Shown piece by piece: positions 1 to 34,169 of a DNA stretch of 34,169 nucleotides; positions within the stretch are counted from its first letter, which is position 1; each line of letters begins with the position of its first letter. Under the pieces are notes generated by a model. The model was not told where the DNA came from. It was given only the letters and a program-made list of their open reading frames with translations, and ran no database searches. A program made the translations under genes and the position numbers. Source of the stretch: an uncultured Bacilli bacterium (GTDB lineage: Bacteria; Bacillota_I; Bacilli_A; RF39; UBA660); the NCBI GenBank assembly GCA_947589195.1, contig CANPZX010000009.1, forward strand, positions 1-34,169. The letters run 5' to 3'.

Positions 1-13
1 TTATCATTTTATT

Positions 14-63
14 ATAGCGACATTTTCACTAATTATTCATTTTTTAAATAGCGACATTTTCAC
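14..63. repeat. Two direct copies of a 16-bp motif (possible IS end)
   Basis: The 16-mer ATAGCGACATTTTCAC occurs exactly at 14-29 and 48-63, with a partial TTTTTCAC echo just after. Spaced short repeats of this kind are typical of the multi-repeat ends that bind the IS21-family (IstA) transposase. I see no transposase in the window, so the element would lie to the left or be a remnant. The repeat is seen directly; the IS21 link is a guess from motif style. The remaining bases to 146 show nothing else recognisable. Confidence 0.4.
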
Positions 64-146
64 AAATTTTTCACACATAAAATAATTAGAAAGTAATCAA
101 AATTTAACAAATAAAAGAATTTAGATTATAATTAATTTTTTTGCTT

Positions 147-185
147 AAAAAAAATGTTAAAAAATAATTTCTTATTTTCTAACAT
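147..185 (-). terminator. Rho-independent terminator of the SipW-type protein gene
   Basis: Read on the minus strand, ATGTTA followed by an A-rich arm folds back on a TTATT...TAACAT arm with a GAAA loop (about 13 pairs, one mismatch). A run of eight T follows. It sits 24 bases past the stop of the minus-strand gene at 209. Confidence 0.75.
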
Positions 186-208
186 CATATCCTAAATTTA
201 AAATTTTA

Positions 209-937
209 TTAAGGTTGTAGATTTGCTTCTAGTGTTATTGTAAATTCTTTACCTTGCTCGGTATTTTGATTATCTGATGTATTATTAAAATAGTCAACTA
301 CAACATAATAAGTATCATCAGTACTTCCACCAACATCTTCTATTAAAATTGTCACATCTTCAGAGTTATCTTTTGTATTAAACGTTCCAGAGTAACCAGT
401 TTCTTCGATTTTACCAGATTTTATGGAATCAGCAAAATCTTTATTATTACTATTATATTGTGTAACATCACTACCGGCTGTACAGGTACCTTCATAATAA
501 TATTTAACCCCACCACTCGATTCATCTGTTAATTCTTTTTTTACGTTATCACAAGAAACTGCTTCTGAATTTGAAGTCGATGATTTATAAACAGCATATT
601 TAATATTTGAACCAAATTCTGCAGGAATATTTGGCTTTAATGTCAAAACTAAATCAACTGTTTTACAATCATCTCCACTGTCAGTACAAGTTCCTTTAAC
701 TGTTACTTCTTTTAAAAATTTATACCCAGGATAAATGTCTACTCCTGAAGTTTCAATTTTATCTCCATAATTAAATGTAACTGTTGGTAAAACGGCTGCT
801 TTAGCACTTACAGTATTATATTCTTCATTTTGTGGTTTAAATGTCGCCGTGAAATATGCGAATGTAGCTCCTACTACTGCAACTAATAATGTTGCAATTG
901 CGATAACTGTTAACAATATGGTATTTTTTCTTTCCAT
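209..937 (-). CDS. Exported SipW-type signal peptide protein (TasA/camelysin-like)
   Basis: A predicted secreted or cell-surface protein of 242 aa. The N-terminus MERKNT is followed by a hydrophobic stretch and the motif GATFAYFTA. That pattern is the SipW-dependent signal peptide type described for TasA and camelysin-like fibre or matrix proteins. The rest is a Thr/Ser/Asp-rich beta-type ectodomain with two Cys pairs (TCTDSGDDC and SCDN...GTC) and a final TITLEANLQP strand. I chose the start at 937 rather than the track's 964 because AAGGAGG lies 8 bases before this ATG and nothing usable precedes the upstream one. It is monocistronic with its own terminator. Its precise role is unknown; no SipW peptidase gene is visible here. 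The family resemblance rests on the signal peptide only. Confidence 0.75.
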   Translation of the reverse strand: MERKNTILLTVIAIATLLVAVVGATFAYFTATFKPQNEEYNTVSAKAAVLPTVTFNYGDKIETSGVDIYPGYKFLKEVTVKGTCTDSGDDCKTVDLVLTLKPNIPAEFGSNIKYAVYKSSTSNSEAVSCDNVKKELTDESSGGVKYYYEGTCTAGSDVTQYNSNNKDFADSIKSGKIEETGYSGTFNTKDNSEDVTILIEDVGGSTDDTYYVVVDYFNNTSDNQNTEQGKEFTITLEANLQP

Positions 938-1135
938 TTTATATATCCTCCTTACTATAATCATGTTATCAAATTAGTTTGAGTTATGCAAGTATATTTT
1001 GTCATTTTTTTAACCTTTAATTTATAATTTAACCTAGATTATACCTAGTATTTTTTAATATTTAAAATTTTTTTATAAATTTAACTTTATAGATGTTAAG
1101 TATACATGATACAATACCTCTAAGGAGTTGATTGT

Positions 1136-2674
1136 ATGAAAGAAAAAAAATCCGAATTAGATTATAAGTATGCTTTTAACAAAGTATTTACTGGATCATA
1201 TTTAATTTATAATCTAGGCAATGAATTGATTAATTTTATAAAAACCGATAAAGGTAATAATGAATTTTGTAATAAAAGATTAGTATATCTAAATCCATAT
1301 GGAAATCGTAGTGATAAAGCCGCGAATGAAACACAATATGTTTTACATATTATGGAATCAACCTACGATAATAAAAATTATTATGAATTAGTTGCCATCT
1401 CAAAAATATCAGAGAAAAATATCTATTATAATAGACATAATATAGCTATAGAAAGAGCTAACTATCGAAATAAAGGATTAAACTTTGAAGATCTTTTTAT
1501 CGGTGATATTTTTAATGATTCTAAAGCTCATTTATGTAGTTTCCTAGCTGAAGAACTTTTAGGGCCTAAAGAAAATACTCACATTTTATTTAAAGGAAAT
1601 GTAGATAAAAAAGATATAAAAAATACTATTATAAAAAATGGTACAAATAATATCTTAATTATTAATATTGAAAGCAATCTTTCCGGAAGTAGAAATTTAT
1701 GTTATTCAAGAAAAAATGATTTAAATATTTTAGATGAACTAATATCAAAAAAATATTTAGAAAGTAAAGATGATACAATTAATCTTAAAAAAATAAATGA
1801 TGAACAATGCTTAGCGGTTATATGTGATAGAACAAATCTTGAAGATTCAATGTCCAATCAAATTGCTTACTTTTTAAGTAGAAATGAAGATATATTAAAA
1901 ACTTTTATTGATTTATTAAATAGCAAAAATAAAGATATTAAAATTAAATGGCCAAATAAAGGAAATTTTAAAATAATCAGAGAACATAATAAAATTGATA
2001 TTTTATTAGAAAGTGATACAGATATTATAGTAATTGAAAATAAGATAGATTCTAGTATTATTGTCTACAATAAAAATGATAAAAACAAAAATAAAAGGCC
2101 AAAATACGAAGATCATATCTTGTATAAAGATGAAAACAATCACTTACTTACAAATAAGGAACGAAAAAAATTTTTTGAATCAAGTAAAGAAACTTTCTCT
2201 CAGCTAAGTAAATATTATAAATATATAATGGAAGATTATGAGATTTCAAATGAATATAAAGATAAAACTGTTAAAGATATCAAAAATGAATTATCAACAT
2301 TTAAACCAAAATCAACCAAAAAAGAAGATCTAATTAATGAATTAAAAGAAAAAACAGATTTTATCGAAAAACATAATATAAAGCAAAAACATTTCTTTAT
2401 ACTTAAACCTGAATATAATTCTATAAATGAAGATGAATTAAAAAATTATTATAATGGAAAAAAATATAAAATTATTACTTATACTGAATTATATGAGGCA
2501 TTACGTAATAGAAAGCCCTATAAACAAGAAAATGAATCAAAATTTTTGTATGATCAATTTATCCAAAGTCTTGAATATGTAAAATCTTCCCAAGCAGAAC
2601 AAATGCGTAAAACTGCATATATACGACTTAAACAAAGAATAAATGAATTAAAGAAAGATAATTTTAACAATTAG
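1136..2674 (+). CDS. Orphan PD-(D/E)XK nuclease-like protein with a SAP-like segment
   Basis: A 512-aa protein of unknown specific function. Residues about 286-305 read KIDILLESDTDIIVIENKI, which fits a PD-(D/E)XK nuclease core (D288, E301-x-K303). A later QLSKYYKYI (about 355-364) fits the Q-x-x-x-Y helix of the PDDEXK_4-type group. Residues about 378-405 (VKDIKNELSTF...KKEDLINEL) resemble a SAP or HeH DNA-binding helix pair. The first 250 residues are not recognisable; they contain two alpha/beta stretches and could sense or bind a substrate. AAGGAG lies 9 bases before the ATG, preceded by a TACAAT -10-like box. There is no methyltransferase next door, so it is not an ordinary type II pair. 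A defence nuclease is plausible but inferred. Codon use is as AT-rich as the island genes downstream. Confidence 0.7.
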   Translation: MKEKKSELDYKYAFNKVFTGSYLIYNLGNELINFIKTDKGNNEFCNKRLVYLNPYGNRSDKAANETQYVLHIMESTYDNKNYYELVAISKISEKNIYYNRHNIAIERANYRNKGLNFEDLFIGDIFNDSKAHLCSFLAEELLGPKENTHILFKGNVDKKDIKNTIIKNGTNNILIINIESNLSGSRNLCYSRKNDLNILDELISKKYLESKDDTINLKKINDEQCLAVICDRTNLEDSMSNQIAYFLSRNEDILKTFIDLLNSKNKDIKIKWPNKGNFKIIREHNKIDILLESDTDIIVIENKIDSSIIVYNKNDKNKNKRPKYEDHILYKDENNHLLTNKERKKFFESSKETFSQLSKYYKYIMEDYEISNEYKDKTVKDIKNELSTFKPKSTKKEDLINELKEKTDFIEKHNIKQKHFFILKPEYNSINEDELKNYYNGKKYKIITYTELYEALRNRKPYKQENESKFLYDQFIQSLEYVKSSQAEQMRKTAYIRLKQRINELKKDNFNN

Positions 2675-2854
2675 AAACAAAGAGTTAAGAAGCTACTTAT
2701 AAATCTAGTTTAGGTATGATTAATAAATATTATATAAAGAATTATAACTGGCTTCTTTCCACCTAGATAATATCTTTTATAATAATATACAAAAAACATG
2801 AGAAATATAAAAATAATAATAATTTTAAAAGTATCCGATAAATTTAAAATATAA
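2675..2854. other. Intergenic stretch with no gene
   Basis: About 180 very AT-rich bases between the nuclease gene and the tRNA-Cys promoter. There is no ORF with a ribosome binding site. AAGAAGC and GCTTCTT are complementary but lie more than 50 bases apart, so they do not make a convincing terminator. Confidence 0.5.
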
Positions 2855-2883
2855 TTGACCTAAAATTATAAAAATGTTATAAT
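2855..2883 (+). promoter_or_regulatory. Promoter of tRNA-Cys
   Basis: TTGACC, 17 bases, TATAAT: near-consensus sigma-A boxes about 49 bases before the tRNA. The presumed 5' leader carries an inverted repeat CGTGAA/TTCACG (2890-2912) and a second TATAAT at 2915. Confidence 0.75.
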
Positions 2884-2931
2884 TAACCACGTGAAATAAA
2901 TCTTAATTCACGCATATAATAAAGTAAATAT

Positions 2932-3005
2932 GGGTCTATAGCCAAGTGGTAAGGCGTGGGACTGCAACTCCCTGATCGTTGGTTCAAATCCGACTAGGCC
3001 CTCCA
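2932..3005 (+). tRNA. tRNA-Cys (GCA), CCA encoded
   Basis: Cloverleaf: acceptor GGGTCTA/TAGGCCC, D-arm GCC...GGC, anticodon loop CTGCAAC (anticodon GCA), T-arm GTTGG TTCAAAT CCGAC, discriminator T, then CCA. The outermost anticodon-stem pair is a T-T mismatch; otherwise it is well formed. It is one of two single tRNAs here, about 260 bases apart. Confidence 0.95.
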
Positions 3006-3049
3006 AAATTGTTTATAACTTGCTTAAATGATGTTATGTACTTAGTACC

Positions 3050-3134
3050 GGAACATTCAATATCGTGTTATTAATTGTAGCCTAATAAATTTTGACTCCA
3101 CCTAAATCATCACTGATTTAGGTGGATTACTTTT
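3050..3134 (+). ncRNA. Possible small RNA resembling the type I antitoxin at 15.4 kb
   Basis: It begins with GGAACATTCAATAT, the same 14 bases that begin the proposed antisense antitoxin on the minus strand at 15469. After about 85 bases it ends, like that RNA, in a CACCTAA/TTAGGTG hairpin. No matching toxin ORF lies opposite, and the promoter boxes are poor. It may be an orphan remnant or simply tRNA-Cys read-through with a terminator. Chance sharing of a 14-mer in AT-rich DNA is not negligible. Confidence 0.25.
3098..3134 (+). terminator. Strong terminator hairpin downstream of tRNA-Cys
   Basis: CCACCTAAATCA and TGATTTAGGTGG form a perfect 12-bp stem with a TCAC loop, followed by ATTACTTTT. 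It ends the tRNA-Cys transcript or the possible small RNA. The T-run is interrupted, so efficiency is uncertain. Confidence 0.7.
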
Positions 3135-3227
3135 ATATAGAGTTAAAAAATATTTCTTGTTTATCCTTATTAAATGTTCTAATAATAATTATAATTTGAG
3201 AACAAATGAACAAATTAAAAATTTTTA

Positions 3228-3256
3228 TTGCTTTTTTGTTAATCATTTGATATTAT
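3228..3256 (+). promoter_or_regulatory. Promoter of tRNA-Gly
   Basis: TTGCTT, 17 bases, TATTAT, ending 10 bases before the tRNA-Gly 5' end. Confidence 0.65.
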
Positions 3257-3266
3257 TTTAATGCAC

Positions 3267-3341
3267 GCAGGTGTAGTACAATGGTTAGTATACGACCTTG
3301 CCAAGGTTGAGATGGCGGTTCGATCCCGCTCACTTGCTCCA
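3267..3341 (+). tRNA. tRNA-Gly (GCC), CCA encoded; integration target
   Basis: Acceptor GCAGGTG/CACTTGC, anticodon stem CGACC/GGTTG with loop TTGCCAA (anticodon GCC), T-arm GGCGG TTCGATC CCGCT (one G-T pair), discriminator T, then CCA. The gene is intact. Its 3' end and terminator are repeated at 7840-7893, which marks it as the attachment site of the island that follows. Confidence 0.95.
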
Positions 3342-3385
3342 TTTGGTATTTTAGTCGAACTTTTTAGTTCGATTTTTTTGTTGCC
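3331..3385 (+). repeat. attL-like copy of the tRNA-Gly 3' end plus terminator
   Basis: This 55-base segment (acceptor strand, CCA, TTTGGTATTTTA, terminator, TTTTTGTTGCC) recurs at 7840-7893 in the same orientation, with about five substitutions and a one-base gap. Duplication of a tRNA 3' end on the far side of a foreign block is the hallmark of tyrosine-recombinase integration. Confidence 0.75.
3355..3379 (+). terminator. Terminator of tRNA-Gly
   Basis: TCGAAC / GTTCGA stem with a TTTTTA loop and seven T. It lies 13 bases after the CCA and inside the direct repeat. Confidence 0.85.
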
Positions 3386-3499
3386 GAAAAGTTGCTAAAA
3401 AGTTGGCGAATAAATTGATAAAATAATTTTCTATAATTTGAAAAAGTATAGTGAACGAAAAGTGAACGAAAAGTGACCGAATAAATTGATAAAATAATT
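3380..3499. repeat. Two arrays of 11-bp repeats, each ending in TTGATAAAATAATT
   Basis: Array 1 (3380-3428) is GTTGCCGAAAA, GTTGCTAAAAA, GTTGGCGAATAAA, then TTGATAAAATAATT. Array 2 (3451-3499) is GTGAACGAAAA twice, GTGACCGAATAAA, then the same 14-mer. A degenerate third version lies at 6201-6235. The repeats start at the right edge of the att core. They could be recombinase arm sites or scars of successive insertions; the role is inferred. Confidence 0.6.
3414..3462 (+). repeat. 49-bp direct repeat, left copy (partner 6221-6269)
   Basis: It matches 6221-6269 at 47 of 49 positions in the same orientation. The pair brackets the relaxase remnant and the restriction-modification operon, a unit of about 2.8 kb nested inside the att repeats. 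Confidence 0.8.
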
Positions 3500-3510
3500 G
3501 TGATAAAGTA

Positions 3511-4048
3511 CGAATTGAAAAAGTATTTGGTAATGAATATTCAAAATATAGAATAAATGAACGACTATATTTATCAAGACAAATTGTATTTAAACCTATG
3601 TCACATAAATCTATATTTGAAGAGTATTCTAAAACTAACAAGGTTCATAAAGGTATTTATGGCTTATATTTATACTATTATTATTTACTAGAATATTTCC
3701 AAAGAATCATCCAAAACAATATCTTCCTTATTCTATAAGGCAAGAAATAAAAAAGTTAGATTTATGGCTACTAATAAAATTGAAACAAAAGAAGATTTAG
3801 ACACGTTTTCTAAAAATAATTATGAAGAATATAGAAATCTTTGGAAAAGATACCATAGAATAAACTCTGCAGAAAAACAATCTGAAATACTTTCTGAAAT
3901 AAATGATATTCAACCTAAAATAAAAGAACTTCATAAATATAATAATTATTGTAAAAATATTAAAAAACAATCTGAATCTATACAAGAAAATCTTAATAAT
4001 TTTGATAAGAATATACAAAAAGAAAAAGACAATTCTAGAATTCTCTAG
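3511..4048 (+). pseudogene. Relaxase C-terminal remnant (two frameshifts)
   Basis: The left part reads RIEKVFGNEYSKYRINERL and HKGIYGLYLYYYYLLEYF in one frame. After a one-base slip it reads PKNHPKQYLPYSIRQEIKKLD. After another it reads MATNKIETKEDLDTFSKNN and a coiled Lys/Glu-rich tail to the stop at 4048. This order (GLYLYYCYLL-like helix, LPYSIRQEIKKLD, TNKI-T-EDL) matches the C-terminal half of relaxase/mobilisation nucleases of Firmicutes conjugative elements, as I remember that family. The N-terminal catalytic His triad region is missing. The ORF track lists only the last piece (3764-4048) as a 94-aa protein; I do not regard it as a separate gene. It shows the island descends from a mobilisable element. 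Confidence 0.65.
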
Positions 4049-4064
4049 CTAGATTGTCTTTTTT
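4025..4064. terminator. Bidirectional terminator between relaxase remnant and restriction gene
   Basis: AGACAAT...ATTGTCT flank CTAG arms, with T-runs on both sides. It serves the plus-strand remnant and the convergent R-M operon. Confidence 0.75.
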
Positions 4065-4066
4065 GA

Positions 4067-4906
4067 TTATTTATTATCTATATCAGAAAAATAAAGTTGT
4101 TTAATTCTTTCTAACGAGTCTTTAATGTATTGACAACTAATTTTATATTGATCAAATACAATATTAAATCCCTCATCATCGTTACATACAAAATTCCAAT
4201 AATTATAGCCGATAAGTAACTCTTCTTCTGAAAAATATTGTTGGACTCTTTCTTGTTTCCATTCGTTACCTTCACCAAATTTGTTATAAGCAGTTCCTAA
4301 AAATATACTGATTTCTTCATCTGTTCCAATAATTTTATTTTTTAACAAAAAATATTCTTGTAGTAATTCTGTTTTTTCAGCTTTAGATTTTTTGTTATCT
4401 AAATCTCCTCCTGCTTTTAATTCTATAATATAATGTTCCTTCTTCTCTGGATTATAAAAGTAATTATCAGTTTCATGATTTTTCATATAACTTTCAACAT
4501 TGCTAGGTTTTACCCATGTAAAAGAGGCATAATCATTAACTGTTGGTTTAACATGTTTATCATATTCAGCAAGCAAATAATCAATATGTTGACTTTGTTG
4601 CGGTAAAAGATAAGAATCTATTCTTCCACGCACTTCGTATGACAACTTAGCAATAGAATTTCCAATATTTTCTAAAACTTTTCCAAAACTTGAATCAAAA
4701 GAGCGTACAAAAGCAGAATAAAACATAAATTCCTTGCCCAATTCTGCCATAAAAACGTTATTCTTCTTTGAATTAATTACACCATTTGGATCATTGACTT
4801 CCAAAGTATATCTTGCTTCAAAACCTTCAGCAAAACTTTTAATGTTGGAATCTACAATAATTTTAATTGCTTCAATTTTTTGCTTTCTTATAATATCATT
4901 ATTCAT
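4067..4906 (-). CDS. Type II restriction endonuclease (possibly TdeIII-like)
   Basis: A 279-aa protein cotranscribed with the adenine methyltransferase upstream. Its ATG overlaps the methylase stop by one base (TAATG), which implies translational coupling so that the methylase is made first. A PD-(D/E)XK centre is visible: D147 in the ETDNYFYN stretch, then IIELKAGGDLDNKKS, giving E162-x-K164. An earlier SAFVRSFDSSFGKVLENIG block resembles the N-terminal part of TdeIII-type endonucleases; that family name is tentative. Length is normal for a type II enzyme and no disruption is seen. The recognition sequence cannot be read from the sequence. Nuclease identity is strong from the motif plus partner gene. 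Confidence 0.8.
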   Translation of the reverse strand: MNNDIIRKQKIEAIKIIVDSNIKSFAEGFEARYTLEVNDPNGVINSKKNNVFMAELGKEFMFYSAFVRSFDSSFGKVLENIGNSIAKLSYEVRGRIDSYLLPQQSQHIDYLLAEYDKHVKPTVNDYASFTWVKPSNVESYMKNHETDNYFYNPEKKEHYIIELKAGGDLDNKKSKAEKTELLQEYFLLKNKIIGTDEEISIFLGTAYNKFGEGNEWKQERVQQYFSEEELLIGYNYWNFVCNDDEGFNIVFDQYKISCQYIKDSLERIKQLYFSDIDNK

Positions 4907-6045
4907 TATTTTCCCCCCATTTCATAATTTGTTATTATAAGATGTTCAACATCTTTGTTATTTCTATTTTGAAAACTAACTATATATTTTTTATCAAAAG
5001 ATTTAATGTAAAAACCACTATTATTATATAAATTGTAAATAAAATCTGTATTTTTGATTATTAACATAAACTTTGCTTTAGTATTTTTTAAAAAATTTGA
5101 TAATCTTATCTGATCATTTTTATTAAAGTCATTTTTTGCATAAGTAGAAAATTCAGTATCATAAGGTGGATCTAAAAAAATGAAATCATTTTCCGTCAAA
5201 TTTATAGTATCACAAAAATTTTCAAAATCCATATTATAAATTTTAGTTTTATTCATATACTTTTTTATATTATCTGAACTTATATAATCGATTTTTTTAT
5301 TAAAATCTTTTCTATTATAACTTATTCCACCATAAGGAACATTAAATTTTCCTTGTTTATTATATCTAAACATTGAGGCATAACAATATTCTCTTATAAA
5401 ATAGAACATTGCTGAAGCAAATTCTTGTGATATATTTAGTTCATTTCTATTATTATATAAATATCTAAAATGCATATAAAATGCACTTTTTAACGATGCT
5501 TCCATATTTTCAAGTATATTATTATCCGTAAGATTTCCTTTATTTTTAGATATTTTACACATACGTCTTATCTTTGATAATAAATTTTTCTGAATTTCAT
5601 GTATAAAATTATCAATTCTTATATTAAAATGATTAGTTAAAACCCCATTGAATTCTTCTGAATGAGATATTACGAATTCACAAATTTTATCATTATATTT
5701 TATTTTTAAATTGTTATCTTCAACTATTTCATTACAATAATTTTTATATAAATCAAGTAATTCTTTTGAATTATTTTCTATTACTTTTTCTAACAAAGAC
5801 CAATTATGAAATAATTCATTAAGTTTTAATAAAAATTCTTTATTTCCACTTTTAATAAAATTGTATAAATTAATTAACTCGTCACATTTATCATTTATAA
5901 TAGAATTAGGTTTGTTTAAAGCAAAATATACTGCTCCACCGCCTACAAATGGTTCAATATAACGTTCAAATTTTTTGGGCAAATTTTCTAATATTATAGG
6001 CAATTCTTTTTCTTTACCACCTGCCCATTTTATGAATGGCTTCAT
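4906..6045 (-). CDS. DNA adenine N6-methyltransferase, D12/Dam class
   Basis: Modifies adenine in the host copy of the site cut by the adjoining endonuclease. Residues 3-11 FIKWAGGKE are the N-terminal D12-class AdoMet motif. [13 protein letters not shown] (31-43) is the FxGxG motif, and [12 protein letters not shown] (291-302) is the catalytic DPPY motif. At 379 aa it is about 100 longer than Dam, with the extra length between motifs as a helical Asn/Lys-rich insert (about 60-200) that may set specificity. I start it at M13 of the track ORF because GAGGTG sits 7 bases before that ATG and the product then begins [11 protein letters not shown]. It has its own promoter and is intact. Confidence 0.92.
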
Positions 6046-6072
6046 TTTTAACACCTCAATTCTATCAATATA

Positions 6073-6101
6073 ATTATACATTTTAATTTAACATTAAGCA
6101 A
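6073..6101 (-). promoter_or_regulatory. Promoter of the restriction-modification operon
   Basis: On the minus strand: TTGCTT, 17 bases, TATAAT, 28 bases before the methylase ATG. With the terminator at 4025-4064 this makes a self-contained expression unit. Confidence 0.75.
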
Positions 6102-6445
6102 TGCTTTCAAGTCATATAAAATAATTTATTGTTACAGTTTTGTGACTAGCACATAAAATTATGTTAATCTACACATAATTTCATGCAAAAATGATATATG
6201 GTTGAAAAGTGGTCAAATGCATTGATAAAATAATTTTTTATAATTTGAAAAAGTATAATGAACGAAAAGCGTTGAAATTCAAAGTAGCCCAAATAAACCG
6301 GCTGACAAGGGTCTAAAGTGGTGTATATTTAAGACACGGTTCTTCATCTTATTCAAGCATCTAATGAAATAACAAAAAAATGATATTTGAACATACTGAT
6401 AAAGATATACAAAAGGGAAAAAACAATGGTCCATCACTATAAAAT
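6102..6445. other. Island junction with no intact gene
   Basis: It holds near-palindromic ACATAA/TTATGT blocks (about 6151-6184), then the third repeat array and the right 49-bp repeat. A stretch at about 6397-6435 (GATAAAGATATACAAAAG...) resembles the tail of the relaxase remnant (GATAAGAATATACAAAAA at about 4003). I read it as scar tissue from more than one insertion. No ORF here has a ribosome binding site. Confidence 0.5.
6221..6269 (+). repeat. 49-bp direct repeat, right copy
   Basis: Right partner of 3414-3462 (47 of 49 identical). It is preceded by GTTGAAAA and GTGGTCAAATGCA, a decayed form of the 11-bp array at 3380-3414. Confidence 0.8.
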
Positions 6446-6485
6446 GATAATGCTAATATAAAAATTCTTTATCATTAGCATAATC
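6446..6485. repeat. Inverted repeat at the ATPase truncation point
   Basis: GATAATGCTAAT (6446-6457) faces ATTAGCATAATC (6474-6485), with one mismatch over 12 bases and a 16-base loop. The right arm is part of the ATPase reading frame (FDYAND) and the left arm is an inverted copy, so the break may have arisen by a hairpin-associated duplication. Confidence 0.5.
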
Positions 6486-6629
6486 AAAAGCAAAAATTGC
6501 TTGTAATATAGTAGTTTTACCTGATTAATTTGTCCCAATTAATGGAACAAGTTTATTTTTGTTTATATTCATTTCTATTGGCCCTTCAATAGCTCTATAA
6601 TTTTTAATTATAAATTTATTATATTTCAT
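6453..6629 (-). pseudogene. N-terminal fragment of an OLD-like AAA ATPase
   Basis: Minus-strand translation from the ATG at 6629 starts MKYNKFIIKNYRAIEGPIEM and runs to VPLIGTN-stop-SGKTTILQAIFAFDY. This is the start of an OLD-family or SMC-like ATPase: the K-N-Y-R-A-I strand, then Walker A of the form GxNxSGKTT. A TAA (6525-6527) replaces the residue before SGKTT (usually Glu), and homology stops after about 57 codons. The ATG overlaps the end of the DUF1016 gene by 11 bases, so the two were once an operon. Absent from the ORF track. Dead as a protein. Confidence 0.75.
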
Positions 6630-7638
6630 CTACCTCCAATCTTTTTTCTATATATTCAATACTTGGTAATGTATTTTCTAAAAACTCAGGTATTTCAGAT
6701 AATATTTTATATTCACTTACGCCAATAGGTTTATTTATATCTTTCAAAGCTAATTCTGCAGTTACTTTCTTTTTATCTTTGCAAAGTAATATCCCAAACG
6801 TTGGGTTATCATTTTCATCTTTAACATATTTATCTACAGCGCTTAAATAAAAATTCAATTTACCAGCATATTCTGGTTTAAACTCAGTTGTCTTTAATTC
6901 TATAACTACATAACTTTTAACTTTCAAATTATAAAACAATAAATCAATATAATAATCTTCATTTTCTATTTCTAAATGATATTGTCTTCCCACAAACGCA
7001 AATCCGTTACCTAGCTCTAATAATAACTTGGTGATATTAGCAGTTAATTCTCTTTCAATATCAAGTTCTTTAATATCTTTATCAGCATTTATAAAATCAA
7101 AAATATAAGGATCTTTTAGTAATTCTTTAGCTTGTTCATTATTAGGTGTTGGTAAAGTTTCATCAAAATTAGTAGTTTTATTTTCTAAAAGAGCTTGCCT
7201 TTCATATAATTTGAGAGAAATCTGATGAGTTAATATAGAAACAGACCAGCCATTTTCAATTGATTTTTTTGCATACCACATTCTAATTTCCTTATCTTTA
7301 ATTTTATCTAATAATACTTGATTATGGTTCCAAGATAATTTTGCAAGGACTCCTTGCAAAAATTCATCATTATCAAATTCACTAGCAAATTTTTGCATAT
7401 ATCTTAAATTTCTTGCTGACATACCTTTAATTGTAGGAAACTCCATTTTTAAATCTTTTGCTAAAGTATCAATAAAAGATGATCTCCATCTATTATTTTC
7501 AATTAATTTTAAACCGATATTATATTACATTAAAATTAAATCTTTATTAGCATTTTCAACTATTTTATTCCTAGTTGTTATTAGAGTCCTTTTAATATCA
7601 TTTAGTACTTCAAAATATCTATCATTACTATCTAACAT
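6619..7638 (-). pseudogene. DUF1016 (YhcG-type) PD-(D/E)XK nuclease with in-frame stop
   Basis: The full frame begins at an ATG at 7638 preceded by GGAGG and reads MLDSNDRYFEVLNDIKRTLI. A TAA at codon 38 (7525-7527) stops it, and the frame then continues YNIGLKLIENN into the 275-aa ORF of the track. Without the stop the protein would be 339 aa, normal for the family. The N-terminal DUF1016_N helical region (LxxYxNIG, MSARNLRYMQKF) and the C-terminal nuclease core (EDYYIDLLFYN...YVVIELK, D-E-x-K) are otherwise well preserved. A restart at 7446 lacks a clear ribosome binding site, so a truncated nuclease is possible but unlikely. It was paired with the OLD-like ATPase fragment downstream. A sequencing error at one codon is the main alternative. 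Confidence 0.8.
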
Positions 7639-7839
7639 ACTGACCTCCTTCACCAGTTTTTGTTGATATAATCATACTATAAATATCAATAAATTCCTAT
7701 ATTGCCATTGAATTTTTATTAGATATTTATCTATTTTTGGTGAGTTTCTTAATAAATCTTGATTTATGTATAAAAATAGATATAATCTGTTTAACGAGTG
7801 AGGGATATTTTTTTGATAAAAGGTTTAAAACCCTCTTAT
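7639..7839. other. Right island edge; possible degenerate tRNA-like stem
   Basis: No gene is supported. CGAGTGAGGG (about 7795-7804) can pair with CCCT...CATTCG just before the right att copy, and a GGTTTAAAACC palindrome lies between them. This could be what is left of a tRNA acceptor and T-arm, but it is not a foldable tRNA. Confidence 0.35.
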
Positions 7840-7893
7840 CATTCGCTCCATTTGGTATTTTAATCGAACTTTTTAGTTCGTATTTTTGTTGCC
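7840..7893 (+). repeat. attR-like copy of the tRNA-Gly 3' end plus terminator
   Basis: CATTCGCTCCATTTGG...GTTGCC matches 3331-3385 with about five substitutions and a one-base gap. It keeps the terminator-like TCGAAC TTTTTA GTTCG. It lies next to the core gene thyX and so marks the right boundary of the island (about 4.5 kb). Confidence 0.75.
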
Positions 7894-7912
7894 AAATAAT
7901 TATTAATACTAT

Positions 7913-7943
7913 AAAAAATGGCCTATTTTTTAAGCCTTTTTTT
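7913..7943. terminator. Terminator after thyX
   Basis: AAAAAATGGC and GCCTTTTTTT arms around CTATTTTTTAA, one internal mismatch, T-runs on both sides. It abuts the thyX stop. Confidence 0.6.
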
Positions 7944-9144
7944 ATATTTTTCTAGTTAAAGTCTTTCCAGCCTTAAACTTACAATCATTAGCACAATCAA
8001 AATCCGGAAAAGTACATCTTGCCCCATGTGAATATTTTTCAATATCTAAAGCAAGAGGATCATTAGCTTCTTCTAAAGCTTTTTTATATTTAAGTAAAGT
8101 TTCTTTAGTTTGAAGCATAATTTCAAGTTGAGCTGCCGAACATAATCTTTCTTTACACTTTAAAATAAAATCTTCATATTTTCCCACTTCACTAATTCGA
8201 ACTAATTCACCTTGAGGATTCACATTTCTTACTATTTGCATATCCGAAAGCCATTCATCAACTAACACTTTTTCCCCTTCAATAATTGGTGGTACAAAAT
8301 ATTCTTTTTCTTTTAATATTTCCATTTGATAATCAAGAGTTCTATGTCTATGAGCTTGAGCAAGTTGAGCAAAAGATCCTTTATATCTTGTAGAATATAC
8401 ATCTCCAAAATACTCTTTCTTTTTATCTAAATTATTTCCAAATAAAGATATTTCTCTATATTTTTCATTTTTCATTAATCTTATATCTAAAACATTTAAT
8501 CTCTCTAATTCATCTAAAAATTGTCTCATATAATAAGCTAACTTTAATTCAAACAAATCATTAATATTAACTTCATCTATATAATTTTGCATCCAAGTAG
8601 CAATATAATTAATTTGTCTTAAAGAAGTAGAATAAATCATTTGCGTTGGCATAAATACCGTTACTAAATATCTAGCATTTTCTTGAGCTAATTTTTGAAT
8701 TTTCGCATCATTATAAATATAACCATATTGTTCTTTAATTCTAACTTTAAATATATTAATCCATTTATTATAAAGTCTTTCTTCATCTTCCGTAATAATT
8801 GAACCATCTTGTCTTACTACCGGTGTATATCTTGCTGATTTTTCACTAGTTGTATATTGATGCTCATTATTTAAAACCATTGCTAATATTTTAGGTATAT
8901 TTTGCAAATTAAAATTTATTAAAATATGATCATATACACTATGATGCCCATTTTCTAATGTCATATTTACTCTACGTATCGTTTTTTCCCTTGGTTCATT
9001 TTCTAAATGAGAAAAACCCTCTTTATCATAACAAACACCCGCTATTTTACCAGCTAAATTAAGAGCTTCATCTTTATTAAACGTCCCATCAGTTTTTAAA
9101 AATAGATTAGGCAAAATATCTATTTTAATTTTTGTTTTCTTCAT
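7942..9144 (-). CDS. thyX: FAD-dependent thymidylate synthase, long two-part form
   Basis: Makes dTMP from dUMP using FAD and methylene-tetrahydrofolate, replacing ThyA. The 400-aa protein is nearly twice the usual ThyX length. Residues about 60-185 look like one ThyX unit: GHHSVYDH, then MVLNNEHQYTTSEKSARYTP, then ARYLVTVFMPTQM. In this unit the signature RHR is replaced by NEH, while S-x(4)-S-x-R-Y-like residues remain. A second unit at about 256-275 carries the missing element as QAHRHRTLDYQ, followed by ELVRISEVGKYEDF and CKERLCSAAQLEI. The tail has a Cys-rich CTFPDFDCANDC. The two halves may build one active site. AAGGAGG lies 6-7 bases before the ATG. No thyA is seen. Confidence 0.8.
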   Translation of the reverse strand: MKKTKIKIDILPNLFLKTDGTFNKDEALNLAGKIAGVCYDKEGFSHLENEPREKTIRRVNMTLENGHHSVYDHILINFNLQNIPKILAMVLNNEHQYTTSEKSARYTPVVRQDGSIITEDEERLYNKWINIFKVRIKEQYGYIYNDAKIQKLAQENARYLVTVFMPTQMIYSTSLRQINYIATWMQNYIDEVNINDLFELKLAYYMRQFLDELERLNVLDIRLMKNEKYREISLFGNNLDKKKEYFGDVYSTRYKGSFAQLAQAHRHRTLDYQMEILKEKEYFVPPIIEGEKVLVDEWLSDMQIVRNVNPQGELVRISEVGKYEDFILKCKERLCSAAQLEIMLQTKETLLKYKKALEEANDPLALDIEKYSHGARCTFPDFDCANDCKFKAGKTLTRKI

Positions 9145-9245
9145 TTTTTTCCTCCTTAATGATATTTTCCCTTTCTTATTCTTTTGTCAATATATCTTAT
9201 TTTATCAAGCAATTAAATCCAATTCTATATTAAGAAGATACTTTT

Positions 9246-10457
9246 TTATTTTTCTTTAGAAACACTTTCCCCTGCTATTAAACCACTCATCCAAGCAAAA
9301 CCTAAATTATAACCTCCACAATCACCATCTACATCTAATAATTCACCGACAATATAAAGATTTTTAATTTTTCTTGATTCCATTGTTTCCGGATTAATTT
9401 CCTTTAAACTAATTCCCCCACGACAAACTTGCGAATAGTCATAATCTTTGGTTCCGGAAATTTTAATTCTAAAATCTAAAAGTAAATTAACTACTTTTTC
9501 TTTTATAACATTTTCCCACTTTGTATTAGTATCAATATTTAATATTTTTAAAATTACATTAACTATCTTATAATTTAAAAAACCTTCTAAAATATTACTT
9601 AAACTATAATTAATTAATCTTTCTTCAGCTTCATCTAAATATTTAATTAATGCTTTTTTATCTTGTTTAAACCATGGTACTAAATTAATCCCTATTTCTA
9701 CTTTCTTTTTTTCATTTAAATATTGGTTAACTTCCCCACTTAAATTAAAACTACATATGCCACTTATTCCTAAATTAGTAAATTGAACTTCCCCCATTTC
9801 TTGCTTAACTAAATTATCATCAACAATTAAATTTAAAATAACATTACTTCTAACTCCCTCTAAATCTTTTAAATATTTACTTTCTCCTATTATTGGAACT
9901 AAAGAAGGATATATTTTAGTTATATTATAACCTAATTTTTTAGCTAATTCATAACCATTACCATCTGATCCCGTTTTAGGCATCGCTTTAGAACCGGTAG
10001 CTAAAATAACAGCCTCAGCTTTATAAGAATTTTTATCAGTTATAATTGTAAAATTAGAAGAACAAACTATATCTTTAACTTTTTCTTCATAAATAAAATT
10101 AACATTTAAGTTTTTAGCTGTATTAAAAAGGGCATTAACTACACTTATAGCCTGATTAGTAAAAGGATAATAATAACCATTTATAATCTTAGGTACTATT
10201 CCTATACTATCAAAAAAAGGTAAAACTAAATCTTTAGATTTAGAAAGTATAATTTTAACCATATCTATATTATTAGAATGATATTTTTCTAAACTTTGAT
10301 CTTCATTCCAATAATTACATCTTCCATTACCTGTTAATAATAGTTTCTTTCCTACTTTTTTATTTTGTTCAATAACATGAACTTTAAATCCCCTTCTTGC
10401 TAAAATAATTGCACTAGTTAACCCTGATGCCCCAGCTCCAATTATATAAACGTTCAT
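9246..10457 (-). CDS. HI0933-type NAD(P)/FAD-dependent oxidoreductase (BaiN/YhiN-like)
   Basis: A soluble flavoprotein of 403 aa. The N-terminus MNVYIIGAGASGL is a Rossmann FAD-binding GxGxSG, followed at about 36-48 by KKLLLTGNGRCNY, the family signature. ATGSKAMPKTGSDGNGY (about 153-169) is the second nucleotide-binding region. The C-terminal LYIVGELLDVDGDCGGYNLGFAW closes the FAD site. Length and motifs are complete. The physiological substrate of this family is mostly unknown; BaiN acts in bile-acid dehydroxylation, but that role cannot be assumed here. The start has only a weak GGTGGTG upstream. It faces away from the small ORF at 10547. Confidence 0.88.
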   Translation of the reverse strand: MNVYIIGAGASGLTSAIILARRGFKVHVIEQNKKVGKKLLLTGNGRCNYWNEDQSLEKYHSNNIDMVKIILSKSKDLVLPFFDSIGIVPKIINGYYYPFTNQAISVVNALFNTAKNLNVNFIYEEKVKDIVCSSNFTIITDKNSYKAEAVILATGSKAMPKTGSDGNGYELAKKLGYNITKIYPSLVPIIGESKYLKDLEGVRSNVILNLIVDDNLVKQEMGEVQFTNLGISGICSFNLSGEVNQYLNEKKKVEIGINLVPWFKQDKKALIKYLDEAEERLINYSLSNILEGFLNYKIVNVILKILNIDTNTKWENVIKEKVVNLLLDFRIKISGTKDYDYSQVCRGGISLKEINPETMESRKIKNLYIVGELLDVDGDCGGYNLGFAWMSGLIAGESVSKEK

Positions 10458-10511
10458 AACACCACCATCTTCATTATATCAAAAATTCTAGTGTTATTTA
10501 ATAATTCGTGA

Positions 10512-10517
10512 TATAAT
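10512..10517 (+). promoter_or_regulatory. -10 box of the 38-codon ORF
   Basis: TGATATAATG gives a consensus TATAAT about 14 bases before the ribosome binding site of the small ORF. The -35 region is AT-rich without a clear hexamer. Confidence 0.5.
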
Positions 10518-10546
10518 GCAATCGATATATGAGGAGGTGCAAACTT

Positions 10547-10663
10547 TTGAAAACCCTAAAAAAGAATTTACCAGATGGTGTTAAAAAGCAATTTTCTACT
10601 GTCAAAGGAGTAAAAGTAAGACTTATTAATAAAAATTTAAAGAAAAATAAAAAGACTAAATAA
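10547..10663 (+). CDS. 38-aa very basic small protein (not in the ORF track)
   Basis: A TTG start is preceded by GAGGAGGTG at a 7-base distance, one of the strongest ribosome binding sites in the window. The product MKTLKKNLPDGVKKQFSTVK... is about 38 aa, ends KKNKKTK, and has roughly 14 Lys/Arg with no hydrophobic segment. It has its own -10 box and a terminator overlapping the stop. Nucleic-acid or ribosome binding is a guess from charge alone; I do not recognise a family. Confidence 0.6.
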   Translation: MKTLKKNLPDGVKKQFSTVKGVKVRLINKNLKKNKKTK

Positions 10664-10684
10664 ACAAAAAATTAGTCTTTTTTT
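10651..10684. terminator. Bidirectional terminator
   Basis: AAAGACTAA / TTAGTCTTT stem (9 bp) with T-runs either side. It overlaps the stop codons of the small plus-strand ORF and the 218-aa minus-strand gene. Confidence 0.85.
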
Positions 10685-11328
10685 ATAGTTCTTTTTAAAG
10701 CATTATTATCTATATTTGAAAGATATTCTTCTTTACTTATAAATTTAATATAATCATTTTCATAATAATAGTAACCAAGAATATAATTAGGATTAATATA
10801 ATTATAACCATCTCTTTCTTCATATATAACTATATTATCATTTTTAGGAATATTAACTAAAACTCCTCTTATAATATTAGGATAATCATATTTTAAAGTT
10901 ACAACTGAAAAAATTGCACTATTTAAATAAGTTAAACATTTATTTTCTCTTGTTTTATAATTAGAGCCAAACTTTAAACCACCTTTAAAAATTTCATCTA
11001 TAGATTGTTCTTGGTCTAAATTAGTAAATTTTTGCACTGCTAAAATATGATCTTCATCTTTAATTAATTCTTCTAATTTTAAACCATATTCTAAAGATAT
11101 AAATGGTGGTCGATTATCAATATTTTCATAAGTAGCCAAGAAATTCTTAATATTAAAATTTTTATAATGGATATTATTTAATTTAGCTAAATTATCTTGA
11201 CAACACATCAAATAATAATTACCATCTACTTTTTGTTTTTCTTGATAATATTTAACTCGTTCTTCCAGTATTTCTCTTTGAGTTTTAATTTGTTCTTTTT
11301 TAAATTTATTTAATAAAGTTTTTTTCAT
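10672..11328 (-). CDS. Hypothetical protein, 218 aa
   Basis: I do not recognise this protein. It has a Lys-rich helical N-terminus (KFKKEQIKTQREILEERVKYYQEKQ), no signal peptide or membrane segment, and a Tyr/Asn-rich alpha/beta second half. The stretch IFKGGLKFGSNYKT...YLNSAIFSVVTL followed by RGVLVNIP vaguely recalls the layout of ADP-ribosyltransferase-fold proteins, but no catalytic triad can be pointed to. The gene lies 34 bases past the glycosyltransferase stop in the same direction and could be cotranscribed. GGTG precedes the ATG by 5 bases. Confidence 0.6.
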   Translation of the reverse strand: MKKTLLNKFKKEQIKTQREILEERVKYYQEKQKVDGNYYLMCCQDNLAKLNNIHYKNFNIKNFLATYENIDNRPPFISLEYGLKLEELIKDEDHILAVQKFTNLDQEQSIDEIFKGGLKFGSNYKTRENKCLTYLNSAIFSVVTLKYDYPNIIRGVLVNIPKNDNIVIYEERDGYNYINPNYILGYYYYENDYIKFISKEEYLSNIDNNALKRTIKKD

Positions 11329-11362
11329 AAAATCACCGTACGATATAGTATATCATATAATT

Positions 11363-12667
11363 CTACTTTTGTGCGCGAAAAGTTAAATAAGTATATTTTA
11401 AATTAGCATTATACTCTTTTAACTCCTTAAATAACCTTTCTTCTTCATTATTTAGTACTTCATACCAAGAATAAAAAGTAATATTTTTATACCCACAACT
11501 TTCTAATAAACTTTGAATACTTTTTTTATTACCTAAATAAGTATTAAAACTTAAATCTTCTTCTTTTAATAATTTATAAATATTTTTAATATTACTTATA
11601 TTAGGCATTTCACCTATTATATAACCATCACTTGTTAATAATTCTTTTAATTGTTTTAAAAAAATACTTGGTTCTTTCATATTTTTTAGAGTATCTTTAA
11701 TTAAAATACAATCATAAGTTTCTTTAACTTCATCTATATTATTATAAACTTTACCAAATAAAGAAGCCCATTTGGTAGTTAAAGGATTTAAAGAAATTCC
11801 CCAAAATTCCCCTGATGGATAAATATATTTTAAAGCTAACATATTAGTTCCTATCCCACAATCAAAATCTAATATTTTATGAGGATTAGTTATCAGGGGA
11901 AAAGAAGCACTTTTTACTTCATCAAATAAAAATGTTTCAAACCCCCATTTATTTTTAAAATATTCTCTATTTTTATTTAAGATAGGATAAAATTCATTTA
12001 AATTTTTCCGAAAAGTTGTTCCTAAATAATGATGAATAAAACTATCATGACATAACATTAATTTATAACCTAAACTAAGTATTCTTAAACTTAAATCATT
12101 ATCTTCAATATAGCCTGGAGTATAGGCTTCATCTAAAAAGCACAATTCATTCATTACATCTCGTTTAATTAATAAACAATAACCAATTAAAAAGTTTTTT
12201 TCTTCCCATTTATCTTTATTAGATATATTATTTTTGAATGCTAATTCTTGCATTTCTTCTAAAGTATTATAACTAAAATCTACGCCTTGTCTATTTTCAT
12301 CGTTATTACTTACAGCTCCGACAGCCCCGATTAAATTATCACTATTTAAACATATTTTCAAATTATCTAACCAATTAGAAGTTGTAATAGTATCATTATT
12401 TAAAAATAATATATCGTTATCCAATTCTGCAAATTTTAAAGCTTGATTTACTCCTTTTGGAAAACCTAAATTTTCATCATTATATATTATCTTATAACTA
12501 TCCTCATAATTTTCTAACCATTCTTTAGTTCCATCTATTGAATTATTATCGACAATAATTATTTCATAAGTATCTTTTTTGGTATATTTTACAATACTTT
12601 CTAAACATTTTTTAGTATATTCTAAATTATTATAAGTAAGTATTATTATTGATGTTTTTGTCTCCAT
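11363..12667 (-). CDS. GT2 glycosyltransferase fused to a SAM methyltransferase domain
   Basis: Predicted cytoplasmic or membrane-associated enzyme that adds a sugar, perhaps rhamnose-like, to a cell-surface polymer and may methylate it. Residues 1-235 are a family 2 GT-A fold: IIILTYNN, IIIVDNNSIDGT, DENLGFPKGVN, LFLNNDT (about 87-93, the metal-binding DxD equivalent), and GYIEDNDLSLR (acceptor-site ED). Residues about 263-434 look like a class I methyltransferase: KILDFDCGIGTN (264-275) as motif I, then DCILIKDTLKNM and a GEMPN strand. GGAG lies 7 bases before the ATG. The two-domain order suggests coupled transfer and capping, which is inference. No other polysaccharide genes are adjacent except the SDR upstream. 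Confidence 0.82.
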   Translation of the reverse strand: METKTSIIILTYNNLEYTKKCLESIVKYTKKDTYEIIIVDNNSIDGTKEWLENYEDSYKIIYNDENLGFPKGVNQALKFAELDNDILFLNNDTITTSNWLDNLKICLNSDNLIGAVGAVSNNDENRQGVDFSYNTLEEMQELAFKNNISNKDKWEEKNFLIGYCLLIKRDVMNELCFLDEAYTPGYIEDNDLSLRILSLGYKLMLCHDSFIHHYLGTTFRKNLNEFYPILNKNREYFKNKWGFETFLFDEVKSASFPLITNPHKILDFDCGIGTNMLALKYIYPSGEFWGISLNPLTTKWASLFGKVYNNIDEVKETYDCILIKDTLKNMKEPSIFLKQLKELLTSDGYIIGEMPNISNIKNIYKLLKEEDLSFNTYLGNKKSIQSLLESCGYKNITFYSWYEVLNNEEERLFKELKEYNANLKYTYLTFRAQK

Positions 12668-12705
12668 ATAAATCTCCTTTATAAATATATATGTTTTCGA
12701 AAAAT

Positions 12706-12732
12706 AAAAAAAACTAGTTTTACATCACTAGT
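12706..12732 (-). terminator. Terminator overlapping the SDR stop codon
   Basis: On the minus strand ACTAGT GATGTAAA ACTAGT followed by TTTTTTT. The TAA stop lies in the loop. Confidence 0.75.
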
Positions 12733-13472
12733 CCACCATCTACTTGAATAATTGTTCCCGTTGTAAACTTTGCTTCGTCACTTGCTAGATATAAGTAAGC
12801 CCCCACTAGATCCTCACATTCTGCAATTTTATGAAGGGGTGTCATTTTAATAAGCATATCTTTCATATCTTGACTTACACTATCTCTCATCATATCAGTC
12901 TCAACTACTCCCGGAGCTACCGCATTTACCCGAATATTATACATTCCTAATTCCTTGGCTAAAGATTTAGTTATACCATTCACGGCAAACTTACTAGCAG
13001 CATAACTTACTTGATTCCTTCCCCCATTAATTCCTACCATACTACTCGTATTAATTATAACTCCTCCGGTTTCTTTCATATATTTAACAACTTCTCTTGT
13101 GGTTTTTAAAAGGCCAAAGACATTTACCTCAAACATATTATAAAAATCTTCATCAGTACTATCTAATAAAGAAACATTGGATGTAATCCCAGCATTATTA
13201 ACTAAAATATCGATATGCCCCCATTTTTTAATAACTTTATCAACCATTTCTTGAATACTTAAAGTACTTTTCATATCTACCCCGACAGGTAATATATAAT
13301 CTTCTTTTAAATCCATTTCTTTTTGTAAATTATCTATCGCTTTTAAAGCATTCTCTTCTTTACTCCCACATATTACTACTTTAGCTCCATTTTCTAAAAA
13401 ACTCTTAACTATTTGGTATCCTATTCCCCTAGAACTACCCGTTATAATTGCTACTTTCCCTTCTAATTTCAT
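12720..13472 (-). CDS. SDR-family oxidoreductase, FabG-like
   Basis: A 250-aa classical short-chain dehydrogenase/reductase using NAD(P)H. Motifs in order: TGSSRGIG (11-18), D66-V cofactor region, NNAG (92-95), catalytic S143/S144 in NTSSMVG, Y157 and K161 in YAASK, and the C-terminal VDGG. It fits 3-oxoacyl-ACP reductase or a glucose-1-dehydrogenase-type enzyme. It stands alone rather than in a fab cluster, so the substrate is open. AAAGGATTAG lies just before the ATG. A terminator separates it from the glycosyltransferase downstream. Confidence 0.88.
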   Translation of the reverse strand: MKLEGKVAIITGSSRGIGYQIVKSFLENGAKVVICGSKEENALKAIDNLQKEMDLKEDYILPVGVDMKSTLSIQEMVDKVIKKWGHIDILVNNAGITSNVSLLDSTDEDFYNMFEVNVFGLLKTTREVVKYMKETGGVIINTSSMVGINGGRNQVSYAASKFAVNGITKSLAKELGMYNIRVNAVAPGVVETDMMRDSVSQDMKDMLIKMTPLHKIAECEDLVGAYLYLASDEAKFTTGTIIQVDGGLVM

Positions 13473-13594
13473 ACTCTAATCCTTTCTTTTTTAATTATAA
13501 CTTATTTTCTTAATTATTGTTAAAATTCTTTAAATTAAATAATAATTTAGTAATATTTTTTTCTTAATTGGACACTTTATTATTAGGTGAGAAA

Positions 13595-14263
13595 ATGGAA
13601 ATTATTATTCGTTCGATAGTTATGTTTATTGCTTTATTTGTAATTGTTAAACTATTAGGTAAAAAACAAATCAAAAATCTTACTTTATATGATTATATTT
13701 TAAGTATTACAATTGGATCTATTGCCGCGGATACTATTATTAGTTTAGATACTCCCTTAGGTGATGGACTTACTGCTCTCATAATTTTTGGCTTAATTGG
13801 TTATATTGTTTCCCTATTAACTTATCAAAATCATAATTTAGAAGAAATTATTGATGGTGAACCCATTATTTTATTTGAAAATAATAATTTTAATTATGCT
13901 AATTTAGAAACCGCCAAATTAAGTGTCGCTAAAGTTTTAGAGAATTGTCGCTTAAAAGGTTGCTTTGATATCAATGAACTTGACTGTGCCATATTAGAAC
14001 CATCTGGTGATATATCAATTCTTTTAAAAGGAAATGCTCAACCTTTAACTAGTAATGATTTAAAAAAGAAAAATAGCCCCAAACAAACATTAAGTCATTT
14101 AATAATTGTAGATGGTATTCTTAATGAAGAAGAACTTGTAAAAGCCAAAAAAAGTAAAAGTTGGTTAAACAATTACTTAAAGACTAAAAAAGAAAAAATC
14201 GAAAATATTATGCTTCTATCTATTGATAAAAATAATAAAGTAACTATTTTAAATCGTAACTAA
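13595..14263 (+). CDS. DUF421 (YetF-type) membrane protein
   Basis: A 222-aa inner-membrane protein of unknown biochemical role. It has two or three transmembrane helices in the first 80 residues (IVMFIALFVIVKLLG, YILSITIGSIAADTII, ALIIFGLIGYIVSLL). The conserved LGKKQIKNLTLYDYILSITIGSIA block follows the first helix. A cytoplasmic DUF421 alpha/beta domain with IIDGEPIIL and a C-terminal repeat complete it. I moved the start from the track's TTG at 13568 to the ATG at 13595, which has AGGTGAG 4 bases upstream and begins at the first helix. Relatives in Bacillus (YetF, YrbG) are linked to spore or stress envelopes, but no such context is visible here. Confidence 0.85.
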   Translation: MEIIIRSIVMFIALFVIVKLLGKKQIKNLTLYDYILSITIGSIAADTIISLDTPLGDGLTALIIFGLIGYIVSLLTYQNHNLEEIIDGEPIILFENNNFNYANLETAKLSVAKVLENCRLKGCFDINELDCAILEPSGDISILLKGNAQPLTSNDLKKKNSPKQTLSHLIIVDGILNEEELVKAKKSKSWLNNYLKTKKEKIENIMLLSIDKNNKVTILNRN

Positions 14264-14380
14264 AATAGAATCTTTTTTTCTATTGAAAATATTTCTTACA
14301 TTCCTACTAATTTTATGATATAAACATAATCTGATTTTGATTTCAAAGATTTAAGACTCATTTAGAACTTAGACAAATCA

Positions 14381-15130
14381 TTATTTTATAATAAAATTAA
14401 TAGTTTCTTTTAAAGCCAAGTCCATACTATTTTCATCATGAAATCCATGATCAGCATTTTTAATCAATACTAATTTAGAATTTTTACATTTTTTAGAAAT
14501 TTTTATAGAAGATTTATAATTTACATAAGAATCATTAGTACCATGAATAAACAATTTGGGAACCTCCCATTTATATAAATTTTTATAGGCAAAATATTTT
14601 CTTTCATCGACAAAATAATTGTAACTTAATTTTATTCCTTTTTCTATACAATAATATCCTTGTCTTTTAGCTATTTTTTCCTTTTTTGAAGGTAAATTAA
14701 AGATTTTCCTAAAATAGTCTAAGGCGCCATACCAGAGAACTATTTTTTTTATGTTAAATTGATTATAATTGACAAGAGATATAATTCTTGCACCCATACT
14801 ACATCCGATTAATATAAAATCTTTAAATCCATAGTCTACTTCCATTTTATATAATGTATCATTTAGATTATTAACCATATTTGTAACAGTATAATCTGAC
14901 ATATTTCCAGAAGATTCTCCACATGCAATAAAATCAAATCTAAAATTATTAATATTAGACTTTGATAACATATCAGCTAATAGTGTTGTTGGTCTAGAAT
15001 CCTTACTACTGGTTCGTGCATGACAAATGATAACTAACTCATTCGTGTTATTAACTTTATTTAGTATTCCGCACAACTTTGTCTTACCTGAAAAATAAAA
15101 TATTTTTCCTTTCATATTTTTATCATCCAA
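14381..15130 (-). CDS. Alpha/beta hydrolase, probable esterase
   Basis: A 249-aa soluble serine hydrolase. Catalytic residues by motif: nucleophile S111 in GCSMGA, acid D200 in HGTNDSYV, and H228 in ADHGFHD. The oxyanion strand VIICHARTSS and the FRFDFIACGESSG stretch match the S33/esterase group (usual form DxxGxGxS). The substrate is unknown. The track start is a TTG with no ribosome binding site; the ATG six codons later lacks one too, so the true start is uncertain within a few residues. An inverted repeat GCATATT/AATATGC (15151-15173) upstream could be an operator. Confidence 0.8.
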   Translation of the reverse strand: MDDKNMKGKIFYFSGKTKLCGILNKVNNTNELVIICHARTSSKDSRPTTLLADMLSKSNINNFRFDFIACGESSGNMSDYTVTNMVNNLNDTLYKMEVDYGFKDFILIGCSMGARIISLVNYNQFNIKKIVLWYGALDYFRKIFNLPSKKEKIAKRQGYYCIEKGIKLSYNYFVDERKYFAYKNLYKWEVPKLFIHGTNDSYVNYKSSIKISKKCKNSKLVLIKNADHGFHDENSMDLALKETINFIIK

Positions 15131-15218
15131 TTCTATTTTTTCAAATATTGCATATTTAGTTTATCAATATGCAAATATGTTTCCTCAATTGTCATAAATT
15201 TAGTAAGTGTTGAATAAA

Positions 15219-15256
15219 GAACGCTTGCTTGATATAGCTTTATTAGGAATTATTTA
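15219..15256 (+). promoter_or_regulatory. Putative promoter of the type I toxin
   Basis: TTGATA, 16 bases, TATTTA. Transcription would start near GGGTGCTACC, giving a 5' UTR of about 40 bases that contains the hairpin described next. Confidence 0.45.
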
Positions 15257-15269
15257 ATAGTTGGGTGCT

Positions 15270-15294
15270 ACCTCTATCTTTACAGATTGGAGGT
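15270..15294 (+). promoter_or_regulatory. Hairpin that hides the toxin Shine-Dalgarno
   Basis: ACCTCTATC pairs with GATTGGAGGT (8 pairs, small bulge, TTTACA loop), so GGAGG is base-paired in the mRNA. Sequestered ribosome binding sites are a known feature of type I toxin mRNAs (Fst, TxpA/BsrG groups). Confidence 0.65.
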
Positions 15295-15302
15295 GATGCT
15301 TA

Positions 15303-15386
15303 ATGAATAAGAAAGATTTTTTAATCTTTGCTTTAATCGTTGCCATCCTTTTACTTATAGCATTACTTTTCGTAATTCTAAATTAA
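15303..15386 (+). CDS. 27-aa hydrophobic type I toxin-like peptide (not in the ORF track)
   Basis: An ATG 7 bases after GGAGGTG encodes MNKKDFLIFALIVAILLLIA..., 27 residues: a short charged N-terminus and one transmembrane helix with almost no tail. Such peptides act at the membrane when made in excess. The 5' UTR holds the ribosome binding site in a hairpin. The octamer GGTGCTAC at 15264-15271 recurs at 15417-15424, inside the region copied by a convergent antisense RNA, as in the DRa/DRb arrangement of the Fst/par system. The peptide is not a close match to Fst, TxpA or BsrG that I can recall, so the family is assigned by architecture. A small stress or regulatory membrane peptide is the alternative. 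Confidence 0.68.
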   Translation: MNKKDFLIFALIVAILLLIALLFVILN

Positions 15387-15469
15387 AAGTGCACCTAACT
15401 CAAACAGTTTAAATTAGGTGCTACACAAGTCATTTGGGTAACACTCAACACTGCAATATTGAATGTTCC
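15384..15469 (-). ncRNA. Predicted antisense antitoxin RNA
   Basis: Minus-strand boxes TTGTAA, 16 bases, TAAAAT (15476-15503) point to a start near GGAACATTC at 15469. The RNA would run about 85 bases through the GGTGCTAC repeat (complement of the toxin 5' UTR) and end in GCACCTAA/TTAGGTGC followed by ACTTTT at about 15384, overlapping the toxin stop. This convergent layout is that of type I antitoxins. It is inferred from sequence only. Confidence 0.55.
15391..15421. terminator. Shared hairpin of toxin and antitoxin transcripts
   Basis: GCACCTAA / TTAGGTGC, 8-bp perfect stem with a 15-base loop. On the minus strand it is followed by ACTTTTAATTT. On the plus strand there is no T-run, so it ends the antisense RNA better than the toxin mRNA. 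Confidence 0.55.
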
Positions 15470-15510
15470 TTTTTTATTTTATGCAAGTTTTCCGAGTTTA
15501 CAATCAATTT

Positions 15511-15860
15511 TGGTGGAGCAGAGGGGATTCGGACCCCTGTCCAATATACCCTATCATACAATTTCTACAAGTTTAGCTAGATTTTTTATTTCATTATATA
15601 ACTGGCTATAGCTTACCTATTATATAACTAGTTTAATAAATATTCATTATTTAATCTTAAACAAATTAAATAATATATCTTATATAAGCGAACCTCTAAA
15701 CTATCCTATAAGCAAAATAATCTAGAAGTCTCCAAGCCTTTAACTAGGCAAATACAGGAGTGAAACCTTTAGTTTCGTTATTTATTTTTGGGTGCATTTA
15801 AGGTATGCCTACCACTTGCCATCATATGTAGTAATAACTGTCGAAACCAAATACTGCCCC
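15511..15860 (-). ncRNA. ssrA: tmRNA (10Sa RNA)
   Basis: About 350 nt. The 5' end GGGGCAG pairs with CTGCTCC before ACCA, and the T-arm ACAGGGGTCCGAATCCCCT and GGTTTCGACAG near the 5' end are diagnostic of tmRNA. The tag frame reads ...NNETKGFTPVFA and stops at TAG (15744-15746), so rescued proteins would end in VFA rather than the common LAA. The A/T-rich middle can form the pseudoknots. It works with SmpB (17858-18304) to free stalled ribosomes, and RNase R from the same cluster degrades the released mRNAs. Minus-strand promoter boxes TTGATA and TAAAAT lie just upstream. The exact resume codon is not certain. Confidence 0.95.
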
Positions 15861-15960
15861 ATATAAGGTTATTTTATCATAAAATAGCCCCTAATATCAA
15901 TAAAATTAGACAAAAGGATTTATATCGTGTATAATATGGGACAAAAAAGAAGGAATATTT

Positions 15961-16524
15961 ATGTATGAAGATAAAAATATTAAAATAACCAAACGGGTTA
16001 AGCCTAAAAAAATCAAAGAAAAAAAAGTTAAAGTTAAGAAAACTTCTTCTAAAAGAAACAAAATTCATCTATCAAATATCGAACCAATTTTTAAAAATGT
16101 TAATTGGAAAGTAGTCTTAATAAAATTAATTATTCTCTTTGCTATTTTAACTTTAATTGTCTTTACTATTTCCCGAATTCAAAATATAAATAAAAACGAT
16201 AATAATAGTAAATCAACCGAGAATTACCAAGAAAATTTATCTTATTTAACAGATACACTATTAAATTACTATAATTTGAAAAAGCTTCCTAAAAAAACTA
16301 ATGATTCTGTATCAATGATTTTTCAAGAAATGTTCGATTTTAATATTATTAAAGAAATAAAACCTAATGAAACAGAAAATTATGACTTACGTAATAGTTA
16401 TATTATTATTACTAAAGAAAATGAAGACTTTAAATTTAAAATCAATTTAAAATGGAGTAATAATGAACTTATATTTACGCAATATATCACTTGTACCGAA
16501 AAAAATTGTACATTAAAAAAATAA
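15961..16524 (+). CDS. Single-pass membrane protein, 187 aa, unknown function
   Basis: Not recognised. The first 40 residues are extremely Lys-rich (KRVKPKKIKEKKVKVKKTSSKR). One transmembrane helix follows (about 52-69, VVLIKLIILFAILTLIVFTI), then a Ser/Asn linker and an extracellular alpha/beta domain of about 110 residues ending in a Cys pair (YITCTEKNC). The topology suggests a cytoplasmic basic tail and an outer domain. AAGGAA lies 7 bases before the ATG. It is transcribed alone, divergently from tmRNA. Confidence 0.65.
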   Translation: MYEDKNIKITKRVKPKKIKEKKVKVKKTSSKRNKIHLSNIEPIFKNVNWKVVLIKLIILFAILTLIVFTISRIQNINKNDNNSKSTENYQENLSYLTDTLLNYYNLKKLPKKTNDSVSMIFQEMFDFNIIKEIKPNETENYDLRNSYIIITKENEDFKFKINLKWSNNELIFTQYITCTEKNCTLKK

Positions 16525-16542
16525 CTAAAAAGTTATTTTTTT
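16515..16542. terminator. Bidirectional terminator
   Basis: AAAAAATAACT / AGTTATTTTTT with an AAAA loop, shared by the convergent 187-aa and 62-aa genes and overlapping the plus-strand stop. Confidence 0.75.
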
Positions 16543-16729
16543 AATTGGGATTATTTGAATCATCCATATTCATATTAACATTATTATTTTCGTCTTTACT
16601 AGCTAATGTTCCATCTTCTTTTCGTTCATTAGTATCTACTAAATAGCCAATTAAAGCAAAAATTAAAATTAAAGTAATAACTAAAAACCAAATATAATTA
16701 TTTACCAAAAAATCAATTAAAGCTTCCAT
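16541..16729 (-). CDS. Small membrane protein, 62 aa
   Basis: One N-terminal transmembrane helix (NYIWFLVITLILIFALIGYLV, about 11-31) and a polar Asn/Asp-rich tail (NNNVNMNMDDSNNPN). AAGGAGG lies 6 bases before the ATG, so translation is likely. It is 34 bases downstream of the DUF3048 gene in the same direction, probably one operon. Function unknown. Confidence 0.7.
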   Translation of the reverse strand: MEALIDFLVNNYIWFLVITLILIFALIGYLVDTNERKEDGTLASKDENNNVNMNMDDSNNPN

Positions 16730-16763
16730 ATAGTCCTCCTTTTAAATTTTATGATTACTAAAG

Positions 16764-17858
16764 TTATGAAATACTTAAAGTTTGGTTCATTGGTTGAATT
16801 TGAATATAAGTATTACCATCATTAACTTGAAGTTCTTTGCCATCTAAAGTTTTATAAACAGTTTTGCCTCCTCTTGTTTTCTTTTCCCAAGTAATAGGTA
16901 TTGCATAACCTTCACTAATATAATAACCTTTCCCACTGCCAATATTATTTAAATTTTGTCTTCCTTTAGCATCACCACTTATTGTATCATTACTTACTTG
17001 ATAAGTAATGATATTTTTCGCAGTATATTGTTTTTTGGTCACATAATCAATATGGGCTTCCCCATTCACACTTCGTTTATAATTTTTATTTTCAGCATCA
17101 TATTCATAACTAGTTGTCGCGGAAGAAGAATATTTAATAGACACTTTATTAGCCGGAATGGCTCCTTCTTTAGTTTGCATATCTAATTCATCAACACTAT
17201 AATTTAAAAGGGGTTTAACGGTCGTGGTATCGCGATAACCAAATTTTTTAATAGCTTTCTTAATTAACTCCATCGAAGTAAAGGCCCGGTGTTCCGTACT
17301 GACATTTAAAGAATTATCTTTCCAAAAATAGGTACTACCATAATATAAACCATTAATATTATTAATGCCTAATTTTTTAATATCTGCTTGCGCTTGTTCA
17401 CTAAATCCCCAATGAACATATATTGCATCATTTTCTAAAGCGTAGTCTAAATAATAATGTCTTGAACTTCTTATCGAACCAATTCGAGCTGTCTCGGCAT
17501 CTTTATAAAGAGCCATTAAGCGGGTGATGCCACCTTCAACAATCATTTCATAAACCATATAAGCATCTTGTAAACCACTGTGATATTTTCTGGCTACTTT
17601 AATATTATTAATCATCACGGCGATAGGTCGACTATTACTATTTAAATCCAAAATTTGTAATTTCTTTTCAGAAACAGTTGGCGTACTAGTTTCACTATCA
17701 CTATTATTTTGCGAATTATCAATTTGACTATCGGTAGTTTCTGGTTTTTCTTGACCAAACATTTTATAAGTTAAAAAGCCCCCACCTAAAACTAAAATGC
17801 CTATTAATATATATAATCCAACTTTTACTTTTAATTTCACATTAACCACCATCCTCAT
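16764..17858 (-). CDS. DUF3048 (YerB-type) membrane-anchored protein
   Basis: A 364-aa extracytoplasmic protein anchored by one N-terminal helix (VGLYILIGILVLGGGFLTYKMF). A Ser/Thr/Gln/Asn-rich linker follows to about 65. The DUF3048 domain starts RPIAVMINNIKVARKYHSGLQDAYMVYE, then EGGITRLMALYKD and IGSIRSSRHYYLDYA, the typical family blocks. A C-terminal beta domain ends in QIQPMNQTLSIS. Relatives such as YerB are surface proteins of unknown biochemistry. Its ATG overlaps the smpB stop (TAATG), implying coupling; the ATG at codon 3 is an alternative start with GAGG before it. There is no lipobox Cys. Confidence 0.85.
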   Translation of the reverse strand: MRMVVNVKLKVKVGLYILIGILVLGGGFLTYKMFGQEKPETTDSQIDNSQNNSDSETSTPTVSEKKLQILDLNSNSRPIAVMINNIKVARKYHSGLQDAYMVYEMIVEGGITRLMALYKDAETARIGSIRSSRHYYLDYALENDAIYVHWGFSEQAQADIKKLGINNINGLYYGSTYFWKDNSLNVSTEHRAFTSMELIKKAIKKFGYRDTTTVKPLLNYSVDELDMQTKEGAIPANKVSIKYSSSATTSYEYDAENKNYKRSVNGEAHIDYVTKKQYTAKNIITYQVSNDTISGDAKGRQNLNNIGSGKGYYISEGYAIPITWEKKTRGGKTVYKTLDGKELQVNDGNTYIQIQPMNQTLSIS

Positions 17859-18304
17859 TATAGCAAATTTAAAAGTCTAAATATACTTTTTGCTTCTCTT
17901 TTTTCCGTTTTTTCTTTTAAACTAGCTCTTTTATCATAATTTTTCTTACCTCGAGCTACCCCGATTAAAACTTTAACATAACCATTTTTTAAATATACTT
18001 TTAAAGGGACGATACTATAACCTTCTTGGCTTACGGCTTCCTTTAACTTATTTATCTCTTTTTTATGTAATAAAAGTTTTCGTGTTCTTGTTTCTTCATG
18101 ATTAAAAATATTACCCTCATCATATTTAGCAATATACATATTTAAAAGATATGCTTCATTATTTTTGATAATGACATAACTATCTCTTAATTGGCCGGAA
18201 TTTTTTCTTAAACTTTTTATCTCGGTTCCTAATAACTCTATTCCTGCTTCAATTTCTTTTTCAATATAATAATCAAAATAAGCTTTTTTATTCTTTATTT
18301 CCAT
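17858..18304 (-). CDS. smpB: SsrA-binding protein SmpB
   Basis: A 148-aa RNA-binding beta-barrel protein that brings tmRNA to stalled ribosomes. Conserved stretches: [61 protein letters not shown], and the basic tail ([16 protein letters not shown]) that enters the mRNA channel. Its start overlaps the end of rnr by 17 bases, and its stop overlaps the next gene, so rnr-smpB-DUF3048 form one tightly packed operon. The partner tmRNA gene lies 2 kb further along. Confidence 0.97.
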
Positions 18305-20405
18305 TGTCTTTCTCCTTTTCCACTAATTCGAAGTCAATCATTGCTGTTTCTTTCGAAGAACTGACAACTTTTACCCAAACTTTATCACCAATCCGATATT
18401 GTTTTTTACTTTCTTTACCAATTAAAGCTAATTTTTCGGGTATATAATTATAAAAATCACCTTTTATGCTACTTACATGGACTAAACCTTCGATTAAATT
18501 AGGTAATTCCACAAAAAAGCCAAAATTAGTTACGGTGGAAATCATTCCTTCATAAATTTCGCCAATATGGCTTTCCATATATTCAGCCATTTTCATATCT
18601 AAAACATCGCGCTCGGCATTCACACTAGCTACTTCCATTTCACTAGAATGCTCGGCAATATCCACTAAAGCACTTTCATAATAACTAATTGTATTCATTG
18701 TTAAATCATGTTCAATTAAATATTTTTTTAACAACCGATGGACTGTTAAATCCGGAAATCTGCGAATAGGACTTGTAAAATGGGTATAAGCCTTACTGCC
18801 TAGACCAAAGTGTCCAATATTATCTTTACTATAGATAGCTTTTTTCATACTTCTTAATAACATACTAGATAAAATTTCAAATTCTTCTTTGCCTTCTAAT
18901 TCTTTTAAAAGTTTTTGCATAGCAATTGGGGTAAGGTCTGTCACTTTAGTTTGTAATTCGTATCCTAAAAGTTTAACTAAATTTACAAAATCATCAATTT
19001 TTTCACTATTAGGCACATCATGAACCCGATAAATAAAAGGTAAATCCATATTATAAATATGGGACGCTACCGTTTCATTAGCTGCAATCATAAAATCTTC
19101 AATTAAATTTTCGCCATCTTCCCGATTTCTTTTTACAATATCAATGGCTACTCCATTTTCATCTTGAACGACTTCGGCTTCATCCAAATCAAAATTGATA
19201 TATCCACGTGATTCTTTTTCTTTTCGTAAAATATGGGCAAGTTCATTCATCTTTTTTAAAGTTGGTACAAATTCTTCATATCCGGGACAGATTTTATCTC
19301 GCATTAAAATATCATTTACCGCTTCATAAGTCATTTTTTTGCGACTCTTAATAAAACTTGGCGTTATATCATAACTTACAACTTTTCCTTTATTATTTAT
19401 TTTCATAATACAACTCATCGTAAGCCGGATAACTCCTTCATTTAAAGAACAAATTCCATTCGAAAGTTGATGAGGAAGCATCGGAATAACCGTATCCGCT
19501 AAATAAGAGGAAGTGCCTCGATTATAAGCGGTATCTCCTAAAGCAGTATTTTCTTTAACATAATGTGAAACATCAGCAATATGGACTCCTAAAACATATA
19601 AATCATTATCCATTTCTAAACTAATTGCGTCATCAATATCTTTAGTATGCGACCCATCAATTGTAAATATTTCTTTATTAGTTAAATCAAGTCTATTTTT
19701 TAGCTCATCTTCTTTAACTTCACTAGGAATAGTTTCTAACTCCTTTAAAACTTCTTCATTAAAATCAGTTTCAATTCCATATTTATAAGCAATAGCTAAA
19801 ATATCTACTCCGGGATCATCTTTATGCCCAATAATTCTTTTAACTTCCGCTAAATAACGACGATTCCCTAAATCTTTTAATAATTTGATTACGACTTTAT
19901 GTCCTGGTACACAATTTTTTAAAGTTTCTTTGCGAATTATTAAGTCAATATCTTTTTTATCATCATCTAAATCAACAGTTAATTTATCATTTTTTAATAC
20001 TACTTCTCCAACTAAATCATGAATATCTCTTTTTAAAATTTTTAAAATTCGCCCTTCTTTTTTTACCCCATTTCTAATTACTTCAGCCATAACTAAGTCA
20101 TCGTGAATAGCTCCATTTAGATTATCATTAGCAATATATAAATCGTCTTCTTTTTCTAAAATAACAAACCCAAAACCTTTTTTATTAACTGTCAATTTAC
20201 CTATTTTAAGGCCCGGACAATTTTTCATTAATATATATTTATCTTTTTTTGTTTTATAAATAATATATTCTTCTTCTAATTTTTCTAAAACTACCATTAA
20301 ATCTTGTAAATCACTAGCTGTTTTATAACCTAACATATCCAATATTTCATTGATGTCTTTCGCTTCATGTATATCATCTAAAACTCTTAAAACTTCTTCT
20401 CTCAT
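18288..20405 (-). CDS. rnr: Ribonuclease R
   Basis: A 705-aa processive 3'-5' exoribonuclease that degrades structured RNA and the mRNA released by trans-translation. Order: an N-terminal winged-helix segment (about 1-60), cold-shock/OB domains ([20 protein letters not shown]), and the RNB catalytic domain with the four-Asp cluster in [15 protein letters not shown] and HIADVSHYV. Next come [11 protein letters not shown] and the [21 protein letters not shown] signature, then a C-terminal S1 domain ([22 protein letters not shown]). I start it at MREEVL, since AGGAAGTG lies just before this ATG; the longer track start lies inside the pilin-like gene. Confidence 0.97.
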
Positions 20406-20416
20406 AATATCACTTC

Positions 20417-20770
20417 CTATTCTGTAAATGTACAAGTTTTTACTTTATTATTATATTGAACTTTAACCGTATAAGTAGTTTCTTTAACTCTTTTATTATT
20501 TCGTGGGTCTTTTAAATTTTCATCAATTAATCCATTAGTTATTAAATCATTCATTGTAATGGTACAACCACTTTGACATCTACTTTTAAAACTATTACTT
20601 TCTGATAAAACACAAGCTGCATCTTGTAATTGTTTTTTAAAGTTGTCAATTGATTTATCTTCTTCTTTCGAAAACATCCCACTCATATTTGAAGCAATAA
20701 CTACACCAATCATCGCCATTAAAGCTATAGTAATAATAAGTTCAATTAAAGTAAATCCTTTATTTTTCAT
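20417..20770 (-). CDS. Type IV pilin-like protein
   Basis: The N-terminus MKNKGFTLIELIITIALMAMIG is a class III prepilin signal: cleavage after G5, methylated F, and E at mature position 5. The 117-aa product has a short globular domain with two Cys pairs (CVLSES...RCQSGC) and a C-terminal Cys. It would need a prepilin peptidase and assembly ATPase encoded elsewhere, for competence pseudopili or a type II-like system. It stands as a single pilin between secG and rnr, 12 bases before rnr, so it is probably cotranscribed with the ribosome-rescue genes. Confidence 0.85.
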   Translation of the reverse strand: MKNKGFTLIELIITIALMAMIGVVIASNMSGMFSKEEDKSIDNFKKQLQDAACVLSESNSFKSRCQSGCTITMNDLITNGLIDENLKDPRNNKRVKETTYTVKVQYNNKVKTCTFTE

Positions 20771-20812
20771 ATTTTTTCACCTTACTTTAATTATTATACT
20801 CGAGATTAAAGC

Positions 20813-20838
20813 AAAAAAAAAGAGTGTTAATAAACACT
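20813..20838 (-). terminator. Terminator after secG
   Basis: AGTGTT TATT AACACT then C and eight T on the minus strand. It lies at the secG stop and separates secG from the pilin-rnr-smpB operon. Confidence 0.85.
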
Positions 20839-21055
20839 ACTTAACAAATAAAAGAAAAGATACTATAAAAAATACTATTCCTAAAAATAAGGTCATCCGA
20901 CTAATAAATAATTCTAGTCCTCTTTCTTTCACATTTTGAAATAAACTTTCATTCCCACCAGTAATAATTTGGGAAGAATCACTAGCTTTGCTACTTTGTA
21001 ATAAAACTATAGCTATTAAAAGTATTGATACAATAAGTAAAATAGTTTCTAACAT
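20837..21055 (-). CDS. secG: Preprotein translocase subunit SecG
   Basis: A 72-aa protein with two transmembrane helices (ILLIVSILLIAIVLLQSS and RMTLFLGIVFFIVSFLLF) and the conserved cytoplasmic loop with a Gly/Asn-rich turn (IITGGNESLF). It is part of SecYEG. The secG-rnr-smpB order is common in Firmicutes and supports the call. GAAGGTGA precedes the ATG. Confidence 0.92.
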   Translation of the reverse strand: MLETILLIVSILLIAIVLLQSSKASDSSQIITGGNESLFQNVKERGLELFISRMTLFLGIVFFIVSFLLFVK

Positions 21056-21110
21056 AAATTCACCTTCATTCGCGTACCATTAATTTACCACACAAAACCT
21101 TAAAATGCAA

Positions 21111-21692
21111 TTATAAATAACTTTCGATTATGGCATAAACTTCATCTCTACCTTTTTTCGTTATTGTAGAAAAAGGAATAAACATTTCATTTTCGGTTAA
21201 TGATAGAGCATCCATAATGGCTTTATCTTTTTTTAAACGATTATTTTTAGATACTTTATCATATTTTGTCGCAATAATCGTAATTGGTAAATTATAAAAC
21301 TTTAAAAAATTATACATTAATATATCATCTTCACTGGGTTTATGCCGATAATCTATTAATAAAAAAACATGTTTTAAATTGCTTCTATTTTTAATATATT
21401 CTTCAATCATTAAGCCCATTTTCTTAGAAGTAGATTTAGATACACTAGCATAACCATAACCTGGTACATCAATTAAATAAAAATTATTATTAATTAAATA
21501 AAAATTAAGGGTTTGAGTTTTTCCGGGTTTGGCACTAGTTCTAGCAAAGTTTTTACGATTTATTAAAGTATTAATAAAACTACTTTTCCCCACATTACTT
21601 CTTCCCACTAGTAAAAATTCCGCAAGATTATCTTCAGGATATTGACTTTGTCTTACCGCGATGTGTTTTAAATCTACCGTATCTATTTTCAT
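21111..21692 (-). CDS. engB: Ribosome biogenesis GTPase EngB (YsxC/YihA)
   Basis: A GTPase for large-subunit assembly. G1 is LVGRSNVGKSSFIN (about 28-41), G2 is the T in KPGKTQTLNFY, G3 is DVPGYGYA, G4 is TKYDK, and G5 lies near FSTITKKG. The 193-aa length is normal. The track start is a GTG four codons earlier, but AGGTGG lies 8 bases before the ATG at 21692, so I use MKIDTVDL. It is monocistronic between two intergenic gaps. Confidence 0.95.
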   Translation of the reverse strand: MKIDTVDLKHIAVRQSQYPEDNLAEFLLVGRSNVGKSSFINTLINRKNFARTSAKPGKTQTLNFYLINNNFYLIDVPGYGYASVSKSTSKKMGLMIEEYIKNRSNLKHVFLLIDYRHKPSEDDILMYNFLKFYNLPITIIATKYDKVSKNNRLKKDKAIMDALSLTENEMFIPFSTITKKGRDEVYAIIESYL

Positions 21693-21763
21693 AATATTTT
21701 CCACCTAACTAAATTATATAAGATTTACTTCTATTTTGCAAATTTAAAAATTACCGCATAATA

Positions 21764-21791
21764 TTGCCTTTTTTAGAAAATATGCTATAAT
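21764..21791 (+). promoter_or_regulatory. Promoter of the FemABX-like gene
   Basis: TTGCCT, 16 bases, TATAAT, followed by AAAGGGG before the GTG start. Confidence 0.65.
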
Positions 21792-21819
21792 AAATTGCAT
21801 TTGAAAGGGGAAATCCAAG

Positions 21820-23064
21820 GTGCATATCAAAGAATTATCAATTACGGAATTTGAAAGCTTTGTTGAAGAAAATCCACTTCGTAGTCATTACCAAACTATT
21901 AACTATGCTCTTTTGATGGCTGAGAATGGTTATGATTATGATTTAATAGGATATGTCGATAACAATAATAAAATATATGCTGCTTCTTTAATTCTTATCA
22001 AAAAACTAAATTTAATTTTTAAATATGGTTATGCTCCTCGGGGATTTATTATTGATTATTTTGATAAAGAGCTACTTACTAACTTTACTAACGATTTAGT
22101 AAATTATTATCAAAAAAGAAACTTAGTTTTTATTAAGATTAATCCGGAAATTGCTATTGCCAAAATTGATACTCAAACTAAAGAAAAAACATCTACTTCT
22201 AACTTTGAAATTAAAAATATTTTAAAAGAATTAGGTTATGTTGCCTTGAAAGAAAATTTATATTTTGAATCAACCCTTCCAAGATTTAATGGTATAGTTA
22301 ACTTAAAAGATTTAGATATTAATAAATTTGATAAAAATACCCGTAATAAAATAAAAAGAGGCGAAAATAAAGGTTTAAAAATTGAAATTGCTGACCGCAG
22401 TGGCATTGATATCTTTTTTAATTTTATTAAGAAAAAAAGAAATAAAGATGCTATTTATTACAAAGATTATTATAATGTTTTTAGTAAAAATAATGCTATT
22501 GATTTATTCTTAGTTAGTGTCGATACGGAAGAGTATTTGATAAATGCTAAAACTACTTATGAAAAAGAATTACAAAATAATACCGATTTAATTAATAAAC
22601 TTATGAACAATCAAAATGAAAAAACTCTTAATATTAAAATGAATTCTGATCAAAAACTATTATGCTATAAAACTGATGTTCTAGAGGCTACCAATAAAAA
22701 TAATATTAGTGCTAAAATTTATATCGCGGGAGCTTTAGTCGTTAAATATAAAAATCGGGTTAATATTATTATGAGTGGTTTTGATACCAAATATCGGCGG
22801 TTTAGTCCTAATTACTTTCTACACTATAAAATAATGGAATACTATCAAAAATACTATGATTATTGTGATTTAAATGGTCTTACGGGTGATTTTACCAAAG
22901 CTAATCCTTATCATGGTTTAAATGAATTCAAACTAGGCTTTAAACCAGATATATATGAATTTATTGGCGAATATGACTTAGTTATCAACTATCATATTTA
23001 TGAATCAATGTTAAAAAATGGTAAACTTGCTAAAACTTTTAATAAAACAGACATAAAAAAATAG
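21820..23064 (+). CDS. FemABX-family aminoacyltransferase
   Basis: Likely adds an amino acid from an aminoacyl-tRNA to the lipid II stem peptide, forming peptidoglycan cross-bridges or branches. The 414-aa protein shows the two GNAT-like halves: FVEENPLRSHYQTINYALLMAENGYDY and KYGYAPRGFIIDY in the first, then NTRNKIKRGENKGLKIEIA and an inserted Lys/Glu/Asn helical hairpin (about 245-275). The second half has YIAGALVVKYKNRVNIIMSGFD and YDYCDLNGLTGDF...PYHGLNEFKLGFKP near the end, typical of Fem proteins. The GTG start has AAAGGGG upstream. A cell wall rules out true Mycoplasma-like Mollicutes. Confidence 0.88.
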   Translation: MHIKELSITEFESFVEENPLRSHYQTINYALLMAENGYDYDLIGYVDNNNKIYAASLILIKKLNLIFKYGYAPRGFIIDYFDKELLTNFTNDLVNYYQKRNLVFIKINPEIAIAKIDTQTKEKTSTSNFEIKNILKELGYVALKENLYFESTLPRFNGIVNLKDLDINKFDKNTRNKIKRGENKGLKIEIADRSGIDIFFNFIKKKRNKDAIYYKDYYNVFSKNNAIDLFLVSVDTEEYLINAKTTYEKELQNNTDLINKLMNNQNEKTLNIKMNSDQKLLCYKTDVLEATNKNNISAKIYIAGALVVKYKNRVNIIMSGFDTKYRRFSPNYFLHYKIMEYYQKYYDYCDLNGLTGDFTKANPYHGLNEFKLGFKPDIYEFIGEYDLVINYHIYESMLKNGKLAKTFNKTDIKK

Positions 23065-23067
23065 AAA

Positions 23068-24078
23068 TTAACTTGCTATTTCATAAACTTGGGCATAACA
23101 AGTTTTTTTTCTACTTTCTATAAACATATCATGTAATTCTTTAACTTTAGCATGAATATTTTGGACAACTTCTTGATAATTTCTTCCTTCATGTAGAGTT
23201 AAAATGGATATGGCATAAGGATTTTCAATATCTAAATTAAGGCCAATATCATGATAATAAATACTCCAACTTCCATATTTATGATAAATTTTGATATCAT
23301 CAGTATTAAAAGCATTACGATTATTATTTCCCATAATTTCTTTTAAGAAAGGGCCATATTCTTCACTCTCGGTAATAATTCGATAAGCTTCTTTTAAATA
23401 AATATTAGTATCATTGGCCGTTTGATTACCATATTTATCGCCTCCACTTAAAATAACTTTTGCTCCTAAACTTTGACCATAACTTTTTAAATTATTAAAA
23501 CCAATATAATCAATTAACATCATATGAGCCGTATTATCACTTACCGTAATCGCATAAGTAATTAAGTCTCTTAAACTAATAGCTTCACCAATGTGTCTTT
23601 TATCCATTTCTATACTCGAATCTTTTTTATAACTAGCCTTATACACTACGGTTTCTTTATCTAAATCAATCTCTCCCAAAATAGCTTTATTAATTAAATA
23701 AATAGCATCGACTAATTTAATTAAACTACAACCATAATATATTTTAGATGCATCATAAGAATAAGTAAAATTCGTTGTTAAATCTTCATATTTAAAACTA
23801 GCTTGGTAATTTTTAGTTTTAATAAATTCATTAATTTCATTTTCTTTATTTACTAAATCAATAGTTAACTCTTCTTCTTTAAAAGGTTCTTTTAAACAAG
23901 CCTCATAATCTTCTTTTTGTTTTCTTTCAATTTCTTTTAAATAAGTTTTATTAACAGGTAATAATCCTTTGATATCATCAAGTTCATAGTAAGATAATAA
24001 AAAAGCACTAATTATAACTAAAAATATAATTACACCTAAACCAGCTTTATATTTCTTTTTAATTTTTACTTTACGCAT
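23068..24078 (-). CDS. Membrane-anchored class A beta-lactamase-fold serine hydrolase
   Basis: A 336-aa extracytoplasmic enzyme of the beta-lactamase/PBP-like fold. One N-terminal helix (about 13-30) anchors it. S118-x-x-K121 (GCSLIKLVDA) is the nucleophile motif, S180-D-N182 (TVSDNTAH) the second, and K267-Y-G269 (HKYGSW) stands where class A enzymes have K-T/S-G. The Glu166-bearing omega loop is not obvious. It may be a D,D-peptidase or cell-wall hydrolase rather than a resistance enzyme. It converges on the FemABX gene, with only 3 bases between stops. Confidence 0.82.
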   Translation of the reverse strand: MRKVKIKKKYKAGLGVIIFLVIISAFLLSYYELDDIKGLLPVNKTYLKEIERKQKEDYEACLKEPFKEEELTIDLVNKENEINEFIKTKNYQASFKYEDLTTNFTYSYDASKIYYGCSLIKLVDAIYLINKAILGEIDLDKETVVYKASYKKDSSIEMDKRHIGEAISLRDLITYAITVSDNTAHMMLIDYIGFNNLKSYGQSLGAKVILSGGDKYGNQTANDTNIYLKEAYRIITESEEYGPFLKEIMGNNNRNAFNTDDIKIYHKYGSWSIYYHDIGLNLDIENPYAISILTLHEGRNYQEVVQNIHAKVKELHDMFIESRKKTCYAQVYEIAS

Positions 24079-24126
24079 TTTAAAGCACCTTTACTTTATT
24101 CGATTATAACATCATTTTACCAAAAG

Positions 24127-24150
24127 AAAAAGTCTCAAACTGAGACTTTT
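24127..24150 (-). terminator. Terminator of the tuf operon
   Basis: AAAGTCTCA GTT TGAGACTTT followed by TT on the minus strand, a 9-bp perfect stem just beyond the tuf stop. Confidence 0.85.
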
Positions 24151-24159
24151 AATTTTTAA

Positions 24160-25326
24160 TTATTCAACAATTTCAGAAACTACACCAGCACCAACAGTAC
24201 GGCCACCCTCACGAATAGAGAATTTAGTACCATTTTCAAGAGCAACTGGGGCAATTAATTCTACAGTCATATCAACATTATCACCAGGCATAACCATTTC
24301 AACACCTTGAGGTAATTCGATTACACCAGTAACATCAGTAGTTCTAAAGTAGAATTGTGGTCTGTAATTTGAGAAGAATGGAGTATGACGTCCGCCTTCT
24401 TCTTTACTTAAGACATAAACAGAAGCTTTGAATTTATGATGAGGAGTAACACTTCCTGGTTTAGCAAGAACTTGTCCACGTTCAACTTCTTCACGAGCAA
24501 TACCACGTAATAATACACCAGCATTATCTCCAGCTTGAGCATAGTCAAGTGATTTTCTAAACATTTCAATTCCAGTAACAACTGTTTTCTTCGTATCTTT
24601 AAGACCAACGATTTCAACTTCGTCATTTAATTTCAATGTACCACGTTCAACACGACCAGTAACAACTGTACCACGTCCAGAAATTGTAAATACATCTTCA
24701 ATACTCATTAAGAATGGTTTTTCGGTATCTCTTACTGGAGAATCAATATAAGAGTCAACTGCAGCCATTAAATCACGAATAGATTGAGCAGCTGCTTCAT
24801 CACCTTCAAGAGCTTTTAATGCACTACCACGAATAACAGGACAATTAGAATCATAATCATATTCTCCTAATAATTCTCTAATTTCCATTTCTACTAAATC
24901 AAGTAATTCTGGATCATCAACTTGATCACATTTATTCATGAATACAACAATTTTAGGTACCCCAACTTGTCTAGATAATAAAATATGTTCTCTAGTTTGA
25001 GGCATTGGACCATCAGCTGCAGATACAACTAAGATTGCACCATCCATTTGGGCAGCACCAGTAATCATGTTTTTAACATAATCGGCATGTCCTGGGCAGT
25101 CTACGTGAGCATAATGACGTTTTTCAGTTTCATACTCAACGTGAGCAGTATTAATTGTAATACCTCTTTCTCTTTCTTCTGGAGCTTTGTCGATATCAGC
25201 ATAATCAACGAAAGTACCAAAGTATTTAGTAATAGCAGCTGTTAATGTTGTTTTACCATGGTCAACATGACCAATTGTACCAATATTAACATGTTCTTTA
25301 GAACGATCAAATTTTTCTTTTGCCAT
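24160..25326 (-). CDS. tuf: Elongation factor Tu
   Basis: Delivers aminoacyl-tRNA to the ribosome. 388 aa, full length (family about 394). G1 GHVDHGKT, G2 [11 protein letters not shown]3 [10 protein letters not shown]4 NKCD, G5 SALKAL, then the two beta-barrel domains, ending [14 protein letters not shown]. It is last in the str operon (rpsL-rpsG-fusA-tuf) and also has its own promoter. AAAGGAG precedes the ATG. Confidence 0.98.
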
Positions 25327-25357
25327 CGTTTATTTTCTCCTTTCAATTTACTACTAT

Positions 25358-25386
25358 ATTTTATCTAATGCTTGAATGTTTTTCAA
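25358..25386 (-). promoter_or_regulatory. Internal promoter of tuf
   Basis: TTGAAA, 17 bases, TAAAAT on the minus strand in the fusA-tuf gap. It would allow extra EF-Tu synthesis. A small CTTGAA/TTCAAG hairpin overlaps the -35 box. Confidence 0.6.
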
Positions 25387-25395
25387 GTATTATTT

Positions 25396-27471
25396 TTAGT
25401 TAACGCTGTTTTTCTTAACGATTTCTTCAGCGATTGATTTAGGTACTTCTTCATAGTGGTCAAGTTCCATTACAAAATTACCACGACCTTGAGTATTGGA
25501 ACGCAAACTAGTTGCATAACCAAACATCTCCGCAAGAGGTACCATAGCCATAATTTGTAAAGCATTACCCCGTGATTCTTGACCAAGAGGACGACCTCTA
25601 CGACTAGTTAAGTCACCCATTACATTTCCCATATATTCATCTGGTACAGTAACGGCAACTTTCATAATTGGTTCAAGTAAAACAACTTTACATTTATTTT
25701 TAGCTTCTTTTAAAGCCATAGAAGCAGCAATTTTAAAGGCCATTTCACTTGAATCGACATCATGGTAAGATCCATCAAATAATGTTGCTTTAACATCAAC
25801 CATTGGATATCCCGCTAAAACTCCACCAGCCATCGCTTCTTGTAAACCTTTATCGGTAACCGGAATATATTCACGAGGAACAACTCCTCCAACGATTGCA
25901 TCAACGAATTCATAACCTTTACCAGGATTAGGTTCAAATCTAACCCAAACATGACCATATTGTCCACGTCCACCTGATTGTTTAATATATTTACCTTCAC
26001 ATTCACCAACTTGGGTAACTGTTTCGCGATAAGCAACTTGCGGACGGCCAACATTTACTTCCACATTAAATTCTCGTTTCATCCGATCAATTAAGACATC
26101 TAAATGTAATTCGCCCATACCACTTATAATGGTTTGACCAGTTTCAGCATCAGTTTTATATTTGAATGTTGGGTCTTCTTCTGATAATTTTTGTAAAGCA
26201 ATTCCCATTTTTTCTTGATCAGCTTTACTTTTTGGTTCAACAGCTTCATCAATAACCGGAAGTGGGAATTCCATACCTTTCATAATAACTGGTGATTTTT
26301 CATCACATAATGTATCAGCAGTTGTGGTACTCTTAAGACCAACGGCTGCCGCAATCTCACCACAATAAACTTCCGAAATTTCTTTACGATTATTGGCATG
26401 CATTTGTAAAATACGACCAACTCTCTCTTTTTCACCTTTTGTGGAATTTAAGATATAAGATCCACTAGTTAAATGTCCTGAATAAACTCTAAAGAAAGCC
26501 AGACGACCAACGAATGGATCAGCCATTATTTTGAAAGCTAAAGCGGTAAATGGTTCACTATCACTTGGATGACGTAAAACATCTTCACCAGTTTTTGGGT
26601 TATAGCACTCAATTGCTTCAATATCAGTTGGTGCTGGCATATAATCTAAAACAGCATCTAAAGCTAATTTAACACCCATATTTGATAAGGCACTACCACA
26701 CATTACCGGGAAGAACTCTGCTGCTAAAACACCTTTACGAATAGCAGCTTTGATTTCTGGAATGGAAACTTCTCCACCATCAAGATATTTTTCCATTAAG
26801 GCATCATCAAATTCAGCGGCAGCTTCAATAAGTTCAATTCTCTTAGTTTCAGCTAATTCTTTTAAATCTTCGGGAATCGGAATTTCTTCCGCTTCTTCGT
26901 GTTCTTCACCATTATAATGGTAGGCTTTCATTGCCACCAAATCAATAATTCCATTAAATTCATTTTCTGCCCCAATTGGCCATTGAATTGGTTTATAATT
27001 AACACCTAAACGACTGCCAATAGAATCAAGGGTAAATTGAAAATCGGCTCCCAATTTATCCATTTTATTAGCAAAAATCATTCTTGGAACTTTATATTCT
27101 GTTGCTTGACGCCATACTGTTTCACTTTGCGGTTCAACACCAGCATTAGCATCTAATAAACAAATTGCTCCATCAAGTACTCTTAAAGACCGTTGTACTT
27201 CTACAGTGAAGTCGACGTGCCCCGGAGTATCAATAATATTTAAACGATATCCTTTCCAATGGGCAGTTGTTGCCGCACTGGTAATAGTAATACCTCTTTC
27301 TTTTTCTTGATCCATCCAGTCCATTTGGGATTCTCCATCATGAGTTTCACCAATCTTATGAGTAATACCGGTATGAAATAATACCCGTTCCGTAAAAGTA
27401 GTTTTACCAGCATCAATATGGGCCATAATCCCAATATTTCTTACTTTATCAATTGAAACATCTCTTGCCAT
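25396..27471 (-). CDS. fusA: Elongation factor G
   Basis: The translocation GTPase, 691 aa, full length. G1 [10 protein letters not shown]2 [11 protein letters not shown]3 DTPGHVDF, G4 NKMDK, followed by domains II-V and [17 protein letters not shown]. The track ORF begins six codons early; [12 protein letters not shown] is preferred because TAGGTG lies 8 bases before its ATG. The gap to the rpsG stop is 11 bases. Confidence 0.98.
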
Positions 27472-27482
27472 ATTTTCTGCAC

Positions 27483-27950
27483 CTACCATCTATAATGGGC
27501 AAATGCTTTATTAGCTTCTGCCATTCTATGTGTATCTTCACGTTTTTTAACTGCCCCGCCTGTATTTTGCGCAGCATCCATAAGTTCATTAGCTAAATTA
27601 ACAGCCATTCCTCGACCATTTCTAAGTTTAGCATAATTAACAATCCAACGAAGTGCTAAAGCTTGACTTCTTTCATCGCTTACTTCATTTGGTACTTGGT
27701 AATTTGATCCCCCAACTCGCCGTGATTTAACTTCTAAGGCTGGTTTAACATTCTCTAAAGCGGCATTATAAACTTCCATTGGGTCTTTACCAGTTTTTTC
27801 TTTAATAATATCAAATGCTTCATAAAGAATCTTTTGAGCTGTACCTTTTTTTCCATCTTGCATAATTTGATTAACTAACTTAGTTACCACTTTCGAATTA
27901 TACACTGGATCTGGTAATACATCTCTCTTAATTGCTCTTCTCTTACGCAT
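27483..27950 (-). CDS. rpsG: 30S ribosomal protein S7
   Basis: A 155-aa primary 16S rRNA-binding protein of the small-subunit head. [27 protein letters not shown] and the conserved [25 protein letters not shown] are typical, as is [21 protein letters not shown] at the end. It is often the autoregulator of the str operon. AGGAGG precedes the ATG. Confidence 0.98.
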
Positions 27951-27976
27951 AATTTAATCCTCCTTTAACTATTTTT

Positions 27977-28390
27977 TTATTTTTTAGGTTTTTTAGCACC
28001 ATATTTACTACGACCTTGTTGTCTTTTAGCTACTCCTTGAGTATCAAGAGTACCACGTACAATATGATAACGAACACCGATTAAGTCTTTAACCCGGCCA
28101 CCACGTACTAAAACAACACTATGTTCTTGTAAGTTATGTCCTTCACCTGGAATATAAGCATCGATTTCTTTCCCATTAGAAAGTCTTACTCTTGCGTATT
28201 TACGAAGAGCTGAATTCGGTTTCTTAGGGGTTTTGGTACCAACACGAGTACATACGCCTCTTTTTTGTGGGCTATTAAGATCCGTTTGCTTTCTTTCAAG
28301 GGTATTTAAACCAACATTTAAAACTGGGCTCTTACTCTTTCTTGTCTTCTTTTGTCTTTTGTTTCTTACTAATTGATTAATTGTAGACAT
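27977..28390 (-). CDS. rpsL: 30S ribosomal protein S12
   Basis: A 137-aa decoding-centre protein. [31 protein letters not shown] and [32 protein letters not shown] are the hallmark blocks. The Lys in PKKPNS that mutates in streptomycin resistance is wild type. First gene of the str operon; AAGGAGG precedes the ATG. Confidence 0.98.
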
Positions 28391-28445
28391 ATTATCCTCC
28401 TTCCATTAACACACATCCTGGTGTATCAAATATTCTATTAAATCA

Positions 28446-28465
28446 GGTTCTACCTAAGTAGAACC
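28446..28465 (-). promoter_or_regulatory. Hairpin in the rpsL leader
   Basis: GGTTCTAC TTAG GTAGAACC, a perfect 8-bp stem with a 4-base loop in the 5' UTR and no T-run after it, so not a terminator. It may be an S7- or S12-responsive element or a stabiliser. The role is not determined. Confidence 0.5.
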
Positions 28466-28484
28466 AAGGTTTAAAACCACAAAT

Positions 28485-28514
28485 AATATAACACTATCAA
28501 TATATGAAAGTCAA
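28485..28514 (-). promoter_or_regulatory. Promoter of the str operon
   Basis: TTGACT, 18 bases, TATATT on the minus strand, about 95 bases upstream of rpsL. It shows that the operon is not dependent on read-through from an rpoBC operon. Confidence 0.75.
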
Positions 28515-28526
28515 GAATAAAAATTA

Positions 28527-29240
28527 CTAAATAGTGATTTCTAAGTTATCATAAGGAACAATAACATTTTTTAGGTTTAATTTTTCTAATTCATTTCTTG
28601 TATCATCTTCTAAATGACTCACAACGAATTTACACTTAGGGTACTTTGCAGATAAATATTTAATATTATCTATTCCCATATGTTTTCTAGTGCTTTTAAT
28701 AAACATACAATCGCAAAATAAGTAATCACATTCACGAGCCATATATTCTACATTTTTACAGATAGTCGTATCTCCTGTAAAACCAACTTTTCTCATTTTA
28801 TCTTTTAATATATAACCATATGCCGGTTTCATTCCACCATGAAACACTAAATACTTTTTGACTTCATAATTATATATCTTAAATGATGGAGCATAAGTAT
28901 ATTTTAAGTTAATTATTTTATTAACATCTTTCATTGCATTAGGAAAAGCTAGTTTTAATAAACTTTGATTTTTTCTTTTTCCTTCTTTACTACAATATAT
29001 ATGAATATCTTTATTATCAGCTCTGGATTTTAATAAAAAATAAAATGGTATATCAAAATAATGATCACCATGAAAATGCGTAAGCAACACGTGTTTTATA
29101 ACTCCCGGATTAATTCCTTCTCTTAATAAAGCTTTACACATTCCATTAGGCATATCCACTAAAATATCCTCATCAATCATATAAGAAGCACTAGCATATT
29201 TGCTCCACATACTTCCACTGCCCACTACTCGTACTTTCAT
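28527..29240 (-). CDS. Metallo-beta-lactamase fold hydrolase, RNase Z-like
   Basis: A 237-aa MBL-fold protein. H55-x-H57-x-D59-H60 (THFHGDHYFD) binds two metals, a later GDTT supplies the bridging Asp, and VVSHLEDDT supplies the last His. The start KVRVVGSGSMWSKYASASYMI and the FHGGMKPAYGYIL stretch resemble the ElaC/RNase Z-related group, but the tRNase exosite is not evident, so a general phosphodiesterase is possible. It lies downstream of the pilin-like genes behind a terminator. GGAGG precedes the ATG. Confidence 0.82.
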   Translation of the reverse strand: MKVRVVGSGSMWSKYASASYMIDEDILVDMPNGMCKALLREGINPGVIKHVLLTHFHGDHYFDIPFYFLLKSRADNKDIHIYCSKEGKRKNQSLLKLAFPNAMKDVNKIINLKYTYAPSFKIYNYEVKKYLVFHGGMKPAYGYILKDKMRKVGFTGDTTICKNVEYMARECDYLFCDCMFIKSTRKHMGIDNIKYLSAKYPKCKFVVSHLEDDTRNELEKLNLKNVIVPYDNLEITI

Positions 29241-29267
29241 TTTATTGCCTCCTATTTTTAAATTATA

Positions 29268-29290
29268 AAAAACGAGGTAGTTCTCGTTTT
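29268..29290 (-). terminator. Terminator after the pilin-like cassette
   Basis: AAAACGAG AACTAC CTCGTTTT then TT on the minus strand, at the stop of the 111-aa gene. Confidence 0.85.
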
Positions 29291-29624
29291 AATAACCCTT
29301 AGTTTTATAACTATCACAATCTATATAAGCTTTAAAATTGTAATCTTTTACTTCTACATAACCTTCACAAATTTCTTCATTAACTTTAATATCTTCGATA
29401 TAACCATTATTAATCAATAATTCTTTAGAAATGTTTATATTACCTGTACCATCATACAAAGAATAATCATTAACATAATTTTTAGCAATATTTTCTAATT
29501 CTTTTTCTTTATCTTTATAAATTTGTTTTTGTTTTTTATAGAAAAACCCAAATGTGGTTAATGAACCAAAGATAATTAGCATAACAATTCCCCAAACCAA
29601 GGTTAATTTTTGCATTCTTTCCAT
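29289..29624 (-). CDS. Small membrane protein, pseudopilin-like paralogue
   Basis: 111 aa from the ATG at 29624 (MERMQKLTLVWG...), two bases past the stop of the upstream gene. The track's longer start reads back into that gene and lacks support. One transmembrane helix (LVWGIVMLIIFGSLTTFGFFY), a helical Lys/Glu stalk, then a small domain with GYIEDIKVNEEICEGYV and DCDSYKTKGY. The C-x-GY...Y..C..Y.T.GY pattern is shared with the protein upstream, so the two are paralogues with pilin-like topology. There is no prepilin cleavage motif here. It could be a minor pilus or membrane accessory protein. Confidence 0.6.
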   Translation of the reverse strand: MERMQKLTLVWGIVMLIIFGSLTTFGFFYKKQKQIYKDKEKELENIAKNYVNDYSLYDGTGNINISKELLINNGYIEDIKVNEEICEGYVEVKDYNFKAYIDCDSYKTKGY

Positions 29625-29626
29625 AA

Positions 29627-30049
29627 CTACGCCCCGATTCGCCATTCTTGGAATCCTACTGTCATATATTCGCCACATCTAATATAAGCATCACTATTTA
29701 GTTTATTATCTTTCTTCGTAATCAAAGCATATCCATTACAAACAGCACCATTATAGGTAATATCTTTCTCATTTAAATATTTACCATTTTTTAAATTATC
29801 AATAGTAATGGTAATAGTTCCACTACCTATATCTTTATAATTATCTTTCATATATTTTAAACTAGCATTTTCGACATTCTCTTCAATAGATATTGTTGTT
29901 TTGTCTTCTTTTAAACTATCTTTAAATGCTTCTCCTAAAGATTTTGATAATTGTATAATAAAGAAAACGGCTATTAATAAAAAGATTAATAATACTCCAC
30001 ACCACACTAATAATTCTGCTAACCCCCAACCACGATTATCCAATTTCAT
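29627..30049 (-). CDS. Pseudopilin-like membrane protein
   Basis: 140 aa. NRGWGLAELLVWCGVLLIFLLIAVFFI resembles a prepilin N-terminus: Gly before an aromatic, Glu at the expected fifth position, a long hydrophobic helix. GW replaces the usual GF. A coiled stalk and a C-terminal domain follow, with AVCNGYALI and YIRCGEYMTVGF, the same Cys/Gly-Tyr pattern as the next gene. Stop and next start are 2 bases apart, hence one operon. Substrate or assembly partner unknown; no pilus ATPase is in the window. Confidence 0.65.
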   Translation of the reverse strand: MKLDNRGWGLAELLVWCGVLLIFLLIAVFFIIQLSKSLGEAFKDSLKEDKTTISIEENVENASLKYMKDNYKDIGSGTITITIDNLKNGKYLNEKDITYNGAVCNGYALITKKDNKLNSDAYIRCGEYMTVGFQEWRIGA

Positions 30050-30098
30050 GAAATATCACCAACTTAAAAAATTATTATAAACTATCCCAATTTAATTA

Positions 30099-30371
30099 TC
30101 AATTATTGTTTTCGCATTGTCTTTCTTTAATAAAGAAAGGTCCAAACTCGGTAGCATACAAACAAGTGCGATCATATTTAACTACTTTATAACCAAGTCC
30201 CATACAAGTTGATACTGAGCCATCGCTATAATCTTTAACTGTATTGTTTAAGCAAAACATTGGACTTTTACTTTGTCTTACTCTAAAATAATCGGTAAAT
30301 ACCATCACTATCCAACCAAACAGTAAAACTAGTATCAAAATTTTAATAATAAATATTATTTTATTTTTCAT
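30099..30371 (-). CDS. Small single-pass membrane protein, 90 aa
   Basis: An N-terminal helix (IIFIIKILILVLLFGWIVMVF) then a short ectodomain with C40, C56 and C70, containing SDGSVSTCMGLGYKVVKYDR and EFGPFFIKE. I recall similar short proteins in gut Firmicutes, but no function. First gene of the three-gene membrane cassette between rplL and the MBL gene. Confidence 0.6.
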   Translation of the reverse strand: MKNKIIFIIKILILVLLFGWIVMVFTDYFRVRQSKSPMFCLNNTVKDYSDGSVSTCMGLGYKVVKYDRTCLYATEFGPFFIKERQCENNN

Positions 30372-30420
30372 AACTTCACCCTAGTATAAATTATACCTAA
30401 ACTCTTCCATTTTAGCAATA

Positions 30421-30443
30421 AAAAAAGAGTAGATATCTACTCT
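30421..30443 (-). terminator. Terminator after rplL
   Basis: AGAGTAGATATCTACTCT palindrome followed by six T on the minus strand, just beyond the rplL stop. It ends the rplJL transcript where rpoB normally follows. Confidence 0.88.
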
Positions 30444-30445
30444 AA

Positions 30446-30817
30446 TTAAGCAAGTTCTACTTCTGCTCCGGCTTCTTCTAATTGGGCTTTAATTTGCTCT
30501 GCTTCTTCAGCTGGAACGTTTTCTTTAATATTTCCACCATTATCAGCAAGGGCTTTAGCTTCTACAAGACCTAGACCAGTTATTTCTTTTAAGATTTTAA
30601 TAACTTGAATCTTATTTCCTCCAGCACTCTTAAGAACTACATTCTTATTAGCAGGAGCAGCAGCTTCTTCAGCTCCACCAGCAGGTGCAGCCGCAACAGC
30701 TACAACACTAGGATCAATTCCTAATTCATCTTTCATTGCATCAACTAAATCTTTTACTTCAAGAATAGTCATTTCTTTTAAAGCACTAATAAATTCATCT
30801 CTTGTTAATTTTGCCAT
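30446..30817 (-). CDS. rplL: 50S ribosomal protein L7/L12
   Basis: 123 aa, the flexible stalk protein that recruits GTPase factors. An N-terminal dimerisation helix ([22 protein letters not shown]), the Ala/Gly-rich hinge, then the C-terminal domain ([35 protein letters not shown]...). AGGAGG precedes the ATG. Downstream partner of rplJ. Confidence 0.98.
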
Positions 30818-30831
30818 TTTAATTTTCCTCC

Positions 30832-31329
30832 TTAATTATTTTTTTCTAATTCTTCAGCATATAAGTTTAAACCTATAGCTAAATCCTTAACATATTTCAT
30901 CATACCACTAGCAAGCATTGTAAGTAAGCCATCTCTTGATGGAATACTAGCATACTCACGAATCGTATTAATATCAGCTACATTACCACTGATAATCCCA
31001 ATTCTAATTTCCATTTTATCATGCTCTTTCGCATAATCAGAAATTACTTTAATTGGTTCAAGTAAATCTTTACCAAATAAAATTGCATTTGGTCCTTCCA
31101 AGAAGCCAGTTAAATCAACATTTAGTTCATCTAAAGCTCTTTTAAGTAAAGTGTTTTTATAAACTCTTACCGTTGATTCTACTTCTCTTAATTTAGTTCT
31201 TAGTTCACTTAATTCCGCTACTGTTAATCCTTGATATTGAAATAAAATAACTGATTCACTATCTTTAATATTTTTAATAATTTCATCAACAATAGCTTTC
31301 TTTTGTTCTAAAACTTTTGAACTTGCCAC
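30832..31329 (-). CDS. rplJ: 50S ribosomal protein L10
   Basis: 165 aa; binds L7/L12 dimers and 23S rRNA and represses its own operon through the leader. [39 protein letters not shown] and [11 protein letters not shown] are conserved, and the C-terminal helix carries the L12 sites. I place the start at GTG 31329 (MASSKV...), since AGGAGG is 7 bases before it; the track TTG start overlaps the ribosome binding site. Confidence 0.97.
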
Positions 31330-31351
31330 TTTCAATCCTCCTTTACTAAAT

Positions 31352-31464
31352 AGAAAAGCCCTTTTTTTCGGAAAAAGAGCTTAATAAAAGTATTAAGATT
31401 TTCCCTCGGTAGGATAATTAAGATTCATAAATCCCCTACTGTCTTTGGTCAAATTGCTTTTCTA
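31352..31464 (-). promoter_or_regulatory. L10 leader with attenuator
   Basis: The 5' UTR of rplJL. CAGTAGGGG...TCCTACCGAGG matches the conserved core of the L10 leader family (Rfam L10_leader), the L10(L12)4 binding site. It is followed by an A/T-rich AGCTCTTTTTCCGAAAAAAAGGGCTTTT stem (31352-31382) that can act as an intrinsic terminator. L10 binding would favour termination. Confidence 0.8.
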
Positions 31465-31470
31465 GGTAGT

Positions 31471-31499
31471 ATTATATTAAATTAGTTATTAATTGTCAA
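31471..31499 (-). promoter_or_regulatory. Consensus promoter of rplJL
   Basis: TTGACA, 17 bases, TATAAT: a perfect sigma-A promoter, with the -35 box inside the last codons of rplA. It uncouples rplJL from rplKA. Confidence 0.85.
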
Positions 31500-32187
31500 A
31501 AGAATTTTGATCAATTTTAATTCCAGGACCCATCGTTGCTGAAATAGTAATACTATTTATTAATCGGCCTTTAACTGTTGATGGTTTCATTCTTAAGATT
31601 GTATTAATGATATAGTCAATGTTTTCACATAACTTATTCTCATCAAAAGAAACTTTTCCTGCAATACTATGAATATTACCAAAAGTATCAGTTTTAAAAC
31701 TTACCATACCTTTTTTAACATCTTCAATAGCTCCAGCAACATTCATGGTAACGGTATTTGTTTTAGGATTTGGCATTAAACCTTTAGGCCCTAAAATTTT
31801 ACCAATTTTACCAAGTTCTGGCATCATATCAGGTGTTGCAATAATAATATCAAAATCAAACCAATTTTCATTAGCAATTTTATCAATCATATCTTTATCG
31901 CCAACAAAATCAGCTCCAGCATTCTTAGCTTCTTCTTGTTTTGCTCCTTTTGCTATAACTAATATCTTTTTACTTTTACCTGTTCCATTAGGTAAAACAA
32001 ATGAACCTCTAAGTTGTTGATCAGCTTTTTTAGGGTCAATATTTAAGTTAATAGCTACATCAATAGTACTATCAAATTTAGTTATACTAGTTTCTTTAAC
32101 TAATTTAACTGCTTCTTTAACACTATATAATTGATTTTTTTCAATCTTTTTTGAAGCTTCCACATATTTCTTTCCTGATCTTTTCAT
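31489..32187 (-). CDS. rplA: 50S ribosomal protein L1
   Basis: 232 aa, L1-stalk protein and translational repressor of the rplK operon. MKRSGKKYVEASKKIEKNQLYSVKEAV and the signature IGKILGPKGLMPNPKTNTVT are present. The C-terminus KPSTVKGRLINSITISATMGPGIKID is complete. AGGAGG precedes the ATG. Confidence 0.98.
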   Translation of the reverse strand: MKRSGKKYVEASKKIEKNQLYSVKEAVKLVKETSITKFDSTIDVAINLNIDPKKADQQLRGSFVLPNGTGKSKKILVIAKGAKQEEAKNAGADFVGDKDMIDKIANENWFDFDIIIATPDMMPELGKIGKILGPKGLMPNPKTNTVTMNVAGAIEDVKKGMVSFKTDTFGNIHSIAGKVSFDENKLCENIDYIINTILRMKPSTVKGRLINSITISATMGPGIKIDQNSFDN

Positions 32188-32241
32188 ATTTTTCCTCCTA
32201 ACTGTGGTTTATTAGCGGATTTATTTCTTTTTATTTTTTTA

Positions 32242-32844
32242 TTATTCTTCTTCTGTAGTTTCTTCAGTTTCTTCTTCAGCTACTACCGGTACTTCTACAT
32301 TACCACTTGCAAGTTCTTTAGCTTCTTCTTCCATTGCTGCAAGTTCTTCATCACGTTTAGCCATTTCTGCTTCGTGTTCAGCAGCTTCTTTTGCTTGTTC
32401 AGCTAATTCTTTATCGTTAACTCCCTTAATGGCAATACCCATATTTCTTGCTGTACCTTCAATTATATTCATAGCAGCTTCAACATCATAAGCATTTAAA
32501 TCAGGTAATTTAGTTTCCGCAATACTTCTTAAATCTTCTTTTGAAATTGTTGCAACAACTTCATTAGCGCCTTTTTTGCTTCCTTTTTGAATTTTAGCTG
32601 CTTTTTTAAGTAAGAATCCAGCAGGTGGAGTTTTTATAACAAAATCAAAGCTTCGATCTTCATAAACAGATATTTCTACTGGAAGAACATCACCCATTTT
32701 GTCTCTAGTTTGTTCATTAAACTTAGAGCAAAAATCTTGAATGTTAATTCCAGCAGGTCCTAAACAAGTTCCAACTGGTGGAGCTGGTGTAGCTTTTCCT
32801 GCTTCGATTTGTAATTTAATTCTCTTTACGACTTCTTTTGCCAC
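32242..32844 (-). CDS. rplK: 50S ribosomal protein L11 with a long acidic tail
   Basis: L11 of the GTPase-associated centre. The first about 142 residues are canonical: [10 protein letters not shown]-like N-terminus with [32 protein letters not shown], and [18 protein letters not shown]. About 58 further residues follow ([19 protein letters not shown]... to [11 protein letters not shown]), a highly acidic helix absent from ordinary 141-aa L11. I start at GTG 32844 with GGAGGTG upstream; the track's 29 extra residues are the leader RNA read as protein. Confidence 0.96.
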
Positions 32845-32880
32845 GAAAAACACCTCCGTTTTATATTTTTTTCTCGTGAA

Positions 32881-32915
32881 AGTGGTCAAGGGCAAATCCG
32901 CGATTCCCTCCCACT
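32881..32915 (-). promoter_or_regulatory. Probable L1-binding leader of rplK-rplA
   Basis: In the rplK 5' UTR, AGTGG-G-AGGG pairs with CCCT-TGA-CCACT, leaving an asymmetric G/TGA internal loop. This resembles the 23S rRNA L1-binding helix and known L1 operon leaders. Recognised by eye, so moderate confidence. Confidence 0.55.
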
Positions 32916-32956
32916 TAAACATACTAATCACATAAATATATGCAATTGCACCTAAG

Positions 32957-32985
32957 ATAATAGCACAAATACCGCTAACTTACAA
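32957..32985 (-). promoter_or_regulatory. Promoter of rplK-rplA
   Basis: TTGTAA, 17 bases, TATTAT on the minus strand, about 110 bases before the rplK start. Confidence 0.7.
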
Positions 32986-32997
32986 GCAAAATTTGCA

Positions 32998-34169
32998 TTA
33001 TTTGATTAGGAAGCGGGGACGAACACCAAACAAATTGGATGCGTAATGCGTGCTGGCATAGCCAAGGATGTTGACATAATCAAAGCTCGTAGAGTTGGCG
33101 ACCGCTTTTAACCAATAGTTATAGTTAAAACGTTGATTCCCGTAACTATTAATAAACTCTGGTTTTAGTTGGAAAATAGCATACTGACGATTATCGATTC
33201 CAATATCGTATCCAGATGAACTCAATACTGTTGAACCATAGACATTCACTTCGCTCATTAAATCTAACTTACTATCATACCAAGCCCAGCCAGATGAAGC
33301 ACCACCATTATCACCTGAGCTTACTCCAAATTGATTCGAACGATCTGGGTCCATTTGGTCAGCTAGTAGATTAGTATAGGTAATTACATTATCACCGAAT
33401 ACTGGTTCTATATAATTTTTTAAAATATCAGGCAAAATTTCTTGTTTCATTTTACTTCCCACATAAGCTGCTAGATTACTTCTTGTACCATCTTTAGCTG
33501 GCAATGTTTTATCTTTATAAACAATTCCAGTAGTATTACTTTCATTCATTTTCTCATTTTTAAAGGGTGTTGCAGGTATTATTGTCGCATGATTCTCGGT
33601 TAAATCGGTATACCCTGAATGTAAGTAGTTATTTAAGTCAGCTATTAACCAAGTGACAGTATGATTTTCTCCAGTACTATCTGGTTTAGTTGTTGTAAAG
33701 TAATCTCCGACATAGATATCGTCAAATCTACCACTACTAATCATGTCATATAAACCATTATTATTGTAATATTCAGTTATATCTTTTCCTCGATAAGTAT
33801 TTCTTCTTATACTTACTCCTTCAGATATATATTCATCATACTCTGCTTCTGTTATTCCATTGCTTTCAAATTCTATTGTACATTTTGTATCTTTCTTTAA
33901 ATTATCGATTCTTAAATTCCAAGCATTATAATCCCATGTACCTATTACTTTATTATTACAGGTGACATTAGTTTTATATAAATCTCTTGTAGGTATTTGA
34001 GTAGCATCTTTACCATCTATTTTTATAGCTAATTTTACATCATAACCAAAATCTGGAACTATTCCTTTGATTACGTTATACTCTTTGTCTTCTTGATATA
34101 AGGCATAGGTTCTATAGATTAAAATACCCCCCCCCCAGAACAAGCATTAGCCCTAGAGTTAGGAGGATA
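32998..34169 (-). CDS. Surface protein with DUF6273-like C-terminus, frame broken at poly-G; partial
   Basis: As written, an ORF of 381 aa starts at an unlikely TTG inside the G-run. With nine rather than ten Gs the frame continues upstream as ILLTLGLMLVLGGGILIYR, a membrane anchor or signal peptide running past the window edge. After it come TYALYQEDKEYNVIKGIVPDF, a Cys-bearing domain (NVTCNNKVIG...DTKCTIEF), a middle region with YVGDYFTTTKP...VTWLIADLNNYLH, and a C-terminal NYWLKAVANSTSF...FGVRPRFLIK. That C-terminus is typical of DUF6273-type domains found in surface and phage-like proteins of gut bacteria. It is likely displayed on the cell surface. The 5' end is missing, so no start or promoter can be given. 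Confidence 0.7.
34127..34136. repeat. C10/G10 homopolymer tract in a surface-protein gene
   Basis: Ten consecutive C on the plus strand, striking in such AT-rich DNA. It lies in the coding start of the surface protein, and its length sets the frame: nine opens the gene, ten closes it at a TAG a few codons on. An assembly miscount is the main alternative. Confidence 0.9.

Follow-up and report, generated by a model that had tools for sequence, protein, structure and literature searches.

The rplKAJL and str operons of this uncultured Bacilli bacterium adjoin one another with rpoB and rpoC gone from between them, and the rearrangement behind this order is real and inherited, belongs to a known kind and does not stem from misassembly. 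The window, by which we mean the whole stretch of 34,169 nucleotides that was analyzed, is contig C9 of a MAG of 1.35 Mb (90 contigs, 88.6% complete, 0.9% contamination). On its minus strand, rplK, rplA, an L10 leader, rplJ and rplL are followed by a terminator, by genes here named sm90, pil140 and pil129, by a terminator-like hairpin and an MBL gene, and then by a promoter, a leader, rpsL, rpsG, fusA and tuf (Table 1). The absence of rpoBC between rplL and rpsL, first remarked on in a sequence-only reading of this DNA, is thus confirmed, the interval being taken up by sm90, pil140, pil129 and the MBL hydrolase. For pil129 we adopt the internal ATG at which nearly all orthologues align, 2 bases past the pil140 stop; the ORF as listed is longer, starting at 29678 and encoding 129 aa. 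Elsewhere in the window the ORF list alone gives a Dam-type DNA adenine methylase (4906-6081) with a possible restriction partner after it (4067-4906), both on the minus strand, and a possible nuclease-like gene at 6619-7446.

Table 1. Features of the rplL to rpsL region, in window positions.
Feature	Position	Strand	Basis
L10 leader RNA before rplJ, intact	31343-31466	-	Rfam RF00557, 78.5 bits
rplL (L7/L12), end of rplKAJL	30446-30817	-	ORF and PF00542 match
Intrinsic terminator after rplL	30426-30443	-	perfect palindrome AGAGTAGATATCTACTCT followed by TTTTTTT
Putative sigma-70-type promoter for sm90-pil140-pil129	30390-30418	-	TTGCTA-17-TATAAT, consensus scan only
sm90, 90 aa	30099-30371	-	ORF
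pil140, 140 aa	29627-30049	-	ORF
pil129, 111 aa from conserved start	29289-29624	-	ORF and orthologue alignment
Terminator-like hairpin after pil129	29269-29290	-	scan
MBL-fold hydrolase	28527-29240	-	PF12706, 38.4 bits
rpsL promoter	28485-28514	-	TTGACT-18-TATATT, scan and recurrence in relatives
rpsL (str operon) leader RNA, two hairpins	28388-28483	-	covariation and CM searches
rpsL (S12), str operon start	27977-28390	-	ORF
rpsG, str operon	27483-27950	-	ORF
fusA, str operon	25396-27489	-	ORF
tuf, str operon	24160-25326	-	ORF

The polymerase genes were located elsewhere in the same genome, as one copy each in the order rsmC-rpoB-rpoC on contig C14, and have thus been retained rather than lost; the end of C14 falls within a DUF6273-type gene, some 300 bases upstream of rsmC. 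Comparison of the rplL surroundings from 56 relatives of the same family, themselves MAGs, revealed rplL, then pil140/pil129 genes, then rpsL on one contig in 16 of them, representing 16 species: nine from the genus of the window (G001, G002, G003, G005, G007, G008, G014, G015 and G020) and seven from further genera (G028, G033, G041, G042, G045, G054 and G058), which together with the window makes eight genera. Another 22 of the 56 show the ancestral linkage, with rplL followed by rsmC and/or rpoB, and in the remainder a contig ends near rplL or synteny is lost. In a maximum likelihood tree of RplK+A+J+L, all genomes with the derived order group in a single clade (UFBoot 99) whose 30 tips include none of rpoBC type, one ancestral change being the simplest account, and the displaced rsmC-rpoB-rpoC is retained elsewhere in 19 derived relatives too. 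The MAG is fragmented and DUF6273 repeats lie near several contig ends, including the C14 end upstream of rsmC, as might be expected if assembly or binning had wrongly joined a contig between rplL and rpsL; such an artefact is, however, scarcely conceivable, misassembly, which the sequence-only reading had named as its refutation, being excluded by the recurrence of the same junction in 16 other species and by the phylogenetic coherence of the derived order. A move of rpoBC, put forward initially alongside a rejoining of the block, is upheld. At the new rpoBC site, several genomes share a nearby conserved group comprising an HD-domain hydrolase, an FtsK/SpoIIIE-like gene and an M16-like peptidase pair (names assigned by reading the sequences). 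This neighborhood is only partly common across the derived clade, which points to later moves of the rpoBC block.

The order of events can be read from relatives that keep rpoBC in place. G044, which stands near the derived clade in the tree, carries rplL-rsmC-rpoB-rpoC-pil140-rpsL on a single contig, indicating that the pil140-type gene came to lie upstream of rpsL first and that the exit of rsmC-rpoBC followed. The same placement of a pil140-type gene between rpoC and rpsL occurs in five relatives in all (G022, G023, G030, G036 and G044), while in G034 rpsL follows rpoC directly, with no pilin gene. The idea that a membrane cassette stands in place of rpoBC was accordingly rejected, since pil140-type genes predate the split. 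A related possibility, namely that the cassette is a mobile island whose insertion separated rplL from rpoBC, would fit the other cargo found in the same gap in relatives (DUF6273 genes, a phosphatase and a glycosyltransferase). We nevertheless hold it to be very improbable, because a pil140-type gene already adjoins rpsL where rplL-rsmC-rpoBC is intact (G022, G023 and G044), and because the rplL-rpsL interval showed neither an integrase or transposase nor terminal repeats. We propose instead that in the common ancestor of the genus of the window and its sister genera rsmC-rpoB-rpoC, as a self-contained block, would have left the gap between rplL and the str operon, either by duplication and loss or by excision and insertion, the recombination route being inferred. 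Following this exit rplL would have come to adjoin the former upstream neighbor of rpsL, the pilin-like membrane gene pil140, and within the clade pil140 would then have been duplicated to give pil129, with loss of the prepilin signal, and sm90 would have been added. Most of the derived clade carries pil129, which can be recognized as a duplicate. The gap would have remained a tolerant insertion site, receiving the MBL gene here and the cargo listed above elsewhere. In G009 and G017 the sm90-pil140-pil129 triad adjoins the S10 operon instead of rpsL, showing that the triad persists while its ribosomal neighbors shift. Taken as a whole, the explanation by an ancestral exit of rsmC-rpoBC, with pil140 already in place and with later additions of pil129 and sm90, is in our judgment highly probable; its observed parts are the gene orders, the monophyly, the pre-split order in a relative and, at the level of sequence, the conservation of promoters.

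Transcription signals, assigned throughout as consensus matches, are in keeping with such a move. The strong terminator first described after rplL is borne out in its form, a perfect palindrome running into a T tract (30443-30426), and within this 3.5 kb our scan detected three terminator-like sites where 0.8 would be expected; promoter-like matches in the scan were in total no more numerous than in shuffled sequences. The claim that rpsL has a promoter of its own also stands; relatives from both the ancestral and the derived group have the same boxes in front of rpsL. In the rsmC-rpoB gap an rpoB promoter, TTGACA-17-TAAAAT (11/12), is found in this genome, in derived genomes and in most ancestral ones. 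Preceding rsmC, the derived clade has a TTGACT-17-TATAAT-like box (promoter match 9-11 of 12), where contiguous ancestral genomes have in the rplL-rsmC gap only the rplL tail and a hairpin instead of a promoter. At its new site rsmC would thus be served by a promoter of its own. Judged by these signals, the rplL, rpoB and rpsL units were probably separate transcription units before the split, and with a terminator behind rplL, a promoter for rpoB, and a promoter and leader for rpsL, the move would have been tolerable.

The rpsL leader is itself a structured element. Its first hairpin, P1, covaries, with 19 cells in which both sides are changed, compared with 7.9 in shuffles, and compensatory change in 5/6 pairs, and in the second, P2, the motif ACACCnGG is invariant within the family. 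A covariance model of the leader identifies a single copy in almost all genomes of the family, and in a Bacilli-wide sample, several other families of the class included, 30/30 best CM hits lie directly before rpsL, a result to which the Shine-Dalgarno sequence and start region contained in the model contribute. Searching the rplL-rpsL interval against Rfam 15 with E up to 1 gave no match, so that the rpsL leader is absent from Rfam, and a 2010 study described rpsL leaders as "multiform", with no shared feature (PMC2965389).

The MBL hydrolase noted between rplL and rpsL is present as described and is a patchy accessory gene outside the conserved cassette. Of 60 genomes searched, 6 carry it, counting the present one, and in the others it lies at a different locus; membership of the cassette was rejected because no relative that was read has the gene at this site. 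Like RNase Z/PhnP-type hydrolases, the protein has the MBL fold and an intact metal motif (HFHGDH); unlike them, it falls far below the curated cut-offs (64.9 bits against 292.95 for RNase Z in NCBIfam, and below all equivalog cut-offs) and is patchily distributed.

Pfam, NCBIfam and PDB searches with pil140, pil129 and sm90 returned no named family. The pil140 protein begins with a degenerate prepilin-type signal (NRG/WGLAELL) followed by one hydrophobic helix. Across orthologues the G of the signal is invariant, an aromatic residue at +1 is usual and E5 varies (E, Q, S, K or Y), E5 being present in this genome. In the outer domain Y66, C104, Y107, C125 and T130 are invariant in 19 orthologues, and pil129 carries the same CxGY...C..Y.T pattern, so that the Cys/Gly-Tyr pattern pointed out for the two larger genes is real. 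Their description as paralogues of a small surface system is upheld as far as the paralogy goes (pil140 profile against pil129, 8e-13). Similarly, of the three genes first termed pilin-like, the label suits pil140 with its degenerate signal; it does not suit pil129, a paralogue from which the signal has been lost, nor sm90, a small protein unrelated to the other two with one predicted TM helix and a predicted five-stranded all-beta outer domain. Within the class, the pil140 family is nearly confined to this taxonomic family, almost all of whose genomes have it. Orthologues of sm90 are found in 20/22 genomes of the genus and in several other genera, with strong representation in the genus itself and in a few of its sister genera. 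An AlphaFold model of pil140 (pLDDT 85, pTM 0.60) gave no match with E<1 when compared with the solved structures of the PDB using Foldseek, which makes pil140 a candidate pilin only; for the sm90 model the same comparison gave nothing significant. A near full-length match of the pil140 profile was obtained with large proteins opening with the canonical signal KKGFTLIELL or KKGFTLAELL (1.2e-9 and 4.1e-6, Z=2000), and the profile also matches the first 130 residues of a protein of about 375 aa (1.5e-15). In related genera, genes near rpoBC encode large proteins in which a pil140-type domain is accompanied by a canonical prepilin signal and by long additional domains (L182, 12124-14880; L135, 11512-13329). 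A canonical pseudopilin (GFTLIEL; TIGR02532, 26.1 bits, above cut-off) is encoded in the window at 20417-20770 on the minus strand, alone between an RNase R-like gene and engB.

Pilus ATPase and prepilin peptidase genes, proposed as a check on the pilin reading, are both present in the genome at other loci: contig C26 encodes a PilB-type ATPase (PF00437) and a prepilin peptidase (PF01478), and further Tad-like ATPases are found on C31, a Tad/Flp locus, and on C5. The protein of about 375 aa with its pil140-type domain resides inside the Tad-like loci of G005, G009 and G014, which also contain an ATPase, two TadB/C-like membrane proteins, and CpaB-like and TadE-like proteins (recognized by reading); here it is encoded on the short contig C84 (L189), with the rest of the Tad-like locus on C5 (L188). 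The Tad-like locus of the family (L188-L192) has a TrbC/VirB2-like small protein alongside the 375-aa protein, and a second sm90 homologue lies on C5 about 9 kb from the Tad-like locus. We infer, with less confidence, that sm90-pil140-pil129 may be transcribed together as a surface module that cooperates with a pilus machine of type IV or Tad type. The alternative that the triad is an independent membrane complex unrelated to pili, for instance a sensor or an envelope assembly factor, is tentatively conceivable as well: no solved pilin was matched, E5 of the signal is not conserved, pil129 and sm90 are without a prepilin signal, and the triad remains beside ribosomal operons despite reshuffling (the S10 operon in G009 and G017). 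The end-to-end profile match of pil140 to canonical prepilin-type proteins and the pil140-type domain inside Tad-like loci argue against it, and the fast divergence of the triad within the genus (36-51% compared with about 75-97% for its ribosomal neighbors) suits a surface part. More specifically, and somewhat doubtfully, the pilus-associated module might be an unnamed family-restricted one, in which a minor-pilin-like pair and a small beta protein form the tip or anchor of the family's Tad-like pilus and were kept beside ribosomal operons through several rearrangements. Compared with type IV pilins and pseudopilins (TIGR02532), pil140 is alike in its NxG-aromatic-x-L signal-like stretch, its single hydrophobic helix and its profile similarity to canonical family members, and differs in having no match to the TIGR02532 prepilin-type N-terminal domain in the NCBIfam search, in its variable E5 and in the lack of a solved-pilin fold match; pil129 differs further in having no signal.

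The DUF6273 surface protein encoded at 32998-34143 of the window (minus strand) is one of at least 32 dispersed copies in this genome (the at least 31 others include L258-L273, L280 and L289). These are 61-82% identical, share a promoter/ribosome-site block upstream and are abundant only in this genus. A C-terminal stretch of about 96 nt has NNC/NNT codons whose first two positions take any of three or four bases, while third positions and the other bases of the stretch change little (mean entropies of 1.61 and 0.24 bits, respectively, a contrast that is partly circular because the positions were picked by inspection). This variable region bears the signature of a diversity-generating retroelement (DGR), and in phages DUF6273 domains are already known to serve as DGR targets (PMC11792537). 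A DGR is a proposal only, as motif screens of about 862 kb of own-genome sequence, partly overlapping and amounting to at most about 64% of the genome, yielded neither template nor reverse transcriptase; viral contigs, scanned with a pattern for the variable region, contained no match. Two copies, L258 and L269, have different N termini and almost the same variable region, so gene conversion is also indicated. With seven DGR targets reported in one Treponema genome (PMC4891356), the DUF6273 set would potentially be an unusually large number of such targets for one genome.

Returning to the gene order, the window offers a clean example of how a highly conserved operon cluster breaks up, with the intruder arriving first, the self-contained polymerase unit exiting second and both states preserved on living branches. 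It suggests that co-transcription of rpoBC with rplJL is not required, and the triad draws attention to surface proteins of gut bacteria that have yet to be catalogued. Brandis (PMC8046335) described a two-step course for the same operon cluster, gene insertion followed by disconnection, including event F37, a break at rplL-rsmC in Lactobacillaceae. Our case is a new instance of this pattern in another lineage: the ancestral concatenation persists in 22 relatives, insertion preceded separation (G044, G022, G023 and G030), the displaced genes are retained on C14 and the change falls on one branch (support 99). As in F37, the break is at the rplL/rsmC joint, a small gene set entered between the operons before full disconnection, and the genes were kept elsewhere. 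Unlike in F37, the whole of rsmC-rpoBC left as one unit, the str operon stayed with rplKAJL, and the first intruder, of pil140 type, entered between rpoC and rpsL rather than between rplL and rsmC.
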